From Rheinheimera pacifica (GTDB taxonomy: Bacteria; Pseudomonadota; Gammaproteobacteria; Enterobacterales; Alteromonadaceae), in NCBI RefSeq assembly GCF_900108485.1, contig NZ_FNXF01000017.1:1-64000 (forward strand): DNA of 64,000 bases. Reading direction: 5' to 3'. How positions within the stretch are numbered: position 1 is the first letter of the stretch; the number at the start of each line of letters is the position of its first letter. Of this stretch, positions 1 through 64,000 are shown one piece after another. The position numbers were made by a program, and so were the translations under genes. The notes below the pieces were generated by a model that made no database searches, was not told the origin of the DNA, and saw only the letters and a program-made list of their open reading frames with translations.

Positions 1-16
1 CCTGAGGTATCCCCAC
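1..16 (+). repeat. IS4 left terminal inverted repeat
   Basis: CCTGAGGTATCCCCAC, one mismatch from the reverse complement of 1324-1339. It could extend further left, outside the window. Confidence 0.85.
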
Positions 17-113
17 AAAATTGCTAGTTAAAACAAAAAGATGAAATCAGAAGGAACATTCATGGCGTTCAGTGATCAGATCTATCGCCAAACAAACCTA
101 CCAAGGACACGCC

Positions 114-1319
114 ATGAATGTTCTGCAAATGCTAACTCGTTTTGTCAAAACCGTCACGCCCAATATGCACAGTCAGCGCCGCCAGGCGCTTGAAGCGTGC
201 GTGAAAAGTGCAGTGCATCAGAACAAGCTAACCATTACCCGGCTTGGCCGTGGAATTTGCGGTAAAGCTTATGAAAAACATAGAATTAAACGTGCTGACA
301 GGCTTTGCTCTAATGGGCATTTATACCGTGAACTGCCGCTGATTTATGGTGCTTTGGTTAAACTTGTCTCTACGTCGCTGCCAAGGCCGGTTATTCTGGT
401 TGATTGGTCTGATTTAGACGCCAGTCGGCGTCACTTCTTATTGCGGGCGTCATTAGCATTTGATGGTCGCTCGATAACGCTGTATGAGCAAGTCCATCCG
501 CTATGCGGGAAAGAAAAACCGGCGATACATCTGGCATTTCTCCAGCACCTTAAAGCCATGCTGCCAGAGCAGTGTAAACCAATAATTGTCACCGATGCCG
601 GCTTTCGTGTGCCTTGGTTTCGGCAAGTATTAAGTTTGAATTGGGACTATGTTGGCCGCATCCGCAACCGCACCCTGTATACCCTTGATAACGGCGATAA
701 CTGGCTGCCTTGCAAAGGGCTATATGCTCAGGCCGGGAGCAAACCACAGTGCTTAAAAAATGTCATGTTTACCAGAGGCAATCCACTGATGGCCAACTGG
801 GTTCTGATGAAAACACCGGCTAAAGGCCGAAAACTCCTCAATCGATTCGGCCAGTCACGGCTTGATAAGCCCAGCAGGGATGCGGCGGCTGCCTCGCGGG
901 AGCCATGGTTGCTGGCCACTTCACTGCCCACAGGTTCTGCTGCCCAGGCACAAGCAGTAGCGAACTGCTATGCATCTCGTATGCAGATTGAAGAAGGGTT
1001 CCGCGACCAAAAAAGTATCCGGTTTGGTTTGGGCATGTCGCTGCATGAATCGCGCTGTCATCAACGATTGGCGGTACTGGTACTCATTGGCACATTAGCG
1101 CTGTTTGCCATGAGTTTTATTGGCGTAGCGGCAGAGCAAGCGGGTTTGACCAAACGCTTCCAGGCTAACACTATCAAGCACCGACGGGTACTCAGCTACT
1201 GTTACATCGCGGCAAGGTTAATTCATCAGAGCGAACTTCGGATAACCCTAAAACACTGGCTATCCGGCATTCTTTACTTCAGACAAAGAACGGCAGAGTA
1301 TGGATTGTGTTGGAGCTGA
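114..1319 (+). CDS. IS4-family DDE transposase
   Basis: This transposase cuts and joins the element's ends. The protein has the IS4 signature Y-x2-R-x3-E-x6-K in the stretch YASRMQIEEGFRDQK near residues 290-305, which supplies the catalytic glutamate. Upstream aspartates lie in VDWSDLD and IVTDAGF, giving the DDE triad. The ATG at 114 is chosen because AAGGA lies a few bases upstream (103-107); an in-frame GTG at 72 would add 14 residues but has no good ribosome site. Length is about 401 residues, normal for the family. The gene fills the IS and has no partner. Confidence 0.9.
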   Translation: MNVLQMLTRFVKTVTPNMHSQRRQALEACVKSAVHQNKLTITRLGRGICGKAYEKHRIKRADRLCSNGHLYRELPLIYGALVKLVSTSLPRPVILVDWSDLDASRRHFLLRASLAFDGRSITLYEQVHPLCGKEKPAIHLAFLQHLKAMLPEQCKPIIVTDAGFRVPWFRQVLSLNWDYVGRIRNRTLYTLDNGDNWLPCKGLYAQAGSKPQCLKNVMFTRGNPLMANWVLMKTPAKGRKLLNRFGQSRLDKPSRDAAAASREPWLLATSLPTGSAAQAQAVANCYASRMQIEEGFRDQKSIRFGLGMSLHESRCHQRLAVLVLIGTLALFAMSFIGVAAEQAGLTKRFQANTIKHRRVLSYCYIAARLIHQSELRITLKHWLSGILYFRQRTAEYGLCWS

Positions 1320-1323
1320 ATTC

Positions 1324-1339
1324 GTGGGGATCCCTCAGG
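1324..1339 (-). repeat. IS4 right terminal inverted repeat
   Basis: GTGGGGATCCCTCAGG begins five bases after the transposase stop and mirrors the left repeat with one mismatch. Confidence 0.85.
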
Positions 1340-1404
1340 GTCGGAGCTAAAAATCGCTTTTTTTTGCAAATCACTGAAATATAGTGAATTAGCCCGATAT
1401 ACCT

Positions 1405-1419
1405 TAATTATTAGAGTCA
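1405..1419 (+). repeat. Direct repeat copy 1, TAATTATTAGAGTCA
   Basis: Matches 1718-1732 (TAATTATTAGGGTCA) at 14 of 15 positions in the same orientation. The two copies bracket the small ORF at 1516-1671. The GGGTCA-type end also recurs around tpm. Confidence 0.6.
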
Positions 1420-1515
1420 CCCATTAGCCTCTCGGAGTCAATAGAGTAACCAAACCCGCGCGCATGGTTAAGTGCGCGTATCTTTTCATCCCTGCAAGCC
1501 TATAACTGTCGCACC

Positions 1516-1671
1516 TTAGTTCTCTTTGGTGGTTGCGATGTATCGCACCAGCCACCCATCGGGATCAAGGCTCTGGACATACTGCATCCGGCCCCTGGCT
1601 ACTTGTAGCCCCAGAAAACCCTCTGTTCTCCCGCCTGTCCAAGTGATGCAGCGTTGCTGAGACAGAACCAT
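1516..1671 (-). CDS. Possible small ORF or gene remnant, 51 codons
   Basis: The minus strand reads ATG at 1671 to TAA at 1518-1516, with residues including GRTEGFLGLQ and SLDPDGWLVRYIATT. The frame stays open for eight more codons upstream, to a TAG. The composition looks protein-like, and the segment could be the C-terminal end of a lost gene. An AAAGGAG lies about 14 bases upstream of the ATG, too far to be convincing. I do not recognise the family. It lies between two direct repeats. Confidence 0.25.
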   Translation of the reverse strand: MVLSQQRCITWTGGRTEGFLGLQVARGRMQYVQSLDPDGWLVRYIATTKEN

Positions 1672-1717
1672 GGTTTTAAACCAACTCCTTTCTGGCTAGG
1701 GCAGCAGGCGATGTTAC

Positions 1718-1732
1718 TAATTATTAGGGTCA
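1718..1732 (+). repeat. Direct repeat copy 2, TAATTATTAGGGTCA
   Basis: Second copy of the repeat at 1405-1419. It is followed by AGATAAAAATTAAACC and lies about 32 bp beyond the stop codon of tpm. Confidence 0.6.
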
Positions 1733-1764
1733 GATAAAAATTAAACCTAATGCCTCAGCATCAT

Positions 1765-2418
1765 TTAGTTTTGCTCTGACTCTATTGGAGTCAAAAGCCA
1801 GCCAATCTCGGTGGCTTGGCACTTGCGTTTTAGCCCACCCGGTACTTCGCGCTTTTCCAGACAGTTAAGATTGTAAACACTACTGTAGAGTTCATGCATC
1901 TCCAGGCTGTCAACAGAAAACGGCGGCCCTGCCAGTTGCGTTTGATCATACTCAAAGCAAATAACCAGTTGTGGCGCCCCCTGGCTGATGGTTATCAGGT
2001 GCTGTGCATAGCGCTGTCGCATAATGTCCGGCAAGGCTACCAGCGCGGCGCGGTCATATATAGCGGCAACCGCGCCCAGGGTGTGCTGTGACAACTGAAA
2101 AATATCGCCGACAAACACCTGCAGCTGTTCCGCACGATAATGCAGCAAGTTACCCTCGCCACTAACGCTGGGTGTTAGCCCCAGCTCCGCAAACAGTTCT
2201 TGCACAGCCATTTCGTTTAACTCGGCGCCAACGACCGAAGAACCCTGCGCCAATAGCCAGTGTATATCGAGGCTTTTACCGCACAGCGGCAGAAAAACCG
2301 TGGCGCCGGGCGCAATTTCAAGCTGATTAAACCAACTTACCAGCAAGGGATTAGCCGCCGCCTGATGAAAGGCAATTTCTCTTTTTTGCCATTTTTCCTG
2401 CCAGAACTCCGGGTGCAC
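1765..2418 (-). CDS. tpm: Thiopurine S-methyltransferase
   Basis: A SAM-dependent cytoplasmic methyltransferase; bacterial members methylate thiopurines and selenium or tellurium oxyanions. The 217-residue protein begins HPEFWQEKWQKREIAFH and carries VFLPLCGKSLD near residues 41-51, the SAM-binding signature of this family, followed by GAELNEMAVQ. The start is GTG at 2418, supported by AAGGAGG just upstream on the minus strand. The last residues, TPIESEQN, follow the usual WLL ending and are encoded by sequence resembling the repeats at 1405-1450, so the original stop may have been replaced by repeat DNA. An inverted repeat separates the gene from the co-oriented acetyltransferase, and an IS lies nearby. 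Confidence 0.9.
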   Translation of the reverse strand: MHPEFWQEKWQKREIAFHQAAANPLLVSWFNQLEIAPGATVFLPLCGKSLDIHWLLAQGSSVVGAELNEMAVQELFAELGLTPSVSGEGNLLHYRAEQLQVFVGDIFQLSQHTLGAVAAIYDRAALVALPDIMRQRYAQHLITISQGAPQLVICFEYDQTQLAGPPFSVDSLEMHELYSSVYNLNCLEKREVPGGLKRKCQATEIGWLLTPIESEQN

Positions 2419-2460
2419 ACGCCCTCCTTTTACTTTGCTGTGGACAGTTGGGCCAAGATG

Positions 2461-2524
2461 GGGTCAGTAACGTTGATATTTCTGTTAGCCACTTTTGCCT
2501 ACATCAAACCAATGTCACTGACCC
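2461..2524. repeat. Inverted repeat between tpm and the acetyltransferase gene
   Basis: The left arm at 2461-2475 (GGGTCAGTAACGTTG) pairs with CAATGTCACTGACCC at 2510-2524, with two mismatches, around a loop of about 35 bp. The outer GGGTCA resembles the ends of the direct repeats at 1405 and 1718. It may be a REP- or MITE-like unit. There is no U-tract, so it is not a simple terminator. Confidence 0.6.
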
Positions 2525-2544
2525 TATTGATTTTAAAACAGACG

Positions 2545-3045
2545 TTATATGCCTTTTACCAACACCGACGTTTTTCTTGATCCCACAAACCTTTTATCAG
2601 GATCATAGAAAGTTTCTACCAGTTCAAAGCCGGCTTTTCGCATCATGCCAGCGGAGGCCAAATTTTCTTCGTGTCGCTCAATATATACTTTACGGCACTG
2701 TTCTTCACGCGCGATACCTACGCACTTATTCAATAGCTTGCTGCCAATTCCTTTACCACTAAGCGTTACGCTAACTACCACATCACCGATATAAGCAATC
2801 GATGATAACTCAGAGTATTTACTTAATTTCGAAGGGCATGCGCTTTTTAAAATCAGCACAGCAAAGCCAAAGATTCCATCTTCTTCGGCCAGCACGGCTA
2901 ATGCTTTTTTTTCGCGAATAAGGTCGAACTGTTGGTTAATACTGTCGGCGGTAATGTAATTCCACTCGTTAGCACCCTCTGTCAGCAGAAGCTCTCTCAT
3001 TTGTTTGAAATCATCGTCATGCAGAGCTCTGGAATGTATTTTCAT
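2545..3045 (-). CDS. GNAT-family N-acetyltransferase
   Basis: A 166-residue protein of the GCN5-related acetyltransferase fold, which moves an acetyl group from acetyl-CoA to an amine. Motif A, the pyrophosphate-binding segment, is VVVSVTLSGKGIGSKLLN near residues 90-107. It is followed by the alpha-4/beta-5 region KVYIERHEENLASAGMMRKAGF. The substrate cannot be predicted; relatives acetylate antibiotics, polyamines or ribosomal proteins. The gene lies 12 bp downstream of the stop of the VRR-NUC nuclease gene on the same strand and may be co-transcribed with it, although the repeat just beyond it suggests local rearrangement. Confidence 0.8.
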   Translation of the reverse strand: MKIHSRALHDDDFKQMRELLLTEGANEWNYITADSINQQFDLIREKKALAVLAEEDGIFGFAVLILKSACPSKLSKYSELSSIAYIGDVVVSVTLSGKGIGSKLLNKCVGIAREEQCRKVYIERHEENLASAGMMRKAGFELVETFYDPDKRFVGSRKTSVLVKGI

Positions 3046-3057
3046 GTTCCACCAGTT

Positions 3058-5334
3058 TTATTTTATGGCAAGTTGTGGCGTACACCGCCGGGCATTTATC
3101 AACTTTAATAACTCCACCGTAGCCGTGGCATCATCCAGTGCACGGTGGTGGTGGGTGAGTTTAATGTCGAACTCTTCGCACAGCTTACCCAGGCTATAAG
3201 ATGCCAGCCCCGGATAATAGCGCCGCATATTTACTACGGTACATAGCTGCGGCATATCAAAGGGTTGCTCTAAGCGGGCGAACTCGGCGCGGATAAAGCC
3301 GTAGTCGAACTTGGCGTTATGGGCAACAAACACCGCACCTTGCAGGAATTCGGCGAGCTTGCCAGCAATATCAGCAAAGCTGGGTGCATCGGCTACCATG
3401 GCGCTGTTAATACCGGTTAAGCGGGTAATAAAAGACGGGATATAACGGCCGGGGTTTAACAGAGTGCTAAAGGTAGCCAACACCTCGCCTGCCTGTACTT
3501 TAACTGCACCGATTTCGATAACGCGATCGGTCCCCGCTTTGCCGCCGGTGGTTTCGACATCCAGCACCACATATAGCCGGTTGGGGTCGACTATCCAGTG
3601 CAGTTTTTCTATCCGCGCGTTAAAGCCGGCGTTGTTAAGGGCTAACAGGCGGGCTAACTGGTGGCGCTGTATTTTATCGCCGGGCGCTTTTACTTCAATA
3701 AACTCAAGCTGGTTATCTTTGAGCAGAAACAGATCCGGGTAACCACTGCTATGGCGGCTAAAATCCTGCGCCATGGCGCGCAGTATTGGCACTAAGCTGC
3801 TTACACCCTGCACTTGGGGCGCATGTTGCAGTAGCGGCAGTAACTGCTCTGCCAAATCGCTGTGCCAGTAAAACAGACTGTTGGCTTTACCGTAATGCGC
3901 AGTTAACGCACTAAGCAGTATGGTGGCTGCTGTTGGCGCAGCCAGTTGCGTCAGCTTTTGCTCAATATCAGTGGCAAACTGCTGATAAAAACCGCCGGCG
4001 GCTAAGTTACGTGGCCGGCGCTCAAACGGGTTATGCAGTGCGCTGCCGCTATGCTCAAACAGTTCATGCCAGAACCACAGGCCAAACAGCGCCAGCCAGA
4101 GGTTATTCTCGGCATGAAATACCGTATAACCCTGTGCGGCGTAATGCGCCATTAAGCCCTGTTCGGCTTTACCCAGATACAACTCGTCTACCCCTACCAG
4201 CGGCGCATCGTGTAGTAATTGCGTAAGCTGCGACCGGCGCTTGTGCCCGGGTTTAGAGCCACTGCTGTCATCAGCAAATTTACGGCGGTAAAAATCTTCG
4301 GCAAACAGCCATTCTTCGTCGCAGCTTGGGTCATCTAATAACTGCTGTAAATACTGTTGGCAGCGCTGCTCGTCGCCTGTTTGGGCGTAAAGCCGGGCTA
4401 AACGCTCACTGGCCGGGAAACCATTGCTTTGCTGATAAAACGCGATGGCGATATCGTTCAGCTTATACTGCTCGGCCAGCTTACCCAGCTGATAACAGCG
4501 ATCGCTGCGCTTTAGCAGTAAGGCGTTATCGTCTGGCAGTGGCCATTGTGCCACCGCATTAAGCCACTGGTTTAGCAGCGCTGTGGCGTTATCCGGCTGT
4601 TTTTTTAGTTGCTTGCCAAGTTCGATAATGGCCGGTTTGGCTTTGGCCAGCTGATAGGCCAGCTGTGCCTGCACGGCTTGCGTAAAGCGCGGGGTAAACT
4701 GCTGCTTAAACTGGCCGGTTTGGCGGATACCTAAATCACGCAGGGTAAATAGCGCCAAATTGGCTTCGATACGGCCAAAATAGAGGAAATAAATATAGTT
4801 AAGTGCATCCTGCCTTTGCAGCGCCACATAGCGCTGTGGCAGCCTGGCAATCAGTGCCAGCCAGTTAACCGGCAGTTTTAAGGCTGCACCCAGCAGTTGC
4901 GGTTTGGTTTGGCTTTTCTTAATACTGCTGATATCGGCCTGCGCAGTGTGTGTCTGCTCAGCGTTAGCCAGCTCTGCTTTTGCCAGTTGCAACAATTGCC
5001 ATAAGGTGTCTTTAGATAAACGCAGCCAGAACCCAGCAAGATCAGGCTCAGTTAACGGTGCAATAAAACCGGCCTGGCTTAGCTCGTCCAGCACCGGCTC
5101 CGGCGGGCCAATTTCGCTGTAGCTAAGCTCGGTATCGGCAAATACTGTACCTTTGCGGTTTAGCATGCGTACCAGCAGTTGCTGTGCCGCTTCGCTTAAA
5201 ACGGTAAAATCCCGTAGTAAGGTCTGGCTATCGGCGGTTAATACCCCCTGATAATGCGCCGCGACAAACTGCAGCAGCTCGTTAAAGTGCTGCAGGTAGT
5301 AACCACTGTCGAGTTCTTTGCGCGGCGCGGCCAT
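3058..5334 (-). CDS. FAN1-like VRR-NUC nuclease fused to a DnaQ-type 3'-5' exonuclease
   Basis: A large two-nuclease protein, probably for DNA repair. The N-terminal 530 residues resemble bacterial FAN1-type proteins (helical, HTH-like and repeat region, opening SGYYLQHFNELLQFV). The VRR-NUC domain follows, with the PD-(D/E)xK motif PDLFLL...EFIEVKAPGD (D534, E547, K549). From about residue 587 a separate DEDDh exonuclease begins: VVLDVETTGG (D592, E594), AHNAKFD (D677) and HHRALDDA (H730, D735) complete its active site. FAN1 cleaves branched and cross-linked DNA; DnaQ-like domains trim 3' ends. Bacterial FAN1 homologues I know of are about 550 residues and lack the exonuclease. ATG 5334 (GGGGA upstream) is preferred to the TTG at 5358, giving 758 residues. 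Confidence 0.85.
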   Translation of the reverse strand: MAAPRKELDSGYYLQHFNELLQFVAAHYQGVLTADSQTLLRDFTVLSEAAQQLLVRMLNRKGTVFADTELSYSEIGPPEPVLDELSQAGFIAPLTEPDLAGFWLRLSKDTLWQLLQLAKAELANAEQTHTAQADISSIKKSQTKPQLLGAALKLPVNWLALIARLPQRYVALQRQDALNYIYFLYFGRIEANLALFTLRDLGIRQTGQFKQQFTPRFTQAVQAQLAYQLAKAKPAIIELGKQLKKQPDNATALLNQWLNAVAQWPLPDDNALLLKRSDRCYQLGKLAEQYKLNDIAIAFYQQSNGFPASERLARLYAQTGDEQRCQQYLQQLLDDPSCDEEWLFAEDFYRRKFADDSSGSKPGHKRRSQLTQLLHDAPLVGVDELYLGKAEQGLMAHYAAQGYTVFHAENNLWLALFGLWFWHELFEHSGSALHNPFERRPRNLAAGGFYQQFATDIEQKLTQLAAPTAATILLSALTAHYGKANSLFYWHSDLAEQLLPLLQHAPQVQGVSSLVPILRAMAQDFSRHSSGYPDLFLLKDNQLEFIEVKAPGDKIQRHQLARLLALNNAGFNARIEKLHWIVDPNRLYVVLDVETTGGKAGTDRVIEIGAVKVQAGEVLATFSTLLNPGRYIPSFITRLTGINSAMVADAPSFADIAGKLAEFLQGAVFVAHNAKFDYGFIRAEFARLEQPFDMPQLCTVVNMRRYYPGLASYSLGKLCEEFDIKLTHHHRALDDATATVELLKLINARRCTPQLAIK

Positions 5335-5366
5335 TAATCCCCGGTCTGTGTTAAACAATAGTCATG

Positions 5367-6338
5367 TTAAGCAATAACAGTACTAACCAGATAACCGGTA
5401 TAACCGATAAATACCGCCAGCAATATGCCGCCCTCTACCCGGTTTATCCGGCCCTGCTTTTTATAGCCGTAGCCCATAACAAACACAGCTGCGGTTAATA
5501 CGGCCATTAAGGTCCAGTCACGGGTAAGCACTACAGCATCAACGGCCATTGGTTCTATAGCTGCAGCTATACCTACCACAGCCAGCGTATTAAACAGGTT
5601 TGAGCCAATAATGTTACCCAACGCAATATCGTGCTCGCCTTTTTTAATGGCAATTAACGACGATGCCAGCTCGGGCAGCGAGGTGCCAATGGCCACTACC
5701 GTTAAACCAATAACCAGATCGCTAACGCCTAATCCCTGGGCAATAAACACGGCGCCATAAACCAGCATGCGCGAGGCAACAATTAACAGCACCAAACCCA
5801 CCAGCAACCAGATAATGGCCTGCTTTAATGTCATTTTGCTGCTGTCGGCCAGTTCATCACCCATCTCGGTTGCCAGCGCATCCTGCGGGTTGCGCATGCC
5901 CTGCCAGATTGACCAGCCCATTAACACAAAGAATACGCCAAGCAGACACCAGGCGTCGAAGCTGTTTAGCTGATGATCAAACAGCAACCAACCGGCAAAC
6001 AGGGTTACCAGCATTAAAATAGGCAGCTCTTTACGCAGCACCTGCGAGTGCACAGCAATGGGGCTAAGCAGGGCAACCAGGCCCAGGATCAGCGCAATAT
6101 TGGTAATGTTAGAACCATAAGCATTACCCAGCGCCAGTGCTGGGTTGCCGTCGGCGGCAGCCATGGCCGACACCACCATTTCCGGTGCTGAGGTACCAAA
6201 ACCGACAATGAGCATACCAATTAATAACGGCGGCATACCGGCATAACGGGCGGTGGCGGCTGCACCATCGACAAAGCGGTCGGCACTCCATACCAGCAGT
6301 GCTAAACCGGCAATTAACGCAACTACTGCCAATAACAT
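5367..6338 (-). CDS. Calcium/sodium antiporter, CaCA family (YrbG/CaxA-like)
   Basis: An inner-membrane cation exchanger of 323 residues with about ten membrane segments. The two inverted alpha-repeats that form the ion-binding centre are visible: GFGTSAPEM...GNAYGSNITN near residues 47-80 and AIGTSLPEL...GNIIGSNLFN near residues 215-250. The acidic residues in TSAPE and TSLPE are the expected cation ligands. The start has AAGGA about six bases upstream. The stop lies 32 bp before the nuclease gene start, same strand, so co-transcription is possible but no functional link is evident. Confidence 0.92.
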   Translation of the reverse strand: MLLAVVALIAGLALLVWSADRFVDGAAATARYAGMPPLLIGMLIVGFGTSAPEMVVSAMAAADGNPALALGNAYGSNITNIALILGLVALLSPIAVHSQVLRKELPILMLVTLFAGWLLFDHQLNSFDAWCLLGVFFVLMGWSIWQGMRNPQDALATEMGDELADSSKMTLKQAIIWLLVGLVLLIVASRMLVYGAVFIAQGLGVSDLVIGLTVVAIGTSLPELASSLIAIKKGEHDIALGNIIGSNLFNTLAVVGIAAAIEPMAVDAVVLTRDWTLMAVLTAAVFVMGYGYKKQGRINRVEGGILLAVFIGYTGYLVSTVIA

Positions 6339-6474
6339 TTTTTGTCCTTAACTTAGCGGATAACTTTGCTCAGCATAGCATGCAGTTATTTTAGCGCGAA
6401 GCGGCGGCAAGGCCTTTTTGAAACTAAAGGTTAAACAGGTTAAGCTTTGCCGCAACCTTGCTATGGAGTACACC

Positions 6475-6663
6475 ATGACCACGTTAATTACTATTTTAGC
6501 CCTGCTGTTTGCTGCGCTGTTTATTCTGGTTACGCTGGCAGAAAAATACGGCAGCCGCGACACGGAAAAAACCGCCAAACTCAGCCGTTATATTATTCCG
6601 CTGATGATTGCACTGGTGGCGGCACAGGTGATCCGCTTTGTGTTTTTCCCTGAACACGGCTAA
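6475..6663 (+). CDS. Small two-helix membrane protein, 62 residues
   Basis: Unrecognised. The protein has a hydrophobic segment TLITILALLFAALFILVTLA, a charged middle (EKYGSRDTEKTAKLSR) and a second hydrophobic segment IIPLMIALVAAQVIRFVFF, so it probably forms a membrane hairpin. The ATG at 6475 has GGAG six bases upstream, better support than the longer upstream starts. The gene is divergent from the exchanger, and its last 71 bases overlap, tail to tail, the 3' end of the RND permease gene. Both frames look genuine in the overlap. Confidence 0.65.
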   Translation: MTTLITILALLFAALFILVTLAEKYGSRDTEKTAKLSRYIIPLMIALVAAQVIRFVFFPEHG

Positions 6664-9600
6664 GCACCGTTATCAGTAGCGCCGGTAAAAATGTCAGGCT
6701 GATCAGCGTAGAAAACAACAAACCACACAGCACAATAATACCGACACCGCGATACAGCTCGGTGCCCTCACCGGGAATAAGCACCAGCGGAGCCAAACCA
6801 AAAACGGTGGTAGCAGTAGACATTAATATCGGCCTAAGCCGAGTGGCCACCGCCTGCAGCACCGCGTCGGTTACCGCCATTTTGCCACCACGCAGGTTGT
6901 TGCGGCTTTGATCGACAATTAAAATCGGGTTATTAACCACGGTACCCAGCAGAATTAAAAAGCCCAGCATGGTAATCATATCAAACGGCTGATGAAAACC
7001 GCCCAACCCCACCAACGCCAAAGCACTGCTGACACCATTAACAGCCGCCAGGCCAACCAAAGCGCCGGCCAGCCCCAACGGCACAGTAGCCAAAATAAAC
7101 AGCGGGTAACCCCAGTGAGTAAAAATGGCTACCAGCAGCAGATAAATTAATACAATGGCGATGGCAAAGTTACTGCCGAGTGCCGCTTTGGTTTCATCCA
7201 GTTGATCAGAAGCGCCGGAGATATCCAGCGTAACGCCGCTGGCGATCGCACCATCGCGTTGTAACTGCGGCACCAATTGCTGCTGCACTATGGCTACTGC
7301 TGTTTCCAATGCAACCTCGCGCGGCGGCACTATGTACAGCGTTACGGTACGGCGGCCGTCAACCCGGCGCAGGGTGTCACTGTCGGCTACCTCAACCAGA
7401 TCTGCCAGACTATTTAGCGGCAATATGGCGCCCTGTGGCGTTAATACCGGGGTTTGCGCCAATCTGGACAGGCTTTGTTCGGCGCCGGCGCTACTAAACA
7501 GAAAAATATCGACTTTATCATCGGCCAGAAAAAACTCGTCGACAAAGGCGCCATCACTGAGCGCCGATACAGCAAAGCCAAAATCGGCCGCACTAAAATT
7601 AAGCTCAGCCAGACGCTGCCAGCGCGGACGGATTTCAATCAGCGGCTGATCCAACGACAACGACGCTGGCTCTGAGCTTAGCTGCGGATTGTCAAACAGC
7701 TGGCTTGCCGCCACATAGGCGGCATCTGCGGTACTGTATAAACTGGCTAAATCAGGCCCGGAAATATCCAGCGCCACCGCACGGGTGCCGCCATCATTGC
7801 TGCTGATAATTGAGCCGCGTGCCGAAAATGCCCGCATACCGGGATACTGGCGGAATTTTTCGGTTATTGCGTCCATCATGGCGCCAATATCCTGCGCCCG
7901 GGTCGGTTCGCTCATCACCCAAATCCGCCCTACCGATACACTAAGCGAATAATACTGTAGCGATGGCATTGTGGTTTCACCGCGGTCAAACAACGCCGGA
8001 TCGGCATTTACCTGCGCCGTCAGATAAGTACGGACTTCCTTCGCTATCGCTGCCATTTCCGACAGGTTATAACCGGGCGGCGCTATCATTGACGAAAAAG
8101 CTTTTGGTTCTTCGCCCTCGGGTAAATATTCGGCCGGTGGCATTAAATACCAAGCAGCGCCCAGTGTTAACAGCGCGGTAAGTGTCAACACCAAGCCACG
8201 CCGCATTCGGGTACGGATCACCGCCTGCACCAGGCGGAAAATAGCGCCGGGGGTCAGGCTCTGGCTGGTGTCACCGATGCTGTCCTGGTGCATAGCCGCG
8301 CTTTTACCAAAGCCCAGCCGGGCAATGGCGGCCGGTACCACAAACACCGCCACCAGCATGGAAGCGATAATGGCCGCCGCAATGGCAATGGCGATATCGG
8401 AGTACAGTTGGCCGGCTTCCTGCTCGACAAATAAAATCGGCATAAATACCAGCACGGTAGTCAGGGTAGAGGCCAGTACAGCAGGCCAGACATCCCGCAC
8501 ACCGGCAATGGCACCTTCAATGCGGTCCAGGCCGCGCCGTCGTGCCTGCTCGATGCTTTCCAGCACCACTATGGTGTTATCGACCGTCATGCCAATAGCA
8601 AAGGCGACACCGGCCAGCGAAATAACGTTGATGGTGCGGCCAAACGCCAGCAGGCCTAAAAACGCCGCTATGGTACAAATGGGTATGCCAATCACTCCCA
8701 CCAGCGTGGCGCGGCCAGAGCGTAAAAACAGATACATGACAAAAGTTGCCAACGAGGCACCCAAAGCAAGGTTAACCCAGACATTGGCGATGGAGTCTTC
8801 AACGTAGCGTACATCGTCGCCTATCAGCATCAGCTGCAAGCCATTAGGTGCCAGCATATCGCGGTTAATTTGCTCCACCACCTGCAGCATGCCTTGCTTA
8901 ATGTTAATGACATTTGAGCCGGGCTCACGCCGTACCGACAACCCCAGCGTTTGTTCGCCATCGGCAAACGACAAATTACGTACTTCAAAGTGATCCAGCA
9001 CTATGGTCGCGACATCTTTCAGCCGCACCTGATTATCACCTTGCTGGGTAAGAATAAGATTTTCCAGCTCGTCGATACGGTCAAAACGCCCCACCATCCG
9101 CAGCAAATAACGGCGCTTACCACTGTCGATATCGCCGGCCGAGCTGTCACGGTTGCGGGCACGAATGGCGTCACGCACGTCGGTCAGGCTAATGCCGCGC
9201 TGCGCCAGTCTGGCCGGGTCAACCAACACCTGCACCTGACGCTCGGCACCGCCGCTAACGCCGACTTCTGATACGCCCGGCACCCGTTCCATTTGCGGCC
9301 GCACATAGTCGTCGGCGTAATCGCGCAGCATATCCATATCCAGCTTAAGCGGGTTGCCGCTTAGTGGCATCAGGCGAAAATACATAAAAGCATTGCTGGA
9401 ATAGGAACTGCTAAATAAGCGGGGCTGGTCAACATTTTCCGGGTAAGCCGATACCTGGCTTAGCGCATTGCTGACGCGGATCAGTGCTTCGTTTACGTCT
9501 ACCCCAAAAGGAAACTCCAGCTCTACCTCTGCCGAGCCGGTACTGGCGCGCGATACCATGCGCTTTAAATTCGGCAGGGTGCGTAAATAGCGCTCCTGCT

Positions 9601-9790
9601 CAATTAGAATTTCTTTTTCTACATCCTGAGGGGTGGCGCCGGGCCAGCCGGTTACCACACTGATGGTGCGTACTTCCAGATCGGGGATCATCTGCACCGG
9701 AATACGCAGTGCTGCCACAATGCCCAGTACGCAAATAATTAATACCGCTACGGTAAGAATAGTGCCACGGCGAATACCGGCTTCCAGCAT
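6593..9790 (-). CDS. RND-superfamily efflux transporter permease subunit
   Basis: The 1065-residue inner-membrane pump of a tripartite efflux system of the AcrB/HAE1 type. The N-terminal helix and porter domain (RIPVQMIPDLEVRTISVVT, WPGATPQDVE) and both blocks of transmembrane helices are present. The usual proton-relay residues are altered: helix 4 reads GMTVDNTIVVLE (D404, then N405 where AcrB has a second Asp) and helix 10 reads GTVVNNPILIVD (N953 where AcrB has Lys940). This pattern occurs in other RND clades. AAGGAG precedes the ATG, three bases after the adaptor gene stop. No outer-membrane channel gene is present, so it probably uses a TolC-like protein encoded elsewhere. The substrate is unknown. 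Confidence 0.92.
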   Translation of the reverse strand: MLEAGIRRGTILTVAVLIICVLGIVAALRIPVQMIPDLEVRTISVVTGWPGATPQDVEKEILIEQERYLRTLPNLKRMVSRASTGSAEVELEFPFGVDVNEALIRVSNALSQVSAYPENVDQPRLFSSSYSSNAFMYFRLMPLSGNPLKLDMDMLRDYADDYVRPQMERVPGVSEVGVSGGAERQVQVLVDPARLAQRGISLTDVRDAIRARNRDSSAGDIDSGKRRYLLRMVGRFDRIDELENLILTQQGDNQVRLKDVATIVLDHFEVRNLSFADGEQTLGLSVRREPGSNVINIKQGMLQVVEQINRDMLAPNGLQLMLIGDDVRYVEDSIANVWVNLALGASLATFVMYLFLRSGRATLVGVIGIPICTIAAFLGLLAFGRTINVISLAGVAFAIGMTVDNTIVVLESIEQARRRGLDRIEGAIAGVRDVWPAVLASTLTTVLVFMPILFVEQEAGQLYSDIAIAIAAAIIASMLVAVFVVPAAIARLGFGKSAAMHQDSIGDTSQSLTPGAIFRLVQAVIRTRMRRGLVLTLTALLTLGAAWYLMPPAEYLPEGEEPKAFSSMIAPPGYNLSEMAAIAKEVRTYLTAQVNADPALFDRGETTMPSLQYYSLSVSVGRIWVMSEPTRAQDIGAMMDAITEKFRQYPGMRAFSARGSIISSNDGGTRAVALDISGPDLASLYSTADAAYVAASQLFDNPQLSSEPASLSLDQPLIEIRPRWQRLAELNFSAADFGFAVSALSDGAFVDEFFLADDKVDIFLFSSAGAEQSLSRLAQTPVLTPQGAILPLNSLADLVEVADSDTLRRVDGRRTVTLYIVPPREVALETAVAIVQQQLVPQLQRDGAIASGVTLDISGASDQLDETKAALGSNFAIAIVLIYLLLVAIFTHWGYPLFILATVPLGLAGALVGLAAVNGVSSALALVGLGGFHQPFDMITMLGFLILLGTVVNNPILIVDQSRNNLRGGKMAVTDAVLQAVATRLRPILMSTATTVFGLAPLVLIPGEGTELYRGVGIIVLCGLLFSTLISLTFLPALLITVLSRVQGKTQSGSPVPPPVQSSAE

Positions 9791-9793
9791 GGC

Positions 9794-10855
9794 TTACTCC
9801 TTATCGTCGCTAAGTACGCGCACAGCCTGGCCGTCGCGCAGTGTTTCATTGCCGCGTACTACCACCGCTTGCCCTTTAGGCAGGCCGGACAGAATTTCTA
9901 CCCCCTGCTCACTGCTACGGCCCAGCGTAACGTTGTGGCGGTAGGCTTTATTATCGCGGATAGCAAACAGGCTGAAATTACCGTCCGGGTGGCGCAGTAA
10001 AGCATCGGGCGGCACTACCAATACCGTGGCATCATCACGCTCAAAATAAAAGGTAGCGCTGGCAGAGGTGCCCGGCAGCAGCACCTGCTGCCCGTCGGTC
10101 ACTTCAAGCCGGGCCAGAAAACTGCGGGCACTGCTACTCCCTACCGGCACGGTGGCCAGCAGCTTAGCACTGAGTTTTTCAGCGGGCAGCATATCGGCAC
10201 GTACTTCAATACGGCGCAGTGCCGACAGCGCGGCAAAATACTCCTGCGGTACCTGTACATCCAGCAATAGCGGCGCAAGGCTGACCAGTTGCAACACCGG
10301 TGTACCCAACGCCACCCATTCCCCCACATCTGTAGTTCGCTGGGCAATAACACCGGCAAAAGGTGCGGTAAGAGTATGGCGGGCGACAATTTCCTGCTGT
10401 TGCTGCTGCTCAGCTTTAGCCTGTTGCAACATAGCGTCGGCCTCGGCCAGTGCGGCCCGGCGCAGGCTTAATTCGGTTTGTGGAAAAAGTTGTTGCTCGG
10501 TCAGTTTTTCTGCTTCAGTTACCAGACGCAGGCGCTCGGTTTGCAGCACCTGGGCCGCACTTAATGCGGCCTGGCGCTGCGCCAGCTCGTGTTGTGCCAG
10601 AGCGGTATCCAGTTTCAGCAGCGGCTGGCCTTTTTTCACCGTGCTACCGGCATCAACCAGCAATTCGGCCACTAAACCGGCGGTGCGGCTGGACAAACTG
10701 GCATCCTGCTGCGCGGTTAAGCTACCGCTGAGTACCAATTGCTCTGACAGGCCCTGTTCCTGCGGCATAGCTACCCGTACCGGCACTTGCTCCTGAGCCT
10801 GCACCATTATTGACACTGTATTGCAAAGCAAAGCTGTTGCTATCAACCAACGCAT
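9794..10855 (-). CDS. RND efflux periplasmic adaptor (membrane fusion protein)
   Basis: The 353-residue adaptor links the RND pump to the outer-membrane channel. A signal peptide (WLIATALLCNTVSIMVQAQ) is followed by a barrel-sandwich (lipoyl-like) half motif, AGLVAELLVDAGSTVKKGQP, near residues 60-80. A Gln/Ala-rich coiled-coil hairpin spans about residues 90-150. The second half of the lipoyl domain is TLTAPFAGVIAQRTTDVGEW, and beta-barrel and membrane-proximal domains end the protein. It is the first gene of a two-gene operon with the pump (gap 3 bp). A palindrome at 10874-10888 lies just upstream and may be an operator; no regulator gene is adjacent. Confidence 0.9.
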   Translation of the reverse strand: MRWLIATALLCNTVSIMVQAQEQVPVRVAMPQEQGLSEQLVLSGSLTAQQDASLSSRTAGLVAELLVDAGSTVKKGQPLLKLDTALAQHELAQRQAALSAAQVLQTERLRLVTEAEKLTEQQLFPQTELSLRRAALAEADAMLQQAKAEQQQQQEIVARHTLTAPFAGVIAQRTTDVGEWVALGTPVLQLVSLAPLLLDVQVPQEYFAALSALRRIEVRADMLPAEKLSAKLLATVPVGSSSARSFLARLEVTDGQQVLLPGTSASATFYFERDDATVLVVPPDALLRHPDGNFSLFAIRDNKAYRHNVTLGRSSEQGVEILSGLPKGQAVVVRGNETLRDGQAVRVLSDDKE

Positions 10856-10873
10856 AACGCATCCCTAACCAAA

Positions 10874-10888
10874 TAAGAACTGTTCTTA
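10874..10888. promoter_or_regulatory. Palindrome upstream of the RND operon, candidate operator
   Basis: TAAGAAC-T-GTTCTTA is a perfect 7-bp inverted repeat about 20 bp upstream of the adaptor start codon. Its position in the promoter/leader and its size fit a TetR- or MarR-type repressor site; this is inference from symmetry alone. Confidence 0.4.
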
Positions 10889-10947
10889 ATAAGCTAGAGA
10901 GTATGCCGTAAAGCGGGTTTCAGATCACTTTTTTGTTAGTTATAACC

Positions 10948-11769
10948 TTAGTGCCAGCTAAGCGGATTCAGCCGGTAAAAGCGGCTCAACTGCTGATACA
11001 GCTGCGGGTGTAGCGCAGATAGCTGCTGCGGCTGTTCAAAGAATACTTCGCTTATTACCGCAAAAAACTCGGCCGGGTTAGTGGCGCCGTAGTGATCAAA
11101 CAAACTGCCCTCACCTTTTACTGCCTGCAGCTGCAAGGTGTTGAATTCGGCTGCCATAATGCCGGACCACTGCTGATAGTCGCTGCTGCGCTCAAGCAGC
11201 GGCGCACCATTGGCAATGCCTTTTTCCTGATCCAATTGATGAGCAAACTCATGGATCACCACATTGCGGCCATCACAAGGGTTCGCAGCACCGTTTAGCG
11301 TGTCGGCCCAGCTTAAAATAACCTTGCCCAGGCCCCAGGATTCGCCCGACAGCACCCGGCGCTGTTCATGCATTACCCCGGCGCTGTCTGCACTGTTACC
11401 ACTGACCACAAAAGCGGCAGGATACAGCAGAATTTGTTTTAGTTTCGGGTAGTAGTAATCTGGCCGGTTTAGCAACAATAAGCAGGCCTGCGCTGCTATG
11501 GTTACGCGCATTTCATCGGTAACGGTTAAACCTTCGCAGCCGATAAATTGTTTTTCGGCCACAAATACCTGGATATGTTTTTTCAGCTGCAGCTGTAAAT
11601 CGGCCGGTAAGGCGCGAAAATAAGGCAGGCGGCGTTTTAAAATATCACGCCAGGGCGCCGGAAAGGGTTTGGCCATCAGTTGTTTGCGTTTATAACGCTG
11701 CCAGTACGGCGATAATAGCACCAGCGCGATGATCGCTGCGCCCAGTAACACTGTAATCAGGATAGCCAA
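10948..11769 (-). CDS. mtfA: Zinc-dependent peptidase of the MtfA (M90) family
   Basis: A 273-residue gluzincin-type peptidase. The HExxH zinc motif is in VVIHEFAHQLDQEKG (H173, E174, H177), and the downstream NPAEFFAVISEVFFEQP supplies the likely third ligand. In E. coli MtfA is a cytosolic peptidase that binds the glucose repressor Mlc; this copy begins with a membrane segment (ILITVLLGAAIIALVLL), as many marine homologues do, so it is probably membrane-anchored. The start is a TTG at 11769 with GAGG upstream. It is divergent from the terB-like gene. The Mlc link is family knowledge and has not been shown here. Confidence 0.85.
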   Translation of the reverse strand: MAILITVLLGAAIIALVLLSPYWQRYKRKQLMAKPFPAPWRDILKRRLPYFRALPADLQLQLKKHIQVFVAEKQFIGCEGLTVTDEMRVTIAAQACLLLLNRPDYYYPKLKQILLYPAAFVVSGNSADSAGVMHEQRRVLSGESWGLGKVILSWADTLNGAANPCDGRNVVIHEFAHQLDQEKGIANGAPLLERSSDYQQWSGIMAAEFNTLQLQAVKGEGSLFDHYGATNPAEFFAVISEVFFEQPQQLSALHPQLYQQLSRFYRLNPLSWH

Positions 11770-11951
11770 GCTTCACCTCAGACTAAGGCAACGGTATGCT
11801 GCCAGCACTATGCTGCAAGTTTATTGCTACCAGCTTAATGTGGCGTTGAGCATGCTTTTTCAAGTTCGGCAGGCTTTAGCCAACAAACCGCCATAGCAGA
11901 ACTTTGTTCCGGCAGTGGCCTCTAATGGCAGTAATTAATAAAGGACATTCA

Positions 11952-12413
11952 ATGTTTCAGTTATTTAAAACCTTGCTTGATAAAGTAAATGATGGCTTGT
12001 CTGCTCCGGCCGCCAGCAAAACAACTTATGGCCTGACAGAAGCCGAACTGGCTTGTGTGTCGTTAATGCTAATGGTGGCACACGCTGACTTTAGCAGCAG
12101 TAATGAAGAACTGGCGTTGGCAGAGCAGTATGTAAAACGTGAATTTAACTTGTCTGGGGCTGACACTAAAGCGGTAGTAGCACTGGCTGAACAGCAAGCC
12201 AAAGACGCTACCTCGCTGCACCAGTTTACCGCGCAGTTAAAACAATTGAGTTATGAAGCCAGGCTGGCGCTGCTGGATAGCTTATGGCAGCAGGCATACG
12301 CCGACGGTGTGCTGGACCCGAATGAAGAAGCTATGCTGCGTAAAATTGCTGACTTATTGTTTATCCGCCACGGTGACTATATTCAGGCCAAGCTGGCTGT
12401 ATGTGGCGAATAA
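11952..12413 (+). CDS. TerB-family protein
   Basis: A 153-residue all-helical protein of the TerB/DUF533-like fold, named from tellurite-resistance operons but widespread as a stand-alone protein of uncertain function. The recognisable parts are the two related helical blocks LACVSLMLMVAHADFSSSNEE and QAYADGVLDPNEEAMLRKIA, each with the metal-binding-type Asp/Glu cluster. The ATG at 11952 is chosen because AAAGGA lies just upstream; the longer frame from 11904 has no ribosome site. No other ter genes are nearby, so a role in tellurite resistance should not be assumed. Confidence 0.8.
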   Translation: MFQLFKTLLDKVNDGLSAPAASKTTYGLTEAELACVSLMLMVAHADFSSSNEELALAEQYVKREFNLSGADTKAVVALAEQQAKDATSLHQFTAQLKQLSYEARLALLDSLWQQAYADGVLDPNEEAMLRKIADLLFIRHGDYIQAKLAVCGE

Positions 12414-12431
12414 TCTGCTTTATCACCTTAC

Positions 12432-12480
12432 GAAGAAGAACCGGCTTGCCACACTTAACAACTTCAGCCGGTTAATCTTC
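12432..12480. terminator. Hairpin between convergent genes, possible bidirectional terminator
   Basis: GAAGAAGAACCGGCT (12432-12446) pairs with AGCCGGTTAATCTTC (12466-12480) at 13 of 15 positions. The right arm overlaps the last codons and the stop of the minus-strand gene at 12472. There is no clear U-tract on either side, so termination is uncertain. Confidence 0.4.
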
Positions 12481-12780
12481 CCGCTTACGCAGCACTTCGC
12501 CTTCAATTACACTGCGTGGTTGTTCAGATGATTGCCCAGCCGAGCCTGCGCCAGCTTGCTGGTGTTGCTGCCAGGCTTTAATTTTAGCGCGGTGGCGAAA
12601 CAGCAGTATTGGAATTAAAATCCAGCTTAGCAACAGCATAAACACCAAAATAGCCGCACCGGCCAGCAACATCAGCCCCAGTATTAACCAAGCCAGTAAG
12701 CGCTGCAGCGGGCCCGCACTCTGGCGCCGGGCATACATTTGCTGCCACTGACTACCTTGCTGTTTAAACGATGAAAACAT
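12472..12780 (-). CDS. Small hypothetical membrane protein, 102 residues
   Basis: Not recognised as a named family. A short Gln-rich N-terminus is followed by a long hydrophobic region (residues about 26-60, RLLAWLILGLMLLAG...LLLSWILIPILLF), enough for two helices. A positively charged cytosolic tail follows, ending in SVIEGEVLRKRED. The ATG has GAGGT upstream, so translation is well supported. The gene converges on the terB-like gene and is divergent from the binding-protein gene. Its 3' end forms one arm of a hairpin. Confidence 0.7.
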   Translation of the reverse strand: MFSSFKQQGSQWQQMYARRQSAGPLQRLLAWLILGLMLLAGAAILVFMLLLSWILIPILLFRHRAKIKAWQQHQQAGAGSAGQSSEQPRSVIEGEVLRKRED

Positions 12781-12906
12781 AATTACCTCAATTCAGGCCT
12801 TTGCCCACAAGTATACAGCCTTAGTGTGGGTGATGGCGCTGAAGTTCAACCCCAGCCCGGCTAACTGGCTGCTATACTTGGTGCCAGCTACAAGACACTG
12901 TGGATC

Positions 12907-14085
12907 ATGAATATGTTCTTAGCTTTGTCACTCAGCACCTTAATTGTTATTTCTGACGTAGGCGGCGCAGTGCTGCTGGGTACCAATGTGCCTGCCAACA
13001 GTGCTAACACCAGCCATCAGCAAATTAACTGCATTATGCAGCAAACCCAGCAGCCTTATAAGTTATTACCCATGCCCTGGCGCCGGGCCAAACAAGAAGT
13101 AAAAATAGGCCGTATTGACGGTTACTTTACCGCTATTCCCAACGATGAAATGAATGATCATGCCACGTTGTCGGCGCCGTTGTTTCTGGAAAACTGGTAC
13201 TGGTTCTGGCATCCGCGCCATAGCGGGCCAGACAGCGGCAAAGTGCGCTACGGCGCTATTTTGGGCAGCCATCAGGCCGACTGGTTTAACAGCCAGCACT
13301 ACAAACTGGAAGTAGAAGTCAGTGACATTGCCCAGTTGGTGCAGTTGTTAGCCATAGGGCGTATTGATGCCGTGCTGGCCGATCTGGAAGAGTTTACTCA
13401 CACCGCCAGCCGGTTAAAACTGCCAGCCGATCAGTTTGAGCAACGCTTTTTTCGTTATGTGCCGCTGGGAGTATATTTTTCGCAATTGCGCTTACAACAA
13501 AAGCCGGGGTTTATGCGCCACTTTAATGCTGCTGTGCATTTATGTGCTTCTGCGCCTTTTGCACTGGCGCAGAGCGAGCAGCAACAAATTCTCACCTTAC
13601 TGCTTGGCAGCGTACAACAACTGGCCCGCGACAGAACCTTGCTCGACGCAGTACAACAGCAAAACCGTGCGGCACTAACACTGGCACACATTCGCCAGCA
13701 AGACGCCCTTTGGCAACAAGAATTACAGCAGGGACAAAACAAAAGCGACCTGGCGCATCAGCTATTACAAACTAAAGCGTCAGCCCAGCTGCGCCAATGG
13801 CAAGACAGCTATAACGGCCTGGTTACAGAAGTGATCCTGATGGACAATCAGGGCGCTAATGTGGCTATAAGCGAAATAACAACAGACTACTGGCAGGGCG
13901 ATGAAACGCCATTTCTCAGCGTGTTTGGCCAGCAAAGTGACTATTTTATCGATGTGGTGGAATATGATCAGTCCACGAGGCGTTTTCAGGTAAAACTGAG
14001 CATACCGCTGGTTGATGCACAACGCCGCCATATCGGCGCGCTCAGCATTGGTGTTGATGTTGAGCGCGCCCTGTCGGCAAACTGA
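12907..14085 (+). CDS. Secreted solute-binding (PBPb-like) protein with a C-terminal Cache/PDC-like domain
   Basis: A 392-residue exported protein. After the signal sequence (MFLALSLSTLIVISDVGGA), residues about 45-245 resemble family-3 solute-binding proteins (MPWRRAKQEVKIGRIDGYFTAI, IGRIDAVLADLEEF). A helical linker of about 50 residues follows. The last 110 residues resemble a single Cache/PDC ligand-binding module: VTEVILMDNQGANVAISEITTDYWQGDE and IPLVDAQRRHIGALSIGVDVERAL. Cache domains normally sit in front of kinase, chemoreceptor or cyclase domains; here the protein simply ends, with no membrane anchor after it. A periplasmic sensor that hands its signal to another protein is plausible. 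The stop directly abuts the stop of the ABC permease gene. Confidence 0.7.
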   Translation: MNMFLALSLSTLIVISDVGGAVLLGTNVPANSANTSHQQINCIMQQTQQPYKLLPMPWRRAKQEVKIGRIDGYFTAIPNDEMNDHATLSAPLFLENWYWFWHPRHSGPDSGKVRYGAILGSHQADWFNSQHYKLEVEVSDIAQLVQLLAIGRIDAVLADLEEFTHTASRLKLPADQFEQRFFRYVPLGVYFSQLRLQQKPGFMRHFNAAVHLCASAPFALAQSEQQQILTLLLGSVQQLARDRTLLDAVQQQNRAALTLAHIRQQDALWQQELQQGQNKSDLAHQLLQTKASAQLRQWQDSYNGLVTEVILMDNQGANVAISEITTDYWQGDETPFLSVFGQQSDYFIDVVEYDQSTRRFQVKLSIPLVDAQRRHIGALSIGVDVERALSAN

Positions 14086-15264
14086 TTATTCGGCTTTATT
14101 ACTCAGTGCCCAGCGCACTATATCGCCCCAGGACGGTTCTTTACCGTACATTTGCATACCACGTAAAAACACCCGGCCAGCAACGCGGCGCATCCAGTAC
14201 ACGGTGGCCAGCAGTAACAGTAACGACAGCAGCGGTTGCCACCAGGGCACTGTTACCATGGCCATTTTTACCGGCATAGCAGCAAAAGACGTTAGCGGTA
14301 TAAAGCTAAGCAGGGTCATCCCCATACCTGCCGGGCTGTCGATAACGATAAAGGTTAGTATCATTGGCAGCCAGGTAATCATCATTACCGCACTTTTACC
14401 GCTGTTGTTCGGATCATCAATCGATGCCGCTATCGCGCCCATAAAGCTGGCGCACAATACTACGCCCAGCAGCGCAAACGGTATAAGCCACAGCACCACA
14501 CTGATATCAAGCCAGCTTAAATCGACGGTTTTCTTCGCAAACAGGCTAACCACAGCAAACGACAGCAACATCACCAAAGCCGAGGTAAGCATGGCTTTAA
14601 GGGCACTGAAACTGTGCCCCAGCACTTTGCCATCCATCCATTGCTGTGGTGTTACTATGGCATACAGTTGTTCGGTTACCCGCTGCTGTTTCTCACCGGT
14701 AATACTAACCAGCACCTGGCCAAAGGCCGTACTTAAGCCGACAAACAGCAAAATTAACGCGCCGATGGCAATCATTTTTTCCGGGGTGTCTTTGCCTTTG
14801 TAGGCTTGATCCAGATAACGGGTTTCAATCTGTACCGGTTGCTCCAGTGCAAGCAGTTGTGCGCCGTCCAGCCCCATTTGTTGTGCGGCCAGATGCCGGT
14901 AATATTTTTGTAGCACTTCGTCCAGCTGTTGCAACCATTTTTTACCGGTAAGAGTATGCACGATCAGTTGGCCGTCCTGCAGGCTGATCACAGCATGCCA
15001 GGAGTCATCGCTTTGCATCTGCATAAGTTGTGTTTCCAGCGCTATGCCGGGGCGCTGAAACTGAAATTGCTCTGTGTTGGTTATTTGCAGCTCTTGTGGC
15101 ACTGCAATGCGATATTGCTGCTGGCTCTCATCGGTAAAAAAACTCCACAATGCTATTGCAGCAATGACGGCCAGCATCAGCAAGTACGACACCAGTTGCT
15201 GTTTCCATTTAAAAAAGCGTAAAAACTCCCACCTGGCCACAATTAAACTTTGCCGCGATATCAT
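14086..15264 (-). CDS. ABC-2 type transporter permease (NatB-like)
   Basis: The 392-residue permease of an ABC exporter. One N-terminal helix (LLMLAVIAAIALWSFF) is followed by a large extracytoplasmic domain (residues about 45-155). A C-terminal set of five or six helices begins at MIAIGALILLFVGLSTAFGQVL. This is the NatB/YhaP arrangement associated with sodium, drug or peptide export. Its ATG overlaps the stop of the ATPase gene by 4 bp, so the two are translationally coupled. The substrate cannot be inferred; NatA/NatB similarity is the closest analogy. Confidence 0.85.
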   Translation of the reverse strand: MISRQSLIVARWEFLRFFKWKQQLVSYLLMLAVIAAIALWSFFTDESQQQYRIAVPQELQITNTEQFQFQRPGIALETQLMQMQSDDSWHAVISLQDGQLIVHTLTGKKWLQQLDEVLQKYYRHLAAQQMGLDGAQLLALEQPVQIETRYLDQAYKGKDTPEKMIAIGALILLFVGLSTAFGQVLVSITGEKQQRVTEQLYAIVTPQQWMDGKVLGHSFSALKAMLTSALVMLLSFAVVSLFAKKTVDLSWLDISVVLWLIPFALLGVVLCASFMGAIAASIDDPNNSGKSAVMMITWLPMILTFIVIDSPAGMGMTLLSFIPLTSFAAMPVKMAMVTVPWWQPLLSLLLLLATVYWMRRVAGRVFLRGMQMYGKEPSWGDIVRWALSNKAE

Positions 15265-16190
15265 AGCGCTACCTCCGGTTTATGCCTGGCCATTGCCGCC
15301 AGGTATAACTGATGTAAATCGGCCGACTGCATTTCTACCAGGGTCAGCTCACCGTATTGCAGTAGCTGTTTCAGAGCATCCGACACGCTGGCCTGCTCTG
15401 CCAGCGTTAGCAGATAATGCCGCGCCTGCAGTTGTTGCACACTGACAATAGCGTCCAGTTGCTCTAACTGCGCCAGATTTACCTCGCTGCTAAAGCCCAC
15501 TTTCATCTGACGCTGATTTTGGCTTTGTTGCTGAATTTGCTGCAAGGTACCGGCCAGCACAACCTGGCCCTGTGCCATCAGCAGCATATGGTCGGCCAGC
15601 TTTTCTACCATTGCCATCTGGTGGGCGCTTAAGATCACTGTCATGCCTTTGGCTTTTAGTTGCTGTAAAAACAGCACGACTTTTTCCTGGTTGATCGGAT
15701 CAAGCCCGGAGAAGGGTTCGTCCAGAATAACCAGCGCCGGCTGGTGCAATACGGCAGCAATCAGTTGTACCTTTTGCTGATTGCCCTTCGACAGCTGTTT
15801 TAACTCGTCGTGACGCCGCGCTGTCAGTTCAAATACGTCCAGCCAGTATTCCATTTCACTGAGGGCTTTGTTTTTGCTTAAACCATGGAGCTGCGCCAGA
15901 TACAGCAGGTTTTTTTCTATGCTTTTGTCCGGGTACAGGCCTCTGTCTTCCGGCAGGTAACCCAGCAGGCGGCGTGGCACATGGTCGTAATGCTGGCTCT
16001 GATAACTGATCATAATGCTGCCGCTGTCAGGCTTGGTCATACCTACCAGCATACGGATAATGGAAGATTTACCGGCGCCATTTGGGCCTAACAAGGCAAA
16101 AATTTCGCCGCTGTTAATATGAAAGCTGACATTTTTCACAGCCTGCACCGAGCTGTAGGCTTTATTAATAGCGGTAACAATTAACTGCAT
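15261..16190 (-). CDS. ABC transporter ATP-binding protein (NatA-like)
   Basis: A 309-residue ATPase that drives the adjacent permease. It shows Walker A GPNGAGKS (35-42), signature LSKGN (133-137), Walker B VILDE (154-158) and the D-loop SGLDP, all intact. The H-loop is LSAHQMAMVEKLADH. The last 80 residues form the accessory domain typical of ABC-2 exporters of the NatA/CcmA type. It is the first gene of a two-gene operon, with AGGAAA upstream of the ATG at 16190. Confidence 0.92.
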   Translation of the reverse strand: MQLIVTAINKAYSSVQAVKNVSFHINSGEIFALLGPNGAGKSSIIRMLVGMTKPDSGSIMISYQSQHYDHVPRRLLGYLPEDRGLYPDKSIEKNLLYLAQLHGLSKNKALSEMEYWLDVFELTARRHDELKQLSKGNQQKVQLIAAVLHQPALVILDEPFSGLDPINQEKVVLFLQQLKAKGMTVILSAHQMAMVEKLADHMLLMAQGQVVLAGTLQQIQQQSQNQRQMKVGFSSEVNLAQLEQLDAIVSVQQLQARHYLLTLAEQASVSDALKQLLQYGELTLVEMQSADLHQLYLAAMARHKPEVAL

Positions 16191-16297
16191 GTAGGTTTCC
16201 TGTTAATAACGTAGCGGCAAGCTTATCACCGGCAAAGCGGTCTATTCCAACGGCAAAGTGTGAGCAAATATGTAAAACCCCGCTATTAACCGCGGTA

Positions 16298-18574
16298 TTA
16301 ATAGTGTTTGCCAAACGACAGATACACCGCATCAGAGTAATCAGACTCACCCTGCTCGGCCATACCTACGCCAAAATACAGTGGCCCCAGCGGCGTATCC
16401 CAGCCCAGAAATACGCTACCCGCCCACAGCCAGTTGGTGGCGTCTGCACCGCCTGAGGCGCCAAACAGATCTTTACGCACCCGGCCGCGCTCCAGTGAGG
16501 TGCCCAAATACAGCGGCGCGTTAAAAAATGAGATCTTCTGCTCGGTAAGCCGGTACAGATATACCAGGCTGCCAAACTGGATCTGGCTGCCAAACAGCGA
16601 ATCGGCCGGGTAACCGGACAAATTCAGAAAACCGCCCAGATTAAACTGCTCCAGGGCAAAACTGTCTTCATCGGTGTTGTAATGATCAAAGCGCCAGCGG
16701 GTGCGCAGCGTATGCTGCTGCCAGCTTTTCGCGGCCAGCAGTTCGGTACTGCTGCTTTTGCTGGATACCTCGGTGCCCATGGCATCGTCGTTAAGAAAGC
16801 GGTAGTTACTGGCCAAACGGATACCACGGGTCGGAAAACTGCGGCTGTTCAGGGTATCCCAGATTAACTGCACCTCAGGCCCGTTGCGCTGGTAACTGAC
16901 AGTGTCGCTGCCCAGCTGGCTGGCATACAGGCTGGGCAACAGATATTTACCGTCGCGCAGTGTCCAGCCCAGTTGCAGCCGGGCGTGATCCGAAATATTC
17001 CAGCCGGCACTAAGCAGCAGGCCGTTTTCTGTGTTTTTCAGCTCGCCGGCAGATAACGCCTGGGTATCCTGTAGAGGCTGCGTATCGCGCCGGTGATGAT
17101 AACTGGCTTCAGTATAAAAACCACTGTCGGCCAGCGGCCAGTATAGTTCGGTATGCAGGTATTTGTTGCTGCCAAGTGCCAGCTCAGAGTGCCACTCTGC
17201 ACCCCAGGGAGACAAATTGCTGCGGGTATAACCGGCAGCCAGCTGGTACTGATGGTTATTGCGAAAATCATCTTCAAACATCAGGCGGAAATTCATATAT
17301 CCCGGCCCCCAGCTTTTTTCTTCGGCCCGCACCGTTAACAGGGTTTCACCGTTATCGTCTACGGTAAGGTGTTGGGTAACGCGCTCAAAGGTGTCCAGGC
17401 CATACATCTGGCGTAAACCGCGGCGGATACTACGCTCGGTATAAAAATCGCCTGGCTGCAGCTCCAGCCGGGCCAGTAACAGCTCATCACTGAGGCGGGA
17501 ATCATTTTGCAGCGTTATGTGGTCAATTTTAATGGCCGCAGCATCGGCCTTGGCAAACCGGCTGAACCATTCGCGATAGACTCGTTGTGGCTGGCTGAAA
17601 TCGGCCAGTGCCTGCACAAAACGAATGGCACTTTGCCGCCCTGATTGCACAGCCTGGGCAATATTACCAAAATCCAGCGTGCTGATATTCACCAAATCCG
17701 GTTGCAGCAACAGATCGCGCTCGGTCAGCAACTGCATTTGCTGTTGCACCCCGGCCCGCACCAGAAAACTGGTAAGTTGCTCTGTAACACTAAAGGCTGA
17801 CTCCATCTGCTCGCGGCGCAGCAGCGGCGAATCAATACTAACGGCAATAATGCGGTCTACCCCTAGTTGCCGTGCCACACTGATTGGCAGGTTATTTACC
17901 ACACCACCGTCTACCAGCAACTTACCGTTTAATTCCAGCGGCCGCACCACGCCCGGAAGACTCATTGACGCCTGAATGGCCTGTACCAGGCTGCCATCGC
18001 TGAGAATCACTTCTTCCTGGGTAAGTAAATCGGTTGCCACGGCGCGAAAGGGTACCGGTAAATCATCAAAATGTTTCAGGTTAGCAAAAGCTCCAAAGGT
18101 GCCGTGCAGAATTTCCGCCAGCGCCTGGCCGCTTAAAATCCCCTTGGGTAAGCGTACGCCTTGTTCCGATACACCCAGATCCAGATTTACCGGTAAGTCG
18201 TCGCTTTTATGTTTGCGCCGCAGCGGCATTTCATCACGGTACACCCGATCACGAAAGCCATCAGCCCAGGGGGTATTTTCCAGCCGGGCAGCAATTTCGC
18301 TGGCACTATGGCCGCTGGCATACAAACCGCCAATAAAGGCGCCAATACTGGTGCCCACCACCAGATCAACCGGTATTTGCTGCCGTTCCAGTTGCTCGAT
18401 AACCCCCAGATGCGCACCACCCCGGGCACCACCGCCGCCCAACACCAACGCCACGCAAGGCCGTTGCTGCTGCCTGGCCTGCTGACAAATATCAGTGGCA
18501 CTGGCAGCAGGGCTATAATGTAATGTAATAATCAGCAGTAACAATGCCAGTTGTATGCTTAACCCTGTCTTCAT
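16298..18574 (-). CDS. Patatin-like phospholipase with C-terminal outer-membrane beta-barrel (PlpD-like, type Vd)
   Basis: A 758-residue exported protein. After a signal peptide ending near ASA, the patatin domain shows the oxyanion loop GGGGARGG (46-53), nucleophile motif GTSIG (S76) and dyad aspartate in VDGG (D222), so the Ser-Asp lipase site is intact. Residues about 340-430 look like a single POTRA domain. The remaining 330 residues are amphipathic beta strands of an Omp85/BamA-type barrel, ending YLSFGKHY. This is the architecture of Pseudomonas PlpD, where the barrel carries the lipase domain to the surface. It is monocistronic and divergent from the GGDEF-EAL gene. Confidence 0.9.
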   Translation of the reverse strand: MKTGLSIQLALLLLIITLHYSPAASATDICQQARQQQRPCVALVLGGGGARGGAHLGVIEQLERQQIPVDLVVGTSIGAFIGGLYASGHSASEIAARLENTPWADGFRDRVYRDEMPLRRKHKSDDLPVNLDLGVSEQGVRLPKGILSGQALAEILHGTFGAFANLKHFDDLPVPFRAVATDLLTQEEVILSDGSLVQAIQASMSLPGVVRPLELNGKLLVDGGVVNNLPISVARQLGVDRIIAVSIDSPLLRREQMESAFSVTEQLTSFLVRAGVQQQMQLLTERDLLLQPDLVNISTLDFGNIAQAVQSGRQSAIRFVQALADFSQPQRVYREWFSRFAKADAAAIKIDHITLQNDSRLSDELLLARLELQPGDFYTERSIRRGLRQMYGLDTFERVTQHLTVDDNGETLLTVRAEEKSWGPGYMNFRLMFEDDFRNNHQYQLAAGYTRSNLSPWGAEWHSELALGSNKYLHTELYWPLADSGFYTEASYHHRRDTQPLQDTQALSAGELKNTENGLLLSAGWNISDHARLQLGWTLRDGKYLLPSLYASQLGSDTVSYQRNGPEVQLIWDTLNSRSFPTRGIRLASNYRFLNDDAMGTEVSSKSSSTELLAAKSWQQHTLRTRWRFDHYNTDEDSFALEQFNLGGFLNLSGYPADSLFGSQIQFGSLVYLYRLTEQKISFFNAPLYLGTSLERGRVRKDLFGASGGADATNWLWAGSVFLGWDTPLGPLYFGVGMAEQGESDYSDAVYLSFGKHY

Positions 18575-18769
18575 TTGCTATCTGTCCGTCTCATTAGCGC
18601 TACTTTATCACCAGTTTTTATTTGAGCCTGCTCTGGCTTATTGCTATTGTTAATAAAATTTTCAATTTGGTGTCCAGCATTATGCCTTATTCTTTCGTTG
18701 TGGCGCTCCTGTTCGTCGTGCTGTTTTGCTGAACCTTATTGTCGTTTTAATAAACATAGTTAAGCTCTG

Positions 18770-21103
18770 ATGACATTCAGCTCTTTACGCACAAAACTGA
18801 TACTTATTCTGTTGGTATTGTTAAGCCTGCTGGCAACTGCTACCGGGCTGGCTACGCTTAGCGCGATGAAACGCGACAGTGAATTGCAGGCCGGACATAT
18901 TCTTCGCGTGGCCAGTAAAGTACTGCGTGAAGCACTGAATAACAGAGCCAGCCAGTTAAGCAGCAGTGTGCAGATTCTGGCTACCGACTTTGGTTTTCGC
19001 AATGCGGTAGCCACTGCAGAGCAGGAAACCATAGAGTCGGTGCTGGCCAACCATGGTAATCGTATTAATGCCAGCCTTACCCTGCTGCTGTCGCCCAGCG
19101 GCGCTTTACTGGTTAGCTCGGATAGTACAATTAAAGCCGCCGATATAGCGCCGTTATTTCAACAAACACAGGGCCATAATGCCGCTGCGGTGAACGATAT
19201 TTTGCATTTGGCCGGCCAGCCCTATCAGCTGGTGCTGGCCCCGGTAAGGGCGCCGGCGTTAATTGCCTGGGTTGGCATGGGTTTTCCGCTCGATAGTACC
19301 TTAGCCAAACAAATCCGCGGCATAACCGATCTGGATATCAGCTTTGTGGCCAAACAAGCGCAAGGCTATCAGATCTATACCTCAACTCTGGACAGTGTCT
19401 ATCAGCAACAACTGCCGGCACTGCTGGATACGCTGATTAACGACGCCGGGATCCCACACAATAATCCGCAGCAGGACTATATTTCACTGGCAATGCCACT
19501 GGATCAGCAACAGCAGTTATGGGCAGTACAGCATTTATCCAATCAGCGCTGGCTTAGCAGTTATCAGCAGTTTCGCCATCAACTGCTGCTTATTTTCGGT
19601 GCGGCGTTATCACTCACCCTGCTGGCAGGTATTATTTTTGCCCGTAGCATTACCCAACCCCTTAAAGCGCTAAGCTATTTTGCCAGGCGCATCGGCCAGG
19701 GGTTTGATGAAACCATTCCGGTACGGGGCAACGATGAAGTGGCTTTGCTTAGCCGCACCCTTAGCGCCATGCAGCATGATATACGCCAGCGTGAACAACA
19801 ATTGCAGTTTAATGCCGAACACGACTCTCTGACCGGCTTATATAACCGCACAGCAGTAGAACGCTTATTGCCAGACCTGCTGGCCAGCAGCGACGGCAGC
19901 CTGCTGCAAATTAACATTCAGCAGTTTAAACATATTAATGATGTGCTGGGGTTTAGTAATGGCGATATATTGCTGCAACAGTTAGCAAGGCGGCTAAAAC
20001 TGGGGCCCGAACTACCGGTAATGCTGGCTCGGCTGGGCGGTGATGAATTTTTACTGGTATACAATACCTTACTAACCGAAGGCCAGGTGCGTGCCAAGCT
20101 GGCGGCTTTGGGTGAGGGGTATCAGTTAGCTAACTCGCAAATTAATCTGAAACTTTGTATTGGTATTTATCATTTTTTCTGCCAGCAAAGCAACGTAAAT
20201 GACGCCCTGCGCCGGGTAGATATTGCTCTGGACAACGCCCGGCAAACACCACAGCGCACCGCTATTTATCTGCAAGGCCAGGATGAAAGCCACCAGCGTG
20301 AACTGATGTTGATCCGCGACCTGCCTGAAGCACTGCACAATGGCCAGTTTTATGCTGTGTATCAGCCTAAAATTGATCTCGCTTCACAGCAATGCAGCAG
20401 CGCAGAAGCTCTGATCCGCTGGCAACATCCCAAACTGGGCCTGATTGCCCCGGACGAGTTTATTCGTCTGGCAGAGCACTCCGGCAATATCAGCCTGATT
20501 TCGGATTGGATGCTACAACAGGTCATCGCGCAAACAGCAAAATGGTGGCAACAAGGGCTACGCTTGCAAATAGCGGTAAACCTGTCGGTACATGATCTGC
20601 TAAACCCGGCTTTAGCCGACAATATTAATGCCCAATTACAACAATATAAGTTAAGCGCTGCGGCATTAGCACTGGAAGTTACCGAAAGCGCTATTATGCA
20701 GGATGCTGCAACGGTAATAGCCCAGTTGCAACGCATACGAGGCCTGGGCATAACGCTGGCGATTGACGATTTTGGTACCGGCCAGTCATCTTTGGCTTAT
20801 CTGAAGCAATTGCCGGTGCATGAACTTAAAATTGACCGGGCTTTTATCAAAGATATCGACCATAACAGCAATGATGCCCTGATAGTTGCTGCGACAACAC
20901 AACTGGCGCACAGCCTGGGCTTTGTTGTTACCGCTGAAGGCCTGGAGAATCAGGCCGGGCTGGCCAAACTGCAGCAATGTGGTTGCGATAAAGTGCAGGG
21001 TTATTATTTTTCCCGGCCGCTGCAGGCCGACGCTTTTGCAACCTGGTTACAACACTATACCAGCAATCATCCGCATTGGCTTAATGCCCAAACAGTTAAA
21101 TAA
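18770..21103 (+). CDS. Membrane c-di-GMP enzyme: sensor-HAMP-GGDEF-EAL
   Basis: A 777-residue dual-domain protein. Two membrane segments (LILILLVLLSLLATATGLA and LLLIFGAALSLTLLAGIIFA) frame a periplasmic sensor domain of about 260 residues. A HAMP linker follows (SITQPLKALSYFARRIGQGF), then GGDEF with an intact RLGGDEF motif near residues 420-427. The EAL domain has EALIRW near residue 544, EVTESAIM, and DDFGTGQSSLAYLKQLPVHELKIDR. The key catalytic residues of both domains appear present, so it could make or break c-di-GMP; EAL loops are well conserved and phosphodiesterase activity is likely. It is a single gene with no evident operon partner. Confidence 0.92.
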   Translation: MTFSSLRTKLILILLVLLSLLATATGLATLSAMKRDSELQAGHILRVASKVLREALNNRASQLSSSVQILATDFGFRNAVATAEQETIESVLANHGNRINASLTLLLSPSGALLVSSDSTIKAADIAPLFQQTQGHNAAAVNDILHLAGQPYQLVLAPVRAPALIAWVGMGFPLDSTLAKQIRGITDLDISFVAKQAQGYQIYTSTLDSVYQQQLPALLDTLINDAGIPHNNPQQDYISLAMPLDQQQQLWAVQHLSNQRWLSSYQQFRHQLLLIFGAALSLTLLAGIIFARSITQPLKALSYFARRIGQGFDETIPVRGNDEVALLSRTLSAMQHDIRQREQQLQFNAEHDSLTGLYNRTAVERLLPDLLASSDGSLLQINIQQFKHINDVLGFSNGDILLQQLARRLKLGPELPVMLARLGGDEFLLVYNTLLTEGQVRAKLAALGEGYQLANSQINLKLCIGIYHFFCQQSNVNDALRRVDIALDNARQTPQRTAIYLQGQDESHQRELMLIRDLPEALHNGQFYAVYQPKIDLASQQCSSAEALIRWQHPKLGLIAPDEFIRLAEHSGNISLISDWMLQQVIAQTAKWWQQGLRLQIAVNLSVHDLLNPALADNINAQLQQYKLSAAALALEVTESAIMQDAATVIAQLQRIRGLGITLAIDDFGTGQSSLAYLKQLPVHELKIDRAFIKDIDHNSNDALIVAATTQLAHSLGFVVTAEGLENQAGLAKLQQCGCDKVQGYYFSRPLQADAFATWLQHYTSNHPHWLNAQTVK

Positions 21104-21115
21104 TACGGTATGCTA

Positions 21116-21355
21116 TTAAGCCGCGCGGGTATCCGCTTTAACCAGCTTTGCCGTAATCTTGCGACTTAGCGGCGCAAAAATAAATACCAGCGGAAAAGCA
21201 CAGGCATGGGCATACAAATAGGCTTTAAGCCAGGCAACAATAAACGCATCAAACCAACCCAAATTAATAAATGTCAAAATGCCTGACATCAGAAATGCCA
21301 TAAAGCCAGACATAATAAAGGCAAAAATAAACGGCTGAAAACGCATTGGAAACAT
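21116..21355 (-). CDS. DUF2798-like small membrane protein
   Basis: A 79-residue protein with two membrane helices: FIFAFIMSGFMAFLMSGILTFI and AHACAFPLVFIFAPLSRKI. The pattern F-x-MSGxLTFINLG...W, with a second helix ending in APLSRKI, matches my memory of the DUF2798 family, whose function is unknown. The ATG at 21355 (MFPMRF) has GGAG eight bases upstream and is preferred to the longer frame from 21421. It converges on the GGDEF-EAL gene, whose stop is 12 bp away. Confidence 0.75.
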   Translation of the reverse strand: MFPMRFQPFIFAFIMSGFMAFLMSGILTFINLGWFDAFIVAWLKAYLYAHACAFPLVFIFAPLSRKITAKLVKADTRAA

Positions 21356-21497
21356 GAGCCAGGCTCCACACAATAAGATAGGGGTTTGTTTGCATGCGAC
21401 TTTAGCATAATTCAGTATCATAACGGTTTACCACTCGCCAAAGCGCTGGTATAACGCGCCAGAACAATAACGTCGGCTGCATTAACAGGACAAGATT

Positions 21498-22448
21498 ATG
21501 CATACTATGGTTTTTCTCGATACAGACACTATGGGCGATGCCGACTTATCGCCGTTACGCAGCAGCAGTACCCCCCTGCAGTGCTATCCTTACACCACAC
21601 CACAGCAGGTAGTCAGCCGCTTGCAACAGGCCAGTATTGCTATCGTTAACAAGGTAGAGCTGACGGCAGAGATGCTAAAGGCCTTACCCGGTTTAAAGCT
21701 GATTTGCGTTGCCGCTACCGGGGTAAACAATGTGGATCTTGCCGCCGCCCGCCAGCTGGGCATTACCGTCTGTAACGTGCGTGGCTACGCCGACACTGCT
21801 GTGCCACAGCATGTTTTTGCGCTGTTACTGCAACTTACCAACAAAGTTCAGCAATACCATCAGGCGGTGCTGGAAGGCAAATGGAGCCGGAGTAAACACT
21901 TTTGTCTGCTGGATTACCCGGTAACTGAACTGGCCAATAAAAACTTTGTGGTAGTGGGCTATGGTGCCCTGGGGCAGGCCAGTGCAGCGCTGGCGCAGGC
22001 ATTTGGTATGCAACTGATTATTGCCGAGCAGCCGGGCGCTACTGCTTGTCGCCCGGGCAGAGTGCCTTTTACCGACGCGCTGGCACAGGCCGATGTAATA
22101 TCGCTGCACTGCCCGCTGACAACTGCCACCGAAAAGCTGTTTAACGCTGAGGTTTTTGCTGCGGTTAAGCCTAACGCCCTGCTGATTAACACTGCCCGTG
22201 GCGGCCTGATTGATGAAGCCGCGCTGCTTAATGCCTTGCAAAACGGTACCCTGGGCGGCGCGGCGCTGGATGTATTAACACAAGAGCCACCTGCACCAGA
22301 CAATATACTGATCCGCGCCAATTTACCCAACCTGCTAATTACCCCGCATATGGCCTGGGCCAGCGCGGAGGCCCGCCAGCGCATGGTGTTACAGCTGGCA
22401 GACAACATACAGGCCTTTATGCAAGGCAGCCCCCGGTATCAGGTGTAG
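21498..22448 (+). CDS. D-2-hydroxyacid dehydrogenase (glycerate/hydroxypyruvate reductase-like)
   Basis: A 316-residue NAD(P)-dependent cytosolic oxidoreductase. It has the Rossmann motif GYGALGQA near residue 155. The catalytic set is arginine in NTARGGLIDEAALL, glutamate in DVLTQEPP, and histidine in LLITPHMAWAS. The overall pattern, including the early KVELTAEML and VNNVDLAAAR segments, is closest to hydroxypyruvate/glycerate dehydrogenases (HprA-like). The exact substrate is not certain. AGGA lies seven bases before the ATG. The gene stands alone, divergent from the DUF2798 gene. Confidence 0.88.
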   Translation: MHTMVFLDTDTMGDADLSPLRSSSTPLQCYPYTTPQQVVSRLQQASIAIVNKVELTAEMLKALPGLKLICVAATGVNNVDLAAARQLGITVCNVRGYADTAVPQHVFALLLQLTNKVQQYHQAVLEGKWSRSKHFCLLDYPVTELANKNFVVVGYGALGQASAALAQAFGMQLIIAEQPGATACRPGRVPFTDALAQADVISLHCPLTTATEKLFNAEVFAAVKPNALLINTARGGLIDEAALLNALQNGTLGGAALDVLTQEPPAPDNILIRANLPNLLITPHMAWASAEARQRMVLQLADNIQAFMQGSPRYQV

Positions 22449-22501
22449 CTGCCGGGGTTAAATAAGGCTAAACTGCGATAAAAATAAAAACAGTTATCAT
22501 T

Positions 22502-24556
22502 ATGCCATTACGTACTACCCAGCTGTGTATAGCTCTGCTATACATCGTGCTGACGTTTACAGCACAGGCCTCTGAGCGCTTACAACTGCGCTTGAATGAG
22601 GCCAGCAGCAATGCCGAACAAGTCAGCAATCAATTGCTGTCGCAACCAACGACATCTTTCAGTAGCGAAGACTGGCTGGTGCTGGGTTTGACGCAGTTGC
22701 GTTTGCGTAATAAAGACGCCGCGATGGATGCCGCTGAGCGCGTGCTGCAAAACCCGGCGCCGCCGTATTTACAGGCACAGGCTTACTTATTAAAGGCACA
22801 AATTTACGGCATGTTATACCGCGACACTGCCATTGCAATTACCCAGTTGGAACGGGCCGAATTAATACTGCAAAACGAAACCGATCCTTTTAGCCAGCAA
22901 CTGTACAGCGATGTGCTGCAAAACTTTGCTCAGGCTTACAATCAGTTGGGTAATGTGCAAAAAGCCATTCCTTATGCCGAGCAGAGCCTGGCACTGGCAT
23001 TAACCGGACAACAGCCTGAGGCTGAACTGAAAGCCCGCATTACACTGGGTAGGCTGGCACTACAAAACAACGCCTATAATCAGGCTTATCAGAATCTTAA
23101 TCTGGCGTTGCAACTGGCAACCCGGTTAGAGGACGACGAAGCTCTGGCCTCTATTCACTTTCGCCTCGGCATAGCGTACCGCAAAATTGAAGATCACAAA
23201 CATGCTCTGGCTCACTTGCTGCAGGCAAAAGAACGTTATCAGAAACTGCAGCGCCACTCTAACTATACCTACACCCTGATGTTTATTGGCGAAACCTATC
23301 TGGAAGATACCGCTACTGCAGAGCAGGCCAGCCAATATCTGAACGAAGCGCTGACACTGGCCAAACAGCAAGATGATTTACTCCGGGTGGGTATGGCGCT
23401 GCAGGGTCTCGGCCGGCTGGCAGTGTTACAACAACATGATGAGCTGGCATTGCAGTATTTTAATGACGCCGTGCAATTATTCCGCCAGCAAAACGTGCAG
23501 ACTTACCTGTATGAAAGTAGCTTAGCTTTGGCTGAGTTGCTGTTTCGCCGGCAGCAATACGCCGATGCCAATAGCCTGATAGCAGAACTGCTGCCGCATA
23601 TTCCGCAGTCGGCGGCTTACATACAATACCGCTACAACGAGCTGGTATCTAAGCTGGCGGCACATCAGGGCAACTGGCAACTTGCCTACACCAGCATGCA
23701 GCAAGCCAGTACCCAGCGTTTTGAGCAATTTACCGAGCAAAATAAACTGCAACTGGATTTAATTAATAACGGCCTCAGCCAGGTTGCCGCAGCCAGCCAG
23801 CACCAAACTGAACTGACACAACTGCAACAGCAATTGCAGCAACAACGACGCTATAGCCAACTGCTGGCGCAGGCAGTACTGGTGTTGTTTCTGGCGGTGG
23901 TGTTAGCTTTAGTCTGGCGCAAAAGGCGCAAACCGGTAACTCAAAGCGCCGTAAAACTCACCTCTGCCGGCTGGCACAACTTTTGTCAGCGTACACAACA
24001 TCAGGCGGCAAAGACCACGCTGCATATCCTGGCGTTTACGCCAGCGGCAATAACAGAGCTAAAATTACAGTTTGGTGAACAACGCTTGCAGCAGGCGGTG
24101 CAGACCTTTATACAACAACTGGATTGCAGCCAGCTAGCTGCCAGCTGCGTTAACGATGATGTGCTATGGCTGGCTTTGCATACCGACGACGATACTGCCA
24201 AAGCGTTGCAACAACAGCTGTCGGCACAGCTACAGGCTTTGCTGCCGGAGCACTTTGCCAGCCAACCCTTTATTAGCTTAAGGCTGGCATTGCAGCAGTT
24301 GTCAGATACGCCCTGGCAACTGGCTGAACTTAACGCCCTGCCTGAAGCTTTCTGGTTAAGCTGGGCACTGGCAGCTACTTTGCCGCCACAGCAGCAGCTG
24401 TGGCTACTGGCGCTGCATGGCAAAGCGGCCAGAGCCTGTGAATGGCACAGCAATATGGTACGGCAAGACTTACTCAATGCGATCCGGCTGGGGAGTATTG
24501 AACTTAGCTGCAATAACAAGCTGCTGCCCGCCAGTGCTGCTGACGAGCTAACCTGA
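22502..24556 (+). CDS. Exported TPR protein with transmembrane segment and degenerate GGDEF-like tail
   Basis: A 684-residue protein. A signal sequence (TTQLCIALLYIVLTFTAQA) is followed by about 400 residues of tetratricopeptide repeats facing the periplasm, for example AIPYAEQSLALALTGQQPEAELKA with repeats of similar spacing. A glutamine-rich coiled coil and one membrane helix (AVLVLFLAVVLALVW, about residue 460) lead to a cytosolic domain of 200 residues. That tail follows the layout of a diguanylate cyclase (an ILAF strand, FGEQRLQQAVQTFIQQL helix), but reads SCVNDDVLWLAL where RxGGDEFxxLL is expected, so it cannot be catalytic. TPR-TM-GGDEF proteins are common in Alteromonadales; this looks like a degenerate signalling derivative. 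Confidence 0.7.
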   Translation: MPLRTTQLCIALLYIVLTFTAQASERLQLRLNEASSNAEQVSNQLLSQPTTSFSSEDWLVLGLTQLRLRNKDAAMDAAERVLQNPAPPYLQAQAYLLKAQIYGMLYRDTAIAITQLERAELILQNETDPFSQQLYSDVLQNFAQAYNQLGNVQKAIPYAEQSLALALTGQQPEAELKARITLGRLALQNNAYNQAYQNLNLALQLATRLEDDEALASIHFRLGIAYRKIEDHKHALAHLLQAKERYQKLQRHSNYTYTLMFIGETYLEDTATAEQASQYLNEALTLAKQQDDLLRVGMALQGLGRLAVLQQHDELALQYFNDAVQLFRQQNVQTYLYESSLALAELLFRRQQYADANSLIAELLPHIPQSAAYIQYRYNELVSKLAAHQGNWQLAYTSMQQASTQRFEQFTEQNKLQLDLINNGLSQVAAASQHQTELTQLQQQLQQQRRYSQLLAQAVLVLFLAVVLALVWRKRRKPVTQSAVKLTSAGWHNFCQRTQHQAAKTTLHILAFTPAAITELKLQFGEQRLQQAVQTFIQQLDCSQLAASCVNDDVLWLALHTDDDTAKALQQQLSAQLQALLPEHFASQPFISLRLALQQLSDTPWQLAELNALPEAFWLSWALAATLPPQQQLWLLALHGKAARACEWHSNMVRQDLLNAIRLGSIELSCNNKLLPASAADELT

Positions 24557-24568
24557 GCAGTTAACCGG

Positions 24569-25414
24569 TTATTGCTTTGATGAACTGTGCAACCTAAGTT
24601 CTGGCGGCACAGTAAAGCTTTGGCTCTTATGCCGCAGTGGGCAGCTAAAACTAAGCTCAACTGCCTGTAACGCCAGCCCGGTGGTATCTTTATTGCCCTG
24701 GCCGTATTGCGGATCCCCCATTACCGGGTGGCCAACCGCAGCAAAATGCCGGCGGATCTGATGCTTGCGGCCGCTGATAAGAGCAACCTCCAGCCAGCTT
24801 TGTTGCGCTGCCGTATCAAACTGCAACAGCTGAAAACGGGTAAGACAGGCTTTGTCGTCCAGCGGCAAACTGATTTCGCCTTGTTGTAACAAGCTATCGG
24901 GCAGTAGCCCTTTAACCCGGATAACATATTGCTTGCTGATCTTATGCCCGGCAATCAGCTTGCTAAATGCCGCTGCCGCATTTTTACTATGGGCAACAAT
25001 AACCAGACCACTGGCTTCGCGGTCCAGCCGGTGCAGTAAAAATACCTGGCGTTTTGCGGCAAAATGTTGCTCAATCGCACGCAGCAGCGACAAATGATCG
25101 CCCCACTCGTTGCCCTGCGACAACATGCCTGCAGGTTTAAACCACACGCTATACTGCTGCTGATCACTTATCAGTTGCGCCGGCTCACAGCTGCGTTGTA
25201 ATAGCTCGTCATCATAATGCAGTTGTAGCTGTTGACCCGTTTGCAAGGCTGTTTGCGCACGGCGCAGCCGTTTTTGCGGTTTGCCGCTTAGCAGCACCGC
25301 ACCTTTACTCATAGCGTCTTTCAACCGGCCTTTTGACAGCTCAGGCACGCGCAGACTAAGTAAATCAATCGCATTTATGCTGCCCTCTGCCACTACAGTG
25401 CGAACCAGTCTCAT
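24569..25414 (-). CDS. RluA-family pseudouridine synthase
   Basis: A 281-residue enzyme converting uridine to pseudouridine in RNA. An S4-like N-terminal part (LSKGRLKDAMSKGAVLLSGK) is followed by the catalytic motif HRLDREASGLVIVA, whose aspartate is the nucleophile near residue 140. The later GRKHQIRRHFAAVGHPVMGDPQYG is also diagnostic. The target position cannot be assigned. ATG 25414 is preferred to the ATG 12 bases upstream, which sits directly on the AAAGG ribosome site. The gene converges on the TPR gene. Confidence 0.88.
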   Translation of the reverse strand: MRLVRTVVAEGSINAIDLLSLRVPELSKGRLKDAMSKGAVLLSGKPQKRLRRAQTALQTGQQLQLHYDDELLQRSCEPAQLISDQQQYSVWFKPAGMLSQGNEWGDHLSLLRAIEQHFAAKRQVFLLHRLDREASGLVIVAHSKNAAAAFSKLIAGHKISKQYVIRVKGLLPDSLLQQGEISLPLDDKACLTRFQLLQFDTAAQQSWLEVALISGRKHQIRRHFAAVGHPVMGDPQYGQGNKDTTGLALQAVELSFSCPLRHKSQSFTVPPELRLHSSSKQ

Positions 25415-25499
25415 TGCTTTACACATCCTTTACGTTGAAGTTCAGCCAAAATTCATCCCGCCAGCCTGTAATAGTAACAAAGCCTAAGGAGATACCGTT

Positions 25500-26156
25500 A
25501 TGAAAAATATCAGCTTTAGCCTGCTAAGTTGCCTGCTGTTGTGGCTTGCTGCGCCAGCCACGGCCAGCACAACTGATAGCAGCACTACCGAGCGGCGCAG
25601 TGAGCATAAACCACTGCTAAAAAGTGTAAAAGATACCAAAGTAACGACTCAGGCTTACCAGAGCCATGTCTGGTTTCATAGCGTTGATGTGTTTATCAGC
25701 GGCGATCTCAACGCCAACGGTTACTATCACCGGCTGGAAGTTGAACTGGATGCCGATACGTCATTACCCTATCAGCAGGTATTTGCTGAGTTTACCCTGC
25801 TGCCAAGCTATGGCGATGAGCGGGTATATTACACCAGCAGTGTATTTGAATTGTACAGGCAAAGCCCTGACGACTGGCTGGCAATTGATACGGTGCTGGA
25901 AAACCGTTTTGCGCCAGACGACTATCTGCTGACCATAAGGCTGTTTGACGCAGCAACCGGTTACCTGCTGGCAGAGATATCCGGCTTTGATGATGCCAAC
26001 CTTGATTATATTCCACTGGAAGATTACAACAGAGACAGCTACATTCGCAGCAGCGTAACGGTTGAAGCATCTGGCGGCGCCACTGGTATCTTGCTGTTGC
26101 TGGTATTATGCTTGTTGTCTGGGCAACGTTATCGGGCATTACGTCACCGGAGCTGA
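25500..26156 (+). CDS. Choice-of-anchor H-like surface protein with GlyGly-CTERM-like tail
   Basis: A 218-residue exported protein. It has a signal peptide (FSLLSCLLLWLAAPATA) and a soluble beta-rich domain with VWFHSVDVFISGDLNANGYYHRLEVELDAD near residues 57-85. The C-terminal sorting-type segment is SGGATGILLLLVLCLLSGQR, followed by basic residues. This Gly-Gly, hydrophobic, Arg-rich pattern is that of GlyGly-CTERM signals, which rhombosortase cleaves so the protein can be anchored at the surface; this assignment is by pattern only. The strong AAGGAG site supports the start. The stop is directly followed by the ATG of a secreted transglutaminase-like gene, so the two are very likely co-translated. 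Confidence 0.75.
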   Translation: MKNISFSLLSCLLLWLAAPATASTTDSSTTERRSEHKPLLKSVKDTKVTTQAYQSHVWFHSVDVFISGDLNANGYYHRLEVELDADTSLPYQQVFAEFTLLPSYGDERVYYTSSVFELYRQSPDDWLAIDTVLENRFAPDDYLLTIRLFDAATGYLLAEISGFDDANLDYIPLEDYNRDSYIRSSVTVEASGGATGILLLLVLCLLSGQRYRALRHRS

Positions 26157-27080
26157 ATGAAATTTACCCTACTGCTTTTTCTGCTGCTGCCACCACTGTT
26201 GGCGGCAGATGCTTTACGTTTTTCCCTGCAACAGGATGATGGTCAGGCCCATTTTCACTACAATTTCAGTGTGGCCGGGCAGGCTCAACAGCTGAACTTT
26301 AGCATTGCCCAAACTACGCTAAGCAATCACTTTCGCCAGTTTCGCCGTTTTCAAACTAACGTATTGCAGCAGTATTTATGGCGGGATCTGCAAATGCACA
26401 TGGCGCAATATCCTAACGTCCGCCTGCAGCGCCAGCCAGACAGCAATGCATTGCGTTATCAGATCGTCAGTGCCGATAACACTCTGCTACCACAACTGCA
26501 GCAGGAGCTAAGCCAACTCACAGCTGAGCGCAGCCAGTTCTATTTGCAGCAGGCTTATTATTATCAACTGAGCCTGCCCTGGAGTGGGCTCGCTATTGTG
26601 CCCGACCACCAGCGGCTGATGCAGGACAGCCTGAATGACCTGTTACCGGTAGCCAAAGCCTTACATGACAAGCTGGTGAACACCGCCAGCCGGGATACGG
26701 TGGCCTATATCAGTAGTTGGCTACAGCAACTGCCCTATCAGGATTTATCTGACCGGCAGAGTTCCAGTGGTAATACTTTCAGCCCGCCGCTAAGAGTGCT
26801 GCAGGAAAACCGTGGCGACTGTGATAGCAAAACGGTGTTACTTGCTGCACTGATCCGCATGCTGTTGCCAGATGTAAAACTGGCCATAGTATACCTGCCA
26901 CAGCACGCCATGCTGGCAGTACAGTTACCAGTTAGCGCTACGGACGAAAAAGTTACCCTAGAGGGTAAAGAGTATTTGCTGATAGACCCTACCGGCCCGG
27001 CGCTCTCGGCGCCCGGCCAGATAAGCCAAAGCTATATTATGTATACCCGCAGTGGCAGCTTTGGTTATCGTTTACTCTGA
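26157..27080 (+). CDS. Secreted transglutaminase-like cysteine protein
   Basis: A 307-residue exported protein with a short signal peptide (FTLLLFLLLPPLLAADA). The C-terminal third carries a transglutaminase-like catalytic triad: Cys222 in NRGDCDSKTVLLAALIR, His250 in LPQHAMLAV and Asp277 in YLLIDPTGP. Such domains act as proteases, amidases or cross-linking enzymes; the substrate is unknown. The ATG directly follows the stop of the preceding surface-protein gene, so that product is a reasonable candidate partner. The end overlaps the convergent gene by 9 bp. Confidence 0.8.
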   Translation: MKFTLLLFLLLPPLLAADALRFSLQQDDGQAHFHYNFSVAGQAQQLNFSIAQTTLSNHFRQFRRFQTNVLQQYLWRDLQMHMAQYPNVRLQRQPDSNALRYQIVSADNTLLPQLQQELSQLTAERSQFYLQQAYYYQLSLPWSGLAIVPDHQRLMQDSLNDLLPVAKALHDKLVNTASRDTVAYISSWLQQLPYQDLSDRQSSSGNTFSPPLRVLQENRGDCDSKTVLLAALIRMLLPDVKLAIVYLPQHAMLAVQLPVSATDEKVTLEGKEYLLIDPTGPALSAPGQISQSYIMYTRSGSFGYRLL

Positions 27081-28142
27081 ATCCGGTTTTTTTCTGTCAT
27101 GCAGCTGGTACACCTTATCGAATACTTCGGCCCAGCCCTGCGGAATATGCCGCACACCATGCGCCTGACCAGCAGCCAGCCGGTCAATATGCACAACTAA
27201 GCGGCCCACTGCTGATAAAGTACGTTTTTTATAACGTAGTTGTAACGCTACTAATAGCGCGCCCAGCAGTAATAAATACCCTAGCCAGTGCCAGAAAAAA
27301 GTCTGCAGACCGGCTGCAAACACATTGGTTTTATGTTCCAGCACCGCCAATGACCAGGGCGTGCTGCTTAAGCGCTGCACCTGCAACATATGCTCATCGG
27401 CACGCTGTGGCCGTTTGCTATTGCCCGCGCCGCCTACCAGCTCACCAGACTGATCCAGCAACATAAAATCCAGTTGCGGATACTGGCCGTGTACCGGTGC
27501 CAACAAAGCGTCGGTTGCCACCAGGTACAAAAAGCTACCCAGTTTTTTGTCCTGATAACTCAGCGGTACCATCATTGCAGCCTGCTGTGGCGAAAAATGC
27601 GAATAAAATACTAAGTCACGTTCAAAACTTAAAGTTTGCGCGGTGTTCTGGCGCCATTTTAACAACTGCTCTGTCAGATAATCCGGCCATTTCACCGCGC
27701 CATTGTAAGCAAAACCCTGCTCAGAAAAATAATACAGCCCTTTAACAACCGGTTGCGTTTCGCCGGCCAGCTCAAAATAGGGCTGCAACCTTAACAACAT
27801 TTGCAACTCCAGATTAAGCGCGGCGTTTTCACTGTACAACGGTAGTTGCTCAGTCTCAGCCGTGAGCACAGATAACACCGGCAGGCTGTTATCGTTTTGT
27901 ATAGCCGGTAACTGTAGTTTGATCTGTGCATTGCGCCGCAATGCTTCAGCAAATCCCATCAGCGGTAGCAAGGTGCTGTCCAGTTGCTTTACTGCATTAT
28001 CCAGCTGGCTTTTGCTATGCACCACTTTATTGTCAATAGTCAGCAGGTAATGCCCGGTTGCTCCCACTAGCGACAAAGCAAGCACCAGCAGAGCCCCCAG
28101 CAGGCTACTGCGTTTATATTCGGTGTATACAGGGTTTTTCAT
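27072..28142 (-). CDS. Membrane protein with periplasmic sensor-like (Cache-type) domain, no output domain
   Basis: A 356-residue protein with an N-terminal membrane helix (LLGALLVLALSLVGATGHYLL). An extracytoplasmic region of about 240 residues with a double-Cache-like pattern follows (VKGLYYFSEQGFAYNG, FYSHFSPQQAAMMVPLSYQDKKLGSFLYLVATDAL, FMLLDQSGELVGGAG). A second helix (FFWHWLGYLLLLGALLVALQL) precedes a 50-residue cytosolic tail. The tail may be a vestigial HAMP-like segment (VVHIDRLAAGQAHG). No kinase, cyclase or chemoreceptor domain follows. I infer a truncated or partner-dependent sensor. ATG 28142 is chosen for AAAGGAG upstream; the frame is open to 28220. Confidence 0.65.
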   Translation of the reverse strand: MKNPVYTEYKRSSLLGALLVLALSLVGATGHYLLTIDNKVVHSKSQLDNAVKQLDSTLLPLMGFAEALRRNAQIKLQLPAIQNDNSLPVLSVLTAETEQLPLYSENAALNLELQMLLRLQPYFELAGETQPVVKGLYYFSEQGFAYNGAVKWPDYLTEQLLKWRQNTAQTLSFERDLVFYSHFSPQQAAMMVPLSYQDKKLGSFLYLVATDALLAPVHGQYPQLDFMLLDQSGELVGGAGNSKRPQRADEHMLQVQRLSSTPWSLAVLEHKTNVFAAGLQTFFWHWLGYLLLLGALLVALQLRYKKRTLSAVGRLVVHIDRLAAGQAHGVRHIPQGWAEVFDKVYQLHDRKKPDSE

Positions 28143-28193
28143 GCAACTCCTTTGCATGTCCGGAAGGACTTTAGGGTAATAAGAACAAAAAAA

Positions 28194-28226
28194 GCCTAGT
28201 TGAACGATATAATTAGTCAACCAGGC
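28194..28226 (-). terminator. Intrinsic terminator downstream of the PhoH-like gene
   Basis: GCCTAGTTGA (28194-28203) pairs with TCAACCAGGC (28217-28226) with one mismatch. The minus-strand side is followed by a run of seven T's (A's at 28187-28193), and the plus side also has five T's, so it could act in both directions. Confidence 0.8.
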
Positions 28227-28249
28227 TTTTTATAAACAATACAGACAGG

Positions 28250-29641
28250 TTACAAATTAGCTTCAGCGAACGACGCCAGACGGCTGCGCACTACACCATT
28301 TAAGTTAATGGTGGTACTACCTTCAAAGTTTTTAAATCGTTCCACTATATAAGTTAAGCCTGATGTTACTGCCGTTAAATAGTTACTGTCAATCTGCGAT
28401 AAATTACCGGAACAAATCAGTTTGGTCCCCTCACCACAACGGGTAATAATGGTTTTTAACTGCGCTGCACTTAAATTCTGACACTCATCCAAAATTACTA
28501 TCGCATTTTGAATACTGCGCCCACGCATAAAGTTAACTGACTTAAACTGAATATTGGCCTTTTCCATAATGTAATTGACGCTGGCATGCGGATGTTCATC
28601 TGTTTTGTGCAACACTTCCAGCGAATCGGTAATAGCGGCCAGCCAGGGCGCCATTTTTTCTTCCTCTGTGCCGGGTAAGAATCCGATAGATTCAGCAATC
28701 TCAGGGGTATTGCGCGTAACAATTACTTTGTCATACATACCTTTTTCTATTACCAGCTCCAGTGCAGCAGCCAGGGCAATTAAGGTTTTACCGCAACCGG
28801 CCGGGCCGGTCAAAATCACTAAATCCATCTGCGGGTCCAGCAGGGCCTGCATGGCCATAGCCTGATAGATGTTCTTCGGATGAATACCCCAGGCATGGCG
28901 GTGCATTAAGCGCTCATAACCAAAATCGAGAATACGGATTTCTTTCTCGGTTATCGCGACCACCTTACCAGCGAAGCCTTCCACCTCATCTATCAGATAT
29001 TCATTAAGATAAGCATTAGGTAACACACTGCGGCTAACATAATGATAGGTTTCACGACCTTCATTCTCAGTGCGGCACTCGCCTACCTGGCTCCAGAAAT
29101 CACCGGGAAATTTGTAATAGCCTTTATATAAAAAGCGGACATCATCAATCAGCTGGTCGGTACGATAATCCTCTACCAGTTTTAAACCTGCACCTTTGGC
29201 TTTAAGCCGCATATTAATGTCTTTGGTAACCAGAATAACCTTAGTCGGACTTTTTTCCCGCTGCAGGTAAAGTGCGGTATTAATAATTAAGTGGTCGTTC
29301 TCGCCGCCGGGTAAACCGGGAATTTCATCAGTGATATGATGATCATTAACAATAAACAGATGGCCGCCCTGCTTTTGTTCTCCCTGCCGCGGCATGGCCA
29401 CACCTTGCAGCATCTGATCCGGCGATGCATCTTTTAGCACATCCTCCAGCGCCCGAATGGCAACCCTGGCATCACGGCTGACATCTTTATTGCGATCTTT
29501 TATATGATCAAGCTCTTCCAGTACTGTCATCGGTATTACAACGTCATGTTCTTGGAAGTTAAGGAAGGCAAAAGGTTCGTGTAGCAGGATATTGGTGTCT
29601 AGAACGTAGATTTTTTTATCTTTACTTTTTCTTCGCGCCAT
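28250..29641 (-). CDS. PIN-PhoH family ATPase (PhoH2-like)
   Basis: A 463-residue cytosolic protein with an N-terminal PIN nuclease domain. Its acidic residues lie in YVLDTNILLHEP, TVLEELD and VTKDINMRLKA. The C-terminal PhoH ATPase has Walker A GPAGCGKT and Walker B VILDECQN. Proteins with this fusion are described as RNA helicase/ribonuclease enzymes (PhoH2). ATG 29641 with GAGGAG six bases upstream is preferred over the start at 29665. It is monocistronic with its own terminator at 28194-28226. Confidence 0.9.
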   Translation of the reverse strand: MARRKSKDKKIYVLDTNILLHEPFAFLNFQEHDVVIPMTVLEELDHIKDRNKDVSRDARVAIRALEDVLKDASPDQMLQGVAMPRQGEQKQGGHLFIVNDHHITDEIPGLPGGENDHLIINTALYLQREKSPTKVILVTKDINMRLKAKGAGLKLVEDYRTDQLIDDVRFLYKGYYKFPGDFWSQVGECRTENEGRETYHYVSRSVLPNAYLNEYLIDEVEGFAGKVVAITEKEIRILDFGYERLMHRHAWGIHPKNIYQAMAMQALLDPQMDLVILTGPAGCGKTLIALAAALELVIEKGMYDKVIVTRNTPEIAESIGFLPGTEEEKMAPWLAAITDSLEVLHKTDEHPHASVNYIMEKANIQFKSVNFMRGRSIQNAIVILDECQNLSAAQLKTIITRCGEGTKLICSGNLSQIDSNYLTAVTSGLTYIVERFKNFEGSTTINLNGVVRSRLASFAEANL

Positions 29642-29881
29642 ACGGGGCTCCTCTTCGCCTGACACAGGCCTATACCAGTGTCATAAAACAAGCATAGTGC
29701 AACTGATAAACTTTGCCTCAGCTTATGCAAAAATTTACTGTAACTTCAGCCACTCATACTGTGCCGTTATGGTATGTCAAATAGATGACAAAATACTCTG
29801 CGCTATTTAATGCGAATACAGATGCAGCAAGACATGATTCCTAGTACCATAGCGCCCCCGTTTTAGCTGATAGGGTACAAG

Positions 29882-32794
29882 ATGAAGTTTGCTCTGGGAC
29901 AACGCTGGATTAGTGATACAGAATCCGATTTAGGTTTAGGCACCATAGTCGCGCTGGAAGGCCGCAATGTAACATTGCTGTTCCCTGCCAGCGGAGAAAC
30001 CCGGCTTTATGCCCAGGCCGAAGCGCCATTAACCCGGGTACAATTTAATATCGGCGACGAAGTGGCCAGCGCAGATGGTTTTAAACTGCAAATCAGTGCA
30101 ATCAAACCGCAGCATGATATCCTGGTATATTGTGGCAGCAGGCTGGATGATGGCAGCTACACAGAACTGCGTGAAACTTTTCTGGATCACTTTATCAGCT
30201 TTAATCAGCCACAAGACCGTTTGTTTGCCGGCCAGATTGACCGTTTTGACTGGTTTACCCTGCGTTATCAGGCGTGGCAACAGCTGCATTTACAGCAAAA
30301 GAACCCACTACGCGGCTTATCCGGCCCGCGGGTCAGCTTAATTGCGCATCAGTTGCACATTGCCAACGAAGTGGCTCAGCGCCATGCGCCAAGAGTACTG
30401 CTGGCCGACGAAGTGGGCCTGGGTAAAACCATTGAAGCCGGTTTTATCATTCATCAGCAAATTATCAGCGGTTTAGCCAGCCGAGTCATGATTGTAGTGC
30501 CTGACTCATTGCAACATCAGTGGCTGGTTGAAATGCTGCGCCGCTTTAATCTGCACTTTGCGGTATTTGATCAGGAGCGCTGCGAGCAGTCACTGCTGGA
30601 TAACCCTAATCCGTTTGATACCGAACAACTGGTGCTATGCAGCCTGGCATTTCTGAAAAACCAGCCACGCTGGCATCAGTTAGCTACACAAAGCCAGTGG
30701 GATTTATTAGTGGTTGACGAAGCTCACCACCTGCAATGGCATGAACAGGCACCAAGCGAAGAATACCAGCGTGTCAGCGAACTGGCAGCCAATACTGCAG
30801 GGTTAATTCTGCTTACCGCCACCCCGGATCAACTGGGCCATGAAAGCCATTTTGCCCGGCTGAAATTACTCGACCCGGCACGTTTTCATAGCTACAACGC
30901 GTTTTTACAGGAAGAACAAAGCTATCAGCATATTGCTGCAGTCGCCAAACCACTGTTAGCACAGCACAACCTGAGCCAGGCCGAAGCCCAGGCGCTGCAA
31001 CAGGTGCTTAATGAAAGCGACATTACTGCTGAACTGGCCTCGCTAACCGACGCCAGCAGCGATCCAGAGCAACAAACTGTAGCGCGCCAGCAATTACTGG
31101 CCCAGTTGCTGGATCGTCACGGCACTGGCCGCATTTTATTTCGTAACAGCCGCGCCAGCGTGAAAGGCTTCCCCAAGCGCCAGGCCAGGCTTTACCCGCT
31201 TAGCTTGCCAGAGCAATATCAGAACGCGCTGAAAGTGCATTTCAGCCTGAACCCGGCGTTGACAGACGCCGAGCGCATTAGTGCAAACCTGTTTCCAGAG
31301 CAGGTATTTCAGCAGTTAGATGCACAAAGCAACTGGTGGCAGTTTGACCCCAGAGTAGAACAACTGCTGCAGTTACTAAAACAACATAAGCACGATAAAT
31401 TTTTACTGATTTGTGCCCGGCCGCAAACCGCTATTGCACTGGAAGAAGCCGTGCGGGTGCGTGAAGGCATACGCGCTGCGGTATTTCATGAAGGCATGAG
31501 CATACTTGAGCGTGACAAAGCTGCAGCCTATTTTGCCCAGGAAGAATACAGCGCCCAGTTGCTACTGTGCTCAGAAATTGGCAGCGAAGGCCGTAACTTC
31601 CAGTTTGCCCATCATCTGGTGCTGTTTGACCTGCCGCTAAATCCGGATTTACTTGAACAGCGCATTGGCCGTCTGGACCGTATCGGCCAGCGTGAAGATA
31701 TTCAGATCCACTTGCCGTATTTTACCGGCCAGGCTCAGCAGGTACTGCTCGAGTGGTATCAACAAGGGCTGAATGCGCTGGAGCACACCTGCCAAACCGG
31801 CCGCACAGTGTTTGAACAATTTGCACCGCAGTTGCTGCCGCTGCTGGCAACGCAACATGCAGACGACAAAGCACTGCAACAGCTTATTGCTCAAACCAGC
31901 CAGGTCAATCAACAGTTAAAACAACAGCTGGAACAAGGTCGCGACCAACTGCTGGAAATAAACTCCGGCGGCGGCGCTGCAGCCAAAACACTGGTAACAA
32001 AGCTGGCCGCACAGGACAACGATACAGCCCTGCCAATGCTGATGTTTAAAGCCTGGGACATGCTGGGTATTAACCAGGAAGACCGCAGCGACACCAGTAT
32101 CATTCTTACCCAGTCTGAGCATATGCACTGCTCTAGCTACCCGATGTTAAATGATGACGGTATTACCGTTACCTTTGACCGCGGAACAGCACTGGCCGAA
32201 GAAGATATTCAGTTGCTAAGCTGGGATCACCCTATGGTGCGCGGTACGCTGGATATCTTAACCACCGAAGCACATGGCAGCAGCTCAGTGGCAATACTGG
32301 CTAATAAAGCCCTGCCGGTTGGTAGTTATTTGCTAGAGTTTATTTTTATTGTTGAAGCCAGCGCCCCTGCTGCTTTACAGCTCAACCGCTATTTACCGGC
32401 AACCCCGCTGCGTTTATTGCTGGATAAAAGCGCCAACAACCTGTCGGCTAAAGTCAGCTTTGAGCAGTTAAATAAACAACTGAAACCTGTTGGCCGCCAG
32501 ACTGGCAGCAAGCTGGCAGGTGCGCTGCAAAGCTTAATTCACCCGTTAATTGCCAATGCTTCTGCGATGGCAGAGCAACAATTAGCAGATATTATGCAAG
32601 CTGCTCAACAAAGCGCAGAGCAGGCTTTGAATGAACAACAGCAACGCCTTAATGCCTTACGGCAATATAACCCGTCTGTACGGCAAGATGAAATTGATGC
32701 ACTGGCACACCAACAACAGCAACTAACACAATACATCGGTAAGGCTCGGCTTAAACTTGATGCCATCCGCCTTATTGTTGTTAGCCACGACTGA
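29882..32794 (+). CDS. rapA: RNA polymerase-associated ATPase RapA
   Basis: A 970-residue Swi2/Snf2 ATPase that recycles stalled RNA polymerase. The N-terminal tandem Tudor-like domains start with FALGQRWISDTESDLGLGTI. The helicase motifs are DEVGLGKTIEAGF (Walker A, near residue 177), VVDEAHHLQW, LLTATP, and the C-terminal lobe EIGSEGRNFQFAHHLVLFDLP...RIGRLDRIGQ. E. coli RapA is 968 residues. It is followed two bases later by rluA, as in E. coli, and the pair is probably one transcript. Confidence 0.97.
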   Translation: MKFALGQRWISDTESDLGLGTIVALEGRNVTLLFPASGETRLYAQAEAPLTRVQFNIGDEVASADGFKLQISAIKPQHDILVYCGSRLDDGSYTELRETFLDHFISFNQPQDRLFAGQIDRFDWFTLRYQAWQQLHLQQKNPLRGLSGPRVSLIAHQLHIANEVAQRHAPRVLLADEVGLGKTIEAGFIIHQQIISGLASRVMIVVPDSLQHQWLVEMLRRFNLHFAVFDQERCEQSLLDNPNPFDTEQLVLCSLAFLKNQPRWHQLATQSQWDLLVVDEAHHLQWHEQAPSEEYQRVSELAANTAGLILLTATPDQLGHESHFARLKLLDPARFHSYNAFLQEEQSYQHIAAVAKPLLAQHNLSQAEAQALQQVLNESDITAELASLTDASSDPEQQTVARQQLLAQLLDRHGTGRILFRNSRASVKGFPKRQARLYPLSLPEQYQNALKVHFSLNPALTDAERISANLFPEQVFQQLDAQSNWWQFDPRVEQLLQLLKQHKHDKFLLICARPQTAIALEEAVRVREGIRAAVFHEGMSILERDKAAAYFAQEEYSAQLLLCSEIGSEGRNFQFAHHLVLFDLPLNPDLLEQRIGRLDRIGQREDIQIHLPYFTGQAQQVLLEWYQQGLNALEHTCQTGRTVFEQFAPQLLPLLATQHADDKALQQLIAQTSQVNQQLKQQLEQGRDQLLEINSGGGAAAKTLVTKLAAQDNDTALPMLMFKAWDMLGINQEDRSDTSIILTQSEHMHCSSYPMLNDDGITVTFDRGTALAEEDIQLLSWDHPMVRGTLDILTTEAHGSSSVAILANKALPVGSYLLEFIFIVEASAPAALQLNRYLPATPLRLLLDKSANNLSAKVSFEQLNKQLKPVGRQTGSKLAGALQSLIHPLIANASAMAEQQLADIMQAAQQSAEQALNEQQQRLNALRQYNPSVRQDEIDALAHQQQQLTQYIGKARLKLDAIRLIVVSHD

Positions 32795-32796
32795 TT

Positions 32797-33435
32797 ATGT
32801 TGCTGGAATACACGCCACCGATGTCGCCTTATCTGGATATTTTGTATCAGGATGAAGCGCTGGTGGTGTTTAACAAGCCCAGCGGCTTGCTGACAGTGCC
32901 AGGCAAAGCACCCGAGCACAAAGACAGCCTGGAGTATCGTGCACGGTTAGTCTGGCCCGGTGTGCGCATAGTACACCGGCTAGATATGGCAACCTCAGGC
33001 ATTGTTGTGATGGCGCTGACAGCCAACAGCCAGCGCGAACTTAACCGTCAGTTTCAACAACGTGAAACTGAAAAGCATTATATTGCGCGCGTTAATGGGC
33101 GGGTAGAAGCAGACAGCGGCAGTATAAACCTGCCGTTAATCTGCGACTGGCCGAACCGGCCAAAGCAAAAAGTTTGCTTTGAATATGGTAAGCCATCATT
33201 GACACATTATCAGGTATTACAACGTGAGGAACATTATAGCCGGCTAAAGTTAACACCAGTAACCGGCCGCTCGCATCAGTTGCGGGTACACCTGCAGTGG
33301 CTGCAACATCCTATTGTTGGCGACAAATTTTATGGTGATGCAAAGGGCAGACTGCAGTTACATGCTGAAAAGCTGATATTAACGCACCCTACTACGGGGC
33401 AACGGTTACATTTTATTACTAAAAGCCCTTTTTAA
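32797..33435 (+). CDS. rluA: Dual-specificity 23S rRNA/tRNA pseudouridine synthase RluA
   Basis: A 212-residue pseudouridine synthase; the E. coli enzyme modifies 23S rRNA U746 and tRNA U32. The catalytic motif HRLDMATSGIVVMA is intact, as are the NKPSGLLTVPG start of the fold and TGRSHQLRVHLQWLQHPIVGD. The start at 32797 gives an N-terminus (LLEYTPP...LDILYQDEALVVFNKPSG) closely resembling E. coli RluA, so it is kept despite a weak ribosome site; coupling to rapA, two bases upstream, is likely. Confidence 0.95.
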   Translation: MLLEYTPPMSPYLDILYQDEALVVFNKPSGLLTVPGKAPEHKDSLEYRARLVWPGVRIVHRLDMATSGIVVMALTANSQRELNRQFQQRETEKHYIARVNGRVEADSGSINLPLICDWPNRPKQKVCFEYGKPSLTHYQVLQREEHYSRLKLTPVTGRSHQLRVHLQWLQHPIVGDKFYGDAKGRLQLHAEKLILTHPTTGQRLHFITKSPF

Positions 33436-33501
33436 TAAGATATTCTTGCATTTATTAACCCACGGTTCAGATAAGTGGTATATCATATGCAAATACAAAT
33501 A

Positions 33502-33535
33502 AGATTGTTCGTTAATAGAAATTAATTAACAATCT
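33502..33535. promoter_or_regulatory. Interrupted palindrome upstream of the OmpA-like gene
   Basis: AGATTGTT (33502-33509) and TTAAT (33512-33516) pair with ATTAA (33521-33525) and AACAATCT (33528-33535). The 34-bp element lies about 70 bp before the ompA-like start in a very AT-rich region. It has no T-run, so it looks more like an operator or a leader hairpin than a terminator for rluA. Confidence 0.45.
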
Positions 33536-33605
33536 ACAAAAAATCAAAAACCAACGCATAATAACTTAATTGTTAAAAGTGTCAGTGTAGTCTAAGGAGA
33601 TATGG

Positions 33606-34685
33606 ATGAAACTTAATAAAACTTTTCTGGCTGTAGCAGCAGCTCTACCATTGTTCAGCTTTGCAGCAAATGCAAATACGGTAACAGCAGCTGATCTGAA
33701 AGAGCGCGTATTTGGTTCTTTATTCGGCGAGTACTACATGCCGGATACGAAAAAAACTGAATCTCCAGATTGGAATTATATGGAGAAAGATTGGGGTTAC
33801 GGCGTTGAGTTAGGTTATTACCTGACTGAACAATGGGCCATCCGTGCAGAATATGCCCGCATGGAAATGCAATCAAAACTGGATGGTTCAGATGTTAACG
33901 GTAACCGTTATGGTTTAGATGTAATGTATCATCTGCCACAGTTATCTTCTGTTTATCTGGTAGGTGGTTTAAAGCGTTTTGATGCTGCCCAAAATACCAC
34001 AGCATTTAATGTGGGTTTAGGTTACAAACATTTCTTCAACCAGAATTTTGCTTTATATGCTGAAGCTAACCGCTACCAGGGTATTGACGAGTCTTACGGC
34101 GACGCTGGCATCAAGCTGGGTATGACCTATGCCTTTGGCTCTCCTGCTGCCAAAGCTGCGCCAACGCCAGCTCCGGCCCCAGCTGCACCAGTTCAGGCTG
34201 CAGTAGTAGATTCTGATGGTGACGGCGTGCCAGATAGTGCAGATAAGTGTGCAAACACCCCTGCAAACCATAAAGTAGATGCAACTGGTTGTAGCATTTT
34301 TGAAGAGAAAATGGCTGCTGTTGGTGACGTTGATATCGAAGTTCGCTTCGCGTTCGATTCTGCCGCTATTCCAGCAAACAAAATTTCTGACGTAGAAGGC
34401 CTGGGTGCATTTATGCAACGTTTCCCAGAATCAACCGTAGTGATTGAAGGTCACGCATCTAACATCGGTAATCCGACTTACAACATGCGTTTATCTGAGC
34501 GTCGCGCTAACTCTGTTGCAGATATTCTGAAGAACAAGTTTAACATTGCTCCTTCACGTATCAAATCTGTGGGTTACGGTGTAACACGTCCACGCGTTGA
34601 GGGTAACACCTCTGCAGCTCACGCAGCGAACCAGCGTATTGAAGCTAAAGTAACAGCTACAATTAAAGAGCCAGTACTGCGTTAA
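33606..34685 (+). CDS. OmpA-family outer-membrane protein
   Basis: A 359-residue outer-membrane protein. Signal peptide (residues 1-23, ending ANAN) is followed by an eight-strand-type beta-barrel domain (about 30-180, for example WGYGVELGYYLTEQWAIRAEYARMEM). A Pro/Ala linker, then a calcium-binding TSP3-like repeat (DSDGDGVPDSADKC), lead to an OmpA peptidoglycan-binding domain with VEVxFAFDSA-like start and EGHASNIGNPTYNMRLSERRA. It anchors the outer membrane to peptidoglycan. AAGGAG precedes the ATG, a strong terminator follows, and codon use appears biased toward highly expressed genes. It interrupts the ancestral rluA-djlA neighbourhood. Confidence 0.93.
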   Translation: MKLNKTFLAVAAALPLFSFAANANTVTAADLKERVFGSLFGEYYMPDTKKTESPDWNYMEKDWGYGVELGYYLTEQWAIRAEYARMEMQSKLDGSDVNGNRYGLDVMYHLPQLSSVYLVGGLKRFDAAQNTTAFNVGLGYKHFFNQNFALYAEANRYQGIDESYGDAGIKLGMTYAFGSPAAKAAPTPAPAPAAPVQAAVVDSDGDGVPDSADKCANTPANHKVDATGCSIFEEKMAAVGDVDIEVRFAFDSAAIPANKISDVEGLGAFMQRFPESTVVIEGHASNIGNPTYNMRLSERRANSVADILKNKFNIAPSRIKSVGYGVTRPRVEGNTSAAHAANQRIEAKVTATIKEPVLR

Positions 34686-34706
34686 TTTAAGTTTTTCAGA
34701 AAAAAA

Positions 34707-34731
34707 GCCGCTGTATATCAGCGGCTTTTTT
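34707..34731 (+). terminator. Intrinsic terminator of the OmpA-like gene
   Basis: GCCGCTG (34707-34713), loop TATAT, CAGCGGC (34719-34725), then six T's. The stem is perfect and lies 22 bp after the stop codon. Confidence 0.9.
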
Positions 34732-34896
34732 ATTTTGTCGTCCGCTTAGTAAAAAACAGGCTGCACCTTGTAAAAAAGCTGTGCTAGCATGTCGCCGTGC
34801 GCTGGTGAGGCCACTGTGGTATGACAGCCAGTCTGTCTTGATTGCCTAAAACTGCAACAGGGAAGGAAGTGCTGCTTTTCAGGTCTGGAGTCTGTT

Positions 34897-35256
34897 ATGT
34901 CAAATTATTATCGGCCACTTCGTTTGTGGTGCTGTGCCAGTGTGTTCTGCTGTTTTACCGCTTCCGCAGAGCAAGTTCCTGTTATCGTTAACCTGATGGA
35001 AAATTCGCACGTCTGCAATTCAGAGACAGAAACTGCCCGTCTGGCAGAAAATGAGCAATTACAGGAAATGGCCCGGGCACTGGTAGAATTTAAAGCTACA
35101 AAATTCTGTTTTATTTTGCCCTCAGCAGCCGCTGTGCAGGTATTGGAACAGCACGCGACTTATATAAAGTTCGACTATAAATCGCAAGTTCTTTATACCT
35201 TCGCCAAATATGTGCAGGTGCAGACTCAGGCGCTCGCCCAGGAACAAACTTACTAA
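34897..35256 (+). CDS. Hypothetical secreted protein, 119 residues
   Basis: Not recognised. A signal peptide (LRLWCCASVFCCFTASA) leads to a mature protein of about 95 residues with two cysteines (SHVCNSE and TKFCFIL) that could form a disulfide. The mature part is acidic and helical first, then beta-like (YIKFDYKSQVLYTFAKYVQVQTQ). GGAG six bases before the ATG makes translation credible. It has about 165 bp of upstream sequence after the ompA terminator, with a possible structured leader. The next gene, DUF3530, follows 72 bp later on the same strand. Function unknown. Confidence 0.6.
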   Translation: MSNYYRPLRLWCCASVFCCFTASAEQVPVIVNLMENSHVCNSETETARLAENEQLQEMARALVEFKATKFCFILPSAAAVQVLEQHATYIKFDYKSQVLYTFAKYVQVQTQALAQEQTY

Positions 35257-35328
35257 CACCAGCAAAGTTGTTAAAGACTTATCCCGGACAGCCGATAACG
35301 GATTATTCGCTGCAAATAAGATCAGGTT

Positions 35329-36105
35329 ATGCCTTACCTACTTGTTGGATTACTGATTGCAATCTTTGGCGCGGCAGCAGACAGCTATGCCAGCGCATTA
35401 ACCCCCGAGCAAGCCTTAACTGCCGATTTAAACCGGCAGTTACCCGCGTATGAGCAGACAGAACAAACGGTAAATGGCAGTACATTTTTACTGTTGCAAC
35501 GTGAAAATATGACCAGCTTTACCAAAGGCACTGCCATATTAGTTCCTGACTGGTCACAGCATGCAGCAAGCCCGAAACATATTGATCATTTGCGCCAGCA
35601 ACTAAATGACTACGGCTGGCATACGCTGGCAATTATGCCTCCCTCCTACCCCGAGCACCCACTTACCGAAGACAGCCTGCAGCAGTATCAGCTAAGCCTG
35701 AAGGCCAGAATGGAAGCGGTGCAACGTACTGCAGAGCAACAACCTGGGGTCAGTATAGTTATCGCACAGGGCAGCAGCGCTGCGGTGCTCAATCGCTTAT
35801 ATGCCGACAAGCAACTGCAAGAGCCTGCGGCGTTTATTATGCTGGGTGCCTACCTGCCAGATCAGGAACTCAACCGGCAGTTGGCTAAAGCTTTGGCTTC
35901 GCACCAGATCCCGACATTGGATATTAATCATCAATACGATAATGGCTATGTCAGCAGCCAGCTAAAGCTGCGCCAGCAACTGGCGAAAAAACAGCTTAAA
36001 GCTATTTATCGCCAACGCCAGATTGTCGGTTCAGGTTACCATTACGATGAACAAGAATGGGTATTGCAGGAAATATATGGCTGGCTTACATCTGTCGGTT
36101 TATAG
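35329..36105 (+). CDS. DUF3530-family protein (alpha/beta-hydrolase-like)
   Basis: A 258-residue exported protein. Signal sequence (YLLVGLLIAIFGAAADSYASA) is followed by an alpha/beta-hydrolase-like fold: AILVPDWSQHAASPKHIDHLRQQLNDYGWHTLAIMPPS, then VIAQGSSAAVLNRLY, where GSS occupies the nucleophile-elbow position, and AFIMLGAYLP. The motif order matches DUF3530, a family common in Alteromonadales; no activity is known to me. Its stop overlaps the 3' end of djlA by 6 bp in convergent orientation. It lies within the insertion between rluA and djlA. Confidence 0.75.
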   Translation: MPYLLVGLLIAIFGAAADSYASALTPEQALTADLNRQLPAYEQTEQTVNGSTFLLLQRENMTSFTKGTAILVPDWSQHAASPKHIDHLRQQLNDYGWHTLAIMPPSYPEHPLTEDSLQQYQLSLKARMEAVQRTAEQQPGVSIVIAQGSSAAVLNRLYADKQLQEPAAFIMLGAYLPDQELNRQLAKALASHQIPTLDINHQYDNGYVSSQLKLRQQLAKKQLKAIYRQRQIVGSGYHYDEQEWVLQEIYGWLTSVGL

Positions 36106-36909
36106 TTTACTGCGGTTTCGTTGTTGTTTGATCAGTTCGTAAGCGGCCTGAATGTCCTGCGTCCTGCGTTTTGCTACTTCCAGCATATCTGCCGGCACAC
36201 CTTGTGCCATTAACTTATCCGGATGATGCTGCGCCATTAGCTTGCGGTAAGCTTTCTTTAATACAGCATCGCTGGCAGACTCTGCTACATCAAGCACTTT
36301 GTAAGCGTCTGCCAGGCTGTGTCTTGTGCTGTTGGCAGGTTGATTACGCCCGGCAAAGCGGCTTTGCGCCTGAAATGCCAGAATCAACGCATCAAGTTGG
36401 ACACTGCTAAAGTTTAAATGCCCGGCCACTTGTTGCAACAAAGCATATTGCTCTGCTGTCATCTGGCCGTTAACACAAGCCGTGTTGATCTGAATTTCAA
36501 CAAACAGCTGCAATACGTCGCGGCGGCGTCGGTAAGCCTGATAAAAACTGTTTAACTGCGGCTGCAGAGGAAAACTAACCGCCTTACCGTCACGAAATGC
36601 TGCCTGAGCTTCTTTTTGTTGGGCTGCCGTTAAACCAAGCTGGTTCATAAACTGCGTAGCCTGGCTGATATGAGCCGACGTTACCACGCCGGTGGCTTTG
36701 GCAACATGGCCCATGGTAGCAAAAGTGGTATAACGAAATAGTGCCTGTTCATCGAGATTGTCATTAAACAAGCCGGTAAAACCGCCGTTTTTCTCAAACT
36801 GTTGCTTAAAAGCGCGATCAAACCAATGACCGATAAGTACACCAATCAACAGGCCAGGCAGTTTCAGTAAAGCCAAACCAAACAAGGCCCCGAGAATTTT
36901 ACCCCACAC
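36100..36909 (-). CDS. djlA: Membrane-anchored DnaJ-like co-chaperone DjlA
   Basis: A DnaK co-chaperone of about 269 residues. It has one N-terminal helix (KILGALFGLALLKLPGLLIGVLIGHWFD), a central TerB-like helical domain (residues about 45-170) and a C-terminal J domain with the essential HPD in KLMAQHHPDKLMAQ. The GTG at 36909 is chosen because AAGGG lies seven bases upstream and the resulting N-terminus (MWGKILG) resembles E. coli MQYWGKIIG. The frame remains open to a TTG at 36930. It is divergent from lptD, as in E. coli. Confidence 0.93.
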   Translation of the reverse strand: MWGKILGALFGLALLKLPGLLIGVLIGHWFDRAFKQQFEKNGGFTGLFNDNLDEQALFRYTTFATMGHVAKATGVVTSAHISQATQFMNQLGLTAAQQKEAQAAFRDGKAVSFPLQPQLNSFYQAYRRRRDVLQLFVEIQINTACVNGQMTAEQYALLQQVAGHLNFSSVQLDALILAFQAQSRFAGRNQPANSTRHSLADAYKVLDVAESASDAVLKKAYRKLMAQHHPDKLMAQGVPADMLEVAKRRTQDIQAAYELIKQQRNRSKL

Positions 36910-37048
36910 AATCAAACCCTTTTGCCACAACGCGATTATCGACTGATCGCACTATATCGGATTAGCAGGATTTCTAAAATTGATTTATCATAGCAAGTCC
37001 TTTGCACACCTGATAATGTTAACCTTTACGTAAGGCAAGAGTAGCTGC

Positions 37049-39322
37049 ATGAAGCATGGTTTAGCGGTATTTTTTTTCGTTCCGGTTGGTGCTGCCTGCT
37101 TTGACAGCCATGCTCAGACTTCGCCAGCGGCTATGTGTTATGCACCAGTTCAGCCTCCTGCAGCCTTTAATCAGCTAAATGCGAAAGACCCGGCAATCCG
37201 TATCAGCTCAGACAATGTTAATTTATCTGGTAATCAAACTGCTGAATTCACTGGTAATGTTGAAATAAGTTATCGTGATACGCTGTTAATTGCGCCCAAA
37301 GCTAACTTCAGCAGCAGCCAGCAAACTGTGCTGGCTGCTGGCGGTATCGAATACTTTAACAGCGCCATTCAGGTTAGTGGTTCAGAATTCAGTGCCGATC
37401 TTATTAATGATAAAGCCAGCCTTAATGATGCCAACTACCGGTTTTTAGAGCAGGCTGGCCGCGGCTATGCCGCGGAGCTTACCGCTACAGAACAACTGCT
37501 GACATTAGACAGTGCATTATTCACTACCTGCCCGGTAGACGATAACAGCTGGGCATTGCATGCCAGCGAAATTCGTATTGAAGAAGGTGAAGGCTGGGGC
37601 GAAGCCCGCAATGCCGTATTTAAAATTAAAGATATTCCGGTATTTTATCTGCCTTACCTGACATTCCCGGTGAACGAGAACCGCCGCAGTGGCCTGTTGT
37701 TGCCAAAAATCAGCAACTCGCAACGTTTAGGCCTGGATCTTGAGCAGCCTTATTATCTCAATCTGGCAGAAAACTATGATATGACGCTGACCCCACGCTA
37801 TATGAGTAAGCGCGGCGCTCAGCTTAAATCAGAGTTTCGTTACCTGACAGAGCAACACCGCGGCAATTTACAGCTGGAGTATATGCATTCTGACAATGAC
37901 AAACCTTCAGATTTTGGCAGCCGGTATCTGGGCCACATCAGCCATTTAAGCGACTTTACCTCTGAGATCAGAGGTTACATCGACTTTACCGATGTTAGCG
38001 ACGATGCCTATTTAACCGAATTGGGTTCAGACTACAGCAACCAGAGTGATACCCAATTATTGCGTCAGGCTGCATTAAGTTATTACGGTACTCAGGTGCA
38101 CTCGCACCTGAAAGTACAGGGTTTTGAAGTGTTAGGTAACTATAACAATGCTTACAGTACCTTACCCGAGCTTAGCCTGAGTTCGGCTAAACCACACAGC
38201 CTACTGCCAAATGTCAATTTTAACTGGCAGGCGCAATACGCCCATTTTGAAAACAGTACAGCGCAAATAAGTAACGCTGATCGTCTGCATATTGAGCCCG
38301 GTATTGAAATTCCGTTTATTACACCGGCACTGGAGCTTACCGCTCAAGCCAGTCTGATGTATACCTATTACCAGCAAGACTTTGATGACAGTAGCATCGA
38401 TCACATCAGCAGCAGTGTCACCCGTACCATACCTAAAGTACGGTTGCATTCACGTATCAACTTTGAGCGCGAATACAACTGGTTTGGCGAACCTGCGCTG
38501 CATACCTTTGAACCACAGATCCAGTACCTGTATATCCCTTACCGGGACCAGAGTAATATTGGCCTGTACGACACCACCCGACTGCAGGACGATTACTACG
38601 GCTTATTCCGGGAAAACCGCTATTCCGGCCTGGATCGGATTAACGAAGCAAACCAGATTACAGTAGGCTGGACTACCCGTTTCTACGACAATATTGACAA
38701 CGAGTTATTTCGTTTTAGCCTCGGGCAGATTTTCTTTCTGTCAGATCCCAAGCCACAACCAGACAGAACAGACATCGTTGACGATTTAACCTCAACTGAA
38801 TCCATGCTGGCTGCCGAGATGATTTGGCACTGGTTCAGTAAGTGGTATTTCAGCACTGCAGCGCAGTACGACATCGACAGCGATCAGTTAATGAAAAGCA
38901 ATGCTTCACTGGATTACCGCGGCAGTGGTAAAAGCCTGTTTCAGTTGAACCATAGATACAGTCGGGCAGTCTCAGGTCAGGAAATCCAGCAAATGGGCGT
39001 GCTGGGCACTATGCCCGTAAGCGATAGCTGGCAACTGGTGGGCACTTACTATCGGGATGTGACAAATAATCGTATGATAGACGCCAGCTTTGGTGTGCAA
39101 TACGAATCATGCTGTTGGGCCGTGCGTTTGGTTGCCAGACGCCAGGTGCTAACCGATCTTGAACTGCCGGTTGATGCTATTAATGGTACCAGCAGACTCG
39201 ATAGCAGCATTGGATTACAGTTTGTCCTGAAAGGCTTTGGCGACAGTGCTGGCTTCGGTGTAACCGACATGCTGTCCAACGGTATTTTCAGCTACCGCAA
39301 GCCATACTTATTAACTAATTGA
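37049..39322 (+). CDS. lptD: LPS-assembly protein LptD
   Basis: The 757-residue outer-membrane translocon that inserts lipopolysaccharide, with LptE, at the cell surface. A signal peptide is followed by an N-terminal beta-jellyroll (residues about 50-190, starting AIRISSDNVNLSGNQTAEFTGNVEISY) and a large beta-barrel. The four cysteines needed for the disulfide pattern are present: AMCYAP, TTCPVDD and the pair in YESCCW. SurA, encoded 12 bp downstream, helps fold it. Divergent from djlA. Confidence 0.97.
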   Translation: MKHGLAVFFFVPVGAACFDSHAQTSPAAMCYAPVQPPAAFNQLNAKDPAIRISSDNVNLSGNQTAEFTGNVEISYRDTLLIAPKANFSSSQQTVLAAGGIEYFNSAIQVSGSEFSADLINDKASLNDANYRFLEQAGRGYAAELTATEQLLTLDSALFTTCPVDDNSWALHASEIRIEEGEGWGEARNAVFKIKDIPVFYLPYLTFPVNENRRSGLLLPKISNSQRLGLDLEQPYYLNLAENYDMTLTPRYMSKRGAQLKSEFRYLTEQHRGNLQLEYMHSDNDKPSDFGSRYLGHISHLSDFTSEIRGYIDFTDVSDDAYLTELGSDYSNQSDTQLLRQAALSYYGTQVHSHLKVQGFEVLGNYNNAYSTLPELSLSSAKPHSLLPNVNFNWQAQYAHFENSTAQISNADRLHIEPGIEIPFITPALELTAQASLMYTYYQQDFDDSSIDHISSSVTRTIPKVRLHSRINFEREYNWFGEPALHTFEPQIQYLYIPYRDQSNIGLYDTTRLQDDYYGLFRENRYSGLDRINEANQITVGWTTRFYDNIDNELFRFSLGQIFFLSDPKPQPDRTDIVDDLTSTESMLAAEMIWHWFSKWYFSTAAQYDIDSDQLMKSNASLDYRGSGKSLFQLNHRYSRAVSGQEIQQMGVLGTMPVSDSWQLVGTYYRDVTNNRMIDASFGVQYESCCWAVRLVARRQVLTDLELPVDAINGTSRLDSSIGLQFVLKGFGDSAGFGVTDMLSNGIFSYRKPYLLTN

Positions 39323-39333
39323 TGTAGGAATTT

Positions 39334-40623
39334 ATGAAGCTATCACAACTTATCTGTACCGCCTTATTATGCGGTTTCAGCTGCAGCAGCATTGCTGCTG
39401 AGCGTGAAATAGACCGGGTAGCTGTTATTGTTGATAACAGCGTGGTGCTGGAAAGTGACATTACAGATATCGTTGAACGGGTAAAACGTAATGCTGCCAG
39501 TCAGGGCCAAACCTTACCGTCTGATGCTGCGTTACGCACCCAGGCATCAGAGCGTTTAATCATGACCAACCTGCAATTGCAGATGGCGCAGCGCATGGGT
39601 TTGCAGATAAGCGATGCCCAGCTGGATGACACCATTAGAAACATAGCGCAAAGCGAGAACCTGTCGCTTGATGCTTTTCGCCAGCAGGTAATTGCAGAAG
39701 AAGGTAACTACGAGCGCTTTCGCGAGCGTTTGCGTGAAGAAATGATTACCGGAGAAGTGGTCAGAGCCAACGTACAGCGCCGGGTTTATATCAGCCCACA
39801 GGAAGTAGACAGCCTGCTTAAACTGATGGAAGAGCAAGGCGCTAGCAACGAGCAGTATAATTTAGGTCATATCCTGATCTCTATTCCAAGTCAGGCCACA
39901 TCTGACGATATTAACGACGCTAAAGAGCGGGCCGACAAAGTGATGGAACTGCTGCGCAGCGGCAGTGATTTCAAACGCATTGCTATTGCTTCCTCATCAG
40001 GCTCCAATGCCCTTGAAGGGGGTGATTTAGGCTGGATGAATATTAATGAAATGCCTACTTTATTCTCAGAAGCTATTCGTGGCCGCAAAAAGACCGATAT
40101 CGTTGGCCCGCTGCGCTCTGGTGCAGGCTTTCATATTCTGACTATCTTTGACATACGCGGTGAGAATGTCGCCGAAATTAACGAAGTTAAATCACGCCAT
40201 ATACTGATTAAACCTTCAATTATTCTGAGTGAAGATCGTGCCCGCAGTATGCTGACTGAGTTTGCTGCTAAACTACGTGCTGGCGAAGCCGACTTTGCTG
40301 AATTGGCCAAACAACATTCTGAAGATCCGGGCTCTAAATTAAACGGCGGCGATCTGGGCTGGAGCGAGCCAGACATTTTTGTACCGGCATTTCGCGATAC
40401 GTTAAACCGTTTACAGGTTAATGAAATCAGTGAACCATTCAGAACCGAACACGGCTGGCATATTGCGCAGGTACTGGAAAAACGCACAGTCGACGCCACT
40501 GCAGATAAAAAACGCCAGCAGGTATACCGGATGATTTTCAACCGCCGCTATAACGAAGAGTCGGCTAACTTTTTGCGCGAGCTGCGCGCTGATGCTCATA
40601 TTGAAGTAAGGTCAGAGGGCTGA
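39334..40623 (+). CDS. surA: Periplasmic peptidyl-prolyl isomerase and chaperone SurA
   Basis: A 429-residue periplasmic chaperone for outer-membrane proteins. Signal peptide to about residue 21; N-terminal chaperone domain with [17 protein letters not shown]; two parvulin domains, one with [11 protein letters not shown]...[13 protein letters not shown] and the other with [10 protein letters not shown]...[16 protein letters not shown]. The length matches E. coli SurA (428). The stop TGA overlaps the ATG of pdxA by one base. Confidence 0.97.
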
Positions 40624-41618
40624 TGACACTGCGAATTGGCATTACACCGGGTGAACCGGCAGGCATAGGGCCAGATTTAGTTATAACCCTTGCCCAGCAG
40701 GCGTGGCCGGTAGAACTGGTTGTGTGTGCCAATGCAGCATTGTTAACCGAACGCGCAGCCCAGCTCGGGCTGGCGCTGAACCTTATCCCCTACGACGCCT
40801 CAGCAATACCCAGACCACAACAGGCCGGCACACTGACAGTTGCAGACTTTGCACTGGCAGAGCCGGTTCTCGCTGGCACGCTTAATGTTGCCAACGGCCG
40901 TTATGTGGTCGATACACTGACCTTCGCCGGCGAGAAATGCATTAACAGTGAATTTGCCGCTATTGTGACCGGCCCGGTGCATAAAGGCATTATTAATCAG
41001 GCTGGCATTCCTTTTAGCGGCCATACTGAATTCTTTGCTTTGCAATCCAATACCCCTTATGTGGTCATGATGCTGGCAACAGAAGGCCTGCGCGTGGCTC
41101 TGGCGACCACACATATTCCGTTAGCCTATGTGGCAAAAGCCATTACCAGAGAACGTTTACTGCAAGTTCTGACGATACTGCATCAGGATTTACAGCAAAA
41201 ATTTGCTATCGCGGCGCCCAGAATTTACGTGTGTGGCCTGAATCCCCACGCCGGAGAAGATGGCCACCTTGGCAGAGAAGAGCTGGATATTATTATCCCC
41301 ACCCTGAATGAACTGCGAGCCCAGGGCATGCAGCTGATTGGACCGCTACCGGCAGATACATTGTTTCAGAGCAAATATCTGGATCATGCCGATGCCGTGC
41401 TGGCGATGTACCATGATCAGGGCTTACCGGTACTCAAACATATGGGCTTTGGCCGTTCTGTGAATATCAGCCTGGGTTTGCCCCTAATCCGAACCTCGGT
41501 TGATCACGGTACCGCACTGGATTTAGCCGGCACCGGCAAAGCAGATGCCGGCAGTTTATTTCACGCAGTTAATCAGGCTATTACACTGGCCACTAAAACG
41601 ACGACTCTACATGACTGA
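40623..41618 (+). CDS. pdxA: 4-hydroxythreonine-4-phosphate dehydrogenase
   Basis: A 331-residue NAD-dependent enzyme of pyridoxal phosphate synthesis. It shows [15 protein letters not shown] at the start. The three metal-binding histidines are in [22 protein letters not shown] and [12 protein letters not shown]. The C-terminal [21 protein letters not shown] is diagnostic. It is translationally coupled to surA (TGATG) and overlaps rsmA by 8 bp. Confidence 0.97.
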
Positions 41619-42423
41619 TAATGTACATTTAGGCCACCGCGCCCGTAAACGCTTTGGCCAGAACTTCCTGCATGACCCTCAGGTAATAGGCCGTATTGTT
41701 AAAGCAATAGCACCTAAACCAAACGATCTGCTGGTTGAGATTGGCCCGGGTCTGGGTGCGCTGACAGAACCCGTCGCCGAAGCGGCAGGTCACCTGACCG
41801 TTATCGAACTGGACAGAGACTTAGCCGAACGTCTGGTACAACACCCAACGCTGGCTGATAAGCTGACAGTACACCAGGCCGATGCAATGAAATTTGATTT
41901 CACCGCCTTGGTACAAGAAGGTAAGAAACTGAAAATCTTTGGTAACTTACCCTATAACATCTCTACGCCGTTGTTATTTCATCTGTTTCAATATGCAGAC
42001 TTTATTGAAAACATGCATTTTATGCTGCAAAAAGAAGTTGTGCAGCGTATGACAGCCATTCACGGTAGTAAGGCATTTGGCCGTTTAAGCGTCATGACAC
42101 AGTACTACTGTGAAGCCATGCCAGTAGTAGAAGTAGGGCCAGGCGCCTTTAAACCAGCGCCCAAAGTCGATTCTGCCGTTGTACGCTTACTGCCCCGTGC
42201 TGTAGCTGAACGCGCAGCAGTACCCGCTGATGTGCTAAACCGGGTTTGTCTGGAAGCATTTAACCAGCGGCGCAAAACAATTCGTAATTGCTTTAGTAAC
42301 TTTGCCAGCGCGGAGCAATTAGAACAGTTAGGGCTTAATCCCGGCCTACGGCCAGAACAACTTGCAGTGGCCGACTTTGTCCGTGTAGCCCAGTGGCTGC
42401 AACAGCAGGAATCAGCAGTATGA
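41611..42423 (+). CDS. rsmA: 16S rRNA dimethyladenosine transferase RsmA (KsgA)
   Basis: A 270-residue SAM-dependent enzyme that dimethylates A1518 and A1519 of 16S rRNA late in 30S assembly. It has [14 protein letters not shown] motif [14 protein letters not shown] and catalytic NLPYNIS. The ATG at 41611 gives the usual N-terminus; the open frame upstream to 41545 lies inside pdxA. It overlaps pdxA by 8 bp and apaG by 4 bp (ATGA), so the whole block is probably one operon. Confidence 0.97.
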
Positions 42424-42797
42424 CATCACATTTTAACGTGCCGGTAGAAGTTGAAACCTACTACATTGCTGCGCAATCAGATCCAGCCGCTGAGCGTTAT
42501 GTGTTCGCTTATACTATTACTATCCGCAATCATAGTAGTGAGCCAATACAACTGTTAAGGCGTTACTGGTTAATCAGCGATGCCAACGGCAAACAAACCG
42601 AAGTTGAAGGTGAAGGTGTTATCGGTGAGCAGCCTCATCTGGCCCCCGGCGGCAGTTATCGTTATACCAGTGGTGCGGTACTGGAAACTCCGGTTGGTAC
42701 TATGCAAGGCCACTATGAAATGATAACCACGCAGCAGGAACGCTTTCACGCCGCTATTCCGCTGTTTCGTCTGGCTATGCCAAATATTCTTAACTAA
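42420..42797 (+). CDS. apaG: ApaG protein
   Basis: A 125-residue beta-sandwich protein, often called CorD. The family pattern is clear: [61 protein letters not shown] and IPLFRLAMP. The biochemical role remains unsettled, but it is conserved next to rsmA and apaH. It starts at ATG 42420 within the ATGA overlap with rsmA and shares its final base with the start of apaH. Confidence 0.96.
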
Positions 42798-43615
42798 TGG
42801 CCACCTACGTTATTGGTGATTTGCAAGGCTGTTATGACGCTTTGCAGCGTTTGCTTGAACATGTCAATTACAACCCGCAACAGGATCAGCTCTGGTTTTG
42901 CGGCGATCTGATCGCCAGAGGCCCGCAGTCACTGGAGTGCCTTACTTTTGTTAAAGGGTTGGGCGACAAAGCCGTTACAGTACTTGGCAATCACGATCTG
43001 CACTTTATTGCCTGCCATTATGGCCTGAGCACCGTTAAGCAACAGGATAAACTACAGCCATTACTGGATAGCCCGCAGCGGGAAGAACTGGTGCAGTGGT
43101 TATGTCAGCAACCGCTGCTGCATTTTAGCCCGGACCAACGTTTTATGATGGTTCATGCCGGCCTGGCACCGGAATGGCAACTGGAAGACGCTATTGTTGC
43201 CACTACCGCAGTGCAACAGCTACTGCAAAAGGATCCGCTAACGCTATTAAGCAGTATGTACGGCAACAAGCCCGAACGCTACAGCGAGGCAACATCAGAC
43301 GAACAGCGCTGGCGTTTCACTATTAACAGTTGCACCCGGATGCGGTTTTGCCGTCAGGATGGCTCGCTTGAACTGAAAGAGAAAGGCCACCCAAGGAATC
43401 AAACACAACTGGTGCCCTGGTATGAATTCTGGCGCACAAAAACACATCCTGAACTGTTCTTTGGTCACTGGGCAGCATTAAATGGTTATAGTCCGGTAGC
43501 AAATATTCATGCACTTGACACTGGTTGTGTCTGGGGTAATGCGTTAACTGCATATTGTATTGATACACAACAACGTTATAGTGTGGCAGGGATTACCCGG
43601 AACCTGTATATTTAA
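42797..43615 (+). CDS. apaH: Symmetrical bis(5'-nucleosyl)-tetraphosphatase
   Basis: A 272-residue metallophosphatase that splits Ap4A into two ADP and also removes Np4 caps from RNA. Metal-binding motifs are GDLQGCYDALQRLL, WFCGDLIARGPQS and VLGNHDLHFIA; later HAGLAPEW and FGHWAALNGY complete the active site. It is coupled to apaG by a one-base overlap and is the last gene of the surA-pdxA-rsmA-apaG-apaH series. Confidence 0.97.
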   Translation: MATYVIGDLQGCYDALQRLLEHVNYNPQQDQLWFCGDLIARGPQSLECLTFVKGLGDKAVTVLGNHDLHFIACHYGLSTVKQQDKLQPLLDSPQREELVQWLCQQPLLHFSPDQRFMMVHAGLAPEWQLEDAIVATTAVQQLLQKDPLTLLSSMYGNKPERYSEATSDEQRWRFTINSCTRMRFCRQDGSLELKEKGHPRNQTQLVPWYEFWRTKTHPELFFGHWAALNGYSPVANIHALDTGCVWGNALTAYCIDTQQRYSVAGITRNLYI

Positions 43616-43688
43616 CGGCGTTGTCCGGAATTGTTAAGCTTTGCTGTCTGGATCAGGCTGCATAAAAAAACAAAAAATGGGAGTTATT

Positions 43689-45701
43689 ATGAAGTTAACC
43701 GTAGCATTACGGGTGATTGGTGGGTTTGGCATCATTTCGCTACTCCTGTTAATCATAGGTACAACATCTTATGTAAGTTTGAACAATATCAGTGCATCAA
43801 CAGCAGAAGTAAACCAGGTTTCCATACCCGCTCTTGAACAAAGTGCGCTAATGCAAAGCGGTTTTGTGGTAATGAGCAAACAAAGCCTGCAGGCGTTCTA
43901 CGCGACCTCTTTGCAAGACGTTTCTTCTTTACGAAAATTGTTTTCTGAAGAACAACAGCGTTATGCCCAGGCAGCAAAAAACCTGAGCACCGCAGTACAA
44001 AATGAAGCGACTCTGAAAAGAGCTGCAGAAACAGTAAATGAAGCCTATAGCAATTTTACCCCTGTCACTACACAGTTATTCCAGCAACTGGAAAATAATT
44101 TAACCTTGCGTGACAACATTGACAGCAAACTTGCTGAGCTTGAAACACAAGCAGATGATACAGCATCATTGATTCTGGATTTTACTGACACGCGCGATGT
44201 CCAGCGCCGCTTTCCGCGTTCATATCAGGCCGCAACCGGTATTGAAACCGGCATAAACACCTTAATCAGCAATGTGGTAGATTTAAACCGTACTACATCC
44301 GACACCACCGCCAATACTATCAGCAATGAAATTGCGTTCCGGTTAAAAGAGCTTAATGATCAATTTGAAACAATCAAAACAGAAACTGCAGGCCAGGTAA
44401 GCCTGATTGATGATTTGGCAGAAAAATTTGCTCAAATTAACACTCTGCTGGCAGGTAATAACAGTATTGTAGAGTTAAAAACCCGCCGGCTGCAAAGCAC
44501 TGCAGATGCAACAGCACTGTTGGCCTCAGCTGAACAACAAACTGCCAGTGCAATGGCCAGCCTTGCTGGCTTATTAACCCAGGCCAGCAAAGCGGCAGAA
44601 ACGATTCAGCAAGACTCGGCGTCCGGTGTGTCTAATGCTATTACACTGATTTTTATCGTAGTGCTGATCTCTATTATTGTTTCAGTGGTTATTGCAACGG
44701 TAACTGTGCGCAGCATTTCTATTCCACTGGCTAAGGTAAATCAGATCCTCGGCGTAGTGGCGTCTGGTGATATGACTCAAAAACTGGATGACAGCGCCAA
44801 AGATGAGTTTGGTGAGCTGGCCCGTAACTGCAACAAGGTTATTGCTAACCTGCAACAGCTGATCCAGGGCATTATCTCCCGCTCTACTCAATTGGCAGCA
44901 GCATCTGAGCAGACTTCAGCCATTACGGTGCAAACCACCCAAGCCATTCGTGAGCAAAAGTCTCAGGTTACCCAAGCGGCAACAGCTACCACAGAGATGA
45001 GCAGCACAGCGCAAGGCGTATTACAAAGCTCTAATGATGCGGTTGCCGAAATTAAGAACGCTGACAATGAAGCTGAACGGGTTAAAGGCATCTCTCTGGA
45101 AAATAAAGCTATTATTCTCCAGTTGTCACACGAAGTGGAGCAGGCCTCAGTTGTTATCAACAAATTACACAAAGACAGTGCCTCTATCGGCAGTATATTG
45201 GATGTAATACGTGGCATTGCCGAGCAAACTAACCTGTTGGCATTAAATGCGGCTATTGAAGCGGCCCGTGCCGGTGAACAAGGCCGTGGTTTTGCGGTAG
45301 TAGCAGACGAAGTTCGCTCGCTGGCCAGTAAGACCCAGGCATCTACCCAGGAAATTCAGGCGATGATCCAGGTACTGCAAAGCGGCGCCCAGGCTGCGGT
45401 AGAAGCGATGAACAAAGGTAAAAAACAAGCTGAAAACTGTGTGGCAAAAACTGAGGTGGCCACCAAAGCGCTGGACTCTATCACCCATGCTGTGCATTTA
45501 GCGCATGATATGAGCACACAAATCTCTGATGCGGCTAAAGAGCAAAATCAGGTGTCGCATGAGATCAGCAAGCTGTTGGAGTCGATTGTTTCTATTGCAG
45601 AGGAAACGGCATCAGGTGCTGAACAAACGTCTGAATCCAGCCATGAAGTAGCAAGACTGGCTGAAGAATTACGTGTTTCTGTAGAGCAGTTCAAAGTCTG
45701 A
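43689..45701 (+). CDS. Methyl-accepting chemotaxis protein
   Basis: A 670-residue chemoreceptor. TM1 ([23 protein letters not shown]) and TM2 ([21 protein letters not shown]) frame a long helical periplasmic sensor of about 290 residues, likely a helical-bundle (HBM or 4HB) type. HAMP follows ([21 protein letters not shown]), then the kinase-control domain with [20 protein letters not shown] and [12 protein letters not shown] at its tip. No CheR-binding pentapeptide ends the protein. The ligand is unknown. ATG 43689 is used because GGGAG precedes it. Inserted between apaH and folA relative to E. coli. Confidence 0.95.
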
Positions 45702-45723
45702 TTTCACGGCCCGAAATAAAAAA

Positions 45724-45748
45724 ATCCGCCAGCTGGCGGATTTTTTTA
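45724..45748. terminator. Bidirectional terminator between chemoreceptor gene and DUF3718 gene
   Basis: ATCCGCCAGCTGGCGGAT at 45724-45741 is a perfect 18-bp palindrome with seven T's on the plus side and a seven-A run (TTTT on the minus strand) on the other. It serves the two convergent genes. Confidence 0.8.
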
Positions 45749-45762
45749 TTGGTAGACTAATT

Positions 45763-46143
45763 TTAGTCGCCTTCACCGGCGCGGCTTTTCAGCACTGCCA
45801 GCAAGGGTGAGGCCGCAAAGCCGTTTGCTTCAGCCCAGGCAATATCACCTGATGCGCCAACAGCAGACCCCGGTAACTGTTTAACAATAAACTCGCCAAC
45901 ATCTGCAGCATTGCTTTTAAAAGCGTGCCGGATAAGACTTTCACCGTTACATACCACACCATCGTAAATATTGCGTAAACGCAGACGATAGTCACTAAGA
46001 ACTTTTCTCAGACGGTTCTTATCGTCAGCTGCCACATAATCACACATAGAAGCAGCTAACTGATCATCTGCTACCGCAACCGGCGATACCAGTGCGGCAA
46101 CACTTAAAGCAGCACCGCAAAACAACGTTGGTAATAATCTCAT
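45763..46143 (-). CDS. DUF3718-like secreted protein
   Basis: A 126-residue exported protein. It has a signal peptide (TLFCGAALSVAALVSPVAVA) and a small helical domain with two cysteines: SMCDYVAADDKNRLRKVLSDYRLRLRNIYDGVVCNGESL. The pattern CDYV-x-ADD...RLRNIYDGxxCNG agrees with my memory of DUF3718, a family of unknown function in Shewanella and relatives. AAGGAG precedes the ATG. It lies downstream of folA on the same strand, with 76 bp between them. Confidence 0.75.
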   Translation of the reverse strand: MRLLPTLFCGAALSVAALVSPVAVADDQLAASMCDYVAADDKNRLRKVLSDYRLRLRNIYDGVVCNGESLIRHAFKSNAADVGEFIVKQLPGSAVGASGDIAWAEANGFAASPLLAVLKSRAGEGD

Positions 46144-46219
46144 TTACTACTCCTTGCTGAACACAACCTGAAGCATCTTAACAATATGCAGCAGCAGGTG
46201 CAAATATAGCCAGCAGAAG

Positions 46220-46708
46220 CTAATTACGTATTAAGGTTATAAAGCGACAATCATATGGATTATTATCGTCTGCAGGCAAGAAGCTTTGCTCGGCTAATTC
46301 CCAGCTACCAGCAGCATGATAATCCGGGAAACAGGCATCACCTTCTGTTTCCAATGATATTTCTGTCAGATATAACCGTTGGGCTAACGGCAGACACTGA
46401 CGGTATATCTCAGCACCGCCAATGACCATGACTTCAGGTTGGTCATGCAATAGCTCAAAAGCTTTCGCTAAGCTATTCACCCATTCTGCACCACGTGGGT
46501 CTGTTACTGTTTGCCGGCTCACCACAATATTGCGCCGCCCGGGCAGCACACGGCCGATAGACTCAAAAGTCTTGCGGCCCATTACTACCGGCTTACCCAG
46601 TGTCACTGCTTTAAAATGCTTTAAATCTGCCGGCAAATGCCAGGGCATCTGATTATCTTTGCCTATTACACGATTGGCAGCCATCGCTGCCACCATAGAG
46701 ATGATCAT
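46220..46708 (-). CDS. folA: Dihydrofolate reductase
   Basis: A 162-residue NADPH-dependent enzyme making tetrahydrofolate. It shows MVAAMAANRVIGKDNQMPWHLPADL (the W-x-x-P-x-D/E active site, with the usual acid in LPADLKHFK), VMGRKTFESIG and VIGGAEIYRQCLP. The length is standard (E. coli 159). It sits 13 bp after obgE on the same strand and may be read from the rplU-rpmA-obgE direction. Confidence 0.97.
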   Translation of the reverse strand: MIISMVAAMAANRVIGKDNQMPWHLPADLKHFKAVTLGKPVVMGRKTFESIGRVLPGRRNIVVSRQTVTDPRGAEWVNSLAKAFELLHDQPEVMVIGGAEIYRQCLPLAQRLYLTEISLETEGDACFPDYHAAGSWELAEQSFLPADDNNPYDCRFITLIRN

Positions 46709-46721
46709 GAGCTTACCTTAC

Positions 46722-47897
<1,176 letters not shown>

Positions 47898-48008
47898 TCA
47901 GATTAAAACCAGTTAACAGCTAACTGGCGATAAGTATAACTTAGGTTAAGTACAAGTGTGCCGCTAACATCACATTATGCAGTCTGCTGTACCTTGTTTA
48001 ATAAAAAA

Positions 48009-48031
48009 CCCCGCACTTAGGCGGGGTTTTT
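48009..48031 (-). terminator. Intrinsic terminator downstream of rpmA
   Basis: CCCCGC (48009-48014), loop, GCGGGG (48021-48026). The minus-strand transcript runs into six T's (A's at 48003-48008), and the plus side also has five T's. It separates rplU-rpmA from obgE. Confidence 0.85.
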
Positions 48032-48046
48032 CTGAAGCCTATCAGC

Positions 48047-48304
48047 TTATTCGCTGACGATGCTTACGAAATTGCGGTTGTACTCGCCTTTCACTTCAAA
48101 CTTCACTTTACCTTCAGTTAAAGCGAATAAAGTGTGGTCTTTACCGATACCAACGTTAGTGCCCGGGTGGAACTTAGTGCCACGCTGACGTACGATGATG
48201 CTACCAGCTAAAACCGTTTCGCCACCGAAGCGCTTAACACCTAAGCGTTTAGCTTCTGAATCGCGACCGTTACGAGTGCTACCTACACCTTTCTTACTTG
48301 CCAT
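48047..48304 (-). CDS. rpmA: 50S ribosomal protein L27
   Basis: An 85-residue ribosomal protein whose N-terminus reaches the peptidyl-transferase centre. Begins [27 protein letters not shown] and contains [17 protein letters not shown]. Normal length. It follows rplU by 15 bp on the same strand. Confidence 0.98.
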
Positions 48305-48319
48305 GTGTCGATACTCCTG

Positions 48320-48628
48320 TTACGCGCTGATGCTGGTAATTTTCACTTCAGTGAACCACTGGCGGTGGCCCATCTGTTTGCGTGAATGCTTACGACGACG
48401 GAATTTAACGATTTTAAGCTTATCGCCACGGCCATGAGTGACCACTTCCGCTACTACTTTACCACCTTCTACTAAAGGTGCACCGATACTGATATCTTCG
48501 CCATTAGCGACCATCAACGGTGTAAATTCGATTGTTGCGCCGGTTTCTAAATCTAGTTTTTCTAGACGTAGAGTTTGACCTTCCGTCACACGGTGCTGTT
48601 TGCCACCACTTTGGAAAACCGCGTACAT
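48320..48628 (-). CDS. rplU: 50S ribosomal protein L21
   Basis: A 102-residue 23S rRNA-binding protein. The start [24 protein letters not shown] and [23 protein letters not shown] are diagnostic. ATG 48628 with GGAG upstream gives the standard N-terminus; the open frame to 48649 is not used. First gene of the rplU-rpmA unit, divergent from ispB as in E. coli. Confidence 0.98.
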
Positions 48629-48838
48629 AGTTAACTCCGTACAAAGCACGCCATCGCTTGGTTAAGGGGCGTGTTAATTCAATTCACAGGGCGCGAATTG
48701 TACGCAATTTCCCCTACCCCCGCAAGTAGTAATATAAAAAAGATCTCTCTGCTGACAAAAGGATCCGGTTTTGCTTTGGGACTGCCCAGCCAATAGTGTA
48801 GAATTAGCGACATTCTATGGTTTAAGCAGTTGTTTTTC

Positions 48839-49810
48839 ATGACGCTCGAACAGATCCAGCAGCTAACCTCTGACGATATGGCTGCCGTTAATCAGCATAT
48901 TTTTTCTCAGCTAAATTCAGATGTCGCCCTGATTAATCAATTAGGCATTTATATCGTTAACAGCGGTGGCAAACGCCTGCGCCCGTTGTTGGCGGTGCTG
49001 GCAGCTAAAGCGCTGCATTATCAGGGCACAGCTCATGTCACTGTAGCGGCAATTATAGAATTCATTCACACTTCCACTTTATTACATGATGACGTGGTAG
49101 ATGAATCCACTTTACGCCGGGGCAAGCAAACCGCCAATGCAGTGTTTGGTAACCAGGCCAGTGTATTAGTGGGTGACTTCCTTTACAGCCGCTCGTTTCA
49201 GATGATGGTATCGCTGAACGATATGCGCATCATGAATATTCTGGCCGACGCGACCAATATTATCGCCGAAGGTGAAGTATTACAGCTGATGAATGTAAAT
49301 GACCCCGACACTACAGAACAAAGCTATATGCAGGTTATTTACTGTAAAACAGCAAAGCTGTTTGAAGCCGCCACCCAATTAGCCGCTATTATTGCTAATC
49401 AACCTGAAGCCATAGTGAACAGTATGAAGTTGTACGGTATGCATCTTGGCACCGCTTTCCAACTGATTGATGATGTACTGGACTATCAGGCTGATGCCTC
49501 TGAGCTTGGCAAAAATATTGGCGACGATCTTGCTGAAGGCAAACCCACACTGCCGTTAATCCATGCCTTAAAACATGGTACTGCTGCCCAGCAAGCACTG
49601 ATCCGTGAAGCCATAGTAGAAGGTAATGGTATGGCGCATCTTGAGGCTATTATGGCCGCGCTACATGAAACCAATGCTTTTGAATACACCCGCCAGTTGG
49701 CAGAGCAGGAAGCAGAGAAAGCGCGTCAGGCACTGGCGGCTGTACCAGAATCAGAACATAAACAGGCATTGCTGGCGTTAGCCAATATTGCCGTGTCCCG
49801 CAACCACTAA
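48839..49810 (+). CDS. ispB: Octaprenyl diphosphate synthase
   Basis: A 323-residue trans-polyprenyl synthase that builds the quinone side chain from FPP and IPP. First aspartate-rich motif LLHDDVVDES and second FQLIDDVLDYQ are intact, with GGKRLRPLL near residue 45. ATG 48839 begins TLEQIQQL, like E. coli IspB; a TTG nine bases earlier is less likely. Divergent from rplU and followed by its own terminator. Confidence 0.95.
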   Translation: MTLEQIQQLTSDDMAAVNQHIFSQLNSDVALINQLGIYIVNSGGKRLRPLLAVLAAKALHYQGTAHVTVAAIIEFIHTSTLLHDDVVDESTLRRGKQTANAVFGNQASVLVGDFLYSRSFQMMVSLNDMRIMNILADATNIIAEGEVLQLMNVNDPDTTEQSYMQVIYCKTAKLFEAATQLAAIIANQPEAIVNSMKLYGMHLGTAFQLIDDVLDYQADASELGKNIGDDLAEGKPTLPLIHALKHGTAAQQALIREAIVEGNGMAHLEAIMAALHETNAFEYTRQLAEQEAEKARQALAAVPESEHKQALLALANIAVSRNH

Positions 49811-49830
49811 GGTTGCCGGGCATAGAAAAA

Positions 49831-49851
49831 GGCGCAGATGCGCCTTTTTTT
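49831..49851 (+). terminator. Intrinsic terminator of ispB
   Basis: GGCGCA-GA-TGCGCC at 49831-49844, followed by seven T's. It lies 20 bp after the ispB stop. A's on the other side could let it serve the convergent mdh too. Confidence 0.85.
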
Positions 49852-49865
49852 ATGCTGAGAATAAC

Positions 49866-50804
49866 TTAGTTATTCTTTACAAACTCTTCGCCTAAAGTGA
49901 TATCGGCTTTTAACGTGCCCAGCATATCATTCATGGCTTTTTGCTCGTAAGCACTTAAAGTACCGATTGGCAGCAATGCCTCTACGCCATTTTTACCCAG
50001 CGTAATTGGCTGAGCAAAGAAACGGGCATATTCGCCGTTACCTTCAACGTACGCATATTCAGTTACTTTCTCGCCCTGTAAACCCTTAATTAAGGAAATA
50101 CAGAAACGCGCAGCAGCCTGACCCATTGATAGCGTAGCAGATCCGCCACCGGCTTTAGCTTCAACTACTTCAGTACCGGCATTCTGGATACGGTGCGTTA
50201 ATGAGGCTACTTCGTCATCAGAGAAACTAACACCTGCAACCTGTGACAATAAAGGCAGAATAGTAGTACCGCTATGACCACCAATGACCGGTACAGTCAC
50301 TTCGGTCGGATTCTTACCTTTTAATTCACCGACGAAAGTCTCAGCACGGATCACGTCCAGAGTCGTTACACCAAACAAGCGGCGCGGATCGTAGGTGCCG
50401 GCTTTTTTGAATACGTCAGCAGCAATAGCCACAGTGGTATTTACCGGGTTAGTAATAATACCCACCAGCGCTTTAGGGCACTGCTGCACAATAGCCTCTG
50501 CCAGCGTTTTAACCACACCTGCGTTGATATTAAATAAGTCTGAACGGTCCATGCCCGGCTTACGCGGCATACCTGCAGGGATCATCACTACATCAGCGCC
50601 AGCCAGTGCGGTGTGTAAGTCTTCTTTACCGTAGCCTGTTACTTTAACAGCGGTAGGGATATGGCTTAAATCAACCGCAACACCCGGTGTTACCGGCGCT
50701 AAATCATACAACGCCAAGTCTGTGCCTGCAGGTAAGTCTAATTTCAGCAATAACGATAATGCCTGGCCAATACCGCCGGCGGCACCTAATACGGCAACTT
50801 TCAT
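49866..50804 (-). CDS. mdh: Malate dehydrogenase
   Basis: A 312-residue NAD-dependent enzyme of the TCA cycle. N-terminal Rossmann motif [19 protein letters not shown], substrate-binding [27 protein letters not shown] and catalytic histidine in [16 protein letters not shown] are all present. Same length as E. coli Mdh. ATG 50804 with GGGAG upstream is the true start; 22 codons of open frame upstream are not used. Divergent from argR. Confidence 0.98.
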
Positions 50805-50923
50805 AATTATCTCCCTTGATAACGGTTGAATGAAAACGCGCCAACAATACTGAAACCGCGTTGAAAACACAAATAGCTTAAGCCTAAAGTCTAAGCATTT
50901 TAGCGAATTTTAGTGTACTTTAC

Positions 50924-50936
50924 TTCACAAAGTGAA
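50924..50936. promoter_or_regulatory. Short inverted repeat in the mdh-argR intergenic region
   Basis: TTCAC-AAA-GTGAA lies between the two divergent genes, 55 bp before argR. It may mark an operator or promoter element. It does not match a full ARG box. Confidence 0.25.
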
Positions 50937-50991
50937 TGCGGCAACGAACTTTGCTAAGATAACGACACGAAACAAGAGGTAAGAGTGTTAT

Positions 50992-51465
50992 ATGACCAGG
51001 CAAGCCAAACAGGAAGTGTTAACTCAGGCTTTTAAAGCGCTGTTAAAAATGGAAAAATTTGGTTCTCAAAGTGAAATTGTCGATGCCCTGAAAAATGACG
51101 GTTTTGATAATATCAGTCAGTCAAAGGTATCCCGTATGCTTAGCAAATATGGTGCGGTACGTACCCGCAATGCCAAGCAGGAAATGGTTTATACCCTGCC
51201 TCCTGAGTTAGGTATGCCAACAACCAAAAGCCCGTTACGCCAACTGGTACTGGACATAGAACATAATGATGTGATGATTATTATCCGTACCAGCCCGGGC
51301 GCAGCACAACTTATAGCACGTATGCTTGACTCTATCGGCAAGGCTGAAGGTGTGCTTGGCACTATCGCCGGTGACGACACCATTTTTATCGCACCAAATA
51401 AAGTGCAGAATATTAATGAGATTTTACAAACGGTAACTAAGTTATTTGAAGGAAAGCTGGCCTGA
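50992..51465 (+). CDS. argR: Arginine repressor
   Basis: A 157-residue transcription regulator that binds ARG boxes as a hexamer when arginine is present. Winged-helix N-terminus [41 protein letters not shown]-terminal arginine-binding and oligomerisation domain with [15 protein letters not shown] and [13 protein letters not shown]. Divergent from mdh, as in E. coli. Its stop abuts the stop of the peroxidase gene. Confidence 0.97.
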
Positions 51466-52386
51466 TTACGGCCTGGCTGCCAGCTCCAGAAAACTTATAG
51501 AAGGTACAAAAAACGCTGCACTGAAATCGAAGCGGCTGTAATTCAGCAGTTGATCGTAGCCCTGATTTTGTTCTGCCAGCCCTAATCTACGCTTGAGTTG
51601 TTGTAACAAAACGTCTGCATCTGCACAATAGGTTAATTGCAACATGCCTTGCACCTTTGGTTGTGAAAATGGCATGTTTTGCTGTAAAAAAATGCCCCGG
51701 GCGATATCTGGCTGCACCACTGCATAATGGCTATCAGCCGCCTGTAGTGGCGGGGGAAGGGGTTTACCAGATACTTTATCCATCCCCATTATGTCTTCCT
51801 GCTGCTTAGTGTTCAGTTGCTGCCAGTTACTCAAATCAAAATTAAGACAATGTAAATGCAAGTAACTGCCACCGGCAAAAACCGGCTGCTGTATATGGTC
51901 AACCAAGGCTGCCACACGCTTGGCTTTGCCCTTTGGATTGCATGGTGCATCAATAAAGCCGGTGAGGCTGCGGCCATCAAGGTAACGAAAACCCTGAATA
52001 TGCTCCTGCAGCTCAGCATGGCCCTGTAGCAATTGCAACACCTGTTGCGCGGCAATAAAATTCACATCCAGACGGTCAGAGCGAATTTGAATCAACAGAT
52101 CCAGCGGCACAGGCGCAAGATCAATATCTTCAGCGGGTAAGTCAGGAAAAGGGCTCAGGCCTGCCGGTCTGGCATCAGGATACAGGATATCCCAGTAGTT
52201 ACTGCCGATAGCCACTACACTGGTTAATAATGCCTCAGAAAAATGCACGGCCAAGCGGTCAAATAGCTGTGGTAAACGGGCAAGTTTATGCCTTAGGACC
52301 CGCTCGTGCCCCTCCAGGGCGTTGAAGAATAAATAACTACCATGCAGGTTTGCTTCAGTACAAATTCCCAGTTGCTCTCTGGCCAT
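51466..52386 (-). CDS. Dyp-type peroxidase family protein with altered active-site motifs
   Basis: A 306-residue ferredoxin-like-fold haem protein of the dye-decolourising peroxidase family. The GxxDG motif appears as GFIDAPCNP, keeping the acid D146 but with Ala instead of the second Gly. The proximal haem ligand is probably H220 in ADSHYAVVQ. Where relatives read LRxNMPFG, this protein reads LQQNMPFS, so the distal arginine aligns with Gln235, while the following Asn237 is kept. The haem may bind, but peroxidase activity could be reduced or changed. ATG 52386 with AAGGA is preferred to the ATG at 52413. A perfect palindrome lies 53 bp upstream. No encapsulin gene is nearby. Confidence 0.8.
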   Translation of the reverse strand: MAREQLGICTEANLHGSYLFFNALEGHERVLRHKLARLPQLFDRLAVHFSEALLTSVVAIGSNYWDILYPDARPAGLSPFPDLPAEDIDLAPVPLDLLIQIRSDRLDVNFIAAQQVLQLLQGHAELQEHIQGFRYLDGRSLTGFIDAPCNPKGKAKRVAALVDHIQQPVFAGGSYLHLHCLNFDLSNWQQLNTKQQEDIMGMDKVSGKPLPPPLQAADSHYAVVQPDIARGIFLQQNMPFSQPKVQGMLQLTYCADADVLLQQLKRRLGLAEQNQGYDQLLNYSRFDFSAAFFVPSISFLELAARP

Positions 52387-52438
52387 AACAATCCTTTTTT
52401 TACTACATGCCACAATAACCGCTTTCAGGCCGGCATTC

Positions 52439-52458
52439 TTGTGAGATATATCTCACAA
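52439..52458. promoter_or_regulatory. Perfect 20-bp palindrome upstream of the Dyp peroxidase gene
   Basis: TTGTGAGATATATCTCACAA reads identically on both strands. It lies 53 bp upstream of the peroxidase ATG, where a repressor or activator site would be expected, and about 170 bp before the CsrB-like RNA. The TGTGA/TCACA half-sites are eight bases apart, not the six required for CRP, so another regulator is likely. Confidence 0.6.
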
Positions 52459-52628
52459 AAGAGTAAGTTTAAACGCTATTTCACACAGAATGAAGAAAGA
52501 CAAAAGAACTATATCACTATGAAAAATAAAGCGAAATTACAAAAAATAACACTTTTACAATAATATTACATAGCGCAAATTATAAAAAAGCCATGCCAGA
52601 TTCTCACAATAAAGCGCATACTTACTTC

Positions 52629-52965
52629 GTCAACGGATAAGCAGGCTGACAGGATGTTAGCGTTAATTGCACGAAGCAGTACCTTGCTAGGATAGCACAG
52701 CGGTAGCAGACAGGACATGCTCAGGATGAGCACAGCATTTTCAGATTCTTCACCGGCGCTGAAAATATCAAGGAAGCAAGCAGGACCTCTCAGGATGAGA
52801 GTACATTATCAGGATGATAATGTTTATGGATGACAGGACCAGGCAAGATGCCTTTTGGACACTCCGGGATGGAGCCAGGGATGAAATACTACGGATAGTA
52901 TCGACATGGATGACGAAAAAGGACCTTAGGTGGCCGCGTAGTTTGCGGCCTACCTTCTTCCCTCT
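52629..52965 (+). ncRNA. csrB: CsrB-like regulatory RNA (CsrA-sequestering)
   Basis: A roughly 340-nt stretch without a convincing ORF, packed with about 18 GGA motifs, many as CAGGA. Several sit in loops of perfect hairpins: GCTA-GGA-TAGC (52686-52696), TGCTCA-GGA-TGAGCA (52718-52732), CTCTCA-GGA-TGAGAG (52787-52801), ACATTATCA-GGA-TGATAATG (from 52803) and ATACTA-CGGA-TAGTAT (52886-52901). That is the hallmark of CsrB/CsrC/RsmZ RNAs, which titrate the translational regulator CsrA. The 5' end is estimated from a GTCA...TGAC stem at 52629-52650; the 3' end from the terminal hairpin. The upstream 100 bp are very AT-rich. No clear GacA/UvrY box was found. CsrA is not encoded in this window. Confidence 0.85.
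52928..52960 (+). terminator. Terminal hairpin of the CsrB-like RNA
   Basis: AGGTGGCCGC pairs with GCGGCCTACCT (core GGCCGC 52932-52937 with GCGGCC 52945-52950), one bulge, followed by TTCTTCCCTCT. The U-tract is interrupted by C's, so termination efficiency is uncertain; a run of seven T's occurs at about 52993. Confidence 0.55.
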
Positions 52966-53036
52966 CCGCACTGCTATACCCCTCTCACTTATCTTTTTTT
53001 ATTCAGTGCTTTAACTTTGTTCTGCCGGCTACCCGC

Positions 53037-53468
53037 TTACTGTTTGTCTAACCGTTGCTGGTATACAGAGAAATCCGGCACTTCGCGCTGGTAATCCTGT
53101 TGATAAAGCGAAGAGTGAACAATGAAATCTGCTGTAGCCTGATTACAGGCTACAGGTATATTCCATACCACAGCCAGGCGTATCAGTGCTTTTACATCAG
53201 GATCATGGGGTTGCGATGACAGCGGGTCCCAGAAAAATACCAGCCAGTCAATTTTCTGCTCAGCGATCATAGCACCAATTTGCTGATCGCCCCCCAGCGG
53301 CCCGCTGGCTAAACACTGCACCGGTTGTTGCAACGCTTCAGCCACTAACTTACCGGTAGTGCCGGTTGCAACCAACTGCTTATCAGCAAAAAAATCTTTG
53401 TGCGTAGTCACCCAGCGCAGCAATGCCTGCTTTTTACCGTCATGGGCGACCAGTGCTATGGTTTTCAT
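53037..53468 (-). CDS. mgsA: Methylglyoxal synthase
   Basis: A 143-residue enzyme converting dihydroxyacetone phosphate to methylglyoxal and phosphate. It has IALVAHDGKKQALLRWV, the phosphate-binding ATGTTGKLV, catalytic-region SGPLGGDQQIGAMIAE, and FFWDPLSSQPHDPDVKALIRLAVVWNIPVACN. Slightly shorter than the E. coli protein (152). AAGGAG precedes the ATG. It is a single gene between the CsrB-like RNA and ilvC. Confidence 0.96.
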   Translation of the reverse strand: MKTIALVAHDGKKQALLRWVTTHKDFFADKQLVATGTTGKLVAEALQQPVQCLASGPLGGDQQIGAMIAEQKIDWLVFFWDPLSSQPHDPDVKALIRLAVVWNIPVACNQATADFIVHSSLYQQDYQREVPDFSVYQQRLDKQ

Positions 53469-53540
53469 ATCTATCGTGCTCCTTAATCTGCATTGCTACG
53501 CGTAAGGCGTGAGTGTGGTTAATATATCAGATAAAAAAAA

Positions 53541-53557
53541 GCCCTGCATAGCAGGGC
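53541..53557 (-). terminator. Intrinsic terminator of ilvC
   Basis: GCCCTGC-ATA-GCAGGGC, with eight T's following on the minus strand (A's at 53533-53540). It lies about 95 bp after the ilvC stop. Confidence 0.85.
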
Positions 53558-53651
53558 AAAACAACCAAGGTCCACGTATAACATCGTTATTGGTCAGGTA
53601 GCACAGCCGCTTCTGGCCTGCCATGCACCTTTAACCACATCATTCTTCCGG

Positions 53652-55133
53652 TTACTGGCTTGACTCCACTATGCGCTTCATCGCTGTCATATAACCGCGT
53701 AATTTTTTACCTACTGTCTCAACCGGGTGCTGGCGGATAGCGTCATTTACCGCTATCAGCTTCAGGTTATCCACGCCATTACTGCCGTTGATACCTTTAC
53801 CGATATATTCACTGCTTAAGCCATTTACCATATCTTTCAATAACGGTACTGCCGCATGGGCAAACAGGTAGTTGCCATATTCTGCTGTATCTGAAATCAC
53901 TACGTTCATCTCATACAAACGCTTACGCGCTATGGTATTGGCAATTAACGGTGTTTCATGTAATGACTCATAGTACGCCGATTCAGCCACTATGCCGGCA
54001 TCTACCATGGTTTCAAACGCCAGCTCTACGCCCGCTTTAACCATCGCTACTAACAACAAGCCACGGTCAAAGTAATCCTGCTCGGCAATCTTTTCATCCG
54101 ACACCGGCGCTTTTTCAAAACCACTGCTGCGGGTTTGTTCACGCCAGGTCAGCAGATTTTTATCATCATTGGCCCAGTCCGCCATCATGGTGCGCGAAAA
54201 CTCGCCGCTGATAATATCGTCCATGTGTTTTTCAAATAATGGCCGTAGTGTTTGTTTCAGCTGTTCGGCTAAATCAAAGGTTTTGATTTTCGCCGGGTTA
54301 CTTAAGCGGTCCATCATGTTGGTGATACCACCATGTTTTAACGCTTCGGTTACCGTTTCCCAGCCGTACTGAATCAACTTGGCGGCATAACCTGCCTCCA
54401 ACCCATCGGCGACCATTTTATCGAATGCTAAAATAGCGCCGGTTTGTAACATGCCACACAGTATGGTTTGCTCGCCCATCAGGTCGGATTTCACTTCCGC
54501 CACGAAAGACGACTGCAGCACACCAGCCCGATCTCCCCCCGTTGCCGATGCGTATGCTTTGGCAATTTCCAAGCCTTGTCCTTTGGGATCATTTTCCGGG
54601 TGTACCGCAATTAATGTCGGCACCCCAAATCCTCTTTTATATTCTTCCCGCACTTCCGTACCAGGGCACTTAGGTGCCACCATCACTACAGTGATGTCAG
54701 GCCGGATTTGCTTACCTTCTTCTACTATATTAAAACCGTGTGAGTAAGCTAAAGTTGCACCTTGCTTCATTAGCGGCATAATCGCATCTACTACACTGCT
54801 GTGTTGTTTATCCGGCGTCAGGTTTAATACCAAATCTGCTGTCGGAATTAACTCTTCGTATGTACCAACGGTAAAGCCGTTGCTGTTGGCCTTTTGGAAC
54901 GATGCGCGTTTTTCTGCAATGGCCTCAGCGCGCAATGCATAGCTGATATTTAAACCTGAGTCACGCATATTCAGGCCCTGGTTTAACCCCTGAGCACCGC
55001 AACCTACAATAACAATATTCCAGCCTTGCAGCAGTGTGCAGCCATTGGCAAACTCAGATTTATCCATAAAGCGGCATTGGCCTAACTGGCCCAACTGCTG
55101 ACGTAAATTCAGCGTATTAAAGTAATTTGTCAT
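53652..55133 (-). CDS. ilvC: Ketol-acid reductoisomerase (class II, long form)
   Basis: A 493-residue NADPH- and Mg-dependent enzyme of isoleucine and valine synthesis. Rossmann motif [20 protein letters not shown]; metal-binding acids occur in the C-terminal domain, which is duplicated as in the long E. coli-type enzyme (491 residues). [12 protein letters not shown] and [22 protein letters not shown] are diagnostic. Divergent from its activator gene ilvY. Confidence 0.97.
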
Positions 55134-55233
55134 ACTACATCTCAGAATTTAGTGAAGTTTGCTCCAGCCAGTTTTGGCGAGCATAAGCAGAGCACAGGCT
55201 TTGCTTTAATAAGCTCATCTTAGTCGCTGGATA

Positions 55234-55280
55234 TAATTGCGTGAAGTGATATATTTACAACTCTGTATTTCACTTTATGG
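55234..55280. promoter_or_regulatory. Candidate IlvY operator in the ilvC-ilvY intergenic region
   Basis: AAGTGA (55244-55249) and TCACTT (55270-55275) form a widely spaced inverted repeat just before ilvY, and TATAAT occurs at 55232-55237. LysR-type regulators commonly bind such sites between divergent genes. The assignment rests on position and symmetry only. Confidence 0.3.
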
Positions 55281-55291
55281 AATAGAAGCCC

Positions 55292-56176
55292 ATGGATATT
55301 CGCAGCGCACAGCTATTTCAGCACCTGGCCAGCAGCCTGAACTTTAGTAAAACCAGCGAACAACTTTATGTCAGTCCGCCCACTCTGACCCGGGTGATAC
55401 AGCGTTTGGAGCAGGAGTTAAATACTGAACTGTTTTATCGTGACAAGCGCTCAGTAAAACTGACGCCCGCTGGCCATCGCTTTCAGCAATTTGTCCGGTT
55501 ATGGCTCGATGAATGGCATCAGTTGCAAATTGATCTGCAACTGGCCAGTGCCGGGCTCAGTGGCGAGATCAGACTATTTTGTACCGTCACCGCCAGTTAT
55601 AGTCATTTGCCGGCAATTCTGGACCGGTTTCGTCTGATGTGCCCCAAAGCGGAAATAAAACTGACTACAGGCGATGCATCAGCCGCTATCGAAAAAGTGC
55701 GGCTGGACGAGGCGGATATCGCGCTCGCTGCCCACCCAACAACCTTGCCCGCTAATATGGCTTTTCGCAGTATCGCCAAGCTACCGGTCATGATGATTGC
55801 GCCGGTTATTCCCTGCAAAGTAAACGATCTGCTGCAAAAGCAACCCATCCCCTGGCAAGATATACCGGTGATCCTGCCTGAGCACGGGCCAGCGCGCAGC
55901 CGATTTGACCGCTGGTTACACGATACCGGCATTAACCCACCGGTAGTGGCCAAAGTAGACGGGCATGAAGCTATGGTATCTATGGTAGCCTTGGGTACCG
56001 GTATTGCCTTGGCAGCTGATGCCGTAGTGTTACACAGCCCGGTACGTGACCGGGTGCGTAGCCTGGAGTTAGGTTACCAGTTTGAAGCTTTCGATTTGGG
56101 CGTATGTATGCTCAGCAAACGTTTGAACGAGCCGCTGATCCAGGCGTTTTGGCAAGTAGCTGTAGCAAAAAACTAG
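55292..56176 (+). CDS. ilvY: LysR-family activator IlvY
   Basis: A 294-residue transcription factor that activates ilvC in response to acetolactate or acetohydroxybutyrate. N-terminal helix-turn-helix: LNFSKTSEQLYVSPPTLTRVIQRLEQEL; the remainder is the periplasmic-binding-like effector domain. The divergent position relative to ilvC matches E. coli and supports the assignment. Confidence 0.93.
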   Translation: MDIRSAQLFQHLASSLNFSKTSEQLYVSPPTLTRVIQRLEQELNTELFYRDKRSVKLTPAGHRFQQFVRLWLDEWHQLQIDLQLASAGLSGEIRLFCTVTASYSHLPAILDRFRLMCPKAEIKLTTGDASAAIEKVRLDEADIALAAHPTTLPANMAFRSIAKLPVMMIAPVIPCKVNDLLQKQPIPWQDIPVILPEHGPARSRFDRWLHDTGINPPVVAKVDGHEAMVSMVALGTGIALAADAVVLHSPVRDRVRSLELGYQFEAFDLGVCMLSKRLNEPLIQAFWQVAVAKN

Positions 56177-56196
56177 AAGCCGCGAAGGCAGCTTCG

Positions 56197-56616
56197 CTAT
56201 TTTATAACCTTCAGATGCGAGCCTTTCTTTGGTTTTGGTGGCTCAGGATGAGTATCGTCGTGATCGAAGTTTTCACTGAAAATATCAGCTTCATCTTCTT
56301 CCTCTTCCAGCGTAAACACCGTACCAGCGCCATTTTCACGGGCATATATTGCTAATACTGCATTCACTGGAATATAAAGCGCAAATGGCTGGCCGCCGAA
56401 ACGGGCATTAAAAGTCACTGCATCATTGCCCAGTTGCAGATTGCCCACTGCTGAGGGCGTAACATTTAGCACAATCTGGCCATTCTGAATAAACTGAGTG
56501 GGTACTTTTACCCGCTCAAAAGTGGCATCAACAACCAGATAAGGTGTACAGTTGTTATCCACAATCCACTCGTAAAACGCCCGCAATAAATAAGGGCGGT
56601 TTGCCGTCATCTTCAT
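56197..56616 (-). CDS. sspB: ClpXP protease specificity-enhancing factor SspB
   Basis: A 139-residue adaptor that delivers ssrA-tagged proteins to ClpXP. The substrate-binding fold is RPYLLRAFYEWIVDNNCTPYLVVDA...LNVTPSAVGNLQLGNDAVTFNARFGG. An acidic linker (EEEEDEADIFSENFDHDD) leads to the ClpX-binding tail KKGSHLKVIK. Its ATG overlaps the stop of sspA (TGATG), so they are translationally coupled. Confidence 0.96.
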   Translation of the reverse strand: MKMTANRPYLLRAFYEWIVDNNCTPYLVVDATFERVKVPTQFIQNGQIVLNVTPSAVGNLQLGNDAVTFNARFGGQPFALYIPVNAVLAIYARENGAGTVFTLEEEEDEADIFSENFDHDDTHPEPPKPKKGSHLKVIK

Positions 56617-57254
56617 CAGAACTTCATTCCTCTGCGGATCTCACGCTCAATATCCGTTAAAGATGCCTGGAATGCGTCACGCTCAAAAATACGCGTCATG
56701 TAGTTTTTCAGTTCTTTGCTGCCCGGGCCGCTCAGCTCAATACCCAGTAAAGGTAAGCGCCATAACAAGGCTGCCATGTAGCAATCAACCAGACCAAATT
56801 CTTCGCTCATAAAGAACGGCGCTTCATTGAATAGCGGCGCTATAGATAACAAGCCTTCTTTCAGTTCCTGCCGTGCAGTTGCAGCGTTGTCATCGTTATT
56901 CAGTATGGCGGCAGCCTGACGGTACCAGTCTTTCTCAATACGGTACATCATCAATCTGGCCTGGCCGCGTGCTACAGGGTATACCGGCATCAGTGGCGGA
57001 TGCGGAAAACGCTCATCCAGGTATTCCATAATTATATTGGCTTGATACAACGCCAGCTCACGATCAAGCAAAGTTGGCAGGCTGCCATACGGATTTACTT
57101 CGTACAGGTCCTCCGGCAAGTTATCTTGTGCGACCTGAAGAATATCGACAGTTACGCCTTTTTCAGCCAGTACTATACGTACCTGATGACTGAACATATC
57201 ATCAGCTGCTGAGAACAATGTCATCACAGGGCGTTTATTGGCAGTGATCGCCAT
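56616..57254 (-). CDS. sspA: Stringent starvation protein A
   Basis: A 212-residue glutathione-transferase-fold protein that binds RNA polymerase and modulates transcription in stationary phase. It has MTLFSAADDMFSHQVRIVLAEKGV, NPYGSLPTLLDRELALYQANIIMEYLDERFPHPPLMP, and the conserved helical half. ATG 57254 with GGAGG is preferred to the open frame up to 57284. It precedes sspB and follows petC by 75 bp. Confidence 0.96.
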   Translation of the reverse strand: MAITANKRPVMTLFSAADDMFSHQVRIVLAEKGVTVDILQVAQDNLPEDLYEVNPYGSLPTLLDRELALYQANIIMEYLDERFPHPPLMPVYPVARGQARLMMYRIEKDWYRQAAAILNNDDNAATARQELKEGLLSIAPLFNEAPFFMSEEFGLVDCYMAALLWRLPLLGIELSGPGSKELKNYMTRIFERDAFQASLTDIEREIRRGMKF

Positions 57255-57329
57255 GTCTTCCTCCGGTAAAATAAAAAACGGCAAAGGGGCGCGAAGGCCC
57301 CTGTAAACATATCTAGTTGATATAACTAG

Positions 57330-58067
57330 TTAATGTACATCTTTCCAATATTCTTTCTTCAGCAAATAAGCCAGCACAAAGAAAATCAGCAGGAACACCA
57401 TAACCTTGGTTCCCAAAGCGCGGGCTTCCAGCTTGGTAGGTTCGCCAACATATTCCAGGTAGTTTACCAGATCTGCTACAGCGCGATCATATTCTTCTGC
57501 GTTAAGCTCACCGCTACCATCGGTTTTAATACCAACATAAACTTCTTTTGATGCACCATCCACCAGCCGGGTTTCATAAGCTTTGTATGGCATGCCCTGC
57601 AGTTCTTGCAACACATGCGGCATACCCACTAGTGGAAACACGTCGTTGTTCACGCCAAATGGACGTGACGGATCAGCATAAAAACTCCGTAAATAGGTAT
57701 ATAACCAATCAGGGCCGCGTACACGGGCTACGTTAGTTAAATCCGGTGGCGTAGCACCAAACCACTTCTCACCGTCTTTTGCCGACATATTGTTGGTAAT
57801 ATGGTCACCGACTTTTTCACCGGTGAACATCAGGTTTTCCATACCTACTTCTTCAGGGATATCTAAATCGCTAAAGGTACGGGAATAACGCTGATACTGC
57901 ATCTGGTGACAACCCAGACAGTAGTTCTGAAACAGCCTGGCGCCATTTTGCAGCGAGGCTTTATCTGTCAGATCAATAGGTGCCTTGTCCAGATGCACAG
58001 CCGGGCCGGCAGCCATCGCCCACGACGATGCTACCAATGCAATTACTGAAAATAAGTTCTTCATCAT
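57330..58067 (-). CDS. petC: Cytochrome c1 of the bc1 complex
   Basis: A 245-residue membrane-anchored cytochrome of respiratory complex III. Signal peptide ends near AMA. The covalent haem site is CLGCH near residue 51; the methionine ligand is probably in PLVGMPHVLQEL. A C-terminal helix (VMVFLLIFFVLAYLL) anchors it to the inner membrane. Its ATG overlaps the petB stop (TGATG). Confidence 0.96.
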   Translation of the reverse strand: MMKNLFSVIALVASSWAMAAGPAVHLDKAPIDLTDKASLQNGARLFQNYCLGCHQMQYQRYSRTFSDLDIPEEVGMENLMFTGEKVGDHITNNMSAKDGEKWFGATPPDLTNVARVRGPDWLYTYLRSFYADPSRPFGVNNDVFPLVGMPHVLQELQGMPYKAYETRLVDGASKEVYVGIKTDGSGELNAEEYDRAVADLVNYLEYVGEPTKLEARALGTKVMVFLLIFFVLAYLLKKEYWKDVH

Positions 58068-59341
58068 CAGGTTAACCTTACTGGTAATGGCTTGGTTTTT
58101 TCATTCTTGCTGTAGAACCACAGCAGAATAAAGAAGCCAAAGTATGTAAATGAGAATATCTGTGCCAATAAGGTATAGACACCTTCAGCTGGCAGCACAC
58201 CTAATACACCCAGCGCTACAAAGCTGATACAGAAGTTGATCAGGTTCGCAGTATGTAAGCCACTACGGTAACGGATAGAACGTACCTTGCCTCTGTCCAG
58301 CCAAGGCAGTAAGGCTAACGCCACAATAGCGGCGAACATGGCTACAGCGCCCATAAACGGGTGCGGAATAGCACGTAAAATGGCATAAAACGGCGTGAAA
58401 TACCAAACAGGTGCAATGTGCGCTGGTGTTTTCAGAGCATTTGCCGGCTCAAAGTTTGGCGCTTCAAGGAAGTAACCACCACCTTCAGGGAAGAAGAAAA
58501 TAACCCAGGCAAAAATCAGCAGGAAACCGGCAACACCCAGTAAATCTTTAACCGTGTAGTACGGATGGAAAGGTATCGCATCTACAATAACTTTCTTACC
58601 ACCGCGGGTAAAATACTGGTGGAAGGTGAATTTTTTATCTGCTTCAGTCTGCTCAACCGTGCCGTCGTTATCTTTCTTAATTTCGATACCGTCAGGGTTA
58701 TTTGACCCTACCTCGTGCAGCGCCATAATGTGCAGGAACACCAGAATAACCAGTACCAGTGGCAGTGCAATAACATGCAGCGCAAAGAAACGGTTTAATG
58801 TGGCACCGGAAATAACGTAATCGCCGCGGATCCACAGGGTTAAATCTTCACCAATAAACGGAATAGTACCAAAAATACCGATGATAACCTGAGCTCCCCA
58901 GAATGACATCTGACCCCAGGGTAACAAGTACCCCATGAAAGCTTCAGCCATTAACACCAGGAAAATCAGCATACCAAAAATCCACAGCAGCTCGCGTGGT
59001 TTCTGATAAGAGCCGTACATCATGCCGCGTAGCATGTGCAGATAAACGACAACAAAAAACGCCGACGCGCCGGTAGAGTGCATATAACGCAACAACCAGC
59101 CGTAATCAACATCGCGCATAATGTACTCAACAGAAGCAAAAGCGCCTTCTGCAGAAGGTACATAGTTCATTGTCAGCCAGATACCGGTTAGGATCTGATT
59201 AACCAGCACCAACATGGCCAGTGAGCCAAAAAAGTACCAGAAGTTAAAGTTTTTTGGCGCCGGATACTGCATAACATGCAGATTCATCTTATCCATAAAG
59301 GGTAAGCGGTATTCAATCCAGCTCATCAGATTCTTAAACAT
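58067..59341 (-). CDS. petB: Cytochrome b of the bc1 complex
   Basis: The 424-residue, eight-helix subunit carrying haems bL and bH and both quinone sites. Haem-ligand histidines lie in GWLLRYMHSTGASAFFVVVYLHMLRG and FALHVIALPLVLVILVFLHIMAL. The Qo-site PEWY motif reads PVWY (APVWYFTPFYAILRAIPH). It overlaps petA and petC by one base each, giving a compact petABC operon. Confidence 0.97.
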   Translation of the reverse strand: MFKNLMSWIEYRLPFMDKMNLHVMQYPAPKNFNFWYFFGSLAMLVLVNQILTGIWLTMNYVPSAEGAFASVEYIMRDVDYGWLLRYMHSTGASAFFVVVYLHMLRGMMYGSYQKPRELLWIFGMLIFLVLMAEAFMGYLLPWGQMSFWGAQVIIGIFGTIPFIGEDLTLWIRGDYVISGATLNRFFALHVIALPLVLVILVFLHIMALHEVGSNNPDGIEIKKDNDGTVEQTEADKKFTFHQYFTRGGKKVIVDAIPFHPYYTVKDLLGVAGFLLIFAWVIFFFPEGGGYFLEAPNFEPANALKTPAHIAPVWYFTPFYAILRAIPHPFMGAVAMFAAIVALALLPWLDRGKVRSIRYRSGLHTANLINFCISFVALGVLGVLPAEGVYTLLAQIFSFTYFGFFILLWFYSKNEKTKPLPVRLT

Positions 59342-59931
59342 CAGACAGTCCCCTCATCTTCACCAATCACAATGGTATTGTCGTCGATAAACATATACGG
59401 AGGGATCTGCAGGTTTTTCGGTGCAGGTACGCTTTGAAATACGCGGCCGGCCATATCAAACTTAGAACCGTGACAAGGACAGAAAAAGCCTGATTTAACG
59501 CCTTCAACCTGTGCGGCGAAATCGTTAATAATATAAGTCGGTGAGCAGCCCAGGTGAGTACAGATACCAACCGCAACAAAGATTTCCGGTTTTTTCGAGC
59601 GATGACGATTTTGTGCGTAAGCGGGTTGTTGCTCGACTTCAGACTCAGGGTCACGCAGTTTATCTTCATGCGTAGCCAGCTCATCCAGCATTGCTTGAGG
59701 CCGTTTTACAATCCACACCGGCTTACCACGCCATTCAACCCGAATTAACTGGCCCGGCTCAAGCTTACTGATGTCCGCACTGACCGCTGCCCCAGCCTGT
59801 TTTGCCTTTTCACTTGGCATCCAGGACGCGACAAAAGGCACAGCAGCTCCGATAGCTCCCACGCCCCCTACAACTGAGGTTGCAATGGTAAGGAAGCGGC
59901 GGCGACCATGATCTACAGGCGCATTGCTCAT
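59341..59931 (-). CDS. petA: Rieske iron-sulfur subunit of the bc1 complex
   Basis: A 196-residue protein with a twin-arginine N-terminus (DHGRRRFLTIATSVVGGVGAIGAAVPF) that also serves as its membrane helix. The 2Fe-2S ligands are in CTHLGCSP and CPCHGSKFD. First gene of petABC, with GGAG eight bases upstream of the ATG. The 258 bp upstream hold its likely promoter and the rpsI terminator. Confidence 0.97.
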   Translation of the reverse strand: MSNAPVDHGRRRFLTIATSVVGGVGAIGAAVPFVASWMPSEKAKQAGAAVSADISKLEPGQLIRVEWRGKPVWIVKRPQAMLDELATHEDKLRDPESEVEQQPAYAQNRHRSKKPEIFVAVGICTHLGCSPTYIINDFAAQVEGVKSGFFCPCHGSKFDMAGRVFQSVPAPKNLQIPPYMFIDDNTIVIGEDEGTV

Positions 59932-60149
59932 CCACTCATCTCCACGTTAACGCTTAAACAGAATTTAAGCGGCTGAATTTCAGCAATTATTATAAATCGA
60001 AAAAATATCGCCGATCATAATGAAAAGCCCTGCTTTACACAAGGATTAAGGCGGGCTGAATCAGTATTATCTTAACGCTTTGCGTTATACGCCAAGCTAT
60101 AGCCGCCAGTTTGCAGCCACATAACAACGCAAAAAGCAGGTAAAAAAAA

Positions 60150-60168
60150 CCCGGCAACAGGTGCCGGG
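60150..60168 (-). terminator. Intrinsic terminator of rplM-rpsI
   Basis: CCCGGCA (60150-60156) and TGCCGGG (60162-60168) with a 5-base loop; the minus strand continues into eight T's. It lies about 20 bp after the rpsI stop. Confidence 0.85.
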
Positions 60169-60189
60169 TTCTGGTACTCGATAAAACGA

Positions 60190-60582
60190 TTAACGTTTTG
60201 AGTACTGTGGACGTTTACGTGCTTTACGCAGACCCACTTTCTTACGTTCAACCTGACGGGCGTCACGGGTAACGAAGCCTGCTTTACGCAGTGCAGGACG
60301 CAGTGACTCGTCAAATTCCATCAGTGCACGGGTAATACCGTGACGGATAGCGCCAGCCTGACCGCTGATACCACCACCTTTAACAGTGATGTACAGGTCG
60401 AACTTCTCAACCATACCAACCAGCTCTAATGGTTGCTTAACAATCATACAAGCGGTTTCGCGGCCGAAGTATTCAGTTAACGCGCGCTGATTAACAACGA
60501 TGTTACCTGAACCGGCTTTGATGAATACACGGGCCGTTGAGCTTTTACGACGACCAGTTCCGTAATATTGATTCTGTGCCAT
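60190..60582 (-). CDS. rpsI: 30S ribosomal protein S9
   Basis: A 130-residue ribosomal protein. It has [40 protein letters not shown], and the conserved C-terminal tail [18 protein letters not shown] that reaches the P-site tRNA. It follows rplM by 12 bp; GGAG precedes the ATG. Confidence 0.98.
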
Positions 60583-60594
60583 GTTATGCTCCGA

Positions 60595-61023
60595 TTAAAT
60601 ATCTAATACTTGCGGTTGCTGAGCAGCATGCTGATGCTCGGCGCCGGCGTAAACTTTCAACTTACGGAACATAGCGCGGCCCAGTGGACCTTTTGGTAAC
60701 ATGCCTTTAATAGCAAGTTCCAGAACCATTTCTGGTTTCTTCGCGATCAATTTCTCGAAGCTGATTTCCTTAATACCACCAGGGAAGCCAGTGTGAGAAT
60801 AATACATTTTGTTCTGTGCTTTGTTGCCGGTAACAGCCACTTTTTCCGCGTTTACCACGATGATGTAATCACCGGTATCCACGTGTGGGGTGTACTCTGG
60901 CTTGTGCTTACCACGTAAACGGGCAGCGATTTCTGTTGCGATACGACCCAGTGTTTTACCTGACGCATCAACAACGAACCAGTCGCGGGTTACGCTTTCT
61001 GGCTTAGCAGTAAAAGTTTTCAT
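60595..61023 (-). CDS. rplM: 50S ribosomal protein L13
   Basis: A 142-residue early-assembly 50S protein. It has [50 protein letters not shown] in continuous family pattern, and [22 protein letters not shown]. First gene of rplM-rpsI. A strong AT-rich promoter candidate lies about 150 bp upstream. Confidence 0.98.
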
Positions 61024-61174
61024 TTATCTATCCAAAAATAACTTAGTTACACCTGACACCGTGCAGGGCTGATGCAGCGGGTGTCGTTAGCGTACCCCTT
61101 CGAGTACAAAAACTACCGGGCTAACGGCAGTATTAGGCTGTAACGTAGGCCGGGCGCGGATTATATATTAACCA

Positions 61175-61202
61175 ATTATAAAAATCAGCACTCTGTACAG
61201 AA
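61175..61202 (-). promoter_or_regulatory. Candidate sigma-70 promoter for rplM-rpsI
   Basis: On the minus strand, TATAAT (61180-61175) is preceded 16 bases upstream by TTCTGT (61202-61197). A second TATAAT occurs at 61165-61160. The position gives a leader of roughly 150 nt before rplM. Confidence 0.4.
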
Positions 61203-61226
61203 ATTTCCACTGAAATGGCAAAAAAG

Positions 61227-62318
61227 TTATGGCAGATGCGCTTTGGCCAGATAATCGCGTGATTGCATTTCCTGCAACCGGCTAATACAGCGTTTAAACT
61301 CAAAATTCAAAATACCATCGCTGTATAGCTGTTCCAGTGCAGCTTCTGCTGAAATAATCAGCTTAACGTGGCGCTCATAAAACTCATCCACCAGAGCAAT
61401 AAAACGCCGGGCTACGTCATCATTTTGCCGCCCCATTGCCTTCACTCCAGATAACAATACCGTATGGTAACAACGGCTTAATTCCATATAATCGTATTGG
61501 CTGCGCGCAGTTTCACACAGTTCAGAAAAATCAAACCAGACAATGCCATCAGCCTCATGCCGGGCATGTAGTGTACGATTGGCAACCTCTATTTCGGCTT
61601 GCTGTTGGCGTGGTTCAACCGACAAGGCAGTAAAATACTGCAGCAAGTTCGTCTCAGCCTGGGTATCTAATGGGTAGTGATATATCTCTGCTTTTTCCAG
61701 CGTACGCAACCGGTAGTCAATACCGCTGTCTACATTAACCGTTTGCGTATGCTGTTTAATTAACGCTATTGCAGGCAAAAACCGCGCACGTTGCAAACCA
61801 TTGCGGTACAGGCCATCCGGCTCAATATTTGACGTTGCCACCAGTGTAATGCCGCGCGCAAACAGTGCCTGCATTAAAGTGCCGAGGATCATCGCATCAG
61901 TAATATCTGAGACAAAAAACTCGTCAAAGCACAGAATATCGGTTTCCTGCTTAAACTTGTCAGCTACTTTTTCCAGCGGATCACTGACGCCTTTGAGCAG
62001 TTTCAGCTCTTCGTGCACCCGGTGCATAAAGCGGTGAAAGTGAATACGCATCTTGCGGCTACCCGGCAGACATTCATAAAAGGTATCTACCAGGTAGGTT
62101 TTACCTCGCCCAACTCCGCCCCAGAAATACAGACCTTTCAGCGGTTGCTGTACCGTAGTCTTGCCTGTCAGCCGCTGCCATAGCGAAGGTTTGGCAGGCC
62201 GATGACTGACGATGTCATCGTAAAGACGTTGCAACTGAGCAACAGCAAAAGCCTGCGCCGCATCATGCTGAAAATCGTCCCGCGTTAAATCTTGCTGGTA
62301 TTTTTCTAGTGGTGTCAT
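61227..62318 (-). CDS. zapE: Cell division ATPase ZapE (AFG1-like)
   Basis: A 363-residue ATPase associated with the Z-ring and required for division under low oxygen or high temperature in E. coli. Walker A is GGVGRGKT, Walker B ILCFDEFFV, with FHRFMHRVHEEL and LVATSNIEPDGLYRNGLQRARFLPAI diagnostic of the AFG1/ZapE family. Divergent from zapG; the two plus rplM-rpsI and degQ form a common gammaproteobacterial neighbourhood. Confidence 0.95.
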   Translation of the reverse strand: MTPLEKYQQDLTRDDFQHDAAQAFAVAQLQRLYDDIVSHRPAKPSLWQRLTGKTTVQQPLKGLYFWGGVGRGKTYLVDTFYECLPGSRKMRIHFHRFMHRVHEELKLLKGVSDPLEKVADKFKQETDILCFDEFFVSDITDAMILGTLMQALFARGITLVATSNIEPDGLYRNGLQRARFLPAIALIKQHTQTVNVDSGIDYRLRTLEKAEIYHYPLDTQAETNLLQYFTALSVEPRQQQAEIEVANRTLHARHEADGIVWFDFSELCETARSQYDYMELSRCYHTVLLSGVKAMGRQNDDVARRFIALVDEFYERHVKLIISAEAALEQLYSDGILNFEFKRCISRLQEMQSRDYLAKAHLP

Positions 62319-62444
62319 CTGAGTACTACTTGAAAGCTGGCACGCCGAGCCCTAAATAAGAGCACTAATAGTAACATGCCTTACCACTCTGGATAAGAAG
62401 TTAGGTTACACTTATTGCTGAATTTACCCCCCGCAGGAGTTGTT

Positions 62445-62885
62445 ATGGAATATATGTACGCTGCAGCCTGGCTTGTTGCCGGTTTAGTGATAGGTGCAGG
62501 CATCGCGCGCTGGTTAACGCTGAAACAGTTTAACAGGCATAAATTGCAACTGGAGCTCGAGGAAAGCCAAACCCAGTTAAAACAATACCGGCACGATGTT
62601 TCAGAACATCTGGAAACCACCAACCAACTGATGACACAGCTGCAGGACAATTACGCCCGCATTGCCCGCCATATTGCTGATTCTAAAATGCAGCTGGTAG
62701 AGCGCCCGACAGAATCGGTGCGTCAGGATATTAATTACCTGTCCGGTGATACCGCCGCTTATATCCGCCAGTCATTAAATCAAATTGACGAAAAGCGCCG
62801 TGTTTATTCCACTGCAGAGCAACAACCACTTGATTATTCCGGTGAAGCCAGCGGCCTTATTAAGGAACGTAAACCGGCAGAATAA
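62445..62885 (+). CDS. zapG: ZapG/YhcB-family inner-membrane protein
   Basis: A 146-residue DUF1043 protein with a single N-terminal helix (AAAWLVAGLVIGAGIARWL) and a long coiled coil (residues about 28-75, LQLELEESQTQLKQYRHDVSEHL). The tail is less structured. E. coli YhcB (ZapG) affects cell division and envelope growth. ATG 62445 has AGGAG upstream; the longer frame to 62415 is not used. It precedes degQ on the same strand. Confidence 0.92.
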   Translation: MEYMYAAAWLVAGLVIGAGIARWLTLKQFNRHKLQLELEESQTQLKQYRHDVSEHLETTNQLMTQLQDNYARIARHIADSKMQLVERPTESVRQDINYLSGDTAAYIRQSLNQIDEKRRVYSTAEQQPLDYSGEASGLIKERKPAE

Positions 62886-62972
62886 TTTGTTACACAAAGC
62901 AAAACTGTCAGCTGAACTTTTTTTATTACGACACGTTCTTAGTCGCACAATGTTAAAGGAGACTATTACGCT

Positions 62973-64000
62973 ATGAATAAGAAATTGTCATTGCTTGGCG
63001 CAGCTGTTGCTGCCAGTCTGTTGTTGACAACGCCACCACCGGCAGATGCCAGGATACCGCTGTTCTCATCAGAGCAGGAAATGCCTACTCTGGCGCCGAT
63101 GCTCGAACAGGCAACACCGGCAGTGGTACATATTTCGGTTGAAGGCAGCCGCGAGGTACGCCAGCGTTTACCTGAAGCTTTCCGTTATTTCTTCGGCCAG
63201 CGCGGCCAGGGAGAGTACCGTGAAGAGCGGCCTTTTAAAGGCCTGGGGTCAGGTGTGGTGATTGATGCCGACAAAGGTTATATCGTTACCAATAACCACG
63301 TTATTCAGGATGCTAAAGACATTGAAGTACGGTTAAAAGATGGCCGCACTTTTAAAGCTAAAAAACTCGGCGCTGATCCGGAAAGCGATATCGCCTTGCT
63401 ACAGATTGAAGCGAAAAAGCTGGTGCAAATTCCGCTGGCCGACTCAGACAAAACCCGGGTGGGCGATTTTGCTATTGCCATTGGCAATCCTTTTGGCCTG
63501 GAGCAAACCGTTACCTCTGGTATTATTAGTGCGCTGGGCCGTGGCGGCCTCGGTATTGAAGGCCTGGAAGATTTTATCCAAACCGATGCGGCGATTAACA
63601 GCGGTAATTCTGGTGGCGCTTTGGTAAACCTGCGCGGCGAGTTAATTGGTATCAACACGGCTATTCTGGGGCCAAACGGCGGCAATATTGGCATTGGTTT
63701 TGCCATTCCGGCCAATATGATGAAAAACCTGGTTGATCAAATTATTGAACATGGTGAAATTCGTCGTGGCAGCTTAGGGATCCGTGGTGGTGACGTAAAT
63801 GCCGAACTGACAGAAGCGATGAACTTAAGTGTTAGCCGTGGTGCTTTTGTTAACGAAGTTCTGCCCGATAGTGCGGCGGAAAAAGCCGGTTTAAAATCCG
63901 GCGATGTGATTGTCAGCATGAATGGCAACAGGATCAGCTCCTTTTTGGAACTGCGCGCGAAAGTGGGCACGCTGGGCGCTGGCCGGGAAGCTAAACTTGG
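62973..64000 (+). CDS. degQ: DegQ/DegP-like periplasmic serine protease, 3' end beyond the window
   Basis: The first 342 residues of an HtrA-family protease that degrades and refolds misfolded envelope proteins. Signal peptide (LSLLGAAVAASLLLTTPPPADA); protease domain with His109 in TNNHV, Asp139 in ESDIALL and Ser213 in INSGNSGGALVNL; a first PDZ domain starts near residue 258 (GSLGIRGGDVNAELTEAMNL). The LA loop is short, as in DegQ rather than DegP. ATG 62973 has AAAGGAG upstream. No stop occurs before the window ends, so the remainder of PDZ1 and PDZ2 lies outside. Downstream of zapG, as in E. coli (yhcB-degQ). Confidence 0.95.
   Translation, partial: MNKKLSLLGAAVAASLLLTTPPPADARIPLFSSEQEMPTLAPMLEQATPAVVHISVEGSREVRQRLPEAFRYFFGQRGQGEYREERPFKGLGSGVVIDADKGYIVTNNHVIQDAKDIEVRLKDGRTFKAKKLGADPESDIALLQIEAKKLVQIPLADSDKTRVGDFAIAIGNPFGLEQTVTSGIISALGRGGLGIEGLEDFIQTDAAINSGNSGGALVNLRGELIGINTAILGPNGGNIGIGFAIPANMMKNLVDQIIEHGEIRRGSLGIRGGDVNAELTEAMNLSVSRGAFVNEVLPDSAAEKAGLKSGDVIVSMNGNRISSFLELRAKVGTLGAGREAKL

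Follow-up and report, generated by a model that had tools for sequence, protein, structure and literature searches.

In the CsrB family of regulatory RNAs, pairs of GGA sites hold CsrA dimers. A paper from 2006 is said to have dealt with the prediction of CsrA-regulating RNAs. E. coli CsrB (RF00018) is 369 nt long, carries 22 GGA motifs and is encoded between syd and yqcC. The UvrY box of its gene, TGTGAGAGATCTCTTACA, is centred at -183/-182 and bound by UvrY (PMC4682653). The closest experimentally tested case among those compared is Shewanella oneidensis, whose CsrB1 and CsrB2 are GGA-rich RNAs with a UvrY box whose expression falls by a factor of over 100 when uvrY or barA is mutated (PMC3171408). 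They resemble the RNA described here in the GGA motifs and the box, but are about 420 nt long and form two copies flanking a transposase gene at another location (PMC3171408). In Alteromonas macleodii, a marine copiotroph, the Csr sponge RNAs Aln1a-c were found by transcript data; unlike the present case, the three RNAs derive from one 404-bp intergenic region (PMC5864184). The csrB genes of Vibrio are multiple sibling copies classed by genomic neighbourhood, in which they resemble the Rheinheimera RNAs, but they number three to four and are defined by other gene clusters (PMC6262261).

The window analysed here is a contiguous stretch of 64,000 nucleotides from Rheinheimera pacifica. It contains a gene for a Dyp-type peroxidase (dyp; 51466-52386 if ATG is the start, minus strand; assigned by NCBIfam TIGR01413 and the Pfam Dyp domains) and, according to ORF and family scans, the methylglyoxal synthase gene mgsA (53037-53468, minus strand). 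The gap between the two ORFs measures 623-650 bp, depending on the dyp start, and corresponds to the apparently empty stretch of about 650 bp in which the original prediction had placed a CsrB-like regulatory RNA. That assignment is supported by a full-length RF00018 match, by covarying hairpins and by a UvrY box which lies at the right distance and is nearly exclusive to Csr loci. With a probability of about 95%, the stretch is the gene of a free-standing CsrB-family sRNA of about 335 nt that would be transcribed from the plus strand, activated by BarA-UvrY and sequester CsrA. Its homologies characterize the RNA as a diverged but real CsrB-type sponge of the well-known kind and not as a new kind of system. 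It falls into the length class of E. coli CsrB (334 versus 369 nt) with a similar number of GGA motifs (18 versus 22), and differs from it in its location beside dyp-argR.

Positions 52627-52962 contain exactly 18 GGA in 336 nt, 10 AGGA and 7 CAGGA among them. In dinucleotide-preserving shuffles of this sequence the mean count was 9.6 and the maximum 16, and none of 2000 shuffles reached 18. Seven GGA are located in hairpin loops whose stems are perfect over 4 bp or more, a number likewise reached by none of 2000 shuffles (mean 0.73). These values confirmed the roughly 18 GGA in 340 nt, at least five of them in loops of perfect inverted repeats, that had been noticed before; the GGA hairpins were also recovered, with stems of 3-8 bp as placed here instead of 4-9 bp. 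The next densest separate 336-nt stretch in the window has 9 GGA on the plus strand and 10 on the minus strand. When 25 aligned sequences, the R. pacifica sequence included, were compared with their own shuffles, the GGA count was reached by 0 of 200 shuffles in 24 sequences and by 1 of 200 in one. The corresponding test of GGA hairpins yielded 0 of 200 in 22 sequences and 1, 10 and 8 of 200 in the remaining three. Many GGA motifs with several in hairpin loops, as expected of a Csr/Rsm sponge, are thus present in 52627-52962.

The covariance-model search proposed as a check of the original prediction returned a full-length match to RF00018 (CsrB/RsmB) at 52627-52962, which spans model positions 1-356 of 356 with 38.4 bits and an E-value of 8.5e-9 (1101 bases searched, threshold lifted). 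The score stays below the Rfam gathering score, the curated cut-off, of 71 bits; the RNA therefore lacks strict Rfam membership, and a scan of the whole 64-kb window at the curated thresholds yielded no match. Since the curated score is a reporting limit and not a biological property, the alignment still argues for homology over the full length of the model. With a permissive E-value of 10, the whole genome contains two places only, the window locus and a weaker second one on contig C32 (25.9 bits). A control search of 14 well-known genomes gave matches in 8 at E ≤ 10, several of them in genomes not expected to have CsrB, and permissive matches alone therefore mean little. At E ≤ 0.01, E. coli was the only one of the 14 controls with a match. 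The R. pacifica genome and 29 of 30 relatives of the same genus matched at E ≤ 0.01, where stricter filters were used; the locus of the remaining relative, G006, aligns by DNA. The Rfam cut-off was exceeded in none of these 31 genomes, and threshold-based annotation would therefore miss the RNA genus-wide.

Upstream of the GGA-rich stretch lies an 18-bp palindrome of the UvrY/GacA type, TGTGAGATATATCTCACA (52440-52457), the presumed upstream activating site. Its centre precedes the predicted transcription start by 180 bp if +1 is the G at 52629, and a distance of 182 bp was measured in the E. coli csrB record. The degenerate UvrY-type pattern TGTRAGNNATNNCTYACA has exactly two sites in the 4.46-Mb genome, whereas the reversed control has none. 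Both sites are at Csr RNA loci, one at the window locus and one upstream of a second, CsrC-like RNA. The 31 genomes of the genus contain 49 distinct sites, of which 29 are within 600 bp of a window-type locus, 19 at a CsrC-like locus and 1 elsewhere. The exact box at neither Csr RNA locus is found at G009:C10:436577-436594. At the dyp-side locus the pattern is present in 29 of the 31 genomes; G010 deviates by one mismatch, and the box was not found at the dyp-side locus of G019. Sequence and position together identify the palindrome as a predicted UvrY/GacA binding site upstream of the promoter, as in other Csr sponge genes. The UvrY box and the GGA hairpins are a sharper criterion here than the model score.

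Several further elements are conserved between the box and the RNA, all on the plus strand. The extension GTAAGTTTAAACGCTATTT (52463-52481), conserved across 29 loci, is possibly an extra half-site, in analogy to TGTAGGAGA, which follows the csrB box of E. coli at a distance of 5 bp (PMC4682653). A second element, TTTACAATAATATTACA (52554-52570, about -75 to -59), is conserved through the genus and consists of two TTACA units in tandem, 11 bp apart. E. coli csrB has two copies of TGTAAG between -45 and -29, likewise spaced with an 11-bp period but oriented the opposite way to the TTACA units. It is a guess that the TTACA tandem provides a second UvrY contact. The genome has one exact copy of TTTACAATAATATTACA and two more places with 2 mismatches, and the reversed control yielded one; hence, no regulon can be read from this element. 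Conservation also points to a putative -10-like CATACT (52617-52622; CATAAT in many relatives), and a sigma-70 scan detected no promoter hexamers at the expected places, CATACT included. The RNA, with its RF00018 match and 18 GGA, is placed at 52629-52962, its 5' end on the basis of TTCGTCAACGG, which was likened to TTCGTCGACAGG of E. coli csrB, where the annotated +1 is a G; the surroundings of +1 are similar in both. By this analogy, we infer a transcription start near the G of GTCAACGG and a predicted plus-strand RNA of about 335 nt.

The DNA, RF00018 and box searches covered 60 genomes: besides R. pacifica itself, these comprise 30 congeners, 5 genomes from the same family and 24 from the order. 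With 52420-52990 as query, a DNA search at E ≤ 0.001 detected 31 of the 60, i.e. 30 of the 31 genomes of the genus and one other; in G003, G016, G023, G010 and G005 short pieces alone, the box or the terminal hairpin, match by DNA. When the DNA and RF00018 tests are taken together, the RNA is located beside dyp in 31 of 31 genomes of the genus (29 loci plus G019 and G005). The gene argR follows beyond dyp in 29 of the 31; in G028 and G008 the retrieved flank did not reach that far. Of 29 loci, 8 have mgsA on the far side from dyp within a flank of about 1.5 kb, 3 have ilvC but no mgsA, and 18 have neither. An ammonium transporter gene, family-scanned in one case, is the next gene in G005, G010 and G019 (L117, L118 and L122). 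In 14 genomes from other genera (L041-L053 and L059), neither dyp nor argR nor mgsA was matched within 1.5 kb of the best CsrB match. In three other-genus genomes (G032, G033 and G040) the best CsrB match adjoins a GNAT-like gene, with GNAT scores under the cut-off in two. Algicola (L040) shares the argR-dyp arrangement, and no CsrB match was obtained there at E 0.1 in the 6.9 kb examined. As far as we looked, the dyp-side position appears to be specific to the genus within the genomes examined, and the mgsA neighbour is uninformative. The original suggestion of a lineage-specific location between dyp and mgsA thus held for the dyp side and failed for the mgsA side. In a genome of another family of the order, two CsrB matches are neighbours (L121:1389-2466), and the interval separating them contains the identical palindrome TGTGAGATATATCTCACA.

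Leaders of mRNAs often carry CsrA sites. The GGA-rich stretch is close to two genes and could in principle be a leader or 3' element of the dyp or mgsA mRNA with CsrA sites and not a free-standing sRNA. This is very improbable, as the RNA is on the plus strand, whereas dyp and mgsA are both on the minus strand; it leads neither gene and is convergent towards mgsA. Furthermore, it comes with an activator-type box and a start-like site of its own and with a terminal hairpin, and it stays in place while the gene on its 3' side changes between mgsA, ilvC and, in three genomes, the ammonium transporter gene. A leader or 3' element of either gene was discarded on account of the strand and the changing neighbours.

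The structure of the presumed free-standing CsrB-type RNA was examined with 12 helices, which were read off the RNA of the window and then placed on an alignment of 25 sequences (A1, own sequence included). This alignment excludes 4 of the 29 loci in which the layout of the RNA differs (L028-L031), and G005 and G019 are also not part of it. Standard pairs are formed in 87.4% of the cells. Changes on both sides occurred in 32 of 63 pairs and in 11 of 12 helices, compared to a mean of 14.5 in shuffles that ignore kinship, none of 500 of which reached 32. Six slid controls of the helix set were 28-50% paired with 6-16 pairs changed on both sides, a comparison biased in favour of the actual placement because the helices were taken from the window's own RNA. 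RNAalifold, which derives its own structure from the alignment, proposed 47 pairs, of which 22 show compensatory changes; helices 5, 7 and 11 are absent from its prediction. Retention of the GGA hairpins in relatives, named beforehand as a check, was therefore found in the 25-sequence alignment, with compensatory changes, and the RNA has the conserved hairpin structure of a Csr/Rsm sponge. The fold energy of the whole RNA was unremarkable against shuffles (z -0.85; 21 of 100 shuffles folded at least as well), and not all local hairpins appear in the single-sequence minimum-energy fold. A sponge is expected to have small local hairpins, as seen here, which makes total energy a poor test; it gives no support.

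All hairpins are on the plus strand. Three of the stems surround an AGGA loop and covary alike: hairpin 1 (CUGAC-AGGAU-GUUAG, 52646-52660; 91.9% of cells paired), hairpin 4 (UGCUC-AGGAU-GAGCA, 52718-52732) and hairpin 6 (CUCUC-AGGAU-GAGAG, 52787-52801; 92.8% paired) each have 4 of 5 pairs changed on both sides. Hairpin 2 (52667-52679; 3 of 4 pairs changed on both sides, 94% paired) has AGGA in its loop in 19 of the 25 sequences and ACGAA in the other six, R. pacifica and five close relatives. The inner three pairs of hairpin 3 (UGCU-AGGAU-AGCA, 52685-52697) are nearly invariant, and no pair changed on both sides. Hairpin 5 (UUUUCAG...CUGAAAA, 52738-52765) lacks a GGA loop and is absent in part of the genus, with 3 of 7 pairs changed on both sides. 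In hairpin 7 (ACAUUAUC-AGGAU-GAUAAUGU, 52803-52823), 5 of 8 pairs changed on both sides and 71.9% of the cells pair as aligned. The next stems have 4 bp each: hairpin 8 (AGGC-AAGAU-GCCU, 52841-52853; 1 of 4 pairs, 90.2% paired), which has a loop GGA only in some relatives, hairpin 9 (CUCC-GGGAU-GGAG, 52862-52874; 1 of 4 pairs, 100% paired) and hairpin 10 (UACU-ACGGAU-AGUA, 52887-52900; 2 of 4 pairs, 96% paired). Hairpin 11 (52901-52916) consists of 3 bp, UCG...CGA around AUGGA, with 2 of 3 pairs changed on both sides and 85.3% paired. The terminal hairpin at 52928-52955 (87.2% paired) is terminator-like with a weak U-tract. A terminator scan of 52000-53500 reported no site, this hairpin included, and the T-tract is poor; of the terminal hairpin in the original prediction, the hairpin itself was recovered and a terminator site was not.

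The weak T-tract, the score under the Rfam cut-off and the lack of GGA in hairpin 2 of R. pacifica and five close relatives would also fit a pseudogene or decayed CsrB copy, with working copies elsewhere. This is even less probable than an mRNA element, given that pairs changed on both sides in all but one of the helices, that 17-25 GGA per RNA are retained in 29 of 29 loci of the genus, that the box is conserved and that RF00018 at E ≤ 10 offers a single, weaker alternative elsewhere in the genome. A pseudogene was discarded on the strength of covariation and of the span of GGA counts. That the stretch is intergenic DNA rich in GGA by chance, or holds small protein genes, has a negligible probability. 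Two ORFs of 66 and 67 aa do cross it (52814-53014, plus strand; 52768-52971, minus strand), spurious ORFs as originally anticipated, but neither has an NCBIfam or Pfam family at E 0.001. In the part covered by A1, the plus-strand frame is free of stops in 8 of 25 sequences, and in 7 of 25 the minus-strand frame remains in phase with no more than one stop. Small protein genes were discarded on the basis of the family scans and the mostly unconserved frames, and the GGA shuffle tests and covariation argue against chance.

The CsrB-type RNA varies in size within the genus. Eight loci (L019-L026) have in common an insertion, roughly 50 nt long, that adds three AGGA, two or more of them in clear hairpins, and in L020 (1325-1718) this module is repeated once more. 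The repeat suggests that the sponge grew through local duplication. The GGA-rich sequence of L028-L031 runs on past the usual 3' end.

The second site of the UvrY-type pattern in the R. pacifica genome (276166-276183 on contig C32) belongs to a CsrC-like RNA (L002:1299-1790), which was recognized by box, position and a weak model match. The gene order on C32, read from ORFs with YihI assigned by NCBIfam, is engB-like (minus strand), cytochrome c4-like, RNA, methyltransferase-like and yihI. Because E. coli csrC is also located between yihA and yihI, according to the E. coli record, the position identifies the C32 RNA as a positional counterpart of csrC. Like E. coli CsrC (RF00084), it resides in the engB(yihA)-yihI interval, and the Rheinheimera copy has a UvrY box; in contrast to E. 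coli, a cytochrome c4-like and a methyltransferase-like ORF intervene, and the RNA has 8 GGA. A DNA search detected the CsrC-like RNA in all 31 genomes of the genus and in one other (32 of 60). For comparison, 30 of 31 places were fetched. L091 and L105, in which no box turned up, were dropped from the counts, and a second alignment (A2) was restricted to 13 of the remaining 28 for readability. The 28 sequences counted have 7-9 GGA. In R. pacifica the count does not exceed that of shuffles, 532 of 2000 of which have at least 8, and 33 of 2000 attain the 3 GGA hairpins. Its sponge capacity is probably smaller, because it has 8 GGA, no more than shuffles have. A scan with RF00084 matched 1 of 3 relatives with 26.2 bits and E 1.6e-4, under the cut-off of 61. 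A terminator-like hairpin with a T-run was seen by eye, and with TGTAGGA 5 bp downstream of its box the C32 locus resembles E. coli csrB more closely than the window locus does. The case for a CsrC-like RNA thus draws on the box, the position, the terminator-like hairpin, conservation and a weak model match.

The genome also encodes CsrA and BarA/UvrY, the protein partners of a Csr sponge system. Residues 1-48 of the 66-aa CsrA are identical to the solved chain 1y00_A, which we take to be E. coli CsrA, and the protein scores above the NCBIfam cut-off; csrA adjoins an ORF read as alaS-like. CsrA is most likely the protein soaked up by the window RNA. UvrY is 61% identical to E. coli UvrY and reaches 356 bits against the UvrY/SirA/GacA cut-off of 280, and uvrY is followed by an ORF read as UvrC. 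BarA is 38% identical over 1-911 of 918. A candidate for CsrD, the protein that controls CsrB decay in E. coli, is 543 aa long (L112:789-2420) and has CsrD as its best NCBIfam match, with 307 bits against a cut-off of 663, and 26% identity over 199-634 of 646; it has an EAL domain and a GGDEF domain under the cut-off. Judged by sequence and by a link to MshH/CsrD that we presume for its neighbourhood, this EAL protein is a possible MshH/CsrD counterpart. The adjoining ORF has a weak, below-cut-off match to type II secretion L.

Transcription start, UvrY activation, CsrA binding and sequestration are projected onto Rheinheimera from the family members in E. coli, Shewanella and Alteromonas. According to this model, BarA would switch on UvrY, a regulator of the GacA type, by phosphorylation. 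Phosphorylated UvrY would bind the palindrome about 180 bp upstream and trigger transcription of the RNA, as in the family. The RNA would display 18 GGA, about eight of them in the loops of short hairpins, and each molecule would remove several CsrA dimers from mRNA leaders and relieve CsrA control. A second, smaller CsrC-like RNA would operate under the same box. On its other side, the UvrY palindrome is separated by about 54 bp from the presumed start codon of dyp (window:52386-52457). We regard it as an unlikely, speculative scenario that the Rheinheimera CsrB gene settled beside dyp with one UvrY palindrome serving two divergent promoters, for the sponge and the peroxidase, and that a subclade enlarged its sponge by GGA-hairpin modules tuning the CsrA-binding capacity.

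Among the open-access papers searched, none names CsrB together with Rheinheimera; CsrA and Rheinheimera are named together in three, with one or two mentions of each. The window RNA is probably unannotated. This is a practical gap, as threshold-based annotation would leave the CsrB loci of Rheinheimera empty across the genus. With the RNAs described here, Rheinheimera gains a complete-looking Csr circuit of BarA, UvrY, CsrA, a CsrB and a CsrC-like RNA, in which a box nearly absent elsewhere in the genomes of the genus links both RNAs to the response regulator.
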